Assembly: GCF_030586465.1 (NCBI RefSeq)
Contig: NZ_JAUQYP010000001.1
Span: 1,095,400-1,159,399 of the forward strand
Origin: Actinotalea lenta
GTDB lineage: Bacteria; Actinomycetota; Actinomycetes; Actinomycetales; Cellulomonadaceae
Reading direction: 5' to 3'
DNA length: 64,000 nt
In this document: piece after piece, positions 1 to 64,000 of the stretch
Layout: each line of letters opens with the position of its first letter
Numbering within the stretch: position 1 is the stretch's first letter
Translations under genes and position numbers: made by a program
The notes under the pieces: model-generated
Seen by the model: the letters and a program-made list of their open reading frames with translations, nothing else
Told to the model about the DNA's origin: nothing
Database searches by the model: none

Positions 1-1122
1 GCCGTCGTGGCCGTGGTCGGAGCTCACGATCACGGGCTCGGGGGCGCCGGGCAGTGCTGCGGCGATCTCCACGGAGTGCTCAGGCAGGTAGAGCCGGTCG
101 GAGTCCACCCCGAGCACCAGGGGCCGCGCCGTGACGCGCCCCAGCGCCGCCGTGACACCGCCCCGGCCGCGGCCCACGTCGTGCGACAGGATCGCCTCGG
201 TCAACGCCACGTAGGAACCAGGATCGAACCTGCGCGCCAGCTTGCCTGCGTGGTGGTCCAGGTAGGACTGCACGGCGAACCGGCCCCCGCCGCCCAGCGG
301 CTGCTCGCCGTCCTGGGCGCGGCGGCCGAACCGGGTGTCGAGCTCGACGGCGCTGCGGTAGGTGGCGTGCGCGATCTGCCGTGCGACCCCCATGCCGGCG
401 ACCGGGCCGCGCCCGTCGGCGACGTCGTAGTAGTCCCCGCCGTGCCAGGCCGGGTCGGAGCGGATCGCGGCGAGCTGGGCGTGCGCCCAGGCGATCTGGT
501 CCCCGGTGGACAGCGCCGCCGTCGCCAACGGTGCCACCGCCCGCACCCGCTCGGGCCGGGAGATCGCCCACTCCAGGGCACGCATGCCGCCCATCGAGCC
601 GCCGATCACCAGGGCCCACGCGTCGATCCCGAGGGCGTCGGCCACGGCGGCCTCGACCGCGACCTGGTCCCGCACCGTCACGTACGGGAAGCGCGACCCC
701 CACGGCCGGCCGTCCGGCGCCGCGGAGGACGGGCCGGTGGAGCCCTGGCACCCGCCCAGGACGTTCGTCGCGACGACGAACCAGCGGTCGGTGTCGATCG
801 CCCGGCCGGGACCGATCGCCCAGTCCCACCACCCGGGGCTCGGATGGCCCGCCTGGGCCGGGCCGGCGACGTGCGAGTCGCCCGTGAGGGCGTGCTCGAC
901 CAGGACCGCGTTGGAGCGGTCCGCGGCGAGGGTGCCCCAGGTCTCGTAGGCGACCCGCACGGCCGGTAGGTGGCCGCCGGTCTCCAGGTCCACGGGGCCG
1001 ACGTCGACGAACTGCCGGCGGCCGACGGGGTCGCCCTCCCGCCAGAGCCCGGGGTGCGCACGGCCGCCCGGCAGGACCCGCAGGGTGCCGGGTGCCGGGC
1101 TCCGGCGGGAGGACGGGGACAT
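1..1122 (-). CDS. metX: Homoserine O-acetyltransferase MetX (3' end cut by window edge)
   Basis: Alpha/beta-hydrolase-fold enzyme that acetylates homoserine with acetyl-CoA to give O-acetyl-L-homoserine, the substrate of the adjacent MetY. I translated this frame by hand; it runs open to the left edge (374 codons visible). The nucleophile elbow GGSMGG places the catalytic Ser near residue 176, and the last visible residues GHDG carry the expected catalytic His, so only a short C-terminal tail is missing. The ATG at 1122-1120 shares one base with the metY stop (TGATG), so the two are translationally coupled. MetX versus a succinyltransferase is a family-level inference; the acetyl form is usual in actinobacteria. 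Confidence 0.93.
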   Translation of the reverse strand, partial: MSPSSRRSPAPGTLRVLPGGRAHPGLWREGDPVGRRQFVDVGPVDLETGGHLPAVRVAYETWGTLAADRSNAVLVEHALTGDSHVAGPAQAGHPSPGWWDWAIGPGRAIDTDRWFVVATNVLGGCQGSTGPSSAAPDGRPWGSRFPYVTVRDQVAVEAAVADALGIDAWALVIGGSMGGMRALEWAISRPERVRAVAPLATAALSTGDQIAWAHAQLAAIRSDPAWHGGDYYDVADGRGPVAGMGVARQIAHATYRSAVELDTRFGRRAQDGEQPLGGGGRFAVQSYLDHHAGKLARRFDPGSYVALTEAILSHDVGRGRGGVTAALGRVTARPLVLGVDSDRLYLPEHSVEIAAALPGAPEPVIVSSDHGHDG

Positions 1123-2441
1123 CACGCCTCCTTGGCGGCCCGGAAGCCGGCCTCGAGGTCGGCCAGGATGTCGTCGATGTGCTCGAGACCCACGGCGAGG
1201 CGGACGAGGCCGGGCGTCACTCCGGACAGCGCCTGCTCCGCGGGGGTGAGCTGCGAGTGCGTCGTGGACGCCGGGTGGATCACCAGCGAGCGCACGTCGC
1301 CGATGTTCGCGACGTTGGAGTGCAGCTCCAGCGCGGAGACGAACGCCTTGCCGGCCTCGGCTCCGCCGGCGAGCTCGAAGGACAGCACTGCGCCTGCGCC
1401 CCGCGGGGCGTACTTGAGCTGGTTGGCGTGCCACGGGGAGGACTCCAGGCCCGCGTAGTTGACGCCGAGCACCTCCTCGCGTGCCTCGAGCCACTGTGCG
1501 ACCTTCTGGGCGTTGGAGACGTGCCGCTCGACGCGCAGCGAGAGGGTCTCGATGCCTTGCGCGATGAGGAAGGCGTTGAACGGGCTGATCGCGGCACCCA
1601 GGTCGCGCAGCAGCTGCACGCGCGCCTTGAGGATGAAGGCCAGGTTGACGCCGAACAGGCCCCCGACGCCCAGGTCCCGGGCGAACACCAGGCCGTTGTA
1701 GGACGGGTCGGGCGTGTTGTAGTTCGGGTAGCGATCGGGGTAGCGGGCGAAGTCGAACGTCCCCCCGTCGACGATCACGCCGCCGATCGCGGTGCCGTGG
1801 CCGCCCAGGTACTTGGTCGCTGAGTGCACCACGATGTCCGCGCCCCAGCGCAGGGGGTTGACCAGGTACGGGGTGGCGACCGTGTTGTCCACGATCAGCG
1901 GCACGCCGGCCTCGTGCGCGACGGTCGCGACGGTCTCGATGTCCAGCACGTCCGACTTGGGGTTGGGGATCGTCTCGCCGAAGAAGAGCTTGGTGGTGGG
2001 ACGCACGGCGTCGCGCCAGGCCTGCGGGTCGTGCGGGTCCTCGACGAACGTGGTCTCCACGCCGAGCTTGGGCAGCGTGTAGTGCAGCAGGTTGTAGGTG
2101 CCGCCGTACAGCGACGGGGAGGCCACGACGTGGTCACCGGCCTCGGCGATGTTGAGGATCGCCAGGGTCTCCGCGGACTGGCCGGAGGAGACCAGCAGCG
2201 CGCCCACGCCGCCCTCGAGGTCGGCGATGCGGTTCTCCACGACCTCGGTGGTCGGGTTGTTCAGGCGGGTGTAGATGGGGCCGAGCTCCTTGAGGGCGAA
2301 CCTGTCGGCTGCCTGCTCGGCCGAGTCGAAGACGAACGACGTGGTCTGGTAGATCGGCAGCGCTCGCGCGCCGGTGGCGGGGTCGGGGGTCTGACCGGCG
2401 TGGATCTGCCGGGTCTCGAAGGACCAGTTCTGGGTGCTCAT
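1122..2441 (-). CDS. metY: O-acetylhomoserine aminocarboxypropyltransferase (O-acetylhomoserine sulfhydrylase) MetY
   Basis: PLP enzyme of the Cys/Met metabolism family that joins sulfide (or methanethiol) to O-acetylhomoserine to make homocysteine. The protein is 439 residues, normal for MetY. The motif HSATKYLGGHG puts the PLP-binding lysine at residue 210, and YTRLNNPT near residue 57 is typical. I chose the ATG at 2441, giving MSTQNWSFETRQIHAGQ, because AGGAG lies seven bases upstream and family similarity begins there; an upstream in-frame ATG at 2528 lacks support. It is the first gene of a metY-metX operon preceded by a long structured leader. Confidence 0.95.
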   Translation of the reverse strand: MSTQNWSFETRQIHAGQTPDPATGARALPIYQTTSFVFDSAEQAADRFALKELGPIYTRLNNPTTEVVENRIADLEGGVGALLVSSGQSAETLAILNIAEAGDHVVASPSLYGGTYNLLHYTLPKLGVETTFVEDPHDPQAWRDAVRPTTKLFFGETIPNPKSDVLDIETVATVAHEAGVPLIVDNTVATPYLVNPLRWGADIVVHSATKYLGGHGTAIGGVIVDGGTFDFARYPDRYPNYNTPDPSYNGLVFARDLGVGGLFGVNLAFILKARVQLLRDLGAAISPFNAFLIAQGIETLSLRVERHVSNAQKVAQWLEAREEVLGVNYAGLESSPWHANQLKYAPRGAGAVLSFELAGGAEAGKAFVSALELHSNVANIGDVRSLVIHPASTTHSQLTPAEQALSGVTPGLVRLAVGLEHIDDILADLEAGFRAAKEA

Positions 2442-2790
2442 CGTGGCTCCTGGTGAGGTGGGTGCGGGAGACCACGGGCAGCGTGCTGACCCTGGCCGGC
2501 CCGCAAGGGGGTCGGGACAGGTGTGCACGTCGGGGTTCAGGCCCGCCGGTAAGCGCCGAGGCGCGATGTCACCATCAGGGTGCGGGCATGCCGAACGTGC
2601 GCGTCAGCGGCACATTCGGCGGGTCATGGCCGTGAGACTACGGCGAGGTGTCCACGACGGCGTACCACCGTCTCGCGATGCGGGACGTCTGGTGCTCCCG
2701 TGCATCCGTGTCGCGGGTTGCCCGGCCGGTGGGTGAGCGCTCCGCCGACCTGATCGCGGGCATGCGAGTCTCGCGACGTCAAGGAGGCGC
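2442..2790 (-). promoter_or_regulatory. Long structured metY leader; possible SAM-type riboswitch
   Basis: The 488 bp between metY and the divergent NlpC/P60 gene holds no convincing gene. On the metY strand the leader contains GGCCGGGCAACC (2727-2716), resembling the conserved GGCAACC core segment of SAM-I/SAM-IV riboswitches, with GGCGGAG shortly 5' of it, and the strong hairpin at 2590-2620. Actinobacterial met genes often carry SAM riboswitches. I could not fold a full consensus by eye and several conserved SAM-I positions do not match, so the assignment is tentative. Confidence 0.3.
2590..2620 (-). other. Hairpin in metY leader
   Basis: Arms 2590-2600 and 2610-2620 (GCCGAAYGTGC type) pair over 11 bp with a single G-U wobble around a 9-base loop. 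No T-run follows, so it is more likely part of a regulatory fold than a simple terminator. Confidence 0.5.
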
Positions 2791-2894
2791 GCCGCTCTGC
2801 CGATGAACCTGGAGTCGCTCGCTCGAGTGGGTGGCGACGGTTGTCAACGCATGATGCTGGTGTGATCTGTGTTCACTTCTGTGATCGGAACCAG

Positions 2895-2900
2895 TAGCGT
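2895..2900 (+). promoter_or_regulatory. Candidate -10 element (TAGCGT) for the NlpC/P60 gene
   Basis: TAGCGT lies 30 bases before the ATG at 2930, and GGGGAG about nine bases before the ATG is a good ribosome binding site. The -35 is not clear. Confidence 0.35.
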
Positions 2901-2929
2901 CTGCTCGGACCGACGAGGGGAGCGCCGAG

Positions 2930-4477
2930 ATGCGGGTGTCGCGTCGCGCTGCGATGGCCCTCGCCCTCGCGCTCGGGGTCGGTGCGCTGACCGGGCAGGC
3001 CTCCTGGGCCGACCCGGTGGACGACAACGACGTGGCGCAGGCGCGCGCCGCGGTCGACGACGCCGCTGCCAAGGTCGCGGACATCGAGCTGAAGCTCGCT
3101 CTCCAGCAGTCCGAGCTCGACACTGCGTGGCAGGCCGTCGGGGTCGCCGGGGAGGCCTACACCCAGGCCGTCGTGGATGCGGACGCCGCGACGAAGGCGA
3201 GCAAGGCCGCCGCCGCGAAGTCCCGCCGGGCGGAGCAGGACGCGAAGGCTGCCCGCCAGGACCTGGCCACCCTCGCACTCGAGGCGTACCGCTCCGGTGG
3301 CGAGATGGACCAGATCGGTGCGTTCCTCAGCTCGTCCGGGTACGAGGACCTGGTCGCGCGGACGGAGGCCATCGACCGGCTCGGTGCTGCCGCCGATCGG
3401 GCCTCGCAGCGCCTCGAGGCCGCCGAGCTTTTCGCCTCGACGCTGCGCGACCACGCGGCGCGGGCGGCGACCGAGGCCGAGCACGCGGCGGCCCATGCCC
3501 AGCAGGCCCTCGACCAGGCGCAGGCCGCCCAGGCCGCCGCCGAGCAGAAGGTGACCCAGGTCCGGTCCGAGCGTGAGACGTTGATCGCCCGGCTCGCCCG
3601 CGTGCGCCAGGTGTCGGTCGACGTCGAACGCGCGCGCCAGGCACAGCTCGACGCAGAGCGTCGGGCGCGCCAGGAAGCCGCCGCCCGCCGCGAGCGGGAG
3701 ACGGCGCGACCGGCGCAGCCGCCGACCCAGCCGACCGCCACGACCCAGCCGGCGCAGCCGCCGACCCAGCCGACGCAGCCGGCGACCCAGCCGACCGCCA
3801 CCACCCAGCCGGCGCAGCCGGCGACCCAGCCGACCGCCACCACCCAGCCGGCGCAGCCGGCGACCCAGCCGACGGCCACCACCCAGCCGGCGCAGCCGGC
3901 GACCCAGCCGACGGCCACCACCCCACCGCCGACCCAGCCGACCGCCACGCAACCCCCGGCCACGACGCAGCCGACTCCCCCTCCGGCCACGCCACCTCCG
4001 GCGCCGACCCCCACGCCGACACCCACCCCCACGCCGACGCCCACGCCGACACCCACCCAGCCCGCGCCCGACCCGTACGGGCTCGGCACCGGGACGGCGC
4101 GCGGGACCGCCGCGCAGGGCCAGGCCGCGGTCGCCTGGGCGCTCGCGCAGGTCGGTGTCCCGTACTCCTACGGCGCGGCCGGCCCCGACGCGTTCGACTG
4201 CTCGGGGCTCACGATGCGTGCGTGGCAGGCTGCCGGGGTCGCGCTGTACCGCACGTCACGGGACCAGTACCGCCACGTGCTGAAGATCTCCTACGACGCG
4301 ATGCGGCCCGGGGACCTGGTGTTCTGGGGCACCGACCCGCACGACGCGGGCAGCGTGTACCACGTGGCGATGTACCTCGGCAACGGCCAGATCGTCGAGG
4401 CCCCCCGGCCCGGACTGACCGTCCGGGTGACCAGCATGCGGTGGTTCAACGCCATGCCCTACGCCGGCCGCCCCTGA
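2930..4477 (+). CDS. Secreted NlpC/P60 peptidoglycan endopeptidase with coiled-coil and repetitive Pro-rich linker
   Basis: 515-residue secreted cell-wall hydrolase. Order: signal peptide with twin arginines and an SWA cleavage site near residue 27; Ala/Glu/Arg-rich coiled coil about 35-255; a long linker about 260-385 of TQPAQPATQPTAT repeats and then PT repeats; NlpC/P60 catalytic domain about 395-515. The catalytic Cys is C424 in FDCSGL and the His is H478 in YHVAMYLG. The family cleaves D-Glu to diamino-acid peptide bonds in peptidoglycan stems; coiled-coil members (RipA, CwlO type) act in daughter-cell separation and need activation. The linker probably spans the wall. The gene stands alone, divergent from metY. 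Confidence 0.9.
   Translation: MRVSRRAAMALALALGVGALTGQASWADPVDDNDVAQARAAVDDAAAKVADIELKLALQQSELDTAWQAVGVAGEAYTQAVVDADAATKASKAAAAKSRRAEQDAKAARQDLATLALEAYRSGGEMDQIGAFLSSSGYEDLVARTEAIDRLGAAADRASQRLEAAELFASTLRDHAARAATEAEHAAAHAQQALDQAQAAQAAAEQKVTQVRSERETLIARLARVRQVSVDVERARQAQLDAERRARQEAAARRERETARPAQPPTQPTATTQPAQPPTQPTQPATQPTATTQPAQPATQPTATTQPAQPATQPTATTQPAQPATQPTATTPPPTQPTATQPPATTQPTPPPATPPPAPTPTPTPTPTPTPTPTPTQPAPDPYGLGTGTARGTAAQGQAAVAWALAQVGVPYSYGAAGPDAFDCSGLTMRAWQAAGVALYRTSRDQYRHVLKISYDAMRPGDLVFWGTDPHDAGSVYHVAMYLGNGQIVEAPRPGLTVRVTSMRWFNAMPYAGRP
3712..4060 (+). repeat. In-frame tandem repeats encoding the Pro/Thr/Gln linker
   Basis: A 39-bp unit (13 codons) starting GGCGACCCAGCCGACCGCCA repeats about 3.7 times from 3781, preceded by imperfect copies from about 3712. 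It is followed by a short ACCCCGACG-type array encoding Pro-Thr repeats to about 4056. Units are a multiple of three bases, so copy-number change would preserve the frame. Confidence 0.9.
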
Positions 4478-4505
4478 GGCGGGACGAGCAGCCGCTCGCG
4501 CGGCG

Positions 4506-4524
4506 CGTGGCCCGACGGGCCACG
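4506..4524. terminator. Candidate bidirectional terminator hairpin
   Basis: CGTGGCCC (4506-4513) pairs with GGGCCACG (4517-4524) around a 3-base loop, in the 62 bp between the convergent NlpC/P60 and ppa genes. There is no T-tract. Confidence 0.45.
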
Positions 4525-4539
4525 GCGACCTCGCCGGGG

Positions 4540-5040
4540 TCAGTGCCCCCCGTGCATGCCGGCGTCCTTGGCCCGCTGGTAGGAGCGCATGATCTCCTGC
4601 TCCGCGGCGGCGCGGTCCACCCAGTGCGCACCCTCGACCGACTTGCCGGGCTCCAGGTCCTTGTAGACCTCGAAGAAGTGCTGGATCTCCAGGCGGTGGA
4701 ACTCCGAGACGTCGTCGATGTCCTGACGCCAGGACGCCCGCTGGTCGCCCACCGGCACGCACAGGACCTTGTCGTCACCGCCGGACTCGTCGCGCATGCG
4801 GAACATGCCCAGCGCGCGGCAGCGGATCAGGCAGCCCGGGAAGGTCGGCTCCTCGAGCAGCACCAGCGCGTCCAGCGGGTCGCCGTCCTCGCCCAGCGTG
4901 TCGTCGATGAACCCGTAGTCGTCCGGGTAGCGGGTGGACGTGAACAGCATCCGGTCCAGCTTGATGCGGCCGGTCTCGTGGTCCACCTCGTACTTGTTGC
5001 GATTCCCCTTGGGGATCTCGATCGTGACGTCGAACTCCAC
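4540..5040 (-). CDS. ppa: Inorganic pyrophosphatase (family I)
   Basis: Soluble cytoplasmic enzyme hydrolysing pyrophosphate to two phosphates, pulling biosynthetic reactions forward. 166 residues, normal for family I. The signature DGDPLDALV (metal-binding aspartates) and the substrate region YPDDYGFI are intact. Start [18 protein letters not shown] matches the family N-terminus; GGAG precedes the ATG. Monocistronic, divergent from dacB with a 97-bp gap. Confidence 0.97.
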
Positions 5041-5137
5041 GGTTCTCCTTCGGACGGGACGTGGTGGACGCTGAGTGTGACCTAGTGTGACGCACCGACG
5101 GGCACATCGCCGCCATCGGCGGGGCGAGGAGGCTTAG

Positions 5138-6568
5138 GTGCAGGCGCGGGGACGCGTGACGCTGGCGGGGACGCTGGTGGTCGTCGTCGGCGTGGCGGCG
5201 GGGTGGGCGACCCTCGACGCCCTCGACCTCGCGCCCGGTGTGCTCACCCTGGATCCCCCGCCGGCCGCAGCGGAGCCGTTCCCGACGGCGCCCGGCGCCG
5301 TCGCCGCGCCCTCGGCCACGCCGGTCGTGGGCGACCTCGACCCGGGAGCGCCCGTGCCGGACGCGGGCGCCGTGACGTCATGGGCGAGGGCGCTGGCGGC
5401 CGACACCAGGATGGGCAGCGCGACCTCGGTGATGGTGTCCGACGTGCTGACCGGGCACGTGCTGGCGGACCTGACCGGCTCCGTGGGGCGCACCCCGGCC
5501 TCCACCGCGAAGATCCTGACCGCGATGGCCGCGATGACGGCACTCGGTCCGGACACCACCCTGCCCACCACCGTCGTGCAGCCCGAGGCCGGCCGGCTGG
5601 TCCTGGTCGGCGGCGGGGACATGATGCTCGCGCCGGGCCACGGCGAGCCGGACGCCGTGGTCGGGCACGCGGGGCTGGCCGACCTCGCCGACACGGTGGT
5701 GGACCGGCTGCGGCAGGAGGGGGTCACCGACGTCCGCCTCGACCTCGACGACACGCTGTTCAGCGGTCCCGCCATCCACCCGCGCTGGGACCCCTCCGAC
5801 GTGGCGCACGGGTACGTGGCGGCGGTGACCCCGGTCGCCATCGACATCGCCAAGACCAAGCCTGACGAGGAGTACCCACCGCGGTACCCCGACCCTGCGC
5901 TGCACACCGTGGCCGAGCTGGCCAGGCTCCTGACCGACGCGGGCATCACCGTCACCGGCGACCCCGCGCGCGTGTCCGCGCCCGCGGACGCCACCGAGCT
6001 CGCCAGGGTCGAGTCCGCGCCGGTCGGCCAGGTCGTGCGGTACGCGCTGCACGTCTCGGACAACACGATCGCGGAGGTGCTGGGTCGGCTCGTCGCAGTC
6101 CACCGGGGGCTGCCGGGCTCCTTCCAGGGCGCGACGTCCGCGGTGCTCGCGCAGCTCGCCGTCGACGGCGTGTCGGTGACCGGGACCCTGCTCGACGACT
6201 GCAGCGGGCTGTCGGCGCGGTCCCGCATCCCGGCCGCGGTCCTCGTCGGCGCGGTCCGCCACGCCGCCCAGCCGGGCGCGGCGCAGCTCCTCCCGGTGCT
6301 CAACGACCTGCCCGTGGGTGGCCTCGTGGGCACTCTGGCCGACCGGTTCACCGCGGGGCCCGGGGCCGGTCTGGTCCGCGCGAAGACGGGCAGCCTGCCG
6401 GGTGTCACGTCGCTGGCCGGGACCGTGCAGACGGCCGACGGTCGGCTGCTCGCCTTCGCCGTCCTGGCCGACCGGACCCCGCCGGGCGGCCAGGAGCGGC
6501 CGCGGGCCGCCATCGACGCGTTCGTGCAGCGGCTCGCCGCCTGCGGGTGCACGGGAGCCGCGGCATGA
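5138..6568 (+). CDS. dacB: D-alanyl-D-alanine carboxypeptidase/endopeptidase, S13 (PBP4) family
   Basis: 476-residue penicillin-binding protein. An N-terminal hydrophobic segment (residues 7-25) is a signal or anchor, so it acts outside the membrane, trimming D-Ala or cleaving peptide cross-links. The SxxK motif is STAKIL (Ser122, Lys125), SDNTIAEVL is the SxN motif, and AKTGSLPG is the KTG motif. The GTG at 5138 is chosen because GAGGAGG lies just upstream. The stop overlaps the next gene's ATG (ATGA). The adjoining dacB, DUF2342, tilS and hpt order is common in actinobacteria. Confidence 0.93.
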   Translation: MQARGRVTLAGTLVVVVGVAAGWATLDALDLAPGVLTLDPPPAAAEPFPTAPGAVAAPSATPVVGDLDPGAPVPDAGAVTSWARALAADTRMGSATSVMVSDVLTGHVLADLTGSVGRTPASTAKILTAMAAMTALGPDTTLPTTVVQPEAGRLVLVGGGDMMLAPGHGEPDAVVGHAGLADLADTVVDRLRQEGVTDVRLDLDDTLFSGPAIHPRWDPSDVAHGYVAAVTPVAIDIAKTKPDEEYPPRYPDPALHTVAELARLLTDAGITVTGDPARVSAPADATELARVESAPVGQVVRYALHVSDNTIAEVLGRLVAVHRGLPGSFQGATSAVLAQLAVDGVSVTGTLLDDCSGLSARSRIPAAVLVGAVRHAAQPGAAQLLPVLNDLPVGGLVGTLADRFTAGPGAGLVRAKTGSLPGVTSLAGTVQTADGRLLAFAVLADRTPPGGQERPRAAIDAFVQRLAACGCTGAAA

Positions 6569-7581
6569 GCCCGCATGCCGCCGAGGGGCGGGAGGAGGTG
6601 CGGGCCATGCTCGACGCGGAACGAGCCGGTCGCTGGGCAGGCCGGCTGATCCGGCCTGGTCACGCCCCCGATCATGCGGCCGCGGTGGCCCTGGTCGAGC
6701 GGCTGCACCGCGCCGCGGACCGCGCCCTGCCGCTCGCCGAGCACGCCGGGCGGCTGGCCGGCCCGCTCGAGGCCGCCGGACGCCGGGAGCCCGCCCCGGT
6801 TCTCGTGGTGGACCGGAGCGGCTGGGCCAGGGCTGCCGCCCGGTCGATGGTCACGATGGTGGGGTCGGCACTGCCCGCGGGTCGATCGGCCACCGCGCAG
6901 CTCGCGCTCGCACTCGCGGTGCTCGGCACCCGGGTGCTCGGCCAGTTCGACCCGTACACCGGTCGCCTGCTGCTGGTGGCACCGACGATCGGCGAGGTCG
7001 GCCGGTCCATGGGGGTCGACGAGGACGACTTCGCGCTGTGGGTGTGTGTGCACGAGCAGACCCACGCCCTGCAGTTCCAGGCCGCCCCGTGGCTGGCCGG
7101 CCACCTCAGCGGCGAGGCCACCGCCCTGCTGGAGTCGTTCGCCCGGCCCGGGGGCGACGTGCAGCTGGCGCTGGAGTCGGTGGTCCGGGCGCTGCGCGGC
7201 GGCTCCGACCTCCCGCTGTCCGGCTTGCTCGACGCCGAGCAGGCCGAGCGGCTCGATCGGGTCACCGCCACGATGTCGCTGCTGGAGGGGCATGCCGACG
7301 TCGCCATGGACGCCGTGCCCCCCGCCGCGATCCCGAGCCGTCGCCGGCTGCGGGCGGCCATGGCCGCCCGACGCACGTCCGGTGGCTGGCAGCAGGTGGT
7401 GCGGCGGCTGATGGGGATGGAGGCCAAGCACGCGCAGTACCGTGACGGGGCGGCGTTCGTCCGTCAGGTGCGGCGTGCCGCACCCGACGCGCTCGACGTG
7501 GCCTGGTCCACTCCCGAGGCGCTGCCCAGCGTCGCCGAGATCGCCGACCCCGCGGCTTGGCTGAGCCGCACCCGGCCGTGA
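6565..7581 (+). CDS. DUF2342 zinc-dependent metalloprotease-like protein (F420-biosynthesis-associated family)
   Basis: 338-residue zincin-like protein with HEQTH (His163, Glu164, His167), an intact HExxH motif inside the DUF2342 fold. This family is often called coenzyme-F420-biosynthesis-associated by phylogenetic profile; its substrate is unknown to me. No signal peptide, so cytoplasmic. I use the ATG at 6565, overlapping the dacB stop by 4 bp, instead of an in-frame GTG at 6547. Its own stop overlaps the tilS GTG. Context suggests a housekeeping role but does not define it. Confidence 0.85.
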
Positions 7582-8603
7582 CCGGGCCCGCCCCGGCCGT
7601 GGCCGCCGTGCGCCACGCCGTCCGGGTCGACCTCGAGGCGCTCATGGCCGGGTCCGACGGGCCCGTCGAGCTGGTGCTGGTGGCGTGCTCCGGAGGCCCG
7701 GACTCGCTCGCACTGGCGGCGGCTGTCGCCTTCGTCGCGCCGCGCCTGGGGATCGGGGCCGGCGCCGTGGTGGTCGACCACGGCCTGCAGGAGGACAGCG
7801 CCGCGGTGGCCGAGCGGGCCGCACAGGCCTGCGAGCACCTCGGGCTGCGCCCCGTGCAGGTGCGGCGGGTGGGCCCGGTGCGCCCCGACGAGGCCTCCGC
7901 GCGCTCAGCGCGGCTGGCGGCCCTGACGGCCGCCGCCGAGGAGCATGGTGCGGCAGCGGTGCTGCTGGGCCACACGCTGGACGACCAGGCCGAGCAGGTG
8001 CTGCTGGGCCTGGCCCGTGGCTCGGGGGCGCGGTCGCTCGCCGGGATGCCCGCCGTGCGTGGTGTGCTGCGACGGCCCCTGCTCGGGGTGCGGCGAGCCG
8101 TGCTGGGCGACGCGTGCGCCGCGCAGGACCTCACGCCGTGGCAGGACCCGACCAATCATCCCGACGGGGGTGGCGCGCGGCGTGCGACGGTGCGCCACGT
8201 GCTGCTGCCCGCCGTGGAGGAGGCGCTGGGCCCCGGGATGGCCACGGCGCTCGCCCGCACGGCCGACCTGCTGCGCGCGGACGCCGAGGTCCTCGAGCCG
8301 ATGGCCGCTGACCTCCTGGCCCGTGCGCGGTCCGGGCCCGACGGCGGTGACCTGGACGTGGAGGTGCTCGCCGCCGCCCCCGCGGCGCTGCGCACCCGTG
8401 CGCTGCGCACGGCCCTGATCGGGTGGGGCGCACCGGCGGGTGCGTTGTCCGCCGCGCACGTCGCAGCCGTGGACGCCCTGGTCACCCGGTGGACGGGACA
8501 AGGGCCGGCGTTCCTGCCCGGACTTCGGGTCGGACGCCGGTATGGCAGGCTGAGTCCGCACGCGCCGACGACCGAGCCGGGGAGCACTGGTGGACGCAGC
8601 TGA
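7578..8603 (+). CDS. tilS: tRNA(Ile)-lysidine synthase TilS
   Basis: N-type ATP pyrophosphatase that converts the wobble cytidine of the CAU-anticodon tRNA-Ile to lysidine. 341 residues, with the PP-loop SGGPDS at residues 38-43 and the later [20 protein letters not shown] motif. The GTG at 7578 overlaps the previous stop (GTGA); a TTG at 7557 is less likely. It overlaps hpt by 14 bp. The tilS-hpt-ftsH order is strongly conserved in bacteria, supporting the call. Confidence 0.94.
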
Positions 8604-9144
8604 CATGGGTGACGACCTCGAGCGGATCCTCCTTCCGGCCGAACGGCTCGGCGCCCGGCTGGACGAGATCGCTGCCCAGGTGGACGCCGACTACGCCGGC
8701 CGCGACCTGCTCCTGGTGGGCGTGCTCAAGGGTGCGGTCATGGTGATGGCGGACCTGGCGCGGCGTCTGAGCCTGCCGATCGAGATGGACTGGATGGCGG
8801 TGTCGTCGTACGGGGCGGGCACCACGTCCTCCGGCGTCGTCCGCATCCTCAAGGACCTGGACACCGACCTGTCCGGACGGCACGTGCTGATCGTCGAGGA
8901 CATCGTCGACTCGGGCCTGACGCTCTCCTGGCTGCTGGCGAACCTGCGCAGCCGCGGCCCGGCGAGCGTGGAGATCATGACGATGCTACGCAAGCCCGAG
9001 GCCGCGAAGGTCGAGGTGGACGTCCGCTACGTCGGCTTCGAGATCCCCACCGAGTTCGTCGTCGGCTACGGCCTCGACTACGCCGAGAAGTACCGCAACC
9101 TCCCGTTCGTCGGCACCCTGGCCTCCCACGTCTACGCTGAGTGA
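8590..9144 (+). CDS. hpt: Hypoxanthine phosphoribosyltransferase
   Basis: Purine-salvage enzyme making IMP or GMP from hypoxanthine or guanine plus PRPP. 184 residues. The PRPP-binding loop [15 protein letters not shown] is intact, and [15 protein letters not shown] is the conserved PP-loop. The GTG at 8590 follows GGGGAG with good spacing; an in-frame start at 8605 would remove the tilS overlap but lacks that site. In some bacteria Hpt binds neighbouring FtsH or TilS products; whether that happens here is not visible. Confidence 0.95.
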
Positions 9145-9165
9145 CCCCCGGGGACCCCGGATGGC

Positions 9166-9184
9166 GATCAAGGAATTCGTGCTC
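9166..9184 (+). repeat. Single copy of a dispersed 19-bp sequence (partner at 38420-38438)
   Basis: GATCAAGGAATTCGTGCTC here matches the reverse complement of 38420-38438 at 18 of 19 positions. It lies in the 183-bp hpt-ftsH gap; the remainder of the gap holds a possible ftsH -10 (TACTCT at 9268-9273). Confidence 0.5.
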
Positions 9185-9327
9185 GTTCGCGCGCCCGAGC
9201 GGTCCGTCCGCCACGAGGGGCGTGCTGCCCTGGGCGAACACGACGCGGCAGGGCGGGAGGCAGAAGGTACTCTGCCAAGCAGATCTGACCTGCGACGGAA
9301 AGGGTTCGGGGGTCCACCCCGACGCCG

Positions 9328-11355
9328 ATGAATCTCAAGCGACTGACTCGCGGGCCGTTCCTCTGGATCGTGCTCGCCGTGCTGATCCTGTCGATCGGCG
9401 CCTCCTCCTTCCTCTCCCCTCAGGTCCGCCGGATCGACACCTCGCAGGGGCTGGCCCTGCTGGCCGGTGGCACGGTGGAGCAGGCGCTCATCGTGGACGG
9501 CCAGCAGCGGGTCGACCTGACGTTGAGCAAGCCGTACAGCGCGGGCGGCACGGACTACGGCACCCACGTGCAGTTCTACTACGTGGCGCCGCAGGGCCCG
9601 ACCGTGGTCGACGCGGTCGCCAAGGCCGACCCTCCCCAGGGCTACAACTCGCTCAACCCCCAGTCCAGCTGGTGGGAGAGCATGCTCGCTTTCGTCCTGC
9701 CGCTCGTGCTCATCATGGTGGCGTTCTGGTGGCTGATGTCCCGGATGCAGGGCGGCGGCTCGCGCGTCATGCAGTTCGGCAAGTCGCGCGCGAAGCTCGT
9801 CTCCAAGGAGACGCCGCAGGTCACGTTCGCCGACGTCGCGGGCGTCGACGAGGCCGTCGAGGAGCTCCAGGAGATCAAGGAGTTCCTGGCGGATCCGGCC
9901 AAGTTCCAGGCCGTCGGCGCGAAGATCCCCAAGGGTGTGCTGCTGTACGGCCAGCCGGGTACCGGCAAGACCCTGCTGGCCCGAGCGGTGGCCGGCGAGG
10001 CGGGGGTGCCGTTCTACTCGATCTCCGGCTCGGACTTCGTCGAGATGTTCGTGGGCGTCGGCGCATCCCGGGTCCGTGACCTGTTCGACCAGGCCAAGCA
10101 GAACGCGCCTGCGATCATCTTCGTCGACGAGATCGACGCCGTCGGACGGCACCGCGGCGCGGGCCTGGGCGGCGGCCACGACGAGCGCGAGCAGACCCTG
10201 AACCAGATGCTCGTCGAGATGGACGGCTTCGACGTCAACGCCAACGTCATCCTGATCGCGGCGACCAACCGGCCGGACATCCTCGACCCCGCGCTGCTGC
10301 GGCCCGGCCGCTTCGACCGGCAGGTCTCGGTGGACGCACCGGACCTCCGGGGTCGTGAGCGCATCCTGCGGGTGCACGCGCAGGGCAAGCCGATGGCTCC
10401 GGACGTCGACCTCGCGGCCGTGGCCAAGCGCACCCCCGGGTTCACGGGCGCTGACCTGGCCAACGTCCTCAACGAGGCGGCCCTGCTCACCGCGCGGTCC
10501 AGCGCCCAGCTGGTCGGCAACCACCAGCTCGACGAGGCGATCGACCGCGTCATCGCCGGTCCCCAGAAGCGGACCAGGCTGATGAACGACAAGGAGAAGA
10601 AGATCACCGCGTACCACGAGGGCGGTCATGCCCTGGTGGCGGCGGCGCTGCGGTACACCGACCCGGTGACCAAGGTGACGATCCTGCCGCGCGGCCGGGC
10701 ACTGGGCTACACCATGGTGATGCCCACCGAGGACAAGTACTCGGTGACCCGCAACGAGCTGCTCGACCAGCTCGCGTACGCGATGGGCGGACGGGTGGCC
10801 GAGGAGATCGTCTTCCACGACCCGACCACGGGAGCGGCGAACGACATCGAGAAGGCCACCACGACCGCACGCAAGATGGTGACGCAGTTCGGCATGAGCG
10901 ACCGGGTCGGGGCGGTGCACCTGGGGCAGGAGAGCGGCGAGGTGTTCCTCGGGCGCGACGTCGGCCACCAGCGGGACTACTCCGAGGACGTCGCAGGGGT
11001 GGTCGACGTCGAGGTGCGACGGCTGATCGACGCCGCGCACGACGAGGCCTACGACATCCTCAGCGGCTACCGCACGGTCCTCGACGACCTGGTCCTCCAG
11101 CTCCTCGAGAAGGAGACCTTGAACGAGGCGGAGCTCGCCCAGGTCTTCGCACCGATCACGAAGCGGCCGCCGCGCGACGTGTGGCTGTCCAGCCCGGACC
11201 GGCAGGTCTCGGACGTCCCGCCGGTGCAGACCGCCGCCGAGAAGGCGCGCGGCAACGGGCACGCCGTCCCGCAGGACGAGGCCGCGGGCGTTCGGCCCGA
11301 GCACCCGGCCGAGCCCGTCGGCGAGCTGCCGCCCGAGGGACACCCCGAGTCGTGA
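9328..11355 (+). CDS. ftsH: ATP-dependent zinc metalloprotease FtsH
   Basis: Membrane-anchored AAA+ protease for membrane-protein and regulatory-protein turnover. 675 residues. TM1 about 7-28, extracytoplasmic domain, TM2 about 112-132, AAA module with Walker A GQPGTGKT (208-215) and Walker [12 protein letters not shown], second region of homology [20 protein letters not shown], then zinc site HEGGH (His430, Glu431, His434). HEGGH in place of HEAGH is usual in actinobacteria. A Pro/Glu-rich disordered tail follows residue 620. A folE cluster starts 10 bp downstream. Confidence 0.97.
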
Positions 11356-11365
11356 GCGCGCAGCC

Positions 11366-11980
11366 GTGAGCACCCTGGACGACGACGTCGCCGGCCGGCC
11401 CGTCGAGGCCCCCCGGGCGTTCGACCTGGCCCGGGCGGAGGCGGCCGTCCGTGAGCTGCTGCTCGCCGTCGGTGAGGACCCGGAGCGGGACGGCCTTCGC
11501 GACACCCCGGCGCGGGTCGCACGCGCCTACGCGGAGATGTTCGCCGGCCTGGGCCGGGACCCCCGCGACGTGCTCACCACGACGTTCGACGAGGGTCACG
11601 AGGAGATGGTCCTCGTCAAGGACATCCCGGTGTACTCGCAGTGCGAGCACCACCTGCTGCCGTTCCACGGCATGGCGCACGTGGCGTACATCCCCGCCAA
11701 GGACGGGCGGATCGCCGGGCTGTCCAAGCTCGCGCGGCTGGTCGACCTCTACGCCCGCCGCCCTCAGGTGCAGGAACGGATGACCACGCAGATCGCCGAC
11801 GCCCTCGTCGAGGTCCTCGGCGCGGCGGGGGTCATCGTGGTGGTCGAGTGCGAGCACCTGTGCATGTCGATGCGCGGCGTGCGCGCCCCCGGTTCGCGGA
11901 CGGTGACGTCCGCGGTGCGGGGGCAGATGCGCAACCCCGCCACCCGGGCCGAGGCCATGAGCCTCATCCGACCGCGGTGA
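11366..11980 (+). CDS. folE: GTP cyclohydrolase I
   Basis: First step of tetrahydrofolate synthesis: GTP to 7,8-dihydroneopterin triphosphate. 204 residues. Zinc ligands lie in [10 protein letters not shown] (Cys93, with His95/His96) and in [10 protein letters not shown]. The GTG at 11366 begins [10 protein letters not shown]; the shorter non-conserved N-terminus is normal. It opens a folE-folP-folBK group directly after ftsH, a common actinobacterial arrangement. Confidence 0.97.
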
Positions 11981-11990
11981 GCCGCGGCCC

Positions 11991-11996
11991 TACCCT
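11991..11996 (+). promoter_or_regulatory. -10 element (TACCCT) for leaderless folP
   Basis: TACCCT ends six bases before the GTG of folP, and no Shine-Dalgarno lies between. The same geometry recurs at other genes in this window. Confidence 0.55.
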
Positions 11997-12002
11997 GGGA
12001 CG

Positions 12003-12878
12003 GTGAGCGTGCTGCACCCTGCGCCCCTGCGTGCGGACCTCGCCGCGCTCGATCGCACGCTGGTGATGGGCGTGGTGAACGTCACCCCGGACTCGTTCAG
12101 CGACGGAGGGCGGTGGTTCGAGCCGGACGCCGCCGTCGCGCACGGGCTCGAGCTGCTCGCCCAGGGCGCAGACCTCGTGGACGTGGGCGGGGAGTCCACG
12201 CGGCCCGGTGCCGTGCGGGTCGACCCGGCCACGGAGCGGGCCAGGGTGCTCCCGGTCGTGTCCGCCCTGGCGAAGGCGGGTGCCCTGGTCAGCGTGGACA
12301 CCACGCGCGCCGCCGTCGCGGCGGACGCGATCGAGGCCGGCGCGGCGCTGGTCAACGACGTGTCGGGGGGCCTCGCCGACTCCGGGATGCTGCCCCTGGT
12401 CGCGGACGCCGGGGTGGTGTACGTGGCGATGCACTGGCGCGGGCACTCCGACGTCATGGACGGCCTCGCGCAGTACGACGACGTGGTCGCCGACGTGTGC
12501 GACGAGCTGTCGGCCCGCCTGGACGCCGCCGTCGCCGCGGGTGTCGACCCGGGGCAGGTGGTGCTCGACCCCGGGCTGGGCTTCGCCAAGACGGGGTCGG
12601 ACAACTGGCCGCTGCTGGCCCGCCTGGACCGGTTGACCGCGCTGGGTCGTCCCGTGCTCGTGGGCGCGTCGCGCAAGCGGTTCCTGGGCCACCTGCTGGC
12701 CGGGCCCGACGGCCCCGCGCCGCCCGAGGCGCGCGACCGCGCGACAGCGGCGGTGAGCGCTCTCGCAGCGGCGGCCGGAGCCTGGTGCGTCCGGGTGCAC
12801 GAGGTGGCAGGCTCGGCAGACGCCGTGCGGGTCGCGGCGGCATGGACGGCGGCACGAACGGGAGGCGGACGTGGCTGA
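12003..12878 (+). CDS. folP: Dihydropteroate synthase
   Basis: TIM-barrel enzyme condensing p-aminobenzoate with hydroxymethyl-dihydropterin pyrophosphate; the sulfonamide target. 291 residues. Signatures MGVVNVTPDSFSDGG (residues 22-36) and DVGGESTRPGA are intact, and GASRKRFLG is the C-terminal loop. Probably translated from its own leaderless GTG at 12003. It overlaps the folB-folK fusion by 8 bp. Confidence 0.96.
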   Translation: MSVLHPAPLRADLAALDRTLVMGVVNVTPDSFSDGGRWFEPDAAVAHGLELLAQGADLVDVGGESTRPGAVRVDPATERARVLPVVSALAKAGALVSVDTTRAAVAADAIEAGAALVNDVSGGLADSGMLPLVADAGVVYVAMHWRGHSDVMDGLAQYDDVVADVCDELSARLDAAVAAGVDPGQVVLDPGLGFAKTGSDNWPLLARLDRLTALGRPVLVGASRKRFLGHLLAGPDGPAPPEARDRATAAVSALAAAAGAWCVRVHEVAGSADAVRVAAAWTAARTGGGRG

Positions 12879-14184
12879 GGACCGCATCCGGATCGCCGGT
12901 ATCCGGGCGACCGGGTACCACGGCGTACTGGACCACGAGCGGCGCGATGGGCAGGTGTTCGTCGCCGACGTCCTGCTGCACCTCGACACGCGGGAGGCGG
13001 CCGAGCACGACGACCTGACCAGGACGGTGGACTACGGCGCGGTCGCTGCGCAGGTGCACGACGTGCTCACCGGGCCCCCGGCGGACCTGGTCGAGACCGT
13101 CGCGGAACGGATCGCCGCCGCCGTCCTCGAGCACGACGCCGTCCAGGCGGTCGACGTCGTGCTGCACAAGCCCCAGGCCCCGATCGGCGTGCCGTTCGCG
13201 GACGTCACCGTCGAGGTGCACCGCTCGCGTGAGCACCCGCCTGCTGTCGCGAGTCGCCGGACCCAGGCTGCTGAGCAGGCCTCGCCTGGTGGCCGGGGCG
13301 CGACCCGCCTGCCAGGTGACCCGGTCGGCGCGCCGGTCGCGCCGCCGCAGGTGAGCTCGCCGGTCGCGCCGCCGCAGGTGAGCTCGCCCGCCGGGCGCGC
13401 GGGCGAGAGCGCGGCCACGCCCCCGCCGGTGCTGCCCTTCCCCGACCTGGACAACCCGCTCGAGGACCTGCCGGCCGACGCACCCAGCGGACCCGCGTAT
13501 GCGGTACCCACCTGGTCGCCCGTCATCGCGCAGCCGGACCCTGGCCCGGGCGCCCCGGTCCCCGGCCTGGAACCGCTGACCGGGCCGCACGACGCGGTGG
13601 CTCCCGGCGCCGCCGGCCCGCGCAGCGATGAGCCGGACGGCCCCACGGACGTGATGGACGCCGTGCCCCCCGAGGCCGTCGACGTGGTCCTCGCACTGGG
13701 GTCGAACCTGGGCCCGAGCCGGGAGATCCTGCGGGCCGCGATCGGCGAGCTGGACGCCGTGGACGGCCTCGAGGTGACCGCCGTCGCACCGCTGGCGCGC
13801 ACCGCGGCCGTCGGCGGCCCGGACCAGGCGGACTTCCTCAACACCGTGGTGCTCGGGCGCACCACGCTCAGCCCGCGCGCCCTGCTGCGCGCCTGCCAGG
13901 CCGTCGAGGCGCACGCCGGCCGGGAGCGGATCGAACGCTGGGGGCCGCGCACCCTGGACATCGACCTCGTGGTGCACGGCAGCACCGTGGCGGTGGCCGA
14001 CGACCTCGAGCTCCCGCACCCGCGTGCGCACCAGCGAGCCTTCGTGCTGGAACCGTGGGCGCAGGTCGACCCCGACGCGTGGTTGCCCGGCCTGGGCGGT
14101 GGGCCGGTGGCGGTCCTCGCCGGGACCGCGCCGGACCGCGGCGGCATCCGTTGGCTGGCGCTGGACTGGTGGACCACAGGGTGA
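12871..14184 (+). CDS. folK: Dihydroneopterin aldolase - HPPK fusion (FolB-FolK)
   Basis: 437-residue bifunctional enzyme. Residues 1-120 are dihydroneopterin aldolase (GIRATGYHGVLDHERRDGQ with the active-site Tyr/His region); residues about 270-437 are 6-hydroxymethyl-7,8-dihydropterin pyrophosphokinase (ALGSNLGPSREIL and RWGPRTLDIDLVVHG). A 150-residue Pro/Ala-rich linker with a duplicated segment separates them. The two steps flank one intermediate and feed FolP upstream. No stop interrupts the linker, so it is one reading frame; GTG at 12871 follows GGGAGG. Confidence 0.92.
   Translation: MAEDRIRIAGIRATGYHGVLDHERRDGQVFVADVLLHLDTREAAEHDDLTRTVDYGAVAAQVHDVLTGPPADLVETVAERIAAAVLEHDAVQAVDVVLHKPQAPIGVPFADVTVEVHRSREHPPAVASRRTQAAEQASPGGRGATRLPGDPVGAPVAPPQVSSPVAPPQVSSPAGRAGESAATPPPVLPFPDLDNPLEDLPADAPSGPAYAVPTWSPVIAQPDPGPGAPVPGLEPLTGPHDAVAPGAAGPRSDEPDGPTDVMDAVPPEAVDVVLALGSNLGPSREILRAAIGELDAVDGLEVTAVAPLARTAAVGGPDQADFLNTVVLGRTTLSPRALLRACQAVEAHAGRERIERWGPRTLDIDLVVHGSTVAVADDLELPHPRAHQRAFVLEPWAQVDPDAWLPGLGGGPVAVLAGTAPDRGGIRWLALDWWTTG
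13333..13386 (+). repeat. 27-bp direct repeat in the FolB-FolK linker
   Basis: Two identical 27-bp units, 13333-13359 and 13360-13386, each encode the nine residues PVAPPQVSS. It is in frame, consistent with a recent slippage duplication in disordered linker. Confidence 0.9.
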
Positions 14185-14666
14185 TGCGACGCACCCCGTG
14201 GTCCCGCCTGCTCCTGGTCGCCGCGGTGGTCGCGGCGTTCAGCGCCGCGGTGCTGCACCTGGCGGAGTCGCGCGGTTGGCTGCTGGTGGCGCCGCCGCCC
14301 TTGGCGACCGTGGTCATGCTCGGCATCGCCGTGGTGGTCGGCCGCCTGGGCTGGAACGTCCGACAGTACGTGCGGGGCAAGCGGCCCGGACTGGACCCGC
14401 TGCTCGCCGCCCGGACCGTTGTCCTGGCGACCGCCGCCGCCTACACGGGTGCCGTCCTGACCGGGTGGTACACCGGCCACGTCCTGGTCGTGCTGGGTAG
14501 GCTCGGCCACCCGCCGCTGCGGGACTTCGCCATCAGCGCCGCCGTGGCTGCCGCGGGTGCGGTGGTGCTCGCGGTCGCCGGCGTGGTCGCCGAACGGTGG
14601 TGCGAGGTCCCCCCGTCCGACGACGACAACCCTCCCGACGGGGTCTCGGCCGGTTCGCCCGCGTGA
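14184..14666 (+). CDS. DUF3180 family membrane protein
   Basis: 160-residue integral membrane protein with four predicted helices (about residues 8-24, 33-52, 74-97, 114-136) and an acidic C-terminal tail. The ATG shares one base with the folK stop (TGATG). DUF3180 proteins follow folK in many actinobacteria. Function is unknown; the conserved position with folate genes is the only hint. Confidence 0.8.
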   Translation: MRRTPWSRLLLVAAVVAAFSAAVLHLAESRGWLLVAPPPLATVVMLGIAVVVGRLGWNVRQYVRGKRPGLDPLLAARTVVLATAAAYTGAVLTGWYTGHVLVVLGRLGHPPLRDFAISAAVAAAGAVVLAVAGVVAERWCEVPPSDDDNPPDGVSAGSPA

Positions 14667-14707
14667 CGCGGCATGGGCGTGGCTCGCCGAGTGGGAGGAT
14701 GGGCCCC

Positions 14708-15214
14708 ATGTCTGCGCAGGACTCGAGCCTCACGAGCCCCTTCGACCCGGCCGAGGTCGTCTGGCAGCCGGTCTCCCCGCGGCTCGTGACGGTCCGGCTC
14801 ATCCCGCTGGCGATCGTGCTGGGCGTGCCCCTGGTCGCCGGCGCCGTGGCCGCGGTCCTGAGCGGGATCGCGGGCCTGTGGGTGGTGCCCGCCGTCTTCC
14901 TGCTGCTCGGGGTCTGGGCGGCGGTCCTCGTGCCACGTCAGGTGCATGCGATCGGGTACGCCGAGCGGGACGACGACCTCCTCATCCGACGCGGGGTGGC
15001 GTTCCGCAACCTCGTCGTGGTGCCCTACGGGCGCATGCAGTTCGTCGACGTGCACGCCGGACCGCTGGACCGCTGGGCCGGGGTGGCGGCCGTCCAGCTG
15101 CACACCGCGTCGGCCGCCAGCGACGCCGCGATCCCGGGGCTCCCTCCGGCCGAGGCCGCCCGGCTGCGCGACCGGCTCGCGGCGCGCGGCGAGGCGAGGC
15201 TGGCCGGGCTGTGA
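14708..15214 (+). CDS. Bacterial PH-domain membrane protein (YdbS-like)
   Basis: 168 residues: two membrane helices (about 32-54 and 58-80), then a bacterial PH domain (bPH2, DUF304) with GVAFRNLVVVPYGRMQFVDV. The ATG at 14708 has GGAGG nine bases upstream. The next gene is a larger protein of the same family, giving a YdbS-YdbT-type pair. The molecular role is not established; in Bacillus the pair is linked to membrane or antibiotic stress. Confidence 0.82.
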   Translation: MSAQDSSLTSPFDPAEVVWQPVSPRLVTVRLIPLAIVLGVPLVAGAVAAVLSGIAGLWVVPAVFLLLGVWAAVLVPRQVHAIGYAERDDDLLIRRGVAFRNLVVVPYGRMQFVDVHAGPLDRWAGVAAVQLHTASAASDAAIPGLPPAEAARLRDRLAARGEARLAGL

Positions 15215-16755
15215 GCTCGGCTCGGACCGGCCCGGGGGACCGCCCGGGCGACCCGCCCAGCGACCTGGACTGGGTGCGGGTGCACCCGATCACGCCCGTC
15301 GTGCGGGGCTGGAAGGTCATCGCGGTGCTCGTGGTGATCGTGATGCAGCAGTTCGAGTTCGACGTCTCCAATGCCGCCCGCGTGGCCCGCGTGGTGGGGT
15401 TCGGGACCGTCGGGCTCGTGGCGCTCGGTGTCGCGGCGCTGGGGTTCGCCTACGCGACGCTCGCGTGGCGGATGACCCGCTACGCGGTCGACGACGACGC
15501 GATCTACCTGCACAACGGCGTGCTCTTCCGGCGGCAGCGCGCAGCGCGCCTGGACCGGATCCAGGGCATCGACACCATCCAGCCGCTGCTGGCCCGGATG
15601 TTCGGGCTCACCGAGCTCAAGATCGAGGTCGCGGGCGGCGCCGACTCGGCCGTGCGGCTGTCGTTCCTGCGGGACCAGGACGCCCAGCGGCTGCGCAACG
15701 AGCTCCTGGCGCGCGCGGCAGGACTGCGGTCGGGCGCGCTCGACGACGGCCCGGCTGCGGAGGGGGCCACGCAGGGCCCCGGCACGCCGGCGCCGGCCGC
15801 CCCGGAGCGCGAGCTCGTCGCGGTCCCGGCCGGGCGCATCATCGAAGGCCTCCTGAGGTCGATCGGCACGCTGGTGGCCCTGGTGCTGACCGTGGGCATG
15901 GTCGTGCTCGCCCTCGCGGTGCGGGAGCCGGCGCTGACGCTCTCGCTGCTGCCGGCGTTCATCGGCATCGGTGGGGCGTTGTGGGGACGGTTCACGGGGG
16001 AGTTCGGGTTCCGGCTCGCGCAGTCCCCGGACGGCATCCGGCTGCGGCACGGCCTGCTCGAGGCCCGGGCGCAGACGGTTCCCCCGGGGCGTGTGCAAGC
16101 GGTGCGGCTGCGCCAGCCGCTCCTGTGGCGCAGTCGGGACTGGTGGCGGGTGGAGGTCAACATCGCCGGCTACGCGGCGCAGCAGGACGCCGGCAAGGAG
16201 ACCGTGCTGCTCCCCGTGGCGGACCGCAGGCAGGCGCTCCTCGCGCTCTGGCTCGTGCTGCCGGACCTGGGGGTGGACGACCCGGCGCGGGTGCTCGACG
16301 AGGCGCTGTCCGGCAGCGGCCCCGGGGTCGGGTTCGTCACCAGTCCGCGCCGAGCCCGGTGGCTCGACCTGTGGGGCTGGCCACGCAACGCCTACCTGGC
16401 CACCGGTCGCGCCCTGCTGGCCCGGCACGGCCTGGTGACCCGGACCCTGGTCGTGGTCCCGCACGAGCGCACCCAGTCCATCGGGCTGCGGCAGGGCCCG
16501 CTGCAGCGGCGGCTCGGCCTGGCGAGCGTGGACCTGCACTCCACGCCGGGACCGGTCCAGCCCCGGGTGCACCACCTCGACGCGACCGCGGCGGGCGAGC
16601 TCGTCACGGCGCAGGCCTTACGGGCGCGCCGGGCGCGCGCCTCGGCCGGTCCTGAGCAGTGGATGCGCTCCCCGGCGCAGCCGCCCGGCGATGCCCTCCC
16701 GGCCGGCCCCGGCCCCGACCCCGGCCGACCCCCGGGGGAGGAGCTGCAGCGATGA
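15211..16755 (+). CDS. Large bacterial PH-domain protein (YdbT-like)
   Basis: 514-residue membrane protein with repeated bPH2 (DUF304) modules. Paired helices lie near residues 30-85 and 215-255; PH segments include FRRQRAARLDRIQGIDTIQP, RVQAVRLRQPLLWRSRDWWR and VVPHERTQSIGLRQGPLQRR. The GTG at 15211 overlaps the preceding PH-protein stop (GTGA), so the pair is coupled. The Pro-rich C-terminus after about residue 480 looks disordered. Function inferred only from family. Confidence 0.82.
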   Translation: MSSARTGPGDRPGDPPSDLDWVRVHPITPVVRGWKVIAVLVVIVMQQFEFDVSNAARVARVVGFGTVGLVALGVAALGFAYATLAWRMTRYAVDDDAIYLHNGVLFRRQRAARLDRIQGIDTIQPLLARMFGLTELKIEVAGGADSAVRLSFLRDQDAQRLRNELLARAAGLRSGALDDGPAAEGATQGPGTPAPAAPERELVAVPAGRIIEGLLRSIGTLVALVLTVGMVVLALAVREPALTLSLLPAFIGIGGALWGRFTGEFGFRLAQSPDGIRLRHGLLEARAQTVPPGRVQAVRLRQPLLWRSRDWWRVEVNIAGYAAQQDAGKETVLLPVADRRQALLALWLVLPDLGVDDPARVLDEALSGSGPGVGFVTSPRRARWLDLWGWPRNAYLATGRALLARHGLVTRTLVVVPHERTQSIGLRQGPLQRRLGLASVDLHSTPGPVQPRVHHLDATAAGELVTAQALRARRARASAGPEQWMRSPAQPPGDALPAGPGPDPGRPPGEELQR

Positions 16756-17693
16756 GCCCGCCTGCCGGTCGCCTCGGCGTCGGGGTGGTGGGTGCGGGCC
16801 GGGTAGGTGCGGTGCTCGGTAGCGCGCTGCGGGCCGCGGGCCACGCCGTGGTCGGAGTCAGTGCCGTCTCGCAGGCCAGCCGGGACCGTGCCGACGCGTT
16901 GCTGCCCGGGGTGCCGGTCCTGGAGATCCCGCAGGTGGTCGAGCGCGCGGAGCTCGTGCTGCTCGCCGTCCCCGACGACGCGCTCCCTGCTCTGGTCGAG
17001 GGCCTCGCGGCCACCGGGGCGTGGCAGACCGGCCAGCTCGTCGTGCACACCTCGGGGGCACGTGGAACCCGGGTCCTGGCACCGGCGGCGGCCGCCGGTG
17101 CGATCCCGATCGCGCTGCACCCCGCGATGACGTTCACGGGGACGTCGCTCGACCTCGCGCGGCTCCCCGGTGCCACGGTCGCCGTCACGGCGGCCACCGC
17201 TGTGCTGCCCATCGGCCAGGCCCTCGTGGTCGAGCTCGGTGCAGAGCCCGTCGTCGTCGCGGAGAAGGACCGTCCGCTGTACCACGCTGCCCTCGCGCAC
17301 GGAGCCAACCACCTCGTGGTGCTCGTTGCCCAGGCCGCGGCGGCGTTGCGGGCCGCGGGTGTCGCGGAGGCCGACCGCGTGCTGGGGCCGCTCCTCTCGG
17401 CGGCACTGGACGGGGCGGTGCGCTCCGCCGGCGCGGACGTGGCGGCCCCCGGCGGGGTGGCGTCCCTGACCGGCCCCGTGGTGCGGGGCGACGCCGGCAC
17501 CGTGGCTGCGCACCTGCGGGTGCTCGCGTCGCTCGCCGCCGTCGACCCGGAGGCGGCCGACCTCGTCCCGGCGTACCGCGCCATGGCCCGGGCGGCCACC
17601 GGCCGCGCGCTGCGCGCCGGACGGATCGCCACCGACGCGGCCGAACGTCTGCTGGACGCGCTGACCGATGACCCCCGATCGGAGGATTCATGA
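16752..17693 (+). CDS. Rossmann-like/DUF2520 NAD(P)-binding protein
   Basis: 313-residue dehydrogenase-like protein. Dinucleotide-binding motif [13 protein letters not shown] at the N-terminus, then a DUF2520 C-terminal domain with a conserved segment beginning [15 protein letters not shown]. The architecture resembles ketopantoate or prephenate reductases, and it sits immediately before panC in many actinobacteria. A pantothenate-pathway reductase role is plausible but unproven; this fold is not PanE itself. ATGA overlaps link it to genes on both sides. Confidence 0.8.
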
Positions 17694-18547
17694 GAGTGGT
17701 GCGGACCCGCGCCGAGCTCGCCGGCGCGCTGGCGGGCCGCCCGGGGCGCCGGGCGGTCGTGATGACCATGGGTGCTCTGCACGACGGGCATCTCTCGCTC
17801 GTGCGGGCCGCCCGGGAGGTTGCGGACCAGGTGGTCGTGACGATCTTCGTCAACCCCCTGCAGTTCGGCCCCACCGAGGACCTCGAGCGCTACCCGCGCG
17901 ACCTGGAGGGTGACGCGGCCAAGCTCGCAACGGTGGGCGCCGACCTGGTGTTCGCGCCCTCCGTCGACGAGGTCTACCCGCGCGAACCGGTGGTCACGGT
18001 CTCCGCCGGCCTGATCGGCGAGGTGCTGGAGGGGGAGCACCGGCCCGGACACCTGGACGGAGTCCTGACCGTGGTGTGCAAGCTGGCGCACCTGGTCCGT
18101 CCCGACGTGGCGCTGTTCGGTCAGAAGGACGCCCAGCAGCTCGTCGCGGTGCGGCGGATGGTGGCCGATCTCGACCTGGACGTGCAGGTCCTCGCGGTCC
18201 CGACGGTGCGCGAGCCGGACGGTCTGGCGATGTCGTCGCGCAACGCCTACCTCGACGCCGACCAGCGTGCGACTGCCCTGGTGCTGTCCCGCGCGCTGGC
18301 CGCGGGAGCCACGGCCGCGGGCCGCGGGGCCGACGCCTCCACGGTCGCCGCCGCGGCGACCGAGGTGCTCGCCACCGAGCCCGGGCTCGAGCTGGACTAC
18401 CTCGCGCTGCGGGACGCGGAGCTCGGCGAGCTCGGGGCGGGGTACCGTGGACCGGCGCTCCTGCTGGTGGCCGGCAGGGTGGGCGCGACCAGACTGATCG
18501 ACAACGTCGTGCTGGATCTCGGTGCGACGACGAGCGAGGAGCATTGA
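17690..18547 (+). CDS. panC: Pantothenate synthetase
   Basis: ATP-dependent ligation of pantoate and beta-alanine. 285 residues. The HIGH-type motif appears in [12 protein letters not shown], and [18 protein letters not shown] and the KMSKS-like [11 protein letters not shown] are intact. The start overlaps the previous stop by 4 bp and the stop overlaps panD (TGATG). It pairs with panD, which supplies beta-alanine. Confidence 0.97.
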
Positions 18548-18981
18548 TGGTCATCGAGGGTCGTGTGCGCACGATGATGACCGGGAAGATCCACCGGGCG
18601 CGGATCACGCAGGCGGACCTGGACTACGTCGGCTCGATCACGATCGACGCCGACCTCATGGCGGCGGCCGACATCCTGCCCGGCGAGCAGGTCGACGTCG
18701 TCGACATCACCAACGGCGCGCGGCTGACCACCTACGCCATCCCGGGCCCGGCGGGTTCGGGCGTGATGGGCATCAACGGTGCCGCGGCGCACCTGGTGGA
18801 GCCGCAGGACCTGGTGATCGTGATCGCCTACGGCCAGCTCACCGACGCGGCGGCGCGGACCTACACGCCGGCGGTGGTGCACGTGGACGCGGACAACCGC
18901 ATCGTCGAGATCGGAACCGACCCGGGCGAGGCGCGCCCGGGCCTGCACACCTCCGCGGTCGGGTTCGGAGACCACCGGTGA
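18547..18981 (+). CDS. panD: Aspartate 1-decarboxylase proenzyme
   Basis: Pyruvoyl enzyme making beta-alanine from aspartate for PanC. 144 residues. The self-cleavage site is Gly29-Ser30 in DYVGSITID, where Ser becomes the pyruvoyl group. The usual position is Ser25, so the N-terminus may be about six residues longer than the minimal family; a GTG in frame at codon 7 is the alternative. The ATG at 18547 has GAGGAG upstream and TGATG overlap with panC. Confidence 0.96.
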
Positions 18982-20663
18982 GCCTCGCCCGGCGGCTGGC
19001 CGCGCCGGCGCCGGGCTGGACCACGCAGGCCGACGCGATCGTCGTCGGCTCGGGCGTCGCGGGACTGACGGCTGCGCTGCGGCTGCGCACCCGGGTGCCG
19101 CGCGTGCTCCTGGTCACCAAGGGCCCGTTGGCCTCGGGCTCCACGGTGTGGGCCCAGGGCGGCATCGCCGCCGCGCTCGACCCGGAGGACAGTCCCGGCG
19201 CGCACCTGCACGACACGCTCGTCGCGGGTGTGGGGCTGTGCGACCGCCCGGCGGTCGAGGTGCTCGTGACCGAGGGGCCGGATCGGGTGCGCGAGCTCGT
19301 CGGGCTGGGGACCCGGTTCGACACCGGTCCGGGCGGCGAGCTCTCGCTGACCCGGGAGGGCGGCCACCGCGCGGACCGGATCGCGCATGCCGGGGGAGAC
19401 GCGACCGGTGCGGAGATCTCACGGGCCCTCGTCGCCCAGCTCGAGGCGGTCCGGTCCGATCCCGGGATCGAGGTGCTCGAGCACGCGCTGGTCCTTGACC
19501 TGCTGACGGCCGCGCCGGACCGGGACGGGCGTCCCGGACCGGTCTGCGGCGTGACGCTGCACGTGATCGGTCAGGGCAGCAGGGACGGTGTCGGCGCGGC
19601 CCTGGCCCCTGCGGTCATCCTGGCCACGGGGGGCATCGGGCAGGTCTACCCGTCGTCCACCAATCCGGTCCAGGCCACCGGGGACGGCCTCGCGGCGGGC
19701 CTGCGGGCCGGTGCGGCGATCGCCGACGTGGAGTTCGTGCAGTTCCACCCGACCGTGCTGTGGCTGGGTGCGGGGGTCAAGGGGCAGCTCGCGCTGATCT
19801 CCGAGGCGGTGCGGGGCGAGGGTGCGATGCTCCTGGACTCGGACGGTCTGCGCTTCATGCCCGACGTGCACGAGCTCGCCGAGCTGGCCCCCCGGGACGT
19901 CGTGGCGCACGCCATCGTGCGGCGGATGGCCGAGACGGGGTCCGACCACGTCTTCCTGGACGCCCGGCACCTGGGTGCGGACTTCCTGCGGCACCGGTTC
20001 CCGACCATCGACGAACGGTTGCGGGACGAGGGGATCGACCTCACCACCGACCTGGTGCCGGTCGCGCCCGCTCAGCACTACCACTCCGGGGGTCTCCTGA
20101 CGGACCTGCACGGTCGCACCACGCTCTCCGGCCTGTACGCCGCGGGGGAGGCAGCCTGCACGGGGGTGCACGGTGCGAACCGCCTCGCGTCCAACTCGCT
20201 GCTCGAGGGCCTGGTGTTCGCCCACCGCGCGGCCGACGAGGTCGCGGCGCGGGTCGCCGCCCGGGACCTCGTGGCACGTGACCCGGCGGAGCGCGCCGGC
20301 GAGCCCGCCCTCGTCGCGGCGCCGGCGCGCAGCCGGATCCAGCGCCTGGCCGCGTCGGGTCCCGGGGTGATCCGGCGGGTGGACGGCCTGACGCAGGCGA
20401 AGGAGCGGCTCGCCGCTCTGCCCACCAGGGCAGACCGCGCACCGGGGGTCCAGGCCGCCCCGCAGGCGGCGGAGTGGGAGACCACCAACCTGCACCAGGT
20501 CGCCACGGTGCTCACCGAGACGGCGCTGCGTCGCACGGAGACCCGTGGGGGGCACTACCGCGAGGACCACCCGGACCGCGACGACGCCTCCTGGCGCGTG
20601 CGCCAGGTGGTCCGCCTCACCCCCGACGGCGCCCTGCAGGTCACCCACACCCCGGTCCCCTGA
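18978..20663 (+). CDS. nadB: L-aspartate oxidase
   Basis: FAD enzyme oxidising aspartate to iminoaspartate, the first step of de novo NAD synthesis. 561 residues. FAD motif [25 protein letters not shown], and active-site regions [18 protein letters not shown] and [16 protein letters not shown] are present. The GTG overlaps the panD stop (GTGA). nadC lies 3.3 kb downstream beyond an oppositely oriented sulfur module, and no nadA is visible in the window. Confidence 0.95.
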
Positions 20664-20712
20664 CCCAGGCTCCCCTCCCGCGCCCACTCGGCGCCGAGGG
20701 GTGCACGTCTGG

Positions 20713-20744
20713 GCGAGGGGTGCACCCGGAGGCACACCCCTCGC
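20713..20744. terminator. Bidirectional terminator hairpin after nadB
   Basis: GCGAGGGGTG (20713-20722) and CACCCCTCGC (20735-20744) form a perfect 10-bp stem with a 12-base loop, between convergent nadB and the CoA-disulfide reductase gene. Confidence 0.7.
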
Positions 20745-20766
20745 CTGCTTGTGCGCCGCTCGCGCC

Positions 20767-22446
20767 TCAGCCCTGGTCGAGGACCAGGTCGGGGAGGGCG
20801 GCCCGCAGGGTCAGCATCCCGCCGGACAGGTTGGCCGAGTCGAAGCCCTCCTGGACCAGCACGCGGTGGGCCAGGTAGGACCGGAAACCGCTCGCGCAGT
20901 GCACGCGTACCGGCCGGCCGGCGGCTTCCTCCCGGATCTCCTCGAGGCGCTCGCGGACCTCGGTGTGCGGCACGTTGAGCGCCTTGGGCAGGTGCCCCCG
21001 GCGGTACTCGCCGTGCGAGCGCACGTCCAGGATCAGCGCGGTGTCGAGCACCTCGTCGAGCTGGTGCGGGTACCAGAGCGTGAGGGTTCCGTCGAGCACG
21101 TTCTGCGCGACCATGCCCGCCATGTTGACCGCGTCCTTGGCGGATCCGTACGGCGGCGCGTAGGCCAGCTCGAGCTCGGCGACGTCGTCCATGGTCATCC
21201 CCGCGGCCAGCGCCGTGGCGAACACGTCGATCCGCTTGTCCACGCCCGCACGCCCCACGGCTTGGGCGCCCAGCAGCCGGCCGTCGGGGGCGAACGTCAC
21301 GGTCATGTGCATCTGCTCGGAGCCGGGGAAGTAGCCCGCGTGGTGCCCGGGGTGCGTGTGCACCACGTGGTGCTCGATGCCGGCACGCCTCAGCTGGGCC
21401 TGGGAGGCGCCCGTGACGGCGGCGGTCAGGCCGAACACGCGCACGACGGCGGTGCCGATCACGGGGCGCGCGAGCGTGGCCTCGGTCAGCCGACCCATGA
21501 TCGAGTCGGCGGCGCGGCGGCCCTGGCGGTTCGCCGGGCCGGCAAGCGGGACGGCGCCGAGCACACCGGTCACGCCGTGCCGCACCGCGGTCGCGTCGCC
21601 GACCGCCCAGATGTGCGGGTCGGAGGTGCGCTGGGCGGTGTCCACCACGATGGCGCCCGACTCGGTCAGCTCGAGGCCGGCGCCGGCGGCCAGGTGGCTG
21701 TCCGGGCGCACGCCCACGGACAGCACGACGATGTCGGCGGGCAGCACCGTCCCGTCGGAGAGCGCGACCTCGACCGCGTGGTCGGTGTCCCGCGTCGGCG
21801 TGATGCCGGTCGCGGCCACCCCGACGTGGGTGGTGATGCCGTGCCCGGTCAGCTCGTCGTCCAGCAGGCTCGCGAGCTCGTCGTCGAGGGGTGGTAGGAC
21901 GTGCGGCGCGAGGTCGACCAGGTCCACGTCGAGCCCCCGCTCGCGCAGCGCCTCGGCCGCCTCCAGGCCGATGAACCCGGCGCCGAGCACCACGGCGCGG
22001 TCTGCCGAGTCGGTGAGCAGGGTGCGGATCGCATCGGCGTCCGGCACGGTCCGCAGGGTGTGCACCTGCGGCAGGTCGAGCCCGTCGATGGGTGGCCGGA
22101 TCGCGGTGGCGCCGGGCGCGAGGACCAGCGCGTCGTAGTCGATGACGTCGGTCCCGTCGTGCGGGAGCTGGACGGTGACCTGCTTGGTGGCCGGGTCGAT
22201 CGCGAGGACCTCGTGGCCGGTGCGCACATCCAGGTGCAGCGCGGCGTGCAACGACGCCGGGGTCTGCAGCAGCAGGGACGCGCGGTCGGCGATCTCGCCA
22301 CCGACGTGGTAGGGCAGGCCGCAGTTGGCGAACGACACGTAGTCGCCGCGCTCCAGGACGATGATCTCGGCGTCCTCGTCCAGGCGCCGTGCCCTGGCTG
22401 CTGCGCTCATCCCTCCGGCGACCCCGCCGACGACAACGATCCTCAT
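20767..22446 (-). CDS. CoA-disulfide reductase-rhodanese fusion (FAD-dependent)
   Basis: 559-residue flavoprotein. N-terminal FAD/NAD(P) pyridine-disulfide oxidoreductase with GGVAGG and the single redox Cys42 in SFANCGLPYH (CoADR type), NADH site VVLGAGFIGLEAAE, dimerisation domain to about 450, then a rhodanese domain with catalytic VHCASGFRS. Such CoADR-RHD proteins reduce CoA persulfide or polysulfide. I start at ATG 22446 (GAGGA upstream) instead of an ATG 26 codons earlier that reaches the operator. It lies behind a palindromic operator and near a CstR-like repressor, fitting reactive-sulfur detoxification. Confidence 0.88.
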   Translation of the reverse strand: MRIVVVGGVAGGMSAAARARRLDEDAEIIVLERGDYVSFANCGLPYHVGGEIADRASLLLQTPASLHAALHLDVRTGHEVLAIDPATKQVTVQLPHDGTDVIDYDALVLAPGATAIRPPIDGLDLPQVHTLRTVPDADAIRTLLTDSADRAVVLGAGFIGLEAAEALRERGLDVDLVDLAPHVLPPLDDELASLLDDELTGHGITTHVGVAATGITPTRDTDHAVEVALSDGTVLPADIVVLSVGVRPDSHLAAGAGLELTESGAIVVDTAQRTSDPHIWAVGDATAVRHGVTGVLGAVPLAGPANRQGRRAADSIMGRLTEATLARPVIGTAVVRVFGLTAAVTGASQAQLRRAGIEHHVVHTHPGHHAGYFPGSEQMHMTVTFAPDGRLLGAQAVGRAGVDKRIDVFATALAAGMTMDDVAELELAYAPPYGSAKDAVNMAGMVAQNVLDGTLTLWYPHQLDEVLDTALILDVRSHGEYRRGHLPKALNVPHTEVRERLEEIREEAAGRPVRVHCASGFRSYLAHRVLVQEGFDSANLSGGMLTLRAALPDLVLDQG

Positions 22447-22522
22447 GGTGGTCCTCACTGCTGGTGCGGTCATGACAAAGGGTGGGCCATGGCCCACCCC
22501 GTCGCGGTTCACTGCGCCGAAC

Positions 22523-22542
22523 ATATACCCCCGGGGGTATAT
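22523..22542. promoter_or_regulatory. Perfect 20-bp palindromic operator upstream of CoADR-rhodanese
   Basis: ATATACCCCCGGGGGTATAT is fully self-complementary. AT-flanked C/G tracts of this kind are typical CsoR-family operators. A close relative lies at 23898-23913. Confidence 0.75.
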
Positions 22543-22596
22543 TCCTGCTAGGACCTCCGACTCACCCGGGCGGCGCCGGTGGGTGCGGTGTCCCGC

Positions 22597-23226
22597 TCAG
22601 CGCGTGGCGGCCGGGCGTTGCGCCACCACGACGGCGTCCAGGGCGGCCCGTTCGGCGCCCTCGACCTCGCGGGGGAGCACCTCGGCGCGCACCACGTCGA
22701 GACCGCTCTCGTGCAGCGTGTGCGTCACGACGTCCAGGTCGGTGAGGACCTCGGGCCGCTGGGGACCCCCGGTCCCGTGGTGGAGGTTGCTGCGGTCGTG
22801 CCCCACGAGCAGCAGAAGGCCGCCGGGCGCCACGGCTGACGCGGATCGCTCCAGGGTCGCGACCGCCTGAGCGGGGAGCAGGTGCACGTAGGCGAGCAGG
22901 ACCAGGTCCGCGCTGCGCGGCTCCGGCACGTCCTGGCTGACGTCGGCGACCGACCAGCGCACCTGGCCGGGCAGCACCCCGTCGGCGGCGAGCTGGTCGG
23001 CGCGGGCCCGGCCGCGGGCGATCGCCACCGCGGAGAAGTCCACCGCGTCCACCTGCCAGCCCAGTCCCGCCAGCCAGATCGCGTGCCGGCCGTCGCCGCA
23101 CGCGACATCCCGCGCGCGGCCGGGGGTCAAGGGCGCGACGAGGTCACGGACGGTCGCGTTGGGGCCCGCGGGCCATGGCGAGCCGGCGGCGTAGCGTTCG
23201 TCCCAGCGGGCCGCCGGGTTGCTCAC
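22597..23226 (-). CDS. Class I SAM-dependent methyltransferase
   Basis: 209-residue Rossmann methyltransferase. SAM motif I is RDVACGDGRHAIWLA, with the acidic residue in VDAVDFS and motif LVLLAYVHLLP. It resembles the TehB/thiopurine-methyltransferase-like group that methylates tellurite, selenium or small thiols. The GTG start overlaps the repressor stop (GTGA), so it is cotranscribed with a sulfur-type regulator. Thiol or chalcogen methylation is an inference from that context. Confidence 0.8.
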   Translation of the reverse strand: MSNPAARWDERYAAGSPWPAGPNATVRDLVAPLTPGRARDVACGDGRHAIWLAGLGWQVDAVDFSAVAIARGRARADQLAADGVLPGQVRWSVADVSQDVPEPRSADLVLLAYVHLLPAQAVATLERSASAVAPGGLLLLVGHDRSNLHHGTGGPQRPEVLTDLDVVTHTLHESGLDVVRAEVLPREVEGAERAALDAVVVAQRPAATR

Positions 23227-23486
23227 GCGAGCGACAGGAAGAGCTTCTGCAGCTTCGCCCGGTCGACGCCGGCCTCCTCGTCCCCCCGCGTGATGCACTG
23301 CTCGAGGCCGGAGGCGATGATGACGAAGCCCGCCCGGTCCAGGGCCTTGGACGCCGCCGACAGCTGGGTCACCACGTCGGCGCAGTCCGCGCCGGACTCC
23401 AGCAGCTTGACGATGCCGCCGATCTGACCCTGGGCGCGCCGCAGGCGGTGGATGACCGCGGTCATCTCCTCCGGGTCGAGCTGCAT
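23223..23486 (-). CDS. CsoR-family repressor lacking the copper-ligand His (CstR-like persulfide sensor)
   Basis: 87-residue all-helical regulator of the CsoR/RcnR family (DUF156). The two family cysteines are present at 35 (SGADCADV) and 64 (LEQCI), spaced 29 apart as in copper CsoR and in CstR. The copper-ligand His expected four residues before the second Cys is Gly60. Loss of that His with both Cys kept is the CstR pattern, where the pair senses persulfides. Neighbouring rhodanese genes support this. The ATG at 23486 follows GGGAGG. Confidence 0.88.
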   Translation of the reverse strand: MQLDPEEMTAVIHRLRRAQGQIGGIVKLLESGADCADVVTQLSAASKALDRAGFVIIASGLEQCITRGDEEAGVDRAKLQKLFLSLA

Positions 23487-23539
23487 GCGGGCCTCCCGTG
23501 CCGGTTCGCCGGACTTGGCCGACGGCTGCTTCGCCACCG

Positions 23540-23896
23540 CTATCTCACCGCCCCGCCCGCCATCCGCCAGGCGGCGAGGCCGCCCGAGAGGCTGGTGGCC
23601 TGGTACCCCATGGATCGTAGCTGGGCAGCAGCGGTCCTGGACCGGGACCCTGAGGCGCACATCACCACCACAGGCACGTCCTGCTTGAGGCGCCGGGCGT
23701 CGTTGGTGAGCCGACCCATCGGGATGTGCCGGGCCTGGGGGGCGTGCCCCGAACGCCACTCGGACTGCTCGCGCACGTCGACGAGCTGGGCGCCGTCCGC
23801 GACCAGCTCCAGCGCGCGGTCCACTCGCACGTTCTTGGGCAGGGCGTCGGGGTCGCGGTTCAGGAGGCGGTCGAGAAAGGAAGCCATGCCGGCCAT
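23540..23896 (-). CDS. Rhodanese-like sulfurtransferase
   Basis: 118-residue single-domain rhodanese with active-site Cys80 in MCASGSRSR. No signal peptide, so cytoplasmic. It probably moves or detoxifies sulfane sulfur with the CoADR-rhodanese encoded downstream. First gene of the rhodanese-repressor-methyltransferase transcript. Its ATG at 23896 is two bases from the operator palindrome, so the G-tract of the operator may also act as ribosome binding site; a second ATG at 23887 is possible. Confidence 0.87.
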   Translation of the reverse strand: MAGMASFLDRLLNRDPDALPKNVRVDRALELVADGAQLVDVREQSEWRSGHAPQARHIPMGRLTNDARRLKQDVPVVVMCASGSRSRTAAAQLRSMGYQATSLSGGLAAWRMAGGAVR

Positions 23897-23897
23897 G

Positions 23898-23913
23898 ATA
23901 CCCCCAGGGGTAT
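23898..23913. promoter_or_regulatory. Palindromic CsoR/CstR-type operator at the rhodanese start
   Basis: ATACCCCCAGGGGTAT has 7-bp inverted arms around a 2-base centre and matches the core of 22523-22542. It sits between divergent rhodanese and nadC, where bound repressor would cover the rhodanese start. Confidence 0.75.
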
Positions 23914-23943
23914 TGTGGCCGCACTCCGGTCACCGCCCCGGGC

Positions 23944-23949
23944 TACCGT
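23944..23949 (+). promoter_or_regulatory. -10 element (TACCGT) for leaderless nadC
   Basis: TACCGT ends six bases before the nadC ATG; it lies about 30 bp from the sulfur-module operator. Confidence 0.5.
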
Positions 23950-23955
23950 TCAGCC

Positions 23956-24861
23956 ATGCAGCCTCCCACCGCGGACCAGCATCCCACGCCTCCCGACGCT
24001 GCGTGGCTCGCGCGCACGGTCGAGGTCGCCCTCGACGAAGACCTGGGACCTGCGCCAGGGCGGGACGTCACCACGCAGGCCACGATCCCGCCCGAGCGGC
24101 GTGGCACGGCGGACCTGGCGGCCCGCGCGGACGGCGTCGTCGCTGGCCTCGTGGTGGTCCAGCCGGTGCTCGACGCCGTGGCCGCGCGACTCGACGCCGA
24201 GCGTGCCACCGTGCGTGCCCTGGTGCCGGACGGGGCGCGCGTCATCGCGGGGGACGTGGTCGCGGTCCTCGAGGGGCCGATCCAGGTCCTGCTGGTCGCC
24301 GAGCGCACGCTGCTCAACCTGGTGTGCCGGGCCTCCGGGGTGGCCACCCACACGCGCCGCTGGGCCGACGCGCTCGCGGGCACCGGGGCGACGGTGCTGG
24401 ACACCCGCAAGACCACCCCCGGGCTGCGCGCCCTGGAGAAGTACGCGGTCCGCTGCGGGGGCGGGACCAACAAGCGGATGGGCCTGTACGACGTCGCCAT
24501 GGTCAAGGACAACCACGTCGCCGCGGCGGGGTCGGTCGCCGCCGCCGTGCGGGCGGTACGCGAGCGGTTCGACGTCCCGATCCAGGTGGAGGCGGACACG
24601 CTCGACCAGGCCATGGAGGCGCTCGACGCCGGCGCCGACTTCCTGCTCCTGGACAACATGCCGACCCGCGTGCTCACCGAGGTCGTCGCCGCGGTCCGTG
24701 CGCGTGAGCCCGAGGTCGGCCGGGTCGAGCTGGAGGCGACCGGCAACCTGACGCTGGACCGGGCCCGCGAGGTGGCCGCCACGGGTGTCGACCATCTGTC
24801 CGTCGGTGGCCTGACGCACTCCTCGCCGATCCTGGACCTCGCGCTCGACCTGGTCGGTTGA
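23956..24861 (+). CDS. nadC: Quinolinate phosphoribosyltransferase (carboxylating)
   Basis: Converts quinolinate and PRPP to nicotinate mononucleotide. 301 residues. LDTRKTTPGLRALEKYAV and GGGTNKRMGLYDVAMVKDNH carry the substrate-binding Arg/Lys/His residues. Probably leaderless. It is separated from nadB by the inverted sulfur module, though the two are normally neighbours. Confidence 0.96.
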   Translation: MQPPTADQHPTPPDAAWLARTVEVALDEDLGPAPGRDVTTQATIPPERRGTADLAARADGVVAGLVVVQPVLDAVAARLDAERATVRALVPDGARVIAGDVVAVLEGPIQVLLVAERTLLNLVCRASGVATHTRRWADALAGTGATVLDTRKTTPGLRALEKYAVRCGGGTNKRMGLYDVAMVKDNHVAAAGSVAAAVRAVRERFDVPIQVEADTLDQAMEALDAGADFLLLDNMPTRVLTEVVAAVRAREPEVGRVELEATGNLTLDRAREVAATGVDHLSVGGLTHSSPILDLALDLVG

Positions 24862-24916
24862 CACCCGCGACTCGGCCGCCCGTCCGCCGGCGCGGCGTGG
24901 TCCGGGGCGGCGCCGG

Positions 24917-24922
24917 TAGACT
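24917..24922 (+). promoter_or_regulatory. -10 element (TAGACT) for leaderless lysS
   Basis: TAGACT ends six bases before the lysS GTG, with no ribosome binding site between. Confidence 0.55.
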
Positions 24923-24928
24923 CCCGCG

Positions 24929-26431
<1,503 letters not shown>

Positions 26432-26435
26432 TCGG

Positions 26436-26690
26436 ATGACGGGATTCTGGGCGAGCGTCGGAGCACTGCTCCCCCCGATCGGGGTGGGGCTCGTGTTCTG
26501 GCTGGTGATGCGCTGGATCCTTCGTGCTGACCGGGCCGAACGCGAAGCGTTGGCCCGCATGGACGCGGCTGACGGCTCCGATCCGGCGCCCCCGGGCGAG
26601 CCGTCTCGGAGCGGGCCGGGGACGGGCCCCGGTCGCGATTCGTCGGCGGGTGACGCGCAGGCGTCCGGCACCGCGCAGGAGACTTCCTGA
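26436..26690 (+). CDS. Small membrane-anchored hypothetical protein
   Basis: 84 residues: one hydrophobic helix (about residues 5-27) followed by a basic-acidic stretch DRAEREALARMDAADG and a Pro/Gly/Ser-rich tail. It starts 4 bp after lysS and shares the relatively AT-rich codon use of the lysS 3' end. I recognise no domain. A small protein of this shape between lysS and lsr2 fits Micrococcales gene order as I know it. Confidence 0.6.
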   Translation: MTGFWASVGALLPPIGVGLVFWLVMRWILRADRAEREALARMDAADGSDPAPPGEPSRSGPGTGPGRDSSAGDAQASGTAQETS

Positions 26691-26785
26691 ATTCTGCCCC
26701 GGCTTGGGGACGGTCGCCACGATTTCTGGCTCCTGGGTTACCCTTTTATCGTCCGCAGGGGGTTGCCGACGTGAAGGATGCCAAG

Positions 26786-27115
26786 ATGGCCCAGAAGGTC
26801 CAGGTTGTGCTGGTCGACGACATTGATGGCGGCACCGCAGACGAGACGGTGTCGTTCTCGCTCGACGGAGTTTCCTACGAGATCGACCTGTCCACGGCCA
26901 ACGCGACGGCGCTGCGCGAGGCCTTCGCGCCGTACGTCGGTCCGGCCCGCCGTGTCGGGGGCCGCTCCCGCGCCGGGCGCAAGTCGGGCACGTCGAGGTC
27001 GCGCACCTCGAGTGCCCAGATCCGCGAGTGGGGTCGCTCGCACGGGTTCGACGTCAGCGAGCGCGGCCGGATCTCGGCCGAGCTGCGCGCCGCGTACGAC
27101 AAGGCCAACGGCTGA
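26786..27115 (+). CDS. lsr2: Lsr2 nucleoid-associated protein
   Basis: 109-residue H-NS-like xenogeneic silencer that bridges AT-rich DNA. N-terminal dimerisation domain (VVLVDDIDGGTADETVSFSL) and C-terminal DNA-binding domain with the minor-groove RGR hook in SERGRISAEL. I start at ATG 26786, which has AAGGA eight bases upstream and begins MAQKVQVV as in the family; an in-frame GTG at 26771 is less likely. A strong terminator follows. Confidence 0.96.
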   Translation: MAQKVQVVLVDDIDGGTADETVSFSLDGVSYEIDLSTANATALREAFAPYVGPARRVGGRSRAGRKSGTSRSRTSSAQIREWGRSHGFDVSERGRISAELRAAYDKANG

Positions 27116-27119
27116 CGCG

Positions 27120-27152
27120 GAGGGGGCCCGGGCGTGACGCCCGGGCCCCCTC
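27120..27152. terminator. Strong terminator after lsr2
   Basis: A perfect 15-bp stem (27120-27134 with 27138-27152) and TGA loop, between convergent lsr2 and the CE7 esterase gene. Confidence 0.85.
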
Positions 27153-27170
27153 GTCGCGCAGCCCGCCTGC

Positions 27171-28130
27171 TCAGTGGCGGAGTGCCTGCCGGAGGAATGC
27201 CATCGCCTCGGCGTCGTCCTCCGGGCCGCCAGCCTCGTGGCCGTTGTACCGCCAGGTCCGCAGGTCCTTGGGGCCGGCCCATGCCCGGTGCGCGGCGACC
27301 ACGGTGGACGGGGGGACGATGACGTCCATGAGGGCGACGGAGAACCTCGCCGGGGCGGTCGCGCGGCGTGCGAACGCGACCCCGTCGATGTAGGAGAGCG
27401 TGCGCAGGGCGTCCTCGGCGCGGTCCCGGTGCGTGGCCAACCAGTCCCGCACCTCGGAGTACGGTGCGGCGTCGGTGATGCCGATCGCCCGGGCGACGTC
27501 GCACAGGAAGGGCACGTTCGCCACGGTCGCCTGGACGTCCGTGAGCGCCGAGGCCGCGATGGCGAGGGCGCCACCCTGGCTCCCACCCACGACGGCGACC
27601 CGACTCGGGTCCACCCCGGGCAGGGCGCGCGCCGCGTCGACCGCCCGGGCCGCGTCCGTGATGAGGCGCCGGTAGTAGTACGACGCAGGGTCCTCGATCC
27701 CGCGGGTCATCACGCCGGGGAACGCAGGGCCCGAACCCCACGGGTCCGGGGTCTGGCCCCTGCTCCACCCGGACCCCTGGCCGCGGGTGTCCATCCGCAG
27801 GTGGGCGAAGCCGGCGGCGGACCACTGGAGGTTCTCCAGCACGTGCCCCCGCCCACCCCCGTACCCGACGAACTCGACGACCACGGGTAGCGGCTCCGCC
27901 ACGCCGCGCGGCCGCCGGTACCAGGCGCGGACGGGGTCGCCCGCGAAGCCCGGGAAGGTGACGTCGTAGGCGTGCGTGGTCACCAGGGCGTCGACCTCGT
28001 CGAGCCGCAGTGGGCCACCGTGCTCACGTGCCTGCGCCAGGGTCGCGGCCCAGAACTCGTCGAAGTCGTCGGGGTCGACGAGCGTGCTGGCGTGGTCCCA
28101 CAGGGCAGGTTCGGGAAGGTCGGTGTACAT
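27171..28130 (-). CDS. Acetylxylan esterase / cephalosporin-C deacetylase family (CE7)
   Basis: 319-residue alpha/beta hydrolase of carbohydrate esterase family 7. The nucleophile is Ser184 in GGSQGG, with Asp269 (LMDVIVPP) and His298 (NGHEAGG) completing the triad; DTRGQG is a CE7 hallmark. No signal peptide, so it deacetylates imported xylo-oligosaccharides in the cytoplasm. Its start lies 6 bp beyond the stop of the LacI gene, so the two form a minus-strand operon facing the arabinoxylan transporter. Confidence 0.9.
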   Translation of the reverse strand: MYTDLPEPALWDHASTLVDPDDFDEFWAATLAQAREHGGPLRLDEVDALVTTHAYDVTFPGFAGDPVRAWYRRPRGVAEPLPVVVEFVGYGGGRGHVLENLQWSAAGFAHLRMDTRGQGSGWSRGQTPDPWGSGPAFPGVMTRGIEDPASYYYRRLITDAARAVDAARALPGVDPSRVAVVGGSQGGALAIAASALTDVQATVANVPFLCDVARAIGITDAAPYSEVRDWLATHRDRAEDALRTLSYIDGVAFARRATAPARFSVALMDVIVPPSTVVAAHRAWAGPKDLRTWRYNGHEAGGPEDDAEAMAFLRQALRH

Positions 28131-28136
28131 GGCTCC

Positions 28137-29135
28137 TCAGCGGGGCGGCCGGGTGGTCCCCCGCACGATCAGCTCGGTGGGCAGGCGGACGTGGGTCTCA
28201 CGATCGGTCTGACCGGCCATCAGCGCGACGAGCAGCTCGATCCCCGCGGTGCCCATCGCCTGGATCGGCTGGCGCACCGTGGTCAGCGGCGGGGTGGAGG
28301 ACGCCGCGTCGGGGACGTCGTCGAAGCCGATGACCGACAGGTCGTCCGGCACGTGCAGCCCGCGCTGGGCCGCGACCGCCAGGACGCCCAGGGCGGACAG
28401 GTCGTTCGCGGCGAAGATCGCGGTGGGCGGCTCGGGCAGTGCCAGGATCGTCGCGGCCGGGCCCAGCGCCGAGTCCCTGCGGTAGCCGCCGACGCCGACG
28501 AGCGCCGGGTCCACCGGGACGCCGGCCGCCTCCATCGCGTGCCGGAAGCCTCGCGCACGCAGACGGGAGGACTCGAGGTCCTCGCGGCCGCCCAGGAAAC
28601 CGATGCGTCGGTGCCCGAGCTCGAGCAGGTGCTCGGTGGCCGCGACCGCTCCGGCGAAGTTGTCCGAGTCCACGGTGGCGGGGCCCGAGGGTCCGGCGTG
28701 CGGGTCGATCGCGACGACGGGCACGGGCGCCGCGGGGTCGACCACCGTGGGGGTCACGAGCAGTGCCCCGTCGATCAGGGTTCCGCTCAGCCGTGACAGG
28801 TAGCGCCGCTCCCACCCGATGTCGCTGCCGGGGCGCCCTCCGCCTGAGTAGGCGAGCAGCTCGTACCCCGTCCCGGCGATCGCCTGCGAGGCGCCCTTGA
28901 GGATCTCGGTGCTGAACGGCTCGAACTCCGAGACGAGGATCCCGATCACGTGGGTCTTGTGCGATCGAAGGCTGCGAGCGACCAGCGAGGACTCGTACCC
29001 GAGCTCCTCGATGACCTGCTCCACGCGCGCGTGGGTGGCGCTCGCGACGCCGTAGCGCCGGTTGATGACCTTGGACACGGTCGCGACCGAGACGCCTGCC
29101 TCTCGGGCGACGTCATGGATCGTGACCCGCGACAT
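28137..29135 (-). CDS. LacI-family repressor of the xylan-oligosaccharide cluster
   Basis: 332-residue LacI/GalR protein: helix-turn-helix TIHDVAREAGVSVATVSKVI at the N-terminus, hinge region SLVARSLRSHKT, then a periplasmic-binding-like sugar domain. ATG 29135 is favoured over 29147 because TATGCT lies seven bases upstream, suggesting a leaderless start. Operator-like half sites overlap the promoter region on both sides, so it likely represses itself and the divergent transporter. The inducer is probably a xylo- or arabinoxylo-oligosaccharide. Confidence 0.9.
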   Translation of the reverse strand: MSRVTIHDVAREAGVSVATVSKVINRRYGVASATHARVEQVIEELGYESSLVARSLRSHKTHVIGILVSEFEPFSTEILKGASQAIAGTGYELLAYSGGGRPGSDIGWERRYLSRLSGTLIDGALLVTPTVVDPAAPVPVVAIDPHAGPSGPATVDSDNFAGAVAATEHLLELGHRRIGFLGGREDLESSRLRARGFRHAMEAAGVPVDPALVGVGGYRRDSALGPAATILALPEPPTAIFAANDLSALGVLAVAAQRGLHVPDDLSVIGFDDVPDAASSTPPLTTVRQPIQAMGTAGIELLVALMAGQTDRETHVRLPTELIVRGTTRPPR

Positions 29136-29161
29136 GGGCCGGAGCATAGCGCTTGGAGAAC

Positions 29162-29174
29162 GTTGTCGAATGAC
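29162..29174. promoter_or_regulatory. LacI-type operator, site 1
   Basis: GTTGTCGAATGAC contains the half-site GTTGTCGA, the reverse complement of the right half of site 2. On the minus strand it overlaps the expected -35 region of the regulator gene. Confidence 0.5.
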
Positions 29175-29217
29175 CGGGGGTCCCTGGTGGACGCGATCCG
29201 GCCGCTGTTAGGAAAAC

Positions 29218-29229
29218 GTTATCGACAAC
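29218..29229. promoter_or_regulatory. LacI-type operator, site 2
   Basis: GTTATCGACAAC is an imperfect palindrome (GTTnTCGAnAAC) embedded in AAACGTTATCGACAACG, typical of LacI-family sites, 56 bp from site 1. Confidence 0.6.
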
Positions 29230-29483
29230 GATTGACGGGAAGGCCGGATGGGTGCGAGGGTCTCGACGTACCCGGTCGATGGCGAGAAGGAGTGCGTGGT
29301 GGGCAACGGCGGCCGTCCCCCGATGGACCCTGGGTCCGTCGTCGGTCCGTCCGAGCTCCGTGCGCACTCGGTTCCACGACATCACCGGGGGCCGAACCGG
29401 CGGGTGACAGCCGGCGCAGTCGTGAGACCCACGTCCTGGGGGTTCTCACTGTCCAGTGCTGCTCAACGAAGAGGACACATCTG

Positions 29484-30797
29484 ATGAAGACAAGGAAGTT
29501 CCTGGCAGTGTCCGCCGCCATGGCGGCGACCCTGGTCGGGCTCGCGGCATGTAGCGGCGGCAACTCGTCGCCCGGCGGCGACAGCAGCAGCAGCGGGGGC
29601 GGCAACGAGCCGGTGACCCTGACCTTCTGGCACAACTCGACCACGGGCGAGGGCAAGGCCTACTGGGACGAGGTCGCCAAGGCCTACGAGGACGCCAACC
29701 CCAACGTCACGATCCAGATCCAGGCCATCCAGAACGAGGACATGGACGGCAAGCTGCAGACCGCGCTGAACGCGGGCGACGCGCCGGACATCTTCATGGC
29801 GCGCGGCGGCGGCAAGCTCGCGGACATCGTCGCGGCCGGCCAGGTCATGGACCTCTCGGACAAGATCACGGACGCGACCAAGTCGGCCGTGGGCGAGGGT
29901 GTGCTGAGCGCCTTCACGATCGACGGGAAGCTCTACGGGATGCCGACCGCGGTCCTGCCCGGCGGCATCTTCTACAGCAAGGACCTCTTCGACAAGGCCG
30001 GCATCAGCTCGACGCCGAAGAACTTCGACGAGCTGGACGCTGACGTCCAGAAGCTCAAGGACGCCGGTGTCGCGCCGATCGCGCTCGGCGGCAAGGACGC
30101 CTGGCCGGCAGCGCACTGGTACTACTTCTTCGCGCTGCGGGACTGCTCGCAGGACGTGATGAACAAGGCTTCCCAGACGCGCAAGTTCGACGACGCGTGC
30201 TGGCTGAAGGCCGGGCAGGACCTGCAGAAGTTCGCTGAGACCAAGCCGTTCAACGAGGGCTTCCTCACCACCTCTGCGCAGCAGGGTGCCGGTTCGTCCG
30301 CGGGCATGATCGCCAACCACCAGGCCGCCATGGAGCTCATGGGCGCCTGGGACCCGGGCGTGATCGCCTCGCTGACCCCGGACCAGAAGCCGCTGCCCGA
30401 CCTCGGGTGGTTCCCGTTCCCGGCCGTCCAGGGTGGCGAGGGTGACCCCAGCGCCATGATGGGTGGCGTCGACGGGTACTCCTGCTGGGTGAAGGCTCCC
30501 GCGCAGTGCGCCGACTTCCTCAACTTCTACATGCAGAAGGAGTGGCAGGAGAAGTACGCGCAGGCCTTCCACACGCTGCCCGCCAGCAAGGACGCCCAGG
30601 GCGTCGTCGAGGAGCCCGCGCTGAAGGACATCCTCACGGCGTACAACGACTCCGCCTACACCGTGGTGTGGCTGGACACGATGTTCGGCCAGAACATCGG
30701 TAACGCCCTCAACGCCGGTGTCGTCGACATGCTCGCCGGCAACGGAACCCCGCAGGGCATCGTCGACGCGGTGAACAACGCCGCTGCGAAGGGCTAG
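29484..30797 (+). CDS. ABC sugar transporter substrate-binding lipoprotein
   Basis: 437-residue extracellular binding protein of family 1 (MalE-like). Lipoprotein signal with lipobox LAAC, Cys23 lipidated, then a Ser/Gly linker and FWHNSTTGEGKAYWDEVAKAYEDANP. ATG 29484 follows GAGGA. The two permease genes and three arabinoxylan glycosidases follow on the same strand, so the ligand is probably a xylo- or arabinoxylo-oligosaccharide (inference from context). Confidence 0.92.
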   Translation: MKTRKFLAVSAAMAATLVGLAACSGGNSSPGGDSSSSGGGNEPVTLTFWHNSTTGEGKAYWDEVAKAYEDANPNVTIQIQAIQNEDMDGKLQTALNAGDAPDIFMARGGGKLADIVAAGQVMDLSDKITDATKSAVGEGVLSAFTIDGKLYGMPTAVLPGGIFYSKDLFDKAGISSTPKNFDELDADVQKLKDAGVAPIALGGKDAWPAAHWYYFFALRDCSQDVMNKASQTRKFDDACWLKAGQDLQKFAETKPFNEGFLTTSAQQGAGSSAGMIANHQAAMELMGAWDPGVIASLTPDQKPLPDLGWFPFPAVQGGEGDPSAMMGGVDGYSCWVKAPAQCADFLNFYMQKEWQEKYAQAFHTLPASKDAQGVVEEPALKDILTAYNDSAYTVVWLDTMFGQNIGNALNAGVVDMLAGNGTPQGIVDAVNNAAAKG

Positions 30798-30808
30798 GCA
30801 TCTGACCG

Positions 30809-31825
30809 ATGGAATCCATCAGCGAGAACGCGCCAGGAGCGCAGAACTCGCCCATGGATCTCCCGACGGACGGGGGCGGCGCGCCAGCCGCGTCGCCCCC
30901 GTCCCGGCGACGCCGTCGGGGGCTCGGATGGGCGGCACGTGCGGAAGTTGTGGTGCTCACCGGGCCTGCGTTGATCGTCTTCCTGGCCTTCGTGATCTTC
31001 CCGGTCGTGATGGCCGCCTACTACGGCTTCTTCAACTGGAAGGGCTACGGGCCGCCGACCGACTTCGTGGGCCTGCACAACTACAAGATCATCCTCTCGG
31101 ATCCCACGTTCCACGACGCGGTCCGGCACAACTTCACCATCGTCGTGCTGTCCCTGGTGATGCAGGGCCCGATCGCCATCGGCCTCGCCCTGCTGCTCAA
31201 CCGCAAGCTGCGCTACCAGTCGGCGATCCGGGTGCTGATCTTCGTGCCCTACGTGATCTCCGAGGTGGTCGTCGGGACCGGCTGGAGCCTGATGCTCCAG
31301 ACCAACGGCGCCGTGAACGGACTGCTGGAGAAGCTGGGCATGGCCGGGCTCAAGCAGGACTGGTTGTCCGACCCGAAGATCGCCATGTGGACCCTGATGC
31401 TCATCATCACGTGGAAGTACGTCGGGTTCGCCGTGATCCTCTTCCTCGCCGGTCTCCAGGGCATCCCGCCCGAGCTGCACGAGGCCGCCGCGATCGACGG
31501 CGCGTCCTACTGGCAGATCCAGCGGCGCATCACGCTGCCGCTGCTCGGCCCGACGATCCGCATCTGGGCGTTCCTGTCGATCATCGGCTCGCTCCAGCTG
31601 TTCGACCTCGTCTACATCATCTGGGGCCAGTACGTGGCCGCGACGGCGGGCACGTCGACCATGGCGACGTACATGGTGGTCAACGGGCGCAACGCGGCGA
31701 GCTACGGATACGGCAACGCCGTCGCGGTCGTGCTGTTCCTCATCTCGCTCGTGGTCGCGCTGCTGTACCAGCGGTTCGTCCTGAGGCGTGACACCGAGGG
31801 CGCTATCACAGGAGGTGGGCGCTGA
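30809..31825 (+). CDS. ABC sugar permease (MalF/LacF type)
   Basis: 338-residue inner-membrane subunit with about six helices; the EAA loop is ELHEAAAIDGASYWQIQRRI, which docks the ATPase. It pairs with the next permease. No ATP-binding subunit is encoded in this cluster, so a shared MsmK-like ATPase elsewhere is implied. Confidence 0.92.
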   Translation: MESISENAPGAQNSPMDLPTDGGGAPAASPPSRRRRRGLGWAARAEVVVLTGPALIVFLAFVIFPVVMAAYYGFFNWKGYGPPTDFVGLHNYKIILSDPTFHDAVRHNFTIVVLSLVMQGPIAIGLALLLNRKLRYQSAIRVLIFVPYVISEVVVGTGWSLMLQTNGAVNGLLEKLGMAGLKQDWLSDPKIAMWTLMLIITWKYVGFAVILFLAGLQGIPPELHEAAAIDGASYWQIQRRITLPLLGPTIRIWAFLSIIGSLQLFDLVYIIWGQYVAATAGTSTMATYMVVNGRNAASYGYGNAVAVVLFLISLVVALLYQRFVLRRDTEGAITGGGR

Positions 31826-32715
31826 TGTCCGCGATCAAGACGACGCCCGTGCCGGCCTCGGCGCCCGTGAGCCGTCGGCGCAAGCCGCACACGGACAACC
31901 GACGCTGGACGACCCCAGCCGTCTACTTCGTCGCCCTGCTCCTCGTCGGAGCGATGCTCGCCCCGGTGGTGTACATCATCCTGGGCGGGTTCCGGTCGAA
32001 CTCCCAGATCACCACGGACCCCGCGGGCCTGCCGAACCCCTGGGTGACCGAGGGTTACACGGCCGTGATCACCGGGAGCACGTTCTGGCGTGAGGTGGGG
32101 AACTCACTGATCGCCTCGAGCGCCACGACGCTCGGCGTGGTCGTGCTCGGACTGATGGCCAGCTACGCGCTCGCGCGCTACAAGTTCGTCGGTCGCGGCG
32201 CGATGTACTCGCTGTTCGCCGCCGGTCTGATGTTCCCGATGACGGTCGCCATCACGCCGCTGTACATCCTGGTCCGCACGCTGGGCCTGATGAACTCCCT
32301 GGCGGGCGTGATCCTGCCGCAGATCGGCTTCGCGCTGCCGGTGACGATCATCATCCTCGTCCCGTTCCTGCGCGCCATCCCGGCCGAGATCCAGGAGGCG
32401 GCCGAGATCGACGGGTGCAGCCGGCTCGGCTTCTTCCGCCGGATGGTGATCCCGCTGTCCATGCCGGGCGTCATCACCGTGGGCATCCTCGCGTTCGTGA
32501 ACAGCTGGAACAGCTACATCCTCCCGCTGTTCATCCTGAACATGGACGAGTCGTTCACCCTCCCCCTGGGTGTTCAGGCGTTCGCGTCCCAGTGGTCGGT
32601 GGACACGGCCCGGGTCCTCGCCTTCACGTCGCTGTCGATGATCCCCGCGCTGGTGTTCTTCAGCCTCTTCGAGCGTCGGATCGTGGGCGGCCTGACGGGC
32701 GCTGTCAAGGGATGA
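31825..32715 (+). CDS. ABC sugar permease (MalG/LacG type)
   Basis: 296-residue partner permease, six helices, EAA loop EIQEAAEIDGCSRLGFFRRM. Its ATG shares one base with the previous stop. A strong stem-loop separates it from the glycosidase genes. Confidence 0.92.
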   Translation: MSAIKTTPVPASAPVSRRRKPHTDNRRWTTPAVYFVALLLVGAMLAPVVYIILGGFRSNSQITTDPAGLPNPWVTEGYTAVITGSTFWREVGNSLIASSATTLGVVVLGLMASYALARYKFVGRGAMYSLFAAGLMFPMTVAITPLYILVRTLGLMNSLAGVILPQIGFALPVTIIILVPFLRAIPAEIQEAAEIDGCSRLGFFRRMVIPLSMPGVITVGILAFVNSWNSYILPLFILNMDESFTLPLGVQAFASQWSVDTARVLAFTSLSMIPALVFFSLFERRIVGGLTGAVKG

Positions 32716-32721
32716 GTGCGG

Positions 32722-32753
32722 GTCGCTCCCGGACGCACGCGTCCGGGAGCGAC
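32722..32753 (+). other. Intercistronic stem-loop between permease and GH3 genes
   Basis: A perfect 14-bp stem (32722-32735 with 32740-32753) with loop CACG starts seven bases after the permease stop. It could be a partial terminator or an mRNA 3'-end protector for the transporter part. Confidence 0.7.
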
Positions 32754-32788
32754 ACCCGACCCCAACTGGTACGAAGGAGATCACCGTC

Positions 32789-35131
32789 GTGACGGCTGCC
32801 ATGCCCGAGGCTTCGGCCCGGGTGCGCGAGCTCCTCGCGCGCATGACCATCGAGGAGAAGGTCGCCCAGCTGGTCGGCTTCTGGGTCGACCAGGGCGGCG
32901 AGGTGGTCGCTCCGATGGCCGGTGAGATGGCCACGTCGGGGCGGCTAGCCGAGGCCACGCAGCACGGTCTGGGACACCTCACCCGCGTCTACGGCACCAG
33001 GCCGGTCGACCCGGCCGAGCGCATGGCGTGGCTCTGGGCGGAGCAGCGTCGGCTGCGCAGCCAGACCCGTCTCGGCATCCCGGCGCTCGTCCACGAGGAG
33101 TGCCTGACGGGACTCGCCGCGTGGCAGGCCGCGACGTATCCGACCCCCCTGGCCTGGGGGGCCACGTTCGACCCGGACCTGGTGCGCGAAGCCGCCGGGT
33201 TGATCGGTGCCAGCATGCGCGACCTCGGCGTGCACCAGGGGTTGGCACCGGTGCTCGACGTCATCCGCGACCCGCGGTGGGGCCGGGTGGACGAGTGCAT
33301 CGCCGAGGACCCCTACCTGGTCGGGACGGTCGGCACCGCCTACGTCCAGGGCCTGCAGGGAGCGGGCGTGCACGCGACCCTCAAGCACTTCCTCGGGTAC
33401 TCGGCGTCGCGTGCGGGGCGCAACCACGCGCCGGTCGAGGCCGGCCCGCGCACCATCGCCGACGTCTTCCTCCCGCCGTTCGAGATGGCGCTGCTGGACG
33501 GCGGCGCGCGATCGGTCATGAACGCCTACGTCGAGCTGGACGGCATCCCGGTGGCGTCGAGCTCGCAGTACCTCACCGACGTGCTGCGTGACGGGCTCGG
33601 CTTCGACGGCGTCGTGGTCGCGGACTACTTCGCGGTCGCCTTCCTGCACCTCATGCACGCCGTCGCGGCGGACCGGGCCGAGGCCGCGACGCTGGCACTC
33701 ACGGCCGGCATCGACGTGGAGCTGCCCGGGGCCGACGCGTACCCGGAGCTCGTCGAGCTCGTGCGCAGCGGCACGCTCGACGAGTCGTGGGTCGACCGTG
33801 CCGTGCTGCGCGTCCTGAACCAGAAGGAGTCGCTCGGGCTGCTCGACGCGACCTTCGAGGACGCCCCGCCGACCGAGATCGATCTCGACCCGCCCGAGCA
33901 GCGCGAGATGGCCCGCCGCCTCGCCGAGGAGTCCGTGGTGCTGCTCACCAACGACGGGCACCTGCCGTTGGCCGGCCCTGCCCGGGTGGCCGTGATCGGG
34001 CCGAACGCTGACCGGTCCGAGGCCCTCATGGGCTGCTACTCGTTCGTCAACCACGTCATGCCGTACCACCCGGACGAGCCCGCGGGCATCGAGGTGCCCA
34101 CCGTGCTCGAGGCGCTTCGTTCGGAGCTGCCCGGTTCCACCGTCCGGTACGCCCCCGGGTGCACGGTCGAGGGCGAGGATCGCTCGGCCTTCGATGAGGC
34201 GGTCGCGCTCGCACGCGAGAGCGACGTCGCCATCCTCGTGATGGGCGACCAGGCAGGCCTGTTCGGCCGCGGCACCGTCGGCGAGGGCAACGACAGCGAG
34301 AGCCTCGAGCTGCCGGGCGTGCAGCGCGAGCTGGTCGAGGCCGTCCAGGCCACCGGCACCCCGGTCGTGCTCGTGCTCGTCACCGGCAGGCCGTACGCGA
34401 TCGGCTGGGCCGTCGAGGGGCCGGGAGCGGCCGCCGCCGTCGTCCAGTCGTTCTTCCCGGGCGAGGAGGGCGGCACCGCGATCGCCCGGGTGCTGTCGGG
34501 CCGGGTCAACCCGTCCGGTCGGCTCCCCATCACGATGCCGCGCTCTGCGGGCGCCCAGCCCTACTCCTACCTGCACCCGATCCTGGGCGGTCCGTCGGAC
34601 GTGACGGCCGCGACGAGCGCGCCGGTCCTGCCGTTCGGGCACGGTCTGTCCTACACGACGGTCGAGCACAGCGGCCTGGCGGTGGACCCGGAGGTGCCTA
34701 CCGACGGCACGGTGGTGGTGGACGTCGTGGTCCGCAACACCGGCGACCGGGCGGGCACCGACGTGGTCCAGCTCTACGGGCGCGACGTGCACGCGGCCGT
34801 GACGCGCCCGGTCGCCCAGCTCCTGGGCTACCGCCGTGTCGACCTCGAGCCCGGCGAGTCGGCGTCGGTGCGGTTCGCGGTCCCGACTGCGCGGCTGGCC
34901 TACACCGACCGTTCGATGCGCAAGGTCGTCGAGCCCGGCGAGGTCGAGCTGTGGGTGGGTCCGTCCTGCGAGGCGAAGGAGACCTCGGCCACCGTCCGGC
35001 TCACCGGTGCGGTGCACGCCGTCACGACCGCGGACCCCCGCCTGACGACCAGCGAGGTGCTCGGCGACGGCCTCGGGGAGGTGGCGCTGGCCGACGCGGC
35101 CGTGCCGCTCGACGAGGCGGGAGCGCTCTGA
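32789..35131 (+). CDS. Glycoside hydrolase family 3 (beta-xylosidase/beta-glucosidase)
   Basis: 780 residues: GH3 N-terminal barrel, C-terminal sandwich (from about 375) and a fibronectin-III-like domain (about 650-750). The nucleophile is Asp279 in GFDGVVVADYF; the conserved KHFLGYSASRAGRNHAPVE segment matches xylan- or oligosaccharide-active members. No signal peptide: cytoplasmic. GTG 32789 is preceded by AAGGAG. Beta-xylosidase is favoured by the neighbouring GH51, GH39 and xylAB genes, but GH3 also contains beta-glucosidases. Confidence 0.9.
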   Translation: MTAAMPEASARVRELLARMTIEEKVAQLVGFWVDQGGEVVAPMAGEMATSGRLAEATQHGLGHLTRVYGTRPVDPAERMAWLWAEQRRLRSQTRLGIPALVHEECLTGLAAWQAATYPTPLAWGATFDPDLVREAAGLIGASMRDLGVHQGLAPVLDVIRDPRWGRVDECIAEDPYLVGTVGTAYVQGLQGAGVHATLKHFLGYSASRAGRNHAPVEAGPRTIADVFLPPFEMALLDGGARSVMNAYVELDGIPVASSSQYLTDVLRDGLGFDGVVVADYFAVAFLHLMHAVAADRAEAATLALTAGIDVELPGADAYPELVELVRSGTLDESWVDRAVLRVLNQKESLGLLDATFEDAPPTEIDLDPPEQREMARRLAEESVVLLTNDGHLPLAGPARVAVIGPNADRSEALMGCYSFVNHVMPYHPDEPAGIEVPTVLEALRSELPGSTVRYAPGCTVEGEDRSAFDEAVALARESDVAILVMGDQAGLFGRGTVGEGNDSESLELPGVQRELVEAVQATGTPVVLVLVTGRPYAIGWAVEGPGAAAAVVQSFFPGEEGGTAIARVLSGRVNPSGRLPITMPRSAGAQPYSYLHPILGGPSDVTAATSAPVLPFGHGLSYTTVEHSGLAVDPEVPTDGTVVVDVVVRNTGDRAGTDVVQLYGRDVHAAVTRPVAQLLGYRRVDLEPGESASVRFAVPTARLAYTDRSMRKVVEPGEVELWVGPSCEAKETSATVRLTGAVHAVTTADPRLTTSEVLGDGLGEVALADAAVPLDEAGAL

Positions 35132-35200
35132 CCCGCCCCCAGCGACCATCGCGCGACCGGGCCGTCCGGTGCGCCCGTCCACCCGGAAGGACCCTCCGCC

Positions 35201-36768
<1,568 letters not shown>

Positions 36769-36787
<19 letters not shown>

Positions 36788-38319
36788 TCGTCCCCGCCAC
36801 CCCGATCGGTCCGATGCCCGACGCGTGGCGGCAGTGCGTGGGCACCGGCCGGATGAACCTCGCCCTGCGCGCGGACTACCAGGAATCCCTGGCTCGCGTG
36901 CAGCGGGAGATCGGCTTCGCGCACATCCGCGGGCACGGCCTGCTCAGCGACGACATGGGCGTGCTGCGCGAGTCGAGCGTGGCCGGCCGGACCCACCGTC
37001 GGCACTCGTTCACGTACGTCGACCAGGTGCACGACCGCTTCCTCGAGCTCGGGCTGCGGCCGTTCGTCGAGCTCGGCTTCATGCCGTCCGCGCTGGCGTC
37101 GGGCCACGACTCGGTGTTCTGGTGGCGTGGCAACATCACCCCGCCGTCCTCGATGGCCGAGTGGGTCGAGCTGGTCCAGACCCTGGTACGCCACCTGGTC
37201 GACCGGTACGGGCCGGCCGAGGTCCGTCGCTGGCCGATCGAGGTGTGGAACGAGCCCAACCTCGACGTCTTCTGGAAGGGCGCCGACCAGGCCGCGTACT
37301 TCGACCTGTACGCCGCTACCGCGCGCGCGATCAAGGACGTCGACGCCGACCTCCAGGTCGGCGGCCCCGGCCTGGCTCCCGGACCCACCTGCGAGGCGTG
37401 GTGGCCGCCGTTCGCGGACTTCGTCGAGCGGCACGACGTGCCCATCGACTTCGTGAGCCGGCACGCGTACTCCGCGCTCGACCCGGAGCACGTCCCGTTC
37501 GGCACCTACCAGGGCCTGCGCCCACCGCAGGACCTGCTCGACCAGTTCGCCGAGCCCCACGAGCACCTCGCGGGCACGCGGCTGGCCGGGCTGCCGGTGC
37601 ACATCACGGAGTTCAACACCTCCTACCGGCCCGACAACCCGGTGCACGACACCGCGTACAACGCCGCGTACCTCGCGCCCGTGCTGGCCGGGGGAGGGGA
37701 CCTCGTCGACTCGTTCTCCTACTGGACGTTCAGCGACGTGTTCGAGGAGTCCGACGTCCCGACGTCGTTCTTCCACGGCGGCTTCGGCATGCTCACCCAT
37801 CGTCAGGTCGCCAAGCCGACGTTCCACCTCTTCGCGTTCATGGCCCGGATGGGCGCACACGTGCTCGACCGCGGCGCCGACCACCTGGTCTGCGCCGACG
37901 ACGACGGTCGGGTCACGGTGCTGGCCTGGCAGCCGGTGGGCGGAACCGACGAGCCGGCCGCTGAGCGGCACGAGGTCGCGCTGTCGCTGCCGATCTCCCG
38001 GCACGGTGTGGCCGCAGAGGACGGCACCGGGGTGTTCGTGCTCCGGGAGCGCGTCGGCGAGGTGGACGGCAACGCGTTCGCGGCGTGGCGCGAGCTCGGC
38101 CGGCCGATGTCGCCGACCGCGCGAGAGCTCGACGTGCTGCGGGCCTGCGAGCGTCCTGCGGTGGAGCACTCCCGCCTGACGGCCGCCGGTGGGCGCGTCG
38201 AGCTCCGGCTGCCGCTCAGCCGCCACGAGGTCACGTTCGTCGAGCTGACCGCGGTGGTGGACACCCACCACGAGGGCCTGGACGACCGCCGCCTGGGCGC
38301 GGCCGTCGCCCGTCCCTGA
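36769..38319 (+). CDS. Glycoside hydrolase family 39, beta-xylosidase
   Basis: 516 residues. Acid/base Glu162 in [15 protein letters not shown] and nucleophile Glu281 in ITEFNTSY identify a GH39-type retaining xylosidase; a C-terminal beta-sandwich follows about residue 370. No signal peptide. I start at GTG 36769, inside the GH51 gene, because GAGGAG lies eight bases upstream. It is the last gene of the cassette before a repeat-rich gap. Confidence 0.9.
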
Positions 38320-38328
38320 CCCCACCCG

Positions 38329-38388
38329 GTGCGTCACCACCCCGTGCGCGACCACCCCGTGCACGACCACGCCGTGCGCGACCACCCC
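38329..38388 (+). repeat. Four 15-bp tandem repeats downstream of GH39
   Basis: Four consecutive units of GTGCGCGACCACCCC type (two identical, two with one to two changes) begin ten bases after the GH39 stop. Non-coding. Confidence 0.85.
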
Positions 38389-38389
38389 T

Positions 38390-38442
38390 CGGTGATCAAG
38401 GAACTCATGTCCGCCGGGTGAGCACGAGTTCCTTGATCACCG
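38390..38442. terminator. Long inverted repeat (17-bp perfect stem), terminator or REP-like
   Basis: Arms 38390-38406 and 38426-38442 (CGGTGATCAAGGAACTC and its complement) enclose a 19-base loop between convergent GH39 and xylB. Its right half is also present near 9166, which suggests a dispersed element and not only a terminator. Confidence 0.75.
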
Positions 38443-38446
38443 GGAA

Positions 38447-38503
38447 GGGTGGGCCCCGGGGGGCTGTGCTGGGTGGGCCCCGGGGGGCTGTGCTGGGTGG
38501 GCC
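38447..38503 (+). repeat. 24-bp tandem repeat before xylB end
   Basis: Units at 38447-38470 and 38471-38494 are identical, with a third partial copy to 38503. The repeat stops six bases from the xylB stop codon and is very G-rich on the plus strand. Confidence 0.85.
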
Positions 38504-38508
38504 GGGGG

Positions 38509-39981
38509 TCAGGCGGGGCGGTCGGCCACCATGTCGCGGACCTGGGCGTACCGCGCGCGGACCTGCGGGGTCGGCTCGGCCGTGCGCAGCTCCTCGCCCG
38601 CCAGGACCCAGCCCGGCGCCGGTGCGGCCGGGTCGGACTCCCGGGCCAGGGCCCACGCTGCCTGCCGTGCAGCGCCGTCGGCGACGTATTCGCCGGCCTC
38701 CGGCACCAGGACGTCCAGCCCCAGGACCGCGGGCGCGATCGCGCGCACGGCCTCGGACCGGGCACCGCCGCCGATCAGCCGGACCCGCTCGACGGGGACA
38801 CCCTGGTCCCGCAGTGCGTCCAGCCCGTCGGCGAGGGCGCAGAGCATGCCCTCGACGAAGGCCCTCGCGAGGTGTGCCGGGTCGGTGTTGGCCAGCTGGA
38901 TGCCGTGCAGCGCGCCGGTGGCATCCGGCTTGTTCGGGGTGCGCTCGCCCTCGAGATAGGGGACGAGCACCAGACCGTCGGCACCGGCGGGGGCGGACAG
39001 CGCCAGCGCGGACAGGGCGGCGTGGTCCACGCCCAGCAGGCGGCACGCCGCGTCCAGCACGCGTGACGCGTTGAGCGTGCAGGCGAGCGGCAGGTAGGCC
39101 CCGGTCGCGTCGGCGAAGCCGGTCACCAGGCCTGAGGCGTCCGCGGTGGCGTGCGGACTGATCGCCGAGACCACCCCCGACGTGCCGATGGACACCGTGA
39201 CGTCGCCGGGCACCATGCCCAGACCCAGTGCCGCGGCGGCGTTGTCCCCGGCGCCGGGGGAGAGCAGCAGGTCCCCGGCGGCGTTGCCCGGCCGCGCGAC
39301 CCGCTGGGCGACCTCGGCCGCACCGACGACGCGCGGCAGGACGACCTCGTGACCGAGCGCCCGCTCGACGAGCTCGGGCAGGTACTCGCCGGTCGCTGCC
39401 GACCAGTACCCGGTCCCGGAGGCGTCCGAGCGGTCGGTGGTCAGCGCCGACAGGTCGGGGACACCGCCCTCGGCGGCCGGGCCGTAGCCGGCCAGCCGCC
39501 AGGTCAGCCAGTCGTGCGGCAGCGCTACGGCGGCGACCCTCGCGGCGAGCTCGGGCTCGTGGTCCCGCAACCAGCGCAGCTTGGTCACGGTGAACGACGC
39601 GACGGGTACGGAGCCGATCGCGTCCGCCCAGGCCTTGGCGCCTGCGGCGGGGTCCCCGTCCCCGAGCTCGGCGATCAGGTCGACGGCGGCCTGCGCCGAG
39701 CGGGTGTCGTTCCACAGCAGGGCGTCGCGCACCACGCTGCCGTCGGCGTCCAGGGCGACCATGCCGTGCTGCTGGCCGCCGACGCCCACCGCGGAGACGT
39801 CGTCCAGCCCGCCGGCCTCGGCCAGGGCGGTGGCCAGCGCATCCCACCAGAACCGGGGGGCGACCTCGGTACCGTCGGGGTGGGTGGCACGGCCGGTGCG
39901 GACCAGCTCCCCGGTCGCTGCGTCCCGGATCACGACCTTGCAGGACTGGGTGGACGAGTCCACCCCGGCGACGAGAGTCAT
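38509..39981 (-). CDS. xylB: Xylulokinase
   Basis: FGGY sugar kinase phosphorylating D-xylulose to xylulose 5-phosphate. 490 residues. N-terminal [16 protein letters not shown] phosphate loop, [15 protein letters not shown] specific to xylulokinases, SIGTSGVV, and the C-terminal [22 protein letters not shown] precedes the ATG. It lies downstream of xylA on the same strand with a stem-loop between them. Confidence 0.95.
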
Positions 39982-40050
39982 CGCTCCTCCTCGGGCATCG
40001 CGCCGGGGTGGATGCGCCGGCGCATGGGTGGGTCTTGCGGGTATGGAACA

Positions 40051-40088
40051 GCCCGCCGGGCGATGGGATCAGCCACCGCCCGGCGGGC
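40051..40088 (-). other. Stem-loop between xylA and xylB
   Basis: Arms 40051-40062 and 40077-40088 form a perfect 12-bp stem nine bases after the xylA stop; it may attenuate xylB or protect xylA mRNA. Confidence 0.7.
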
Positions 40089-40096
40089 CGGGGTGG

Positions 40097-41284
40097 TCAG
40101 CGGGCGCCGAGGGCGTGCTCGAGGGCCAGCTGGTTGAGGCGGACGAAGCCGTAGTTGCGCTCGGCGACTGCGTCGACGTCGAGGTCCTCGTAGGCGGACC
40201 GGTCGGCCAGCAGGTCGGCGAAGGTCTCGCCCTCGGACATCGTCGGGATGGCGAGGTCGAACACGCCGGCCTCCTCCATGGCGGCCTTGACCTCGGGGTC
40301 CTCGCGGAACGCCTTGGCGCGCTCGGCGAGCAGGATGTAGGTCGCCATGTTGGCTGCGGCGGAGTCCCACACGCCCTGCAGGTGCTCGGTGCGCGACGGC
40401 TTGTAGTCGAAGTGCCGCGGGCCGTCGTAGGTGGGGCCGCCGCTCGGGAAGCCGTTCTCGAGCAGGTCGACGGTGGCGAACGCGGAGAACAGGTCGCCGT
40501 GACCGAACACCAGGTCCTGGTCGTACTTGATGGACTTCTGGCCGTTGAGGTCGATGTGGAAGAGCTTCTCGGCCCACAGCGCCTCGGCGATGCCGGTCGT
40601 GTAGTTCAGGCCGGCCATCTGCTCGTGCCCGACCTCGGGGTTCAGGCCGACGATGTCGGCGTTGTCGAGCCGGTCGATCAGCGCCAGGGCATGCCCGATG
40701 GTCGGCAGCAGGATGTCGCCGCGGGGCTCGTTCGGCTTGGGCTCCAGGGCGATCTTGAGGTCGTAGCCCTGCTCCTTGATGTAGCCGGCGACCGCGTCGA
40801 TGCCCTCGGCGTAGCGGTCGTGGGCGGCCTTGAGGTCCTTGGCGCTGTCGTACTCGGCGCCCTCGCGGCCGCCCCACATGACGAAGGTCTTGGCGCCCAG
40901 CCGGCCGGCCAGGTCGACGTTGCGCAGCACCTTGCGCAGACCGTAGCGACGCACCCGGCGGTCGTTGGACGTGAACGCGCCGTCCTTGAAGATCGGGTGG
41001 GTGAAGGTGTTGGTGGTCACCATCTCCACCTCGATGCCGGTCTCCGTCAGAGCGGCCTGGAAGCGCTCCAGGATGCGCTCGCGGTCGGCGTCGTTCGACC
41101 CGAACGGGACGACGTCGTCGTCGTGGAAGGTGACGTAGGACGCGCCGAGCTCGGCGAGCTTGTGGACGGACTCGACCGGGTCCAGGTCGGGACGGGTGGC
41201 GTCGCCGAACTGGTCCCGGGCGGGCCACCCGACGGTCCAGAGGCCGAAGGAGAACTTGTCCTCGGGGGTAGGGGTGCGCACCAT
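40097..41284 (-). CDS. xylA: Xylose isomerase
   Basis: Converts D-xylose to D-xylulose. 395 residues, the compact actinobacterial (class I) type. His54 and Asp57 in TFHDDD and Glu181 and Lys183 in [11 protein letters not shown] match the classical Streptomyces enzyme residue for residue, so metal and substrate sites are intact. I start at ATG 41284 (GAGGAG six bases upstream), not at an upstream in-frame ATG. It is divergent from a ROK regulator with a shared operator between. Confidence 0.97.
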
Positions 41285-41304
41285 GGCGGGCTCCTCGCTG
41301 AGCA

Positions 41305-41330
41305 GGATTTGTTGTGTGAATGAACTTATC
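41305..41330. promoter_or_regulatory. XylR/ROK operator in the xylA-xylR gap
   Basis: GGATTTGTTGTGTGAATGAA continues to CTTATC; it aligns with the reverse complement of 42698-42725 (shared GGAT, TTGTTG, TGAAC and TATC blocks). It lies about 20 bp upstream of the xylA start. Confidence 0.65.
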
Positions 41331-41343
41331 GACCGCGGTGCGG

Positions 41344-41349
41344 TATGGT
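41344..41349 (+). promoter_or_regulatory. -10 element (TATGGT) for leaderless xylR
   Basis: TATGGT ends six bases before GTG 41356, supporting that start over the ATG at 41320, which lies inside the operator. Confidence 0.55.
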
Positions 41350-41355
41350 CAAGCG

Positions 41356-42609
41356 GTGGCCGTCGATCCGACCCCGGCGCCGCTGGCAGCGGCAGCGCGC
41401 GATCGACTGCGCATCCCCGCCCGCGCCGCGCGGCAGCAGAGCCTGCGGTCGCACAACCTCGGTCTGGTGTTCCGCGAGGTCCTCGAGGCCCCGTCACCGG
41501 TCTCGCGCGCCGATGTGGCAGCGCTGACCGGGCTCACCCGGGCCACGGTCTCGGCTCTGGTCGAGCAGCTCGTGGCGGCGCGTCTGGTGGGCGAGCTGAC
41601 CCCTGTCGCGGGCCAGCGTGCCGGACGCCCAGCCGTGCCGCTGGTGCCGGCGCGCGGGACGGTGGCCGCGGTCGGCATGGAGGTCAACGTCGACTACCTC
41701 GGCGTGTGCGCCGTGGACATGGCGGGGGAGACCCTGGTCGAGCACATCGTGCGCGACGACTTCCGGCACTCCGATCCCGAGCCGGTCCTGGACCGGCTCG
41801 CCGGGCTCGCCGCCGGGGTCGTCGACGAGCTCCAGGCGCGCGGCGTTGCGATCGTCGGGACGGCACTGGCGATCCCCGGACTGGTGGACAGCGTCACGGG
41901 ACCGCTCCGTCTGGCGCCGAACCTCGGGTGGCGCGACCTCGACGTGCTCGCAGTGGTCGCCCGCCACCCCGTGCTCGCAGCGGTACCGCCGCGACTGGGC
42001 AACGACGCGAAGCTCGCGGCGATCGCGGAGTCGCGGGCACGACGCCGTACGGGCCCGAGCAGCTTCGTCTACGTGTCGGGGGAGGTCGGCATCGGTGGCG
42101 CGATCGTGCTGGACGGCGCGATCTTCCGCGGTGTGCACGGCTGGAGCGGCGAGATCGGTCACGTCGCGGTGGGCACCGACGGCCCGCCGGACGTCGGGGG
42201 GACGCTCGAGAGCTACGCCGGCCAGGACGCCCTGATGGACGCGGCAGGGCTGCCGCGCACGGCGCCCATCTCGGAGCTGTTGGCGGGCGGCCAGACGGCG
42301 GACCGCGCCATGGATGCCGCGGCGGGCGCCCTCGGGGTCGTGCTGTCGTCGGTGGTGAACATCGTCGATGTCGATCACGTCGTCCTCGGCGGGATCTACG
42401 CCGAGCTGGCCGACCGGCTGGGCCCGGCCGTCGAGGCACAGCTGCGTGACCGGGTGATCGCCGCGTCGTGGACGGAGGTGGCCGTGGAGGCCGCCATCGC
42501 GGGCCGTTACCCGGCGATGACGGGGGGAGCGCTGTCGGTGCTCGAGGCGATCGCCGAGGACCCAGCGGAGTGGATCGGGTCCGAGGAGGACACCGCTCTC
42601 GCGCAGTGA
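41356..42609 (+). CDS. xylR: ROK-family transcriptional repressor (XylR type)
   Basis: 417-residue regulator: winged helix-turn-helix near residues 45-90 ([20 protein letters not shown]) and a ROK sugar-kinase-like domain. The usual ROK zinc motif (CxCGxxGC) is replaced by [18 protein letters not shown] with no cysteines, as in some actinobacterial XylR proteins, so catalysis or zinc binding is unlikely. Divergent from xylA; a similar operator precedes the importer genes downstream, so it probably controls both in response to xylose. Confidence 0.88.
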
Positions 42610-42697
42610 TCGCGAGCCTCCACCTCCTTGCGTTCAACTTGTGATCGAATCGTGACCCACTTCCCCCCGGAAGGACCTTGTGCACGATGTCGACGTT

Positions 42698-42725
42698 GAT
42701 ATGTTCAGTGAACCAACAAACATCC
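42698..42725. promoter_or_regulatory. Second XylR/ROK operator, upstream of the sugar importer
   Basis: Read on the minus strand, GGATGTTTGTTGGTTCACTG then AACATATC matches the site at 41305-41330. It lies 63 bp before the binding-protein ATG. Confidence 0.65.
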
Positions 42726-42788
42726 CCTCGCGGGGTGACCACGTGCGCCGCAGCGGTTGCGGTGCACACCTACCGGAAGGTGACAAAG

Positions 42789-43934
42789 ATGTCGTGGAAG
42801 TGGAAGAGGGCGGCTGCGGGTCTCGCGGCTGCCTCCCTCCTGATGACCGGCCTGGCTGCATGCTCCTCGTCGCGCACCGACGAGGGCGGCGCAGCGAGCA
42901 GCAGCGCCGCGGCCTCGGGTGACGCGACGAACCTCGCCGTGGGCATCGCGATGCCCACCCGTAGCCTCGAGCGCTGGAACAAGGACGGCGCGAACCTCGA
43001 GAAGCTCCTCAAGGACAAGGGCTACACCACCAACCTGCAGTACGCCGACAACAAGGTTGACCAGCAGATCTCGCAGATCCAGAACATGATCAACGAGGGT
43101 GACAACATCCTCGTGATCGCGTCGATCGACGGCACCGCGCTCGCGCCGATCCTGCAGACCGCTGCGGACCAGGGCATCAAGGTCATCGCGTACGACCGCC
43201 TGATCAACGGCACCCCGAACGTCGACTACTACGCGACCTTCGACAACTACATGGTCGGCCAGATGCAGGGGAAGTTCATCGAGGACGCCCTGGACCTGAA
43301 GAACCAGGCCGGCCCGTTCAACATCGAGCCCTTCGCCGGCTCGCCCGACGACAACAACGCGAAGTTCTTCTTCGCCGGTGCGTGGGACGTCCTGCTCCCG
43401 TACGTCCAGAAGGGCGTGCTGAAGGTCCCGTCCGGCAAGTCGCCGGCCAGTGACGACGAGTGGCAGTCCATCGGTATCCCCGGATGGGCCTCCGACTCCG
43501 CGCAGAACGAGATGACCACCCGGCTGAACTCCTTCTACGCCGGTGGCACCAAGCTCGACGCCGTGCTGTCCCCGAACGACTCCCTCGCGCTGGGCATCGC
43601 CCAGGCCCTCGAGGGTGCCGGCTACAAGCCGGGCCCGGACTACCCGGTGCTGACCGGCCAGGACGGCGACAAGGCGAACGTGCTGAACATCCTCGCCGGC
43701 AAGCAGTCGATGACGGTCTGGAAGGACACCCGTGAGCTCGCCAAGCGGGTCGCCACCATGGTCGACGAGATCGCGACCGGCGCCGACGTCGAGGTGAACG
43801 ACACCTCGACCTACAACAACGGGATCAAGGTCGTCCCGACCTACCTGATCTCGCCGGTCGTCGTGACCAAGGACAACGTGCAGGACACGCTGGTCGCGTC
43901 CGGCTTCTACTCCGCGAGCGACCTCGGTCTCTGA
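42789..43934 (+). CDS. chvE: Monosaccharide-binding lipoprotein (ChvE/XylF type)
   Basis: 381-residue ribose/xylose-family (type I) binding protein. Lipoprotein signal with lipobox GLAAC, Ser/Ala linker, then VGIAMPTRSLERWNKDGANL, the N-terminal signature of ChvE/XylF proteins. ATG 42789 has GGAAGG upstream. With the next two genes it forms a ChvE-GguA-GguB-like importer; xylose is the likely ligand given the XylR-type operator, but these systems also take glucose, galactose or arabinose. Confidence 0.9.
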   Translation: MSWKWKRAAAGLAAASLLMTGLAACSSSRTDEGGAASSSAAASGDATNLAVGIAMPTRSLERWNKDGANLEKLLKDKGYTTNLQYADNKVDQQISQIQNMINEGDNILVIASIDGTALAPILQTAADQGIKVIAYDRLINGTPNVDYYATFDNYMVGQMQGKFIEDALDLKNQAGPFNIEPFAGSPDDNNAKFFFAGAWDVLLPYVQKGVLKVPSGKSPASDDEWQSIGIPGWASDSAQNEMTTRLNSFYAGGTKLDAVLSPNDSLALGIAQALEGAGYKPGPDYPVLTGQDGDKANVLNILAGKQSMTVWKDTRELAKRVATMVDEIATGADVEVNDTSTYNNGIKVVPTYLISPVVVTKDNVQDTLVASGFYSASDLGL

Positions 43935-43951
43935 CGGGTAGCGCGCGTCCG

Positions 43952-43983
43952 TCCTGCCCGGTGGCACCCGCCACCGGGCAGGA
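43952..43983 (+). other. Stem-loop between binding-protein and ATPase genes
   Basis: A perfect 13-bp stem (43952-43964 with 43971-43983) and 6-base loop lies 17 bp after the binding-protein stop; it probably raises binding-protein mRNA over the membrane subunits. Confidence 0.75.
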
Positions 43984-44034
43984 TGGTGCGGCGCCGCGAA
44001 CCATCCCCCGAGTCCCGCGACCGAGGAGAAGCAC

Positions 44035-45630
44035 ATGTCGTACACGACGACGCCCTACAGCGCGCAGCCGAGCGCACCGCACGCTGAGACGATCCTTGAG
44101 ATGCGCTCGATCACCAAGACGTTCCCCGGCGTCATCGCGCTGCAGGACGTGAACCTCGCGGTCCGCAAGGGTGAGATCCACGCGATCTGCGGGGAGAACG
44201 GCGCCGGGAAGTCGACGCTGATGAAGGTGCTGTCCGGGGTCTACCCGCACGGCACCTACGACGGCTCGATCGTGTTCGAGGGCAGCCCGGTGCAGTTCCG
44301 CAACATCCGGGACTCCGAGCACCACGGCATCGTGATCATCCACCAGGAGCTCGCCCTGAGCCCGTACCTGTCGATCGCGGAGAACCTCTTCCTCGGCAAC
44401 GAGCGGTCCAGCCGGGGTGTGATCGACTGGAACAAGACCAACGCCGAGGCGACCAAGCTGCTCGCCCAGGTGGGCCTGAAGGACAGCCCCGAGACCCGGA
44501 TCTACGACATCGGCGTCGGCAAGCAGCAGCTGGTCGAGATCGCCAAGGCGCTGAGCAAGGACGTCAAGCTGCTCATCCTCGACGAGCCGACCGCCGCGCT
44601 GAACGACGAGGACAGCGCCCACCTGCTCGGCCTCATCGAGACGCTGCGCCAGCGTGGCATCACGTCGATCATCATCAGCCACAAGCTCGCCGAGATCATC
44701 CGGATCGCCGACCGGACGACCGTCATCCGCGACGGGCGGACGATCAAGACCCTGGACATGAAGGCCGACGCGGTGACCGAGGAGGTCCTCATCCGGTCCA
44801 TGGTCGGCCGCGAGATGGGCAGCCGTTTCCCCACCCGCACGCCGAACATCGGCAGCGAGGTGCTGCGGGTCGAGGACTGGACCGTCCACCACCCGATCCA
44901 GCAGGACCGCAAGGTCGTCGACAACGCGTCGATCACCGTGCGACGGGGCGAGGTCGTGGGCCTGGCCGGCCTGATGGGCGCCGGGCGCACCGAGTTCGCG
45001 ATGAGCGTCTTCGGCCGTGCCTACGGCACCAGGATCACGGGTCGTGTGATCAAGGACGGCAAGGACGTCACGCCGCACTCGGTCGGCGCCGCGATCGACG
45101 TGGGCATCGCGTACGCGACCGAGGACCGCAAGCGCTACGGGCTCAACCTGCTCACCGACATCAAGCGGAACATCGCCTCGGCGTCGCTCAAGAAGGTCTC
45201 CAAGTACGGCGTCGTCGACGGTGGTGCCGAGGCCAAGGTGGCCGAGCGGTACCGCACCGAGATGAACATCAAGGCGCCCAACGTGGACGTCGTCACCGGC
45301 AACCTGTCCGGCGGCAACCAGCAGAAGGTCGTCCTGAGCAAGTGGATCTACACCGACGCGGACGTGCTCATCCTCGACGAGCCGACGCGAGGCATCGACG
45401 TCGGTGCGAAGTACGAGATCTACACGATCATCAACGACCTGGCCAGCGCGGGTAAGGCCATCATCATGATCTCCTCGGAGCTTCCCGAGCTGCTGGGGAT
45501 GTGCGACCGGATCTACGCGATCAGCGAGGGCCGGGTGACCGGCGAGGTGCTTCGCGAGGACGCGAACGAGGAGACGCTCATGCGTTACATGACCATGGAG
45601 AACGACACGGACCAGGAGGTGGCCCGGTGA
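44035..45630 (+). CDS. gguA: Sugar ABC transporter ATP-binding protein (GguA/MmsA type, double ATPase)
   Basis: 531 residues with two fused ABC domains. The first has Walker [10 protein letters not shown] and Walker [12 protein letters not shown]; the second has the degenerate Walker [10 protein letters not shown] normal for this class, signature LSGGNQQK and Walker [13 protein letters not shown]. It energises uptake through GguB. The stop overlaps the gguB GTG. Confidence 0.94.
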
Positions 45631-46802
45631 GCGCGGTGAAGCAGATGCTGGGCGGCAACATCCGTCAGTACGGCATCGTCGGCGCGCTGTTCGCCATCGT
45701 GCTGATCTTCCAGTTCCTCACGGACGGCAAGCTGCTGCTGCCGAACAACGTGGCGAGCCTGATCCAGCAGAACGCCTACGTGATGATCCTCGCGGCGGGC
45801 ATGGTGATCGTCATCATCGCCGGGCACATCGACCTGTCGGTCGGCTCGATCGTCGGGTTCATCGGCGGCGTGGTGGCGATCATGATGCAGCACTGGGGCT
45901 GGCCGTGGTGGCTCGCGATCCTCGCGGGGCTCGCGCTGGGTGCCGTGGTCGGCACCTGGCAGGGCTTCTGGGTCGCCTACGTCGGGGTCCCGGCGTTCAT
46001 CGTGACCCTGGCAGGATGGCTCGCCTTCCGCGGCCTGGCGATCCTGCTGGTCGGGGTCACTGTGTCGATCGGCACGCAGCCGCAGTTCGTGGCGATCTCG
46101 AACGGCTCGATCGCCAACTTCCTCGGCTACATCGACAACCGGGACGTCGTGACCCTGGTGATCGGTGCCCTCGTCATCGCCCTGATGGTGTTCAGCCAGC
46201 TGCGTTCGCGCCGGATCATGCAGAGCCACGGCCTCGCCGTGGAGCCCGCCGTCGCGGTGTGGGCCCGCCTGGCGGTGCTCACCGTCCTCGTGGCGTTCTT
46301 CGCCTGGACCCTGGCGGGCAGCCGCGGCGGCACCCCGATCGTGCTCATCATCGTGGGCATCGTGATCGTCACCTACTCGTTCGTCACACGCCGCACGGTC
46401 TTCGGCCGCAACGTGTACGCGATGGGCGGCAACCTGCAGGGCGCGATGCTGTCCGGCGTCGACACCAAGAAGATGAACTTCTTCATCTTCGTCAACATCG
46501 GCTTCCTCGCCTCGATCGCCGCGGTCGTCACGACCTCGAAGGCCGGTGCCGCGGTCGGCAGCGCCGGCAACCTGTACGAGCTCGACGCGATCGCCGCGTG
46601 CTTCATCGGTGGCACCTCGGTGTCCGGCGGCATCGGCCGGATCTCCGGTGTGATGGTCGGTGCGCTCATCATGGGCGTGCTGAACATCGGCCTGTCGATC
46701 CTGCAGGTCGACCCGGCCTGGCAGCAGGTCCTCAAGGGCCTCGTGCTGCTGCTGGCCGTCGCGTTCGACCTGAACGCGAAGCGGCGCGCCGGCACCCGCT
46801 GA
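45627..46802 (+). CDS. gguB: Sugar ABC transporter permease (GguB/MmsB type)
   Basis: 391-residue membrane protein with about ten helices; [13 protein letters not shown] and the C-terminal [34 protein letters not shown]-type region (first half visible as [13 protein letters not shown]) are the branched-chain/ribose permease signature. GTG 45627 overlaps the gguA stop (GTGA). A double stem-loop terminator follows. Confidence 0.93.
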
Positions 46803-46810
46803 ACCGCGGG

Positions 46811-46865
46811 CGCTCGTGCCACGAGCGTCGACGGCCCCGGGCACCCTCACGGTGTCCGGGGCCGT
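46811..46865 (+). terminator. Tandem stem-loop terminator after gguB
   Basis: A 7-bp hairpin (46811-46827) is followed by a 15-bp stem with one G-U pair (46831-46845 with 46851-46865) and a 5-base loop. Confidence 0.8.
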
Positions 46866-46900
46866 TCTCGTCCGAGGTGCCCCCGGCCGCCCGGGTGTGG

Positions 46901-46906
46901 TCAGAT
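46901..46906 (+). promoter_or_regulatory. -10-like element (TCAGAT) for the lactonase gene
   Basis: TCAGAT ends six bases before the GTG at 46913, the same geometry as other leaderless genes in the window, though the hexamer is weaker. Confidence 0.4.
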
Positions 46907-46912
46907 CGCTGC

Positions 46913-47980
46913 GTGCCAGCTGCGACCGGACCCCAGCCCGATGACCGCCCCGCCCCCGCGCTGCGCGCCTGGGTCGGGACCTACCCCGCGGTGGGCGCGG
47001 GCTCGGCCGTGGACACCGGTGAAGGCATCTGGGCGGTCACCGAGGACTCGGCGGGCCGGTTCGATGCCCGCCAGGTCTCCCGCGGACCGGCGCCTTCGTT
47101 CCTGGCCCTGAGCCCCGACGGGTCGACCCTCCTCGCGGTCGGGGAGACCAGCCCCGGCATGGTCGTGCGCTACGCGGTGCAGCCGGGTGGCGGGCTGGTC
47201 GAGCGCGAACGCGTCACCTCCGGCGGCGCCGACCCGTGCCACCTCCTGGTGCATCCGTCGGGTCGGTCGGTGTACGTCTCCCAGTACGGCAGCGGGTCGC
47301 TCGCTGTCCTGCCGCTGGAGCCGGACGCGGACGAGTGGCGGTTCGCCGGTGGCATCGGGCAGGTCTTCGAGCACTCCGGGCGCGGTCCGCGCGAACGACA
47401 GGCCGGCCCGCACGTGCACTCGAGCGTGCTCCTGGGGGACTGGCTGCTCGCGCTGGACCTGGGGACCGACGAGCTTCGCCGGTACCGCGTCGCGCCGGAC
47501 GGTGCGCTGACCGTCGAGGGCGTCGCGGGTCGGCTGCCGCACGGCGCCGGCCCCCGGCATGCCGCGGTCACCTCCGAGGGCCATCTCGCCGTGACCGCAG
47601 AGCTCGACGCACACCTGTACCTGCTGCGGTGGGACGCCGAGGCCGGCGTCGTCGAGCCGCTGGACCGCATCGCGCTCGGCGAGCCCGGCGCCGCGCTGCC
47701 GGCCCACGTGGTCGCCCACGGCGACCGGCTCGTGGTCGGCGTGCGCGGTCCGGACGAGGTGGTGACGGTCCGGGCGGCGGGCGGCCGGCTGGCCGAGGTC
47801 GGGCGCCGCGTCGTAGCGACGTGGCCGCGCCACCACGCCCTGCTGGGCGACAGGTTGCTCGTCGCGGGCGAGCGCGCGCACCGGGTCGACGTCCACCTCC
47901 AGGGGCGTGACGGCACGGACTCGGGCGAGGCTGTGCAGGCGCTCACCATCCCGTCACCCGCATGCGTGCTGGCGGTCTGA
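46913..47980 (+). CDS. Lactonase family beta-propeller protein (6-phosphogluconolactonase-like)
   Basis: 355-residue seven-bladed propeller: LALSPDGSTLLAVGE, HLLVHPSGRSVYVSQYGSGS and AGPHVHSSVLLGD are typical repeats. Family members hydrolyse sugar lactones such as 6-phosphogluconolactone; here, next to a xylose importer, a pentonolactone is also conceivable. GTG 46913 is chosen from the -10 spacing; an in-frame GTG at 46895 is the alternative. Convergent with the GntR gene. Confidence 0.78.
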   Translation: MPAATGPQPDDRPAPALRAWVGTYPAVGAGSAVDTGEGIWAVTEDSAGRFDARQVSRGPAPSFLALSPDGSTLLAVGETSPGMVVRYAVQPGGGLVERERVTSGGADPCHLLVHPSGRSVYVSQYGSGSLAVLPLEPDADEWRFAGGIGQVFEHSGRGPRERQAGPHVHSSVLLGDWLLALDLGTDELRRYRVAPDGALTVEGVAGRLPHGAGPRHAAVTSEGHLAVTAELDAHLYLLRWDAEAGVVEPLDRIALGEPGAALPAHVVAHGDRLVVGVRGPDEVVTVRAAGGRLAEVGRRVVATWPRHHALLGDRLLVAGERAHRVDVHLQGRDGTDSGEAVQALTIPSPACVLAV

Positions 47981-48017
47981 GCCATGGCGGACGGTGGAAC
48001 GCGCCGTGCCGCCGAGG

Positions 48018-48755
48018 TCAGCCGACGAACAGCGTCGCGTCGAACGTGTAGCGCGACGCCCGGTACACGTGCCGGCCGAACTCCACGGGCGTGCCGGTCT
48101 CGTCGAACGCGGTGCCCTCGACCGTGAGCAGCGCCGCCCGGGCAGGTTCGCCGAGGAGGCGGGCCTCGGCGGCGGTCGCGCTGCGCGCCCCGATGCGCCG
48201 GTTGGCGACCCGCGGCATCACGCCGCGGGTCCGCAGACAGGCGTACAGCCCGTCCGACTCCAGCTCGACGCGGTCCGGTGCGATCGACACCGGCAGGAAG
48301 TTGCCGAGCACCGCCAGTGGCTCGCCGTCCGCGAGCCGTAGCCGGCGCGTGGCCACCACTGCCGCGCCTTCGGCGAGGTCGAGGGCCTCTGCGACCTCGG
48401 GTGATGCAGGAACGGTTCTGTGCTCCAGCACCGTGGTGGACGGGGACCGGCCCGCGCGGTTCAGGTCGTCGAACAGCGAGGTGAGGTCTGCCGGGCGGCG
48501 GATGGCGGCCGGTGCCACCCGAGTGCCGGCGCCGCGCCGCCGGACGAGTCGCCCCTTGTCGACCAGCTCGCGCAGGGCCTGGCGCGCGGTGGGTCGGGAG
48601 ATGCCCAGGCGGGCGGCCAACGAGACCTCGTTCTCCAGAAGGGCCCCGGAGGGAAGCCGCCCGTCGTCGATCGCGGCCTGGATGGCCTGAGCGACCTGGT
48701 GGTAGAGCGGTACGGGGCTCGACCTGTCGAGCTCGACGCGCAACGGCTGCGGCAC
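48018..48755 (-). CDS. GntR-family regulator, HutC/UTRA type
   Basis: 245 residues: N-terminal winged helix LYHQVAQAIQAAIDDGRLPS with SRPTARQALRELVDKG, then a UTRA ligand-binding domain. The GTG has GGAGGAG upstream. Such proteins often sense amino-sugar phosphates or sugar acids. Target unknown: mshA is divergent with a 130-bp gap and the lactonase is convergent. Confidence 0.87.
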   Translation of the reverse strand: MPQPLRVELDRSSPVPLYHQVAQAIQAAIDDGRLPSGALLENEVSLAARLGISRPTARQALRELVDKGRLVRRRGAGTRVAPAAIRRPADLTSLFDDLNRAGRSPSTTVLEHRTVPASPEVAEALDLAEGAAVVATRRLRLADGEPLAVLGNFLPVSIAPDRVELESDGLYACLRTRGVMPRVANRRIGARSATAAEARLLGEPARAALLTVEGTAFDETGTPVEFGRHVYRASRYTFDATLFVG

Positions 48756-48885
48756 AGCTCCTCCAGGGGGGTACCCGGCGTCGAGGTGGGCGGCGTCACG
48801 CTAGCACTGTCCGCAGCGTGGCCCGTGCGGCGGCATCGCGCCCGACGCACCACAATGGTGCGGCGGTCGAGGAAGGGATGAGGGC

Positions 48886-50184
48886 ATGGTCCGGCGGGTT
48901 GCGATGCTGTCGGTGCACACGTCGCCGCTCGACCAGCCCGGCACCGGTGACGCCGGCGGGATGAACGTCTACGTCGCGGGCCTCGCGACAGCCCTGGCCG
49001 CGCAGGGCACCTGCGTCGAGGTCTTCACGCGCGCCACCTCCCCGCGCCAGCCCGCGTGCGTCGAGCTCGCGGACGGGGTGCTCGTGCGGCACGTGCCCGC
49101 GGGACCGCTCCACGGCCTGGGCAAGGACGACCTGCCGGGCCAGCTCTGTGCGTTCACGGCCGGTGTGCTGCGGTGGGCGGCCGCTCGACGCCCCGGCTGG
49201 TTCGACGCCGTGCACGCGCACTACTGGTTGTCCGGACAGGTCGGCTGGCTGCTCGCCGAGCGCTGGGACGTGCCCCTCGTGCACACCATGCACACCATGG
49301 CGAAGGTGAAGAACGCTGCCCTCGGGCCGGACGACCGGCCTGAACCTGCGGGCCGCGTGATCGGGGAGGAGCAGGTGGTAGCGGCGGCCGACGCCCTGGT
49401 GGCCAGCACCGCGGAGGAGGCGACGGACCTGGTCGACCTGTACGACGCCGACCCCGACCGGGTGCACGTCGTGGCACCTGGCGTCGACCTCGAGGTCTTC
49501 CACCCCGGCACCGAGGCCACCGACGCGCGTGCGCTCGCCGCCGCCCAGGCCGCGGCCCGGGCGGAGCTCGGCGTGCCGCGGGGGGAGCAGGTCGTGCTGT
49601 TCGCCGGCCGGGTGCAGCCGCTCAAGGGCCCGGACGTCCTGGTCCGGATGCTCGCCGAGCTGCGGCGCGCCGGGCGGTGCGTCCCCGTGCTGTGGGTCAT
49701 CGGCGGCCCGAGCGGGGACCCGGAGGCACTGCACCGGCTCGCCCGGTACGCGGCGGAGCTCGGCGTGGGCGACCGGGTCCGCTTCGGGCCGCCCGTGCCC
49801 CAGGAGCAGCTGGCCCGGTGGTTCCGCGCCGCGGACCTGGTGGCGATGCCCTCCAGGTCCGAGTCGTTCGGGCTGGTCGCGGCGGAGGCGCAGGCATGCG
49901 GCACGCCGGTGGTCGCCACGGGTGTCGGCGGCCTGCGGACCGCGGTCGCCGACGGGGTGGGCGGCGTGCTGGTGCGCGGGCACGACCCGCTGCTGTGGGC
50001 CGACGCCGTGGGTGGCCTGCTGGCCGACGCCCAGCGGCGTGCTGAGCTCGCAGCCGGGGCCCGCCGGCACGCTCTGCGGATGGGCTGGGACGCCGCCGCG
50101 GAGGCGATGGCGAAGGTCTACGCCCTGGCCGCCCAGTGCCGGGGCGCGGGGCCCGAGGTCCCGTCGGCCTCCGCGGCCCGATGA
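48886..50184 (+). CDS. mshA: D-inositol-3-phosphate glycosyltransferase (mycothiol synthesis)
   Basis: GT4-family enzyme transferring GlcNAc to 1L-myo-inositol 1-phosphate, the first step to mycothiol, the thiol buffer of actinobacteria. 432 residues. [19 protein letters not shown] binds the acceptor, [11 protein letters not shown] and the C-terminal [24 protein letters not shown] (visible core [11 protein letters not shown]) bind UDP-GlcNAc. gpmA and senX3-regX3 follow, as in Mycobacterium. Confidence 0.95.
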
Positions 50185-50198
50185 GGCAGGATGGTCCC

Positions 50199-50939
50199 AT
50201 GACCTACACCCTGGTGCTCCTCCGCCACGGCGAGAGCGAGTGGAACGCGAAGAACCTGTTCACCGGCTGGGTGGACGTCCCCCTGTCCGCCAAGGGCGTC
50301 GAGGAGGCGACCCGTGGTGGGACGTTGCTGACCGACGCGGGTGTGCTGCCCGACGTGGTGCACACCTCGCTGCTGCGGCGCGCGATCACGACCGCCAACC
50401 TCGCGCTGGACACCGCGGACCGGCACTGGATCCCGGTCAAGCGCAGCTGGCGGCTCAACGAGCGGCACTACGGTGCGCTGCAGGGCAAGGACAAGAAGCA
50501 GACGCTCGAGGAGTTCGGCGAGGAGCAGTTCATGCTCTGGCGTCGTTCCTACGACGTGCCCCCGCCCGCGATCGAGGCAGGCGCCGAGTTCTCCCAGGAC
50601 TCCGACCCGCGCTACGCCGGCGAGCCCATCCCGGCCTCGGAGTGCCTCAAGGACGTCCTCGAGCGCGCCCTGCCGTACTGGGAGTCGGACATCGTGCCGG
50701 ACCTCAAGGCCGGCAAGACCGTGCTGGTCGCAGCGCACGGCAACTCGATCCGGGCGATCGTGAAGTACCTGGACGACATCAGTGACGCGGACATCGCCGG
50801 CTTGAACATCCCGACCGGTATCCCGCTGCTGTACGAGCTCGACGAGACCACGCTCAAGCCCGTCACGCGCGGCGGGACCTACCTGGACCCCGACGCCGCC
50901 GCCGAGGCGATCAAGGCGGTCGCGAACCAGGGTCGCTGA
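50199..50939 (+). CDS. gpmA: 2,3-bisphosphoglycerate-dependent phosphoglycerate mutase
   Basis: Glycolytic interconversion of 3- and 2-phosphoglycerate. 246 residues. [10 protein letters not shown] carries the phosphohistidine, [12 protein letters not shown] and [10 protein letters not shown] complete the site. I start at ATG 50199 ([11 protein letters not shown]); an in-frame ATG at 50181 overlapping the mshA stop would add six residues. Confidence 0.97.
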
Positions 50940-50961
50940 CCGCGCACGGAGCCGAGAGGAG

Positions 50962-51001
50962 CGAGGGCCCGGGGCAGCCGATCGGCTGCCCCGGGCCCTC
51001 G
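50962..51001. terminator. Perfect 40-bp palindrome, bidirectional terminator
   Basis: Fully self-complementary, with centre CGATCG, in the 78 bp between convergent gpmA and phoU. Confidence 0.85.
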
Positions 51002-51017
51002 TCCGTCCGTCTGAGGA

Positions 51018-51674
51018 TCAGTGCGCGTGGTGCTCCTCGACCTCACCGGTGACGAGGTAGACCACACGGGAGGCCACCGAGACCCCGTGGTCGCCGAACC
51101 GCTCGAAGTACCGCGCGAGCAGCGTGACGTCGACGACGGCCTGCGCCGTCATCGCCGCCGACCCGCTGGTGGTCAGCGTGAACGTCTGGGCCAGGAGGTC
51201 GTCGAGGGTGTCGTCGTCGGACTCGATCTCGGCGGCCAGGTCGAGGTCCAGGTTCTCGATCACGGTGGTGACCTTGCGGGCCACGTCGACCGCAGCGTGG
51301 TGCATCGCCGTGAACGTGGGTTCCACCTCGGCGGGCAGCGCCGCTGCGGGGTATCGCAGCCGCGCGAGCTCGGCGACGTGCCGCGCGAGGTCGCCCATGC
51401 GCTCGAGCGACGCGCTCATCCGCAGGCCCGCGATGATGATGCGCAGGTCGCGCGCGACGGGCTGCTGCTGGGCGATGAGCTGCACGCAGCGCTCGTCCAG
51501 GTCGCGCTCCATCGCGTCGATGGTGTGGTCGTCGGCGATGACGCCCTCCGCGAGCGCCAGGTCCTTGGTGAGCAGCGCCGTGCCGGCCGAGGAGATGGCG
51601 GTCTCGACGAGGCGGCTCATCGCGACGAGGTCTTCGCCGAGCGCGGTGAGCTCGGCGGTGAAGATGTCCCGCAT
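51018..51674 (-). CDS. phoU: Phosphate signalling protein PhoU
   Basis: 218 residues, two three-helix PhoU bundles that bind metal clusters through acidic motifs (ERDLDERCVQLIAQQQPVARD). It tunes the Pst transporter and the sensor kinase so that the Pho regulon is off in phosphate. ATG 51674 has GGAAGGGA upstream. Divergent from senX3 with PHO-box-like repeats between. Confidence 0.95.
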   Translation of the reverse strand: MRDIFTAELTALGEDLVAMSRLVETAISSAGTALLTKDLALAEGVIADDHTIDAMERDLDERCVQLIAQQQPVARDLRIIIAGLRMSASLERMGDLARHVAELARLRYPAAALPAEVEPTFTAMHHAAVDVARKVTTVIENLDLDLAAEIESDDDTLDDLLAQTFTLTTSGSAAMTAQAVVDVTLLARYFERFGDHGVSVASRVVYLVTGEVEEHHAH

Positions 51675-51713
51675 GTGTTCCCTTCCGGTCGTCGGGCCAC
51701 GTTCGCAGCACAA

Positions 51714-51742
51714 CGTGAACGGCGACTCACCGTCAGGTGAAC
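51714..51742 (-). promoter_or_regulatory. PHO-box-like repeats upstream of phoU
   Basis: On the minus strand GTTCACC (51742-51736) and GTTCACG (51720-51714) are spaced 22 bp, i.e. two 11-bp steps, 40 bp before the phoU ATG. Confidence 0.55.
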
Positions 51743-51803
51743 ATCCTGTCCCACCCGGGGATACGTTCGCCCTCGGGCGCGCCGGGCGCCACGGGCCCAA
51801 CCG

Positions 51804-51809
51804 TACGCT
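51804..51809 (+). promoter_or_regulatory. -10 element (TACGCT) for leaderless senX3
   Basis: TACGCT ends six bases before GTG 51816, which favours that start over GTG 51810. Confidence 0.5.
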
Positions 51810-51815
51810 GTGCGC

Positions 51816-53009
51816 GTGAGCATCGGACTGGAGCTGTTGGTCGCGGGCGTGCTCGGCGTCGTCGTCGGCGTGGTGGCCGCGTTCGCGTTCCGGTCCTCCG
51901 AGCGGGAGCAGCACGACGTCGTGCCTACGCCCGACCCGGAGCTGGAGGACGCGGCCGCCGCCGTCCTCGCCCTGCTGCGCTCGGCCACCGTCGTGGTGCG
52001 CACGGACCTGACCGTGGTCCGGGCCAGCAGCGGCGCGCACGCGTTCGGGCTGGTCGTCGGTAACCAGGTCGCCCCCGGGCCCGTGCGGGACCTCGTGGCG
52101 GCGGTGGTCGGCGACGGGGAGACCCGAGACGCCGAGGTCGACCTGCCTCGCGGCCGGTTCGGCCAGAGCACCCGCGTGCTCCAGGTGCGGGTCGCGGCGC
52201 TCGGCTCAGCGCTGGTGCTGGTGCTCGCGGACGACCACACCGAGGCGCGGCGGGTCGAGGAGGTCCGGCGGGACTTCGTGGTCAACGTGTCGCACGAGCT
52301 CAAGACGCCGATCGGGGCGATGTCCCTGCTCGCCGAGACCGTCGAGCAGGCGGCCGACGACCCGGAGGCGGTGCGCCGGTTCGCGGGCAAGATCCAGGTC
52401 GAGGCGGCCCGGTTGTCGGCGCTCGTCGCCGAGATCCTCGAGCTCTCCCGGCTCCAGGTGGCCGACTCCCTGGTCGAGCCGGCGGCGGTGCGCGTGGTGG
52501 ACGTCGTCGCCGAGGCGGTGGACCGGGCCAGGACCGGGGCGACCGCGAAGGACATCGTGCTGGAGGCCGGCGAGGATCCCGGGGTCTCGGTGTGGGGCGA
52601 CCGCGACCTGCTGGTGACGGCGCTGCGCAACCTGGTGGACAACGCGATCTCCTACTCCGACCCCGGGACGCAGGTGGGGGTCGGGGCCACGGTGCGCGAC
52701 GGCGTGGTCGAGATCGCGGTGGTGGACCAGGGGATCGGGATCGACGCGCGGGACGTGCCGCGGCTCTTCGAACGGTTCTACCGGGTGGACCCGGCGCGCT
52801 CGCGCGACACGGGGGGTACGGGGCTCGGGCTGAGCATCGTCAAGCACGTGGTCGCCGACCACGGGGGCGAGGTCACGGTCTGGTCGGAGCCCGGCAAGGG
52901 CTCGACGTTCACCATCCGGCTACCGTTGCTGGGCGAGGACGCCGACACGGAGCCCACCGTGCCGCCGCGGCTGGTGCCGCACACCGCGGAAGGAGAACCC
53001 GGACGATGA
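51816..53009 (+). CDS. senX3: Sensor histidine kinase SenX3 (PhoR-like)
   Basis: 397 residues: N-terminal membrane helix (about 5-25), PAS-like region, HisKA with phospho-acceptor His160 in VNVSHELKTPIGAM, and HATPase with N box NLVDNAISYSD and G boxes QGIGIDARDVPRLFERFYR and GGTGLGLSIVK. It phosphorylates RegX3 under phosphate limitation. Stop overlaps the regX3 ATG. Confidence 0.94.
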   Translation: MSIGLELLVAGVLGVVVGVVAAFAFRSSEREQHDVVPTPDPELEDAAAAVLALLRSATVVVRTDLTVVRASSGAHAFGLVVGNQVAPGPVRDLVAAVVGDGETRDAEVDLPRGRFGQSTRVLQVRVAALGSALVLVLADDHTEARRVEEVRRDFVVNVSHELKTPIGAMSLLAETVEQAADDPEAVRRFAGKIQVEAARLSALVAEILELSRLQVADSLVEPAAVRVVDVVAEAVDRARTGATAKDIVLEAGEDPGVSVWGDRDLLVTALRNLVDNAISYSDPGTQVGVGATVRDGVVEIAVVDQGIGIDARDVPRLFERFYRVDPARSRDTGGTGLGLSIVKHVVADHGGEVTVWSEPGKGSTFTIRLPLLGEDADTEPTVPPRLVPHTAEGEPGR

Positions 53010-53689
53010 CGCGCATCCTCGTGGTCGAGGACGAGGAGTCCTACCGCGACCCGTTGGCCTACCTGCTGCGCAAGGAGGGCTTCGACGTCTCCCTGGCGGC
53101 GACCGGCCCTCAGGCGCTGGACGAGTTCGACCGGGGCGGGGCCGACCTCGTGCTGCTCGACCTGATGCTGCCGGGCATGAGCGGTACCGACGTGTGCCGC
53201 GCGCTGCGCGCCCACAGCTCGGTCCCGGTCATCATGCTGACCGCGAAGGACAGCGAGATCGACAAGGTCGTCGGCCTGGAGATCGGCGCGGACGACTACG
53301 TCACCAAGCCGTACTCGTCGCGCGAGCTGCTGGCCAGGATCCGCGCCGTGCTCCGCCGTCAGGCCGAGGCGCCCGCCACCGAGCGCGCCGCGATCGAGGT
53401 GGGCAACGTCACGTTGGACCCGGAGCGGCACACCGTGGAGGTCGACGGCGAGCCGACGGCGTTCCCCCTCAAGGAGTTCGAGCTCCTCGAGGTGCTGATG
53501 CGCAACGCGGGCCGCGTCCTGACCCGCGGACAGCTCATCGACCGGGTCTGGGGTTCGGACTACGTCGGCGACACCAAGACGCTCGACGTCCACGTCAAGC
53601 GGATCCGGGCCAAGATCGAGCCCGACCCGGCCAACCCCGTACGGTTGGTGACCGTCCGCGGCCTGGGGTACAAGGTCGTGGACGACTGA
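53006..53689 (+). CDS. regX3: Response regulator RegX3 (OmpR family)
   Basis: 227 residues: receiver with acceptor Asp52 (LLDLMLPGMSG) and Lys101, then winged-helix DNA-binding domain (LIDRVWGSDYVGDTKTLDVH). It activates phosphate-starvation genes; pstS directly downstream has phased PHO-box-like repeats. ATG overlaps senX3 (ATGA), with GGAAGGAG upstream. Confidence 0.95.
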   Translation: MTRILVVEDEESYRDPLAYLLRKEGFDVSLAATGPQALDEFDRGGADLVLLDLMLPGMSGTDVCRALRAHSSVPVIMLTAKDSEIDKVVGLEIGADDYVTKPYSSRELLARIRAVLRRQAEAPATERAAIEVGNVTLDPERHTVEVDGEPTAFPLKEFELLEVLMRNAGRVLTRGQLIDRVWGSDYVGDTKTLDVHVKRIRAKIEPDPANPVRLVTVRGLGYKVVDD

Positions 53690-53766
53690 ACCGTCGAGGG
53701 ACGCCGCCCACGCGAGGCCGTCGGGCCTGCGTGTCGGCTCCCGCGCATGACAACTCGCCCCCGGGT

Positions 53767-53806
53767 GTTCACTGCCTGTTCACCGTGCATGGGCCAACGG
53801 GTCACC
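53767..53806 (+). promoter_or_regulatory. PHO-box-like repeats upstream of pstS
   Basis: GTTCACT (53767), GTTCACC (53778) and GGTCACC (53800) lie in 11-bp register with one position empty, the arrangement of actinobacterial PhoP/RegX3 boxes, about 70 bp before the pstS start. Confidence 0.7.
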
Positions 53807-53873
53807 GTCCATGCCTAGCGTCGGTACCAGCCCCGGGCGCCCGCCTGGGCTGATCACGACAGGACGGGACACA

Positions 53874-55007
53874 GTGAAGCTCAACCGACACAGCCGGATG
53901 GCTGGGGCCGCCGCCGTGATGGGTGCACTCGCGCTGACCCTCGCAGCGTGCGGTTCGGACAACAACACGACGCCGGGCGCGAGCGGCAGCTCCGCGGACA
54001 CCTCGGCCTCGGCGAGCGGCGGCACGAGCCTGAGCGGCGAGCTCGTCGGCGCCGGCTCGTCGGCGCAGGAGAAGGCGATGGACGCCTGGCGTGCGGGCTT
54101 CCAGAACGCCAACCCGGACGTGACGGTCAGCTACGACCCGATCGGCTCGGGTGGTGGTCGGACCAAGTTCATCTCCGGTGCCACCGACTTCGCGGGCTCG
54201 GACGCCGCCCTGAGCGGTGACGAGATCTCCAAGGCCGACGCCCGGTGCGCCCCCGGCACCGCGATGGACCTTCCGGTCTACATCTCCCCGATCGCGATCG
54301 TGTACAACCTGCCGAGCGTGAAGGACCTCCAGCTCTCGCCCGACACGATCGCCAAGATCTTCGACAACAAGATCACCACGTGGGACGACCCGGCGATCAA
54401 GGCGGACAACCCGGACGCCACGCTGCCGTCCGACCCGATCGTCATGGTGCACCGCTCCGACGAGTCCGGAACGACGCACAACTTCACGGACTACCTTGCC
54501 CAGGCCGCCCCCGACGCGTGGCCGTACAAGGCGAGCGGTGACTGGCCGAACAACGGTGGCCAGTCCGCGCAGGGCACCTCGGGCATCATCCAGACCGTGC
54601 AGGGCGCGAAGGGCACGATCAGCTACGCCGACGCCTCGCAGGCCGGCTCGCTGGGCGTGGCCAAGGTGAAGGTGGGTGACACGTACGTGGCCTACACCGC
54701 CGACGCGGCGGCGGCCGTGGTGGCGGACTCGCCGCGGGACACGAGCCGCGCCGCAGGTGACATCGTGGTCAACATCGACCGCAAGACGACCGACCCGACG
54801 CACTACCCGATCGTGCTGCTCTCGTACCAGATCGCCTGCACGAGCTACCAGGACCAGGCCACCGCCGACAAGGTCAAGGCATGGCTGACCTGGGTGTCCA
54901 GCTCCGAGGGCCAGCAGGCCGGTTCGCAGGCCTCGGGCTCGGCGCCGATCTCGGACGCGCTGCGCGCTGACATCCAGAAGTCGATCGACATGATCTCCGC
55001 GGGCTGA
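53874..55007 (+). CDS. pstS: Phosphate-binding lipoprotein PstS
   Basis: 377 residues; lipobox LAAC near residue 24, Ser/Thr-rich linker, then GAGSSAQEKAMDAW and IGSGGGRTKFISGATDFAGSD that bind phosphate. Exported and lipid anchored, it feeds PstCA. I start at GTG 53874 (AGGA upstream), since an earlier ATG lies in the promoter repeats. Confidence 0.95.
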   Translation: MKLNRHSRMAGAAAVMGALALTLAACGSDNNTTPGASGSSADTSASASGGTSLSGELVGAGSSAQEKAMDAWRAGFQNANPDVTVSYDPIGSGGGRTKFISGATDFAGSDAALSGDEISKADARCAPGTAMDLPVYISPIAIVYNLPSVKDLQLSPDTIAKIFDNKITTWDDPAIKADNPDATLPSDPIVMVHRSDESGTTHNFTDYLAQAAPDAWPYKASGDWPNNGGQSAQGTSGIIQTVQGAKGTISYADASQAGSLGVAKVKVGDTYVAYTADAAAAVVADSPRDTSRAAGDIVVNIDRKTTDPTHYPIVLLSYQIACTSYQDQATADKVKAWLTWVSSSEGQQAGSQASGSAPISDALRADIQKSIDMISAG

Positions 55008-55022
55008 CCGTCGGATGACCAG

Positions 55023-55065
55023 CGGGTGTGGCCGGCCCTACGCTGCGTAGGGTCGGCCACACCCG
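55023..55065 (+). other. Long stem-loop between pstS and pstC
   Basis: About 20 bp of pairing (12 bp, one G-U, then 7-8 bp) with a 3-base loop, 15 bp after the pstS stop. It likely allows more pstS than pstCAB message. Confidence 0.75.
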
Positions 55066-55090
55066 TCCGCACAGATCACGGAGACTCCAG

Positions 55091-56083
55091 GTGACCACCA
55101 CCCCGACCCGATCCCCCCAGGGGGCTGAGGGGCTGCGCAGGTCGCGACGGTCCGGCGTCGGCAGCGGGCTGTTCGCCGGCCTCTCCGTCGGCTCGGGCGC
55201 GCTGATCCTCGTCGTCCTCGCCGCGGTCGCCGCCTTCCTGCTCATCCAGGCGTGGCCCGCGTTGACGAGCGCCCCCGCCACCCTGCACGAGTCCATCGCC
55301 TGGTTCCCCGACAAGACCTCGCTGGTGTCCTTCGTCGGCCCCCTGGTCTTCGGCACGCTGCTCGCCGCCGCGATCGCCCTGGTGATCGCCACACCGATCG
55401 CGGTGGGGATCGCGCTCTTCATCTCGCACTACGCACCCCGGCGCTTCGCGGCGGGGCTGGGCTACCTGATCGACCTGCTCGCGGCGATCCCCAGCGTGGT
55501 CTACGGCCTGTGGGGGGTCCGGGTCCTGGTGGGCCAGAACGGTATCGGCCAGCCCATCCAGCAGGTCCTGCACGACGTGCTCGGGTTCATCCCGCTGTTC
55601 GCCGGGACACCGGCCCGGCCGGCTCGCAGCCTGTTCATCGCCGGCATGGTGCTCGCGGTGATGATCCTGCCGATCATCACCGCTGTCGCGCGCGAGGTGT
55701 TCCTGCAGACCCCCCGCCTGCACGAGGAGGCGTCGCTGGCCCTGGGCGCGACCCGCTGGGAGATGATCCGGATGGCCGTGCTGCCCTTCGGGCGGTCCGG
55801 CGTGGTGTCCGCCGCGATGCTGGGCCTCGGCCGGGCGCTGGGGGAGACGATGGCCGTGCTGATGATCCTCTCGCCGGGCTTCACCTACAGCTGGCACATC
55901 CTCGAGGCGGGCAAGCAGCAGACCATCGCCGCGAACATCGCCGCGCAGTTCCCCGAGGCGAACCCGCTGGGCGTCAACACCCTGATCGCCACGGGCCTCG
56001 CGCTGTTCGTCATCACGCTGGCCGTCAACATGCTCGCGCGCTGGATCGTCTCGCGCCGGGCCGAGTTCTCGGGAGCCAACTGA
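55091..56083 (+). CDS. pstC: Phosphate ABC permease PstC
   Basis: 330-residue membrane subunit with six helices; EEASLALGATRWEMIRMAVL is the ATPase-docking loop and GRALGETMAVLM a PstC signature. GTG 55091 follows GGAG. pstA begins 1 bp after its stop. Confidence 0.94.
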   Translation: MTTTPTRSPQGAEGLRRSRRSGVGSGLFAGLSVGSGALILVVLAAVAAFLLIQAWPALTSAPATLHESIAWFPDKTSLVSFVGPLVFGTLLAAAIALVIATPIAVGIALFISHYAPRRFAAGLGYLIDLLAAIPSVVYGLWGVRVLVGQNGIGQPIQQVLHDVLGFIPLFAGTPARPARSLFIAGMVLAVMILPIITAVAREVFLQTPRLHEEASLALGATRWEMIRMAVLPFGRSGVVSAAMLGLGRALGETMAVLMILSPGFTYSWHILEAGKQQTIAANIAAQFPEANPLGVNTLIATGLALFVITLAVNMLARWIVSRRAEFSGAN

Positions 56084-56084
56084 C

Positions 56085-57023
56085 ATGGCCACCGCGACGG
56101 CCGCGCCGGCCTTCCAGGTGCACCGGATCGAGACCCGTCGTCGGGTCACCAACCACGTGATGACCGGGCTGGTCGTCCTGGCGTTCCTGCTGGCGATGAC
56201 CCCCTTGGTCTCTGTGACCTGGTCCGTGATCGCCGAGGGGTACAAGCAGCTCTCCCCGTACTTCCTGACCCACTCGATGCGTGGGGTGTTCGGGGGCTCG
56301 GAGAGCGGCGGCATCTACCACGCGATGCTCGGCACCGTGCTCATCACCCTGGCAGCGACGGTGATCTCGGTCCCGATCGGGTTGTTCACGGCGATCTACC
56401 TGGTCGAGTACGGCAGGGGCCCGTTGGCCCGCGCGGTGACGTTCTTCGTCGACGTGATGACCGGCATCCCGTCGATCGTCGCCGGGCTGTTCGCGTACGC
56501 GCTGTTCGCGGTGATCCTGGGGCCGGGCGCGACGTTCGGGCTGATCGGCGGGATCGCACTGAGCGTGCTCATGACCCCCGTCGTGGTCCGGTCGAGCGAG
56601 GAGATGCTCCGGCTGGTGCCCAACGAGCTGCGCGAGGCCGCGCTCGCGCTGGGCGTCCCCAAGTGGCTCACCGTCGTGAAGGTGGTGCTGCGCACCGCCG
56701 TGGCGGGCCTGACCACGGGCGTGATGATCGCGATCGCCCGGGTCATCGGCGAGACGGCACCGCTGCTGCTCACGGCAGGGTTCTCCGACTCGATCAACAG
56801 CGACCTGTTCCACGGACGCATGATGACCCTGCCCGTGTTCATCTACTCCTCGTGGCACAAGGGCTACGTGCCGTGCAACGCGGGCGACGTGGCCTGCAAC
56901 CCGAACATCAACTTCGAGCGGGCCTGGGCGGCGGCGTTGACGCTGATCGTCATCGTGATGCTGCTGAACCTGGTCGCCCGGCTCGTCGCCAGGTTCTTCG
57001 CCCCCAAGACCGGAACCCACTGA
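56085..57023 (+). CDS. pstA: Phosphate ABC permease PstA
   Basis: 312-residue partner of PstC, six helices, docking loop [20 protein letters not shown] and [18 protein letters not shown]. pstB follows after 10 bp. Confidence 0.95.
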
Positions 57024-57033
57024 CAGGACCCCG

Positions 57034-57813
57034 ATGGCACAGCGGATCGACGTCAAGGACCTCAACATCTACTACGGCTCGTTCCTGGCCGTGGCGGACG
57101 TGACGATGAACATCCCGGCCCGGTCGGTGACGGCGTTCATCGGGCCGTCCGGCTGCGGGAAGTCGACCTTCCTGCGCACCCTCAACCGGATGCACGAGGT
57201 GATCCCCGGGGCCCGGGTCGAGGGCTCGGTGTCGGTCGAGGGCGTCAGCCTCTACAGCTCGGACGTCGACCCGGTGGCCGTACGCCGCCAGATCGGCATG
57301 GTGTTCCAGCGGCCCAACCCGTTCCCCACGATGTCGATCGCCGAGAACGTGCTCGCCGGCGTTCGGCTCAACAACCGGCGGATGTCCAGGTCCGACGCGG
57401 CGGACCTGGTGGAGGAGTCGCTGACCGGCGCCAACCTGTGGAACGAGGTCAAGGACCGGCTCGACAAGCCCGGGTCCTCGCTGTCCGGCGGCCAGCAGCA
57501 GCGGCTGTGCATCGCCCGGGCGATCGCGGTGCGCCCGCAGATCCTGCTCATGGACGAGCCGTGCTCGGCCCTCGACCCGATCTCGACGCTGGCGATCGAG
57601 GATCTCATCCAGGACCTCAAGGACGAGTACACGATCGTGATCGTCACCCACAACATGCAGCAGGCGGCGCGCGTCAGCGAGCAGACCGCGTTCTTCAACA
57701 TCGAGGGCACCGGCAAGCCCGGGCGGCTCATCGAGATGGACGACACCCGGGTGATGTTCTCCTCGCCGAGTCGCAAGGAGACCGAGGACTACATCTCGGG
57801 CCGGTTCGGCTGA
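57034..57813 (+). CDS. pstB: Phosphate ABC ATPase PstB
   Basis: 259 residues; Walker [21 protein letters not shown], signature [14 protein letters not shown], Walker [14 protein letters not shown]. Completes the PstSCAB high-affinity phosphate importer. Confidence 0.97.
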
Positions 57814-57819
57814 GCCGCT

Positions 57820-57835
57820 CGCCGGTTCGCCGGCG
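57820..57835. terminator. Short UUCG-loop hairpin between pstB and lipoprotein gene
   Basis: CGCCGG-TTCG-CCGGCG fills most of the 22-bp gap between the two convergent genes. Confidence 0.55.
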
Positions 57836-58321
57836 TCAGCTCGAGGGGACCAGGCTCGCGTAGGCCGGCAGGGTTCCGTCGAGCACCGGCACCTGGACCG
57901 TCGTCCTGCCGGACACGTCCGAGGCGACCGAGACGGAGACGAGGGCGCCGGGTGGCGCGGGCACCGAGCGCACGTCCACCGTGGTGGCCGGCGGCGCGGC
58001 GGGCGCGTTCTGCTGCGGGCCGAGCAGCACCGTCGACCTCGCGGGGACCTGGACCGGGACCACAGCCGATCCCACGCCGAGCTGGACCGTCATCGGCTGG
58101 TCGCCGTCGTTGATCAACGCGCCGAGCATGGTGCCCGGGTCGCCCTTCGCCGCGGTGAGCACCATGAGGTTGTCGCCCGTGAGGTGCCCGAGCGTGACGT
58201 CCACCCCGTCCGAGGCCGCGTAGTTGGTCGTCTCGCTGGCCCCGCAGCCGGCGAGGACCGCCGCGGACGCCAGGGCGGCGGTGGCGAGCAGGGCGCGGCG
58301 GGTGCGCGTCGAACGTGTCAC
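57836..58321 (-). CDS. Hypothetical secreted lipoprotein
   Basis: 161 residues. Signal with lipobox LAGC (Cys about 25) after an Arg-rich N-terminus, then a single beta-rich domain with no recognised catalytic motif (YAASDGVDVTLGHLTGDNL). GTG 58321 has GGAGAG upstream; longer upstream frames lack support. It is divergent from carD, an arrangement I associate with Micrococcales. Function unknown. Confidence 0.72.
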   Translation of the reverse strand: MTRSTRTRRALLATAALASAAVLAGCGASETTNYAASDGVDVTLGHLTGDNLMVLTAAKGDPGTMLGALINDGDQPMTVQLGVGSAVVPVQVPARSTVLLGPQQNAPAAPPATTVDVRSVPAPPGALVSVSVASDVSGRTTVQVPVLDGTLPAYASLVPSS

Positions 58322-58498
58322 GGTCTCTCCAGTGTCCCGGGGCGTGCTGCGCGTCAGCCTAACGGTCGGCCAGGATCGCGGCTCGTCGGAGCCGGCCTGT
58401 GGCCGCCCCGATGGCCTCCCACCTGCGGGCCTACCGGGTACGGCCCGCTGACCAGCGCAAACGGTCCTGCAACCGGATCGGTGCGGGGCAGGGCGTGC

Positions 58499-58504
58499 TA
58501 GTAT
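58499..58504 (+). promoter_or_regulatory. Candidate carD -10 element (TAGTAT)
   Basis: TAGTAT lies 28 bases before the carD ATG, leaving a short leader with AAAGGGGA as ribosome binding site. Confidence 0.5.
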
Positions 58505-58532
58505 GGGTCTCCGCGAAAGGGGACTCCTGCAC

Positions 58533-59015
58533 ATGACCTTCACCGTCGGCGAGACCGTCGTCTACCCGCATCACGGCGCAGCACTCATCGAGGAGATCAA
58601 GACCAGGACCATCCGCGGCGAGGAGAAGCAGTACCTCAAGCTCAAGGTGGCCCAGGGCGACCTGACCATCGAGGTTCCCGCGGACAACGTCGACCTGGTC
58701 GGGGTCCGTGACGTCGTCGGTGCCGAGGGGCTGGAGCGCGTGTTCGACGTGCTGCGCGCGCCGTACACCGAGGAGCCCACCAACTGGTCGCGCCGGTACA
58801 AGGCGAACCTCGAGAAGCTGGCCTCCGGCGACGTCATCAAGGTCGCCGAGGTCGTCCGCGACCTGTCGCGCCGGGACGCCGACCGGGGGCTCTCCGCCGG
58901 TGAGAAGCGGATGCTCGCCAAGGCGCGGCAGATCCTCGTCTCGGAGCTCGCCCTCGCGGAGCACACCGAGGAGGACAAGGCCGAGGCCATCCTCGACGAG
59001 GTCCTCGCCTCCTGA
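58533..59015 (+). CDS. carD: CarD-family RNA-polymerase-binding transcription factor
   Basis: 160 residues: RNAP-interaction domain ([17 protein letters not shown]) and helical DNA-binding domain with the wedge Trp in [14 protein letters not shown]. It stabilises open complexes at many promoters, including rRNA. ATG 58533 follows a good ribosome binding site; an upstream in-frame ATG at 58503 overlaps the -10. ispD and ispF follow, the common carD-ispDF order. Confidence 0.96.
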
Positions 59016-59052
59016 CGCGGCGGGTCGACCCCACCAGGACAGGCGGACCGAG

Positions 59053-59784
59053 GTGACGCTGGCCGCGGTGCTCGTGGCCGCCGGCAGCGGGACGCGGCTC
59101 GGCCGTCCGATGCCCAAGGCGTTGGTGCCGCTGGGCGGCGAGACGATCCTGGCGCGTGCGGCGCGGGCCCTGGTCTGCGGGTGTGACGCACGCGAGCTCT
59201 CGGTGCTCGTGGTCACGGCGCCGCCGGAGCACGTCGCACCCTTCACCGACCTGGTCGAGGCCCTGCATCTCGGCGTGCCCACGGTCGTGGTCGCGGGGCG
59301 CGCGACCCGCCAGGGGTCGGTGGCCGCGGCACTCGAAGCCCTGGAGCCCTTCCCGGCGGTCGACCTCGTGCTCGTGCACGACGCGGCGCGCCCCGGCGTC
59401 CCGCCGGAGGTCGTCGACCGGGTGGTGCGGGCGCTGCGCGCCGGCCACGGGGCCGTGGTGCCCGCCGTTGCCGTGGTCGACACCGTCAAGCGCGTCGGGG
59501 CGGGCGACGGCGACGCGGAACCGGTCCTGGAGACCGTCCCCCGGCTCAGCCTGCGGGCGGTGCAGACCCCGCAGGGGTTCGACCGTGCCCTGCTCGAGCG
59601 GGCGCACGCGGCTGCCGCCCGGCACGCGCACGACGAGGCCGTCGCGGCCTCGGACGACGCCGGCCTGGTCGAGATGCTCGACGAGCAGGTCTGGGTCGTC
59701 GCCGGTGACGAACGGTCTGCCAAGATCACCACGCCGCGGGACCTGACCGTCGCCGAGCTGCTCCTGGGGCGGGAGGACCGATGA
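59053..59784 (+). CDS. ispD: 2-C-methyl-D-erythritol 4-phosphate cytidylyltransferase
   Basis: MEP isoprenoid pathway, MEP plus CTP to CDP-ME. 243 residues. [20 protein letters not shown] nucleotide loop, [19 protein letters not shown] signature. GTG 59053 is the chosen start, with only a weak ribosome binding site. The stop overlaps the ispF ATG. Confidence 0.94.
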
Positions 59785-60266
59785 GCGGACTGCCTCGGAC
59801 GGGGATCGGTGTCGACGTGCACGCTTTCGCGCCCGCCGGGTCGGACCGGGAGATGTGGCTCGCCGGCCTGCGCTGGCCCGGCGAGGTCGGCCTGGTGGGG
59901 CACTCCGACGCCGACGTCGCGGCGCACGCCGCCGCCGACGCTCTGCTGTCCGCCGCCGGGATCGGCGACCTGGGATCGGTGTTCGGCACGTCAGACCCCC
60001 GTTGGGCCGGGGCCTCGGGCGCAGCCCTGCTCGCCGAGGCCGCCCGCCTGGTCCGCGAGGCCGGCTTCCAGGTGGGCAACGTCGCGGTCCAGGTGATCGG
60101 GAACCGGCCGCGCCTCGGCGCTCGGCGCGCCGAGGCTCAGGAGGCGCTGTCCGCGGCGTGCGGGGCGCCGGTCACCGTGTCGGCGACCACTACCGACGGC
60201 CTGGGTCTGACGGGCCGCGGTGAGGGCGTCGCGGCGGTCGCGACGGCGCTCGTCATGGGCCGCTGA
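59781..60266 (+). CDS. ispF: 2-C-methyl-D-erythritol 2,4-cyclodiphosphate synthase
   Basis: 161 residues. Metal ligands Asp12 and His14 in GVDVHAF, and [17 protein letters not shown] and [14 protein letters not shown]. Second MEP-pathway gene; ATGA overlap with ispD. Its stop lies only 3 bp from the stop of the convergent oxidoreductase gene. Confidence 0.97.
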
Positions 60267-60269
60267 TCC

Positions 60270-61196
60270 TCAGGGCAGCAGGACGATCTTCCCGGTGACG
60301 TGACCGTCGATACCTGCCCGGTGCGCCCGACGGGCCTCGGTCAGGCGGTAGGTGGCTCCGACGCGCACGTCGATCTTGCCCGCCTCCCACAGCCGTAGGA
60401 GCTTGTGCCGGGCGGCCATCCGGATCTCGGTTCCCGGATCGGAGCCCTCGCCGCCCCCCAGCAGCTGGATGCCGAGCTTGGCTCCGAGCGCGTGCCCTGC
60501 CAGCGTCGCGATCCTCCCGTGCGGGGCCAGGGCCACGGAGGTCTCCAGGGCCTCCGTGGTGCCGGCCGCGTCGATCGCCGCGGTGATCGTCCCCAGGGTG
60601 CGCACCCGCTCGGTCAGCCCGGGACCGTAGGCGACCGGAGTCGCACCGAGGTCGGTCAGGTACTCATGGTTGGCGGGGCTGGCGGTGCCGACCACGCGGG
60701 CGCCCCGGCAGTGCGCCAGCTGGACCAGCATGGCGCCGACGCCCCCGCTGGCGCCGTGCACCAGCACGGTGTCCCCGGCGCCGACCCCGGTCGCGGTCAG
60801 GGCGTGTACCGCTGTGACCCCCGCGACCATGAGGCCGGCCGCCTTCTCCCAGCTCATCGAGGCGGGCTTGGGCAGCACCGCGTCGGCGGGCACGAGGATC
60901 TGCTCGGCGTAGGCGCCGTGCGCTGGGTAGACGATCACCTCGTCCCCGACCTGGACGCCGCTGACCTCCCGACCGTGCATGAGCACCACGCCTGCGGCCT
61001 CGCTACCCAGCCGCATCGGCAGCACGGTGGGGTCCGTGGTCCACGCCCCGGAGTACGCCTTCCAGTCCGCGGGGTTGACGCCGGCGGCCCGTACCTGGAC
61101 CAGGACGTCGTACGGCCCCATGACACCCGGGTCGGCGTTCACCACCGCGAGCATCTCGGGGCCACCGAATCCCGTCGCCACCACCGCACGTGTCAT
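60270..61196 (-). CDS. Quinone-oxidoreductase-like NADP-dependent dehydrogenase
   Basis: 308-residue medium-chain dehydrogenase/reductase without zinc ligands. GroES-like N-terminus ([14 protein letters not shown]) and Rossmann [18 protein letters not shown]. Members reduce quinones or enals; the substrate is not determinable. Single gene on the minus strand inside a plus-strand block, so possibly an insertion. Confidence 0.87.
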
Positions 61197-61340
61197 GTCT
61201 CGATCATTCTCCGGCCCGGCACACCGGTCCAGGGTTCGGCCCCCTCCCAGCGGTGGGGGGTGAGACGGTCCGTCCGTAGCGTGAGAATTCCGGGGGCTCG
61301 GGCCCCACCGTCGCCGTCTGTGGCGTGGGCGGTGCGCCGG

Positions 61341-61346
61341 TACCCT
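61341..61346 (+). promoter_or_regulatory. -10 element (TACCCT) for leaderless cysS
   Basis: TACCCT ends six bases before GTG 61353, identical in sequence and spacing to folP. Confidence 0.55.
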
Positions 61347-61352
61347 GGCGCG

Positions 61353-62756
61353 GTGAGCCTCCACCTGTTCGACACCGCGACCCGCGAGCTGCGCGAGCTC
61401 GTCCCGCTGCGTGACGGTGAGGTCGGGCTCTACGTCTGCGGCGCAACGGTCCAGGGCTCGCCGCACATCGGTCACCTGCGCACGGACGTGGCCTTCGACG
61501 TCCTGGTGCGGTGGCTGCGCCGCAGCGGCCTGCGGGTCGCCCTGGTGCGCAACGTCACCGACATCGACGACAAGATCCTGGCCAGGGCCAAGGAGGCCGG
61601 CGTGCCGTGGTGGGCGTGGGCGCTGCGGCACGAGCGCGAGTTCACCGCGGCACGCGAGGCGCTCGGGGTGCTGCCGGCCGACTACGAGCCGCGCGCCACC
61701 GGCCACGTCACCGAGATGGTCGACCTCATGCGGACGCTCGTGGACGCGGGGCACGCGTACACCACGGGCGACGGTGACGTCTGGTTCGACGTCCGCTCGT
61801 GGCCCGACTACGGGAGCCTGACACACCAACGGCTGGACGACCTGACGCCCTCGGAGGACGAGGCGTCGCCGGGCAAGCGAGACCCTCGCGACTTCGCGCT
61901 GTGGAAGTCGGTCAAGCCCGGCGAGCCACCCACGGCCGCCTGGCCGACGCCCTTCGGCGCCGGGCGACCGGGGTGGCACCTGGAGTGCTCCGCGATGGCT
62001 CAGCGCTACCTGGGCACGGAGTTCGACCTGCACGGTGGCGGCATCGACCTGCGGTTCCCGCACCACGAGAACGAGCAGGCGCAGTCCCGCGCGGCCGGGT
62101 ACGGCTTCGCGCGGATGTGGCTGCACACGGCGTGGGTCAGCCAGGCGGGCGAGAAGATGAGCAAGTCGCTGGGCAACACCGCCGGCGTCGCCGCGCTGCT
62201 CGCGCAGACCTCGGCGCCCGTGCTGCGTTACGCGCTGGCGTCCGTGCACTACCGGTCGGTCGTGGAGTGGGGGCCGGAGACCGTCGCCGAGGCGGAGGCC
62301 ACCTGGAACCGGCTGTCCGGTTTCGTGCACCGTGCCTGCGAGCTCGCCGACCCCGGCGACCCGCAGGCGGCACCGCTCCCGGCGGAGTTCGCGGCCGCCA
62401 TGGACGACGACCTCAACGTCTCCGCGGCCCTGGCCGTGGTGCACGACCATGTGCACCGAGGGAACACCGCCCTCGCGGACGGCGACCTCGCCGACGCCGC
62501 TGACGAGGTCGCGGCCGTCCGGGCCATGCTCGACGTACTGGGCCTGGACCCCCTGGCCTGGCAGACCACCGGGGACGGCCGCACCGAGCAGGCGCTGGAC
62601 GCGCTCGTGCGGGCCGAGCTCGAGACCCGCGCCGCCGCCCGGGCTGCGCGTGACTGGGCCACGGCCGACGCGGTGCGCGACAAGCTGGCGGCCGCCGGGA
62701 TCGTCGTGGAGGACTCGCCCACCGGTGCCCGGTGGGCCGTGAAGGAGCAGAGCTGA
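61353..62756 (+). CDS. cysS: Cysteinyl-tRNA synthetase
   Basis: 467 residues, class I. HIGH motif in [13 protein letters not shown] as EKMSKSLGN, zinc ligands Cys in [15 protein letters not shown] and FPHHENE. The GTG at 61353 is probably leaderless. The mycothiol ligase MshC is a close relative but normally lies elsewhere; the rlmB neighbour supports CysS. TGATG overlap with rlmB. Confidence 0.95.
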
Positions 62757-63757
62757 TGGCCGGCAACTCCCGTCGTCGTGGCGCGACCCGCAAGCCCGGC
62801 ACCAAGAAGCAGCCGACGGCCGGAACGGGCGGTAAGGGCCGGCGCGCACTCGAAGGCAAGGGGCCCACACCCAAGGCCGAGGACCGCCCGTACCACGTCG
62901 CGCACCGGCGCAAGGTCGCCGCCGAGCGGGCCGAGCAGCGCGGTGGTGAGCCGCAGCGCCGCCGACCGCAGCGCGACCTGGGCTCGCGGACGCGGCACAG
63001 CGGTGTCGAGGTGGTCGCGGGCCGCAACCCTGTGGTCGAGGCGCTGCGCGCCGGCGTCCCGTGCACCGGCGTGTGGTTGGCCCACCAGATCGATGCGGAC
63101 GACCGCGTCAAGGAGATCCGTGCCGCCGTCACGACGCGCCACCTGCCGCTGGCGGAGGTGACCAGGGCCGAGCTGGACCGGATCACGGACGGCCTCGCGC
63201 ACCAGGGTGTGGCGATGCAGGTGCCGCCCTACGAGTACGCGGACCTGGATGCCGTGCTCGCCCGCGCCCGGCGGGCCGGCAGCGCACCGCTGCTCGTCGC
63301 GCTGGACGGTGTCACCGATCCGCGCAACCTCGGCGCGGTGCTGCGGTCGGCCGGCGCCTTCGGGGTGCACGGCGTCGTGGTGCCGGAACGCCGTGCGGCC
63401 GGCGTGACCGCCGCCGCGTGGAAGGTGTCCGCCGGTGCCGCGGCGCGGGTACCCGTGGCCCGCGTCACGAACCTGGTCCGCGCGCTCGGTCAGGCCCGCG
63501 ACGCCGGGTGCGCGATCGTCGGGCTGGACGCGGACGGCACGATGCCGGTCGCCGACCTGCACCTGGCCGTCGACCCGGTGGTCCTCGTGGTCGGCTCGGA
63601 GGGCAAGGGACTGGGCCGGCTGGTGCGGCAGACCTGCGACGTGATCGCCTCGATCCCCATCGCGAGCGCCGTGGAGTCGCTCAACGCCGGGGTGGCCGCC
63701 GGCATCGCCCTGTACGAGGTCGCCCGGCTGCGCGGCGGGTCGTCCGCGGTCCGGTGA
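62756..63757 (+). CDS. rlmB: 23S rRNA (guanosine(2251)-2'-O)-methyltransferase RlmB (SpoU family)
   Basis: 333 residues: a basic, disordered N-terminal tail of about 80 residues (RRRGATRKPGTKKQ), a substrate-binding domain (VVAGRNPVVEALRAG) and a SPOUT knot with DGVTDPRNLGAVLRSA and IPIASAVESLNAGVAAGIAL. It may methylate 23S rRNA position G2251. Related TrmH enzymes act on tRNA, but cysS-rlmB order favours RlmB. Confidence 0.92.
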   Translation: MAGNSRRRGATRKPGTKKQPTAGTGGKGRRALEGKGPTPKAEDRPYHVAHRRKVAAERAEQRGGEPQRRRPQRDLGSRTRHSGVEVVAGRNPVVEALRAGVPCTGVWLAHQIDADDRVKEIRAAVTTRHLPLAEVTRAELDRITDGLAHQGVAMQVPPYEYADLDAVLARARRAGSAPLLVALDGVTDPRNLGAVLRSAGAFGVHGVVVPERRAAGVTAAAWKVSAGAAARVPVARVTNLVRALGQARDAGCAIVGLDADGTMPVADLHLAVDPVVLVVGSEGKGLGRLVRQTCDVIASIPIASAVESLNAGVAAGIALYEVARLRGGSSAVR

Positions 63758-63776
63758 GCCCCGCGTCCGGCGCCGA

Positions 63777-64000
63777 TCAGGGTCCTGCGGGTCGCTCGTC
63801 CACGTCGGCGTCGGCGATCTGCGGGAGCTGGGCGGTGTCGACGCCGAGGATCGCCTGCTCGTCGGGACGGCCGCGCAGGACGGCCGCCACGTAGCTGCGG
63901 GCGGCCTCGAGCATCGGCACGTCGCGGTTCTGCTCGGCCGACACGAACCACCGGTGGTCCAGCATCTCGTGGAACATCTGGGCGGGCTCGAGCTTGCCCC
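63777..64000 (-). CDS. DUF4032 protein, C-terminal fragment
   Basis: The frame enters from the right edge and stops at 63777, giving the last 74 residues or so. The segment HEMLDHRWFVSAEQNRDV followed by YVAAVLRGRPDEQAI resembles the C-terminus of DUF4032 proteins found next to rlmB in Micrococcales. The start lies outside the window and function is unknown. Confidence 0.7.
   Translation of the reverse strand, partial: GKLEPAQMFHEMLDHRWFVSAEQNRDVPMLEAARSYVAAVLRGRPDEQAILGVDTAQLPQIADADVDERPAGP

Follow-up and report, generated by a model that had tools for sequence, protein, structure and literature searches.

The locus analysed here raises two questions: what its repressor senses, and how far its control extends beyond the genes beside it. 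Within a 64,000-nucleotide stretch of Actinotalea lenta DNA (hereafter the window), two near-identical palindromes precede genes for sulfur enzymes and for a CsoR-family protein without the copper-ligand histidine, which the initial annotation took together as a compact persulfide-responsive module. The best overall explanation of our data, to which we assign a probability of roughly 85%, is a dispersed persulfide regulon under a CstR-like repressor that would be separated from its copper-sensing paralogue by the operator spacer, X8 against X9. In what follows, ATACCCC-NN-GGGGTAT, equivalent to TAC-X8-GTA, is called the N2 class, and the same sequence with one more spacer base, TAC-X9-GTA, the N3 class.

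Both palindromes are present as exact matches to the N2 class, at 22523-22542 and 23898-23913, and Pfam confirms the genes that had been described behind them. Operator 1 has the core ATACCCCCGGGGGTAT (22525..22540, no strand assigned) within the longer palindrome ATATACCCCCGGGGGTATAT, and lies upstream of a minus-strand gene for a CoA-disulfide/CoA-persulfide reductase fused to a rhodanese (CoADR-rhodanese; 20767..22446; 559 aa from the chosen start, with a longer open reading frame to 22524). The same site precedes CoADR in same-genus relatives and in other genera. The product matches Pyr_redox_2 (PF07992, 1.6e-61) and Rhodanese (PF00581, 2e-12) and scores 412.5 bits against the NCBIfam model for CoA-disulfide reductase, TIGR03385, which is under the model cut-off of 578.8; its closest solved structure is 8a56, 'Coenzyme A-persulfide reductase' (E 1.1e-148, residues 2-553 of 559). 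As judged from its sequence, the protein joins a CoADR module to a C-terminal rhodanese and resembles the solved CoA-persulfide reductase over its full length.

Operator 2, ATACCCCCAGGGGTAT (N2 class; 23898..23913, no strand assigned), lies upstream of a minus-strand rhodanese-CstR-methyltransferase run, and the exact site is found at this position in four relatives as well (L019, L020, L022 and L024). A single-domain rhodanese (23540..23896, minus strand; PF00581, 1.4e-17) leads the repressor transcript and is followed by the CstR-like repressor itself (23223..23486, minus strand; 87 aa; PF02583, 1.3e-20) and by a class I SAM methyltransferase (22597..23226, minus strand; PF13649, 1.1e-12), whose likely GTG start overlaps the repressor stop and which has weak TehB-like matches under the NCBIfam cut-off. 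The methyltransferase had been counted as part of the module; it is present at this locus, and is a variable member: it adjoins CstR in 8 of 50 loci, the window locus counted, and we rejected it as a general core member. On the other side of operator 2, the divergent nadC (23956..24861, plus strand; PF01729, 4.4e-55) is possibly a bystander.

Numbered from M1 at 23486, the repressor carries C35, G60 and C64, as previously proposed. The Cys-His-Cys Cu(I) ligand set is absent from the window protein, Gly60 replacing the histidine, while C35 and C64, at the Cu-ligand positions of CsoR, are invariant in all 35 rows of our alignment, the window protein among them. Membership of the three-helix CsoR-type family is clear (PF02583, 74 bits against a cut-off of 22.8). 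The closest solved structures by sequence are 7mq1 and 7mq3; the entries 7mq1-3 carry the label 'csoR' in the chain table, and their titles give the protein as S. pneumoniae CstR. An AlphaFold2 model (mean pLDDT 82.6) has 7mq3 as its top Foldseek match (E 7e-4), with CsoR and InrS so close behind that fold comparison cannot split CstR from CsoR. The phylogenetic tree, built from 49 rows, places the window protein with S. pneumoniae CstR (94/81) and apart from the copper CsoRs and InrS, with the reservations that the support for this joining is just under the tool's mark, that branches are long and that CstR is represented by one reference. Clustering with copper CsoR, which the initial annotation had named as a refuting outcome, is therefore not seen. 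The fingerprints at the three ligand positions in the tree are C-G-C in 28 rows, C-H-C in 18, C-N-C in two and C-T-C in one; the C-H-C rows comprise the CsoRs linked to X9 sites together with the references for CsoR and InrS, and the C-N-C rows the CstR reference and one relative. Among the matches listed, the closest named relatives are from Actinotalea subterranea (89%) and A. fermentans (83%), and an Actinomycetales MAG encodes a protein of 99% identity. The CstR-like reading of the initial annotation is supported by this placement and by the reactive-sulfur genes at the sites, and the protein very probably acts like, and is, a persulfide sensor of the CstR/ScCsoR type.

The palindromes by themselves do not favour sulfur over copper. 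The operator consensus of the copper sensor CsoR of Streptomyces lividans, ATATACCCCTNAGGGGTATAT, is nearly identical and differs by one spacer base (PMC3902906), so that a palindrome alone cannot tell sulfur from copper control. This resemblance, the shared PF02583 family and a weak NCBIfam RicR match (45 bits; cut-off 175) could suggest that the window belongs to a CsoR regulon for copper or another metal, in which CsoR would bind the palindromes and the sulfur genes would be of secondary importance. Against this reading, the copper-ligand histidine is replaced by glycine, and the host genome encodes a second family member, a C-H-C CsoR with an adjoining HMA-domain (CopZ-like) gene, under a site of its own that we interpret as TAC-X9-GTA. 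We regard a copper regulon as very improbable and reject it in favour of persulfide control.

The reach of the proposed persulfide regulon was examined by searching the host genome (3.31 Mb in three contigs) with the pattern ATACCCCNNGGGGTAT (ATACCCC-NN-GGGGTAT). This yielded eight exact, six one-mismatch and four two-mismatch sites; the reversed pattern, used as a control on the whole genome, gave none. Twenty simulated 3.3-Mb genomes with the dinucleotide make-up of the window contained no exact or one-mismatch sites and a mean of 2.4 two-mismatch sites (maximum 5), so the exact and one-mismatch sites are far above chance and the two-mismatch sites are not; the latter, including one before a SudB/NfnA-like gene, were not relied on. 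Operators 1 and 2 are the only exact matches within the window. A third match there, at 55111, has three mismatches; at that tolerance 0.87 matches are expected by chance and 7 of 100 shuffles contain as many as three, so that only the exact window matches are meaningful.

All eight exact sites adjoin a sulfur or thiol-redox gene, with a start codon, as called, no more than about 80 bases from the palindrome (codon composition and resemblance to ribosome sites served to call the genes, Pfam and NCBIfam to name them). Three of the six outside the window precede rhodanese genes: L110, where a metallo-beta-lactamase-rhodanese of the PDO/CstB type comes next, L111, and L112, where the rhodanese is an exported one. 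The other three precede a thioredoxin (L108), a YgaP-like transmembrane protein (PF11127; L109) and a DsbD/CcdA protein with a redoxin-rhodanese fusion after it (L113). Some divergent genes at exact sites, such as those for an acylphosphatase at L109 and a glycerophosphodiester phosphodiesterase at L112, have no plain sulfur role. In a same-genus relative, an exact site fronts a weak match to sulfide-quinone reductase (L143; 49.5 bits against a cut-off of 525). The genome search that the initial annotation had proposed therefore found six more exact sites by sulfur or thiol-redox genes, and a compact module is too small a description: on this evidence the window probably holds the autoregulated core of a dispersed regulon, a larger member of the CstR/ScCsoR kind.

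The one-mismatch sites suggest further members. At L114 the gene is that of a TrxB-like reductase, which a thioredoxin follows; at L111 it is that of a second thioredoxin, and at L116 that of a short-chain dehydrogenase. The site at L117, on the second contig, precedes genes for TusA, DsrE2, an FlpD/MvhD-like protein and a flavoprotein resembling HdrA/GltD, and those at L115 and L118 each precede a [NiFe] hydrogenase operon. The large and small subunits at L118 and the beta subunit at L115 have sulfhydrogenase models as their best NCBIfam matches, and the gamma subunit at L115 has a cytochrome-c3-hydrogenase gamma model as its first match, all under the cut-offs. In the host's family, 13 hydB-like matches were found in 11 genomes, or 12 when a short fragment in genome G033 is left out; an upstream N2 site with no more than one mismatch is present at only 3 of these 12 loci (both of the host's and one in G099), which weakens the case for sulfhydrogenase control.

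If the spacer distinguishes the two paralogues, N2 sites should follow the CstR-like protein from genome to genome. Across 101 genomes of the host's family, with related genomes counted separately, the exact N2 site occurs in 63 of the 77 genomes that encode a CstR-like protein (matching the window protein at E < 1e-12) against 1 of the 24 that do not (P 3.8e-12), and N3 sites occur in 53 of 77 against 15 of 24 (P 0.62). The one bearer of an exact N2 site without a CstR-like match is G070. A gamma-glutamyltransferase that seemed to be a target 'switching' between N2 and N3 was rejected as an artefact, its matches overlapping the 5' end of the tRNA-Gln(CTG) before the gene; the host genome has two N3 sites, and one of them is of this kind. 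With tRNA-Gln matches taken off, the N2 categories are unchanged and the N3 counts become 50 of 77 and 13 of 24. Eleven genera include genomes both with and without the CstR-like protein, and in ten of them the sites are found in the bearers and in none of the others, the exception being one genome in genus g19.

The genes at these sites divide in the same way. Sites were classed as sulfur or copper by a reference protein match (tblastn E 1e-5) starting within -40 to +400 bases; the reference proteins were taken from the N2 and N3 loci, so that the resulting counts measure separation and not discovery. Among the family N2 sites listed (81, being 89 less 8 tRNA-Gln matches), 71 have a sulfur-class gene and none a copper-class gene, a further argument against the copper regulon; seven have a small Cys-rich protein only, and three are of other kinds, one SQR-like and one with a glutaredoxin among them. 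The family N3 sites listed (47, from 57 less 10 tRNA-Gln matches) adjoin copper-class genes in 40 cases, two of them with a weak flavoprotein match too, MFS transporters in three and other genes in four.

Loci picked by their protein instead of their site show the same split. In the best 80 of 585 CstR loci, X8 is found in 70 and X9 in three (two carrying both), with neither in nine. The core TACCC-N4-GGGTA occurs at 112 sites in 70 of these loci; three sites have one extra base and no other spacing from 0 to 13 has more than two, shuffled sequences giving 0.1-0.65. The repressors of 78 of these 80 loci have the C-G-C fingerprint, the others being one CSC and one CTC. Fourteen plasmid-borne CsoR loci, chosen from 40 listed of 92 matching records, all encode C-H-C proteins and contain 12 X9 sites in nine loci and one X8 site in one locus. 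The association of X8 and X9 with CstR and CsoR has a Fisher P of 6e-9, an approximate value since loci L342, L350 and L358 carry both spacings. For Bacillota we used five plasmid CstR loci chosen from 40 listed of 111 matched, namely the cstR-cstA-cstB locus annotated in Staphylococcus equorum and four others taken as CstR because of their similarity, their C-N-C fingerprint and the rhodanese neighbours in all four; all five repressors are C-N-C. A relaxed TACC/GGTA core gives 12 X8 matches, distributed over all five loci, and no X9 match (shuffle means 0.32 and 0.27, respectively), and the strict core gives seven X8 matches in three of the five loci and no other spacing. The X9 assignment for Bacillota CsoR rests on the published statement that CsoR operators share TACX9GTA (PMC3902906). 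Together with the ScCsoR operator ATACC-n6-GGTAT, which is an X8 site and from which polysulfide releases the protein (PMC7533328), this statement already hints at the spacer split.

The split has real exceptions. Fourteen of the 77 CstR-bearing family genomes have no exact N2 site; beside CstR, a site with one mismatch stands in six of these, and no site within two mismatches is found in the other eight, six of which are from genus g9. As 13 of the 14 keep CoADR beside CstR, these lineages may use a changed operator. X9 stands at the promoter in three of the best 80 of 585 CstR loci (L342, L343 and L350; two Demequina and one Enemella), the CsoR locus L358 has an X8 site next to its X9 site, and 5 of the 14 CsoR loci chosen from 40 listed have neither spacing with that core. 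At the level of the phylum the picture is blurred. Among 246 genomes, X8 occurs in 28 of 68 with a strong CstR-model match against 4 of 178 others, and X9 in 22 of 68 against 47 of 178, where E <= 1e-17 is the sole criterion for the 68 and tRNA-Gln matches are still included (2 of the 31 N2 sites listed). One genome, G179, has 22 X8 sites. Sulfur-class genes are found at 14 of the 29 phylum N2 loci listed, and a scan of the other 15 shows two that are sulfur-related, L245 (SQR-like, 123 bits, under the cut-off) and L227 (TauE); the 28 N3 loci listed comprise 12 copper, 5 thioredoxin and 11 other loci.

The exceptional loci L342, L343, L350 and L358, the identity of the operator cores but for one base, and the X9 sites before thioredoxin in one family of the phylum speak for an alternative in which both paralogues use both spacings and the spacer difference is inherited history with no role in specificity. 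We consider this doubtful, while granting it substantial weight: the split is strong in the protein-picked Actinomycetota loci, X8 is common to the Bacillota CstR loci, and, the g19 genome apart, CstR-less members of the mixed genera are without N2 sites. In the host's family and in the protein-picked loci, the association of X8 with CstR and X9 with CsoR is well supported. The literature that we searched contains no statement of this rule; work on the S. aureus CstR and CsoR operators was incompletely covered, so its novelty is not established.

These data suggest a model for the regulon. We infer that the reduced CstR-like tetramer binds ATACCCC-NN-GGGGTAT near promoters and represses transcription. 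A rise in persulfide or polysulfide would lead to persulfidation of Cys35, which might then form a link with the Cys64 of an adjacent protomer, the course taken in S. aureus CstR, or remain a persulfide, as in ScCsoR; the modified repressor would leave the DNA and open the target operons. CoADR-rhodanese would reduce CoA-persulfide, the rhodaneses and perhaps TusA/DsrE2 would transfer sulfane sulfur, the PDO-rhodanese would oxidize it, and the thioredoxins, CcdA and perhaps the sulfhydrogenases would reduce it. In the same cell, the operator spacer would keep the two regulators apart, TAC-X8-GTA being read by CstR and TAC-X9-GTA by CsoR. The principal signal could instead be another thiol-reactive agent (nitroxyl, electrophiles or disulfide stress), with persulfide one inducer among several; in S. 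aureus, CstR mediates induction of the cst operon by HNO (PMC5480029), and thioredoxin and a TrxB-like gene belong to the regulon considered here. We judge this unlikely, given that many targets are enzymes of sulfane sulfur (rhodaneses, PDO, CoADR) and that it is polysulfide that releases ScCsoR (PMC7533328).

If one spacer base separates the paralogues, CstR and CsoR would make a very clean system in which to study how operator geometry sets specificity, and the test would be feasible with two proteins and four oligonucleotides. Such a rule would also allow persulfide and copper regulons to be told apart from DNA alone. Here, starting with two palindromes, it led to a sulfur regulon in one genome, and further members are predicted by it, among them a family of Cys-rich proteins of about 60 residues and, less surely, the hydrogenase operons. 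A wider proposal, that the spacer code is general in at least two phyla and that persulfide control extends to [NiFe] sulfhydrogenases and the TusA-DsrE2-HdrA-like cluster, coupling sulfane-sulfur sensing to polysulfide and H2 metabolism, stands in our estimate at even odds.

Among characterized systems, ScCsoR (SCO0620) of Streptomyces coelicolor is likewise an actinobacterial CsoR-like protein with two cysteines and has a 16-bp operator with the same X8 spacing (PMC7533328). It controls a type III PDO, a rhodanese, a TauE and its own gene (PMC7533328). Unlike that circuit of four clustered genes, the host has eight exact sites across its genome and a regulon that includes CoADR, thioredoxin and CcdA. 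The ScCsoR report describes the site as similar to those of copper CsoRs, and its available parts do not contrast the spacing (PMC7533328). The copper CsoR of S. lividans shares the fold and the operator core TACCCC/GGGGTA, but is a Cu(I) sensor with TAC-X9-GTA operators at copZA and csoR (PMC3902906); the putative operators of the window protein differ from those at copZ, copA and csoR, being X8 palindromes at sulfur genes, whereas X9 goes with copper genes.

Staphylococcus CstR (C31, C60) is also a His-less dithiol repressor, with targets of the CstB-type PDO and rhodanese type and, in the S. equorum plasmid cst locus, an X8 site. The initial annotation had set the module apart from the S. 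aureus cst operon. The window indeed has no cstA, cstB or sqr under cstR, and CoADR-rhodanese is the main linked target in the host; an exact site elsewhere precedes the PDO/CstB-type metallo-beta-lactamase-rhodanese, so that the genome as a whole is more cst-like than the window by itself. S. aureus CstR differs in its presumed target set of one operon (PMC5480029). Similar targets are seen in the cst-like operon of Enterococcus faecalis, with two sulfurtransferases and a CoA-persulfide reductase-rhodanese under CstR, but that operon belongs to a different phylum, and the available part of its description names no PDO or thioredoxin targets (PMC9405070). In the reach of its control, the regulon proposed here resembles that of TTHA1953 of Thermus thermophilus, which has a different consensus, TACNNTACNNNNGTANNGTA, and Sox targets, and is likewise a CsoR-family protein that regulates sulfur genes from scattered sites, distant from the gene that encodes it (PMC10318464).

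Shortly downstream of putative X8 operators, the TAC-X8-GTA palindromes ascribed to the CstR-like persulfide-sensor repressor, lie genes for a family of small Cys-rich proteins of about 55-75 amino acids and of the CxxCGKTTWAGCGxH type. Among the sites fetched from the 101 genomes of the host's family, such a gene is present at 19 of the 89 X8 (N2) sites and at none of the 57 X9 sites, whose spacer is one base longer and which go with the copper sensor CsoR. Genes located behind X8 sites include those at L152 1580-1762 (+ strand), L054 1295-1462 (- strand) and L131 1339-1506 (- strand), all numbered within the fetched loci. Searches of three family members against Pfam, two against PHROGs and one against NCBIfam returned no match. 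We consider the family a probable new member of the persulfide regulon.

Spurious operator matches were traced to the 5' end of tRNA-Gln(CTG), GGGGTATGGTGTAATTGG, which supplies one half of the palindrome; the loci concerned are L148 (1483-1555), L149 (1562-1634), L151, L153, L225, L226, L079, L093 and L169. Of the 246 genomes covered by the phylum search, G179 (2.9 Mb) has the highest number of exact X8 palindromes, 22; its sole inspected X8 locus, L242, has no convincing gene. CstR genes with an X9 site in their own promoter (L342, L350 (Demequina), L343 (Enemella)) are natural exceptions, useful for testing the proposed spacer rule. X9 palindromes precede thioredoxin genes in a single other family of the phylum, f26 (L268, L269, L272-L274), where CstR-model matches are weak (1e-15 to 1e-17) and spacing is perhaps assigned differently.

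Within the window, the likely start codon of the methyltransferase (22597-23226) overlaps the stop codon of the repressor; the methyltransferase protein resembles TehB weakly, and its action on a thiol or chalcogen is no more than a guess.

Elsewhere in the host genome, one-mismatch putative X8 operators lie upstream of two [NiFe] hydrogenase operons with sulfhydrogenase-like subunits (L115 2359-6489 and L118 2241-6799), about 105-123 bp 5' of the first subunit's match. The hydrogenase locus of a relative (L198) carries such a site at -121, and nine other hydrogenase loci checked lack one upstream. Another one-mismatch putative operator, with a further TusA-domain ORF on its upstream side, precedes a TusA - FlpD/MvhD-like - DsrE2 - HdrA/GltD-like flavoprotein cluster on the second contig (L117 3453-7001), apparently an actinobacterial sulfur-carrier/heterodisulfide-reductase system.
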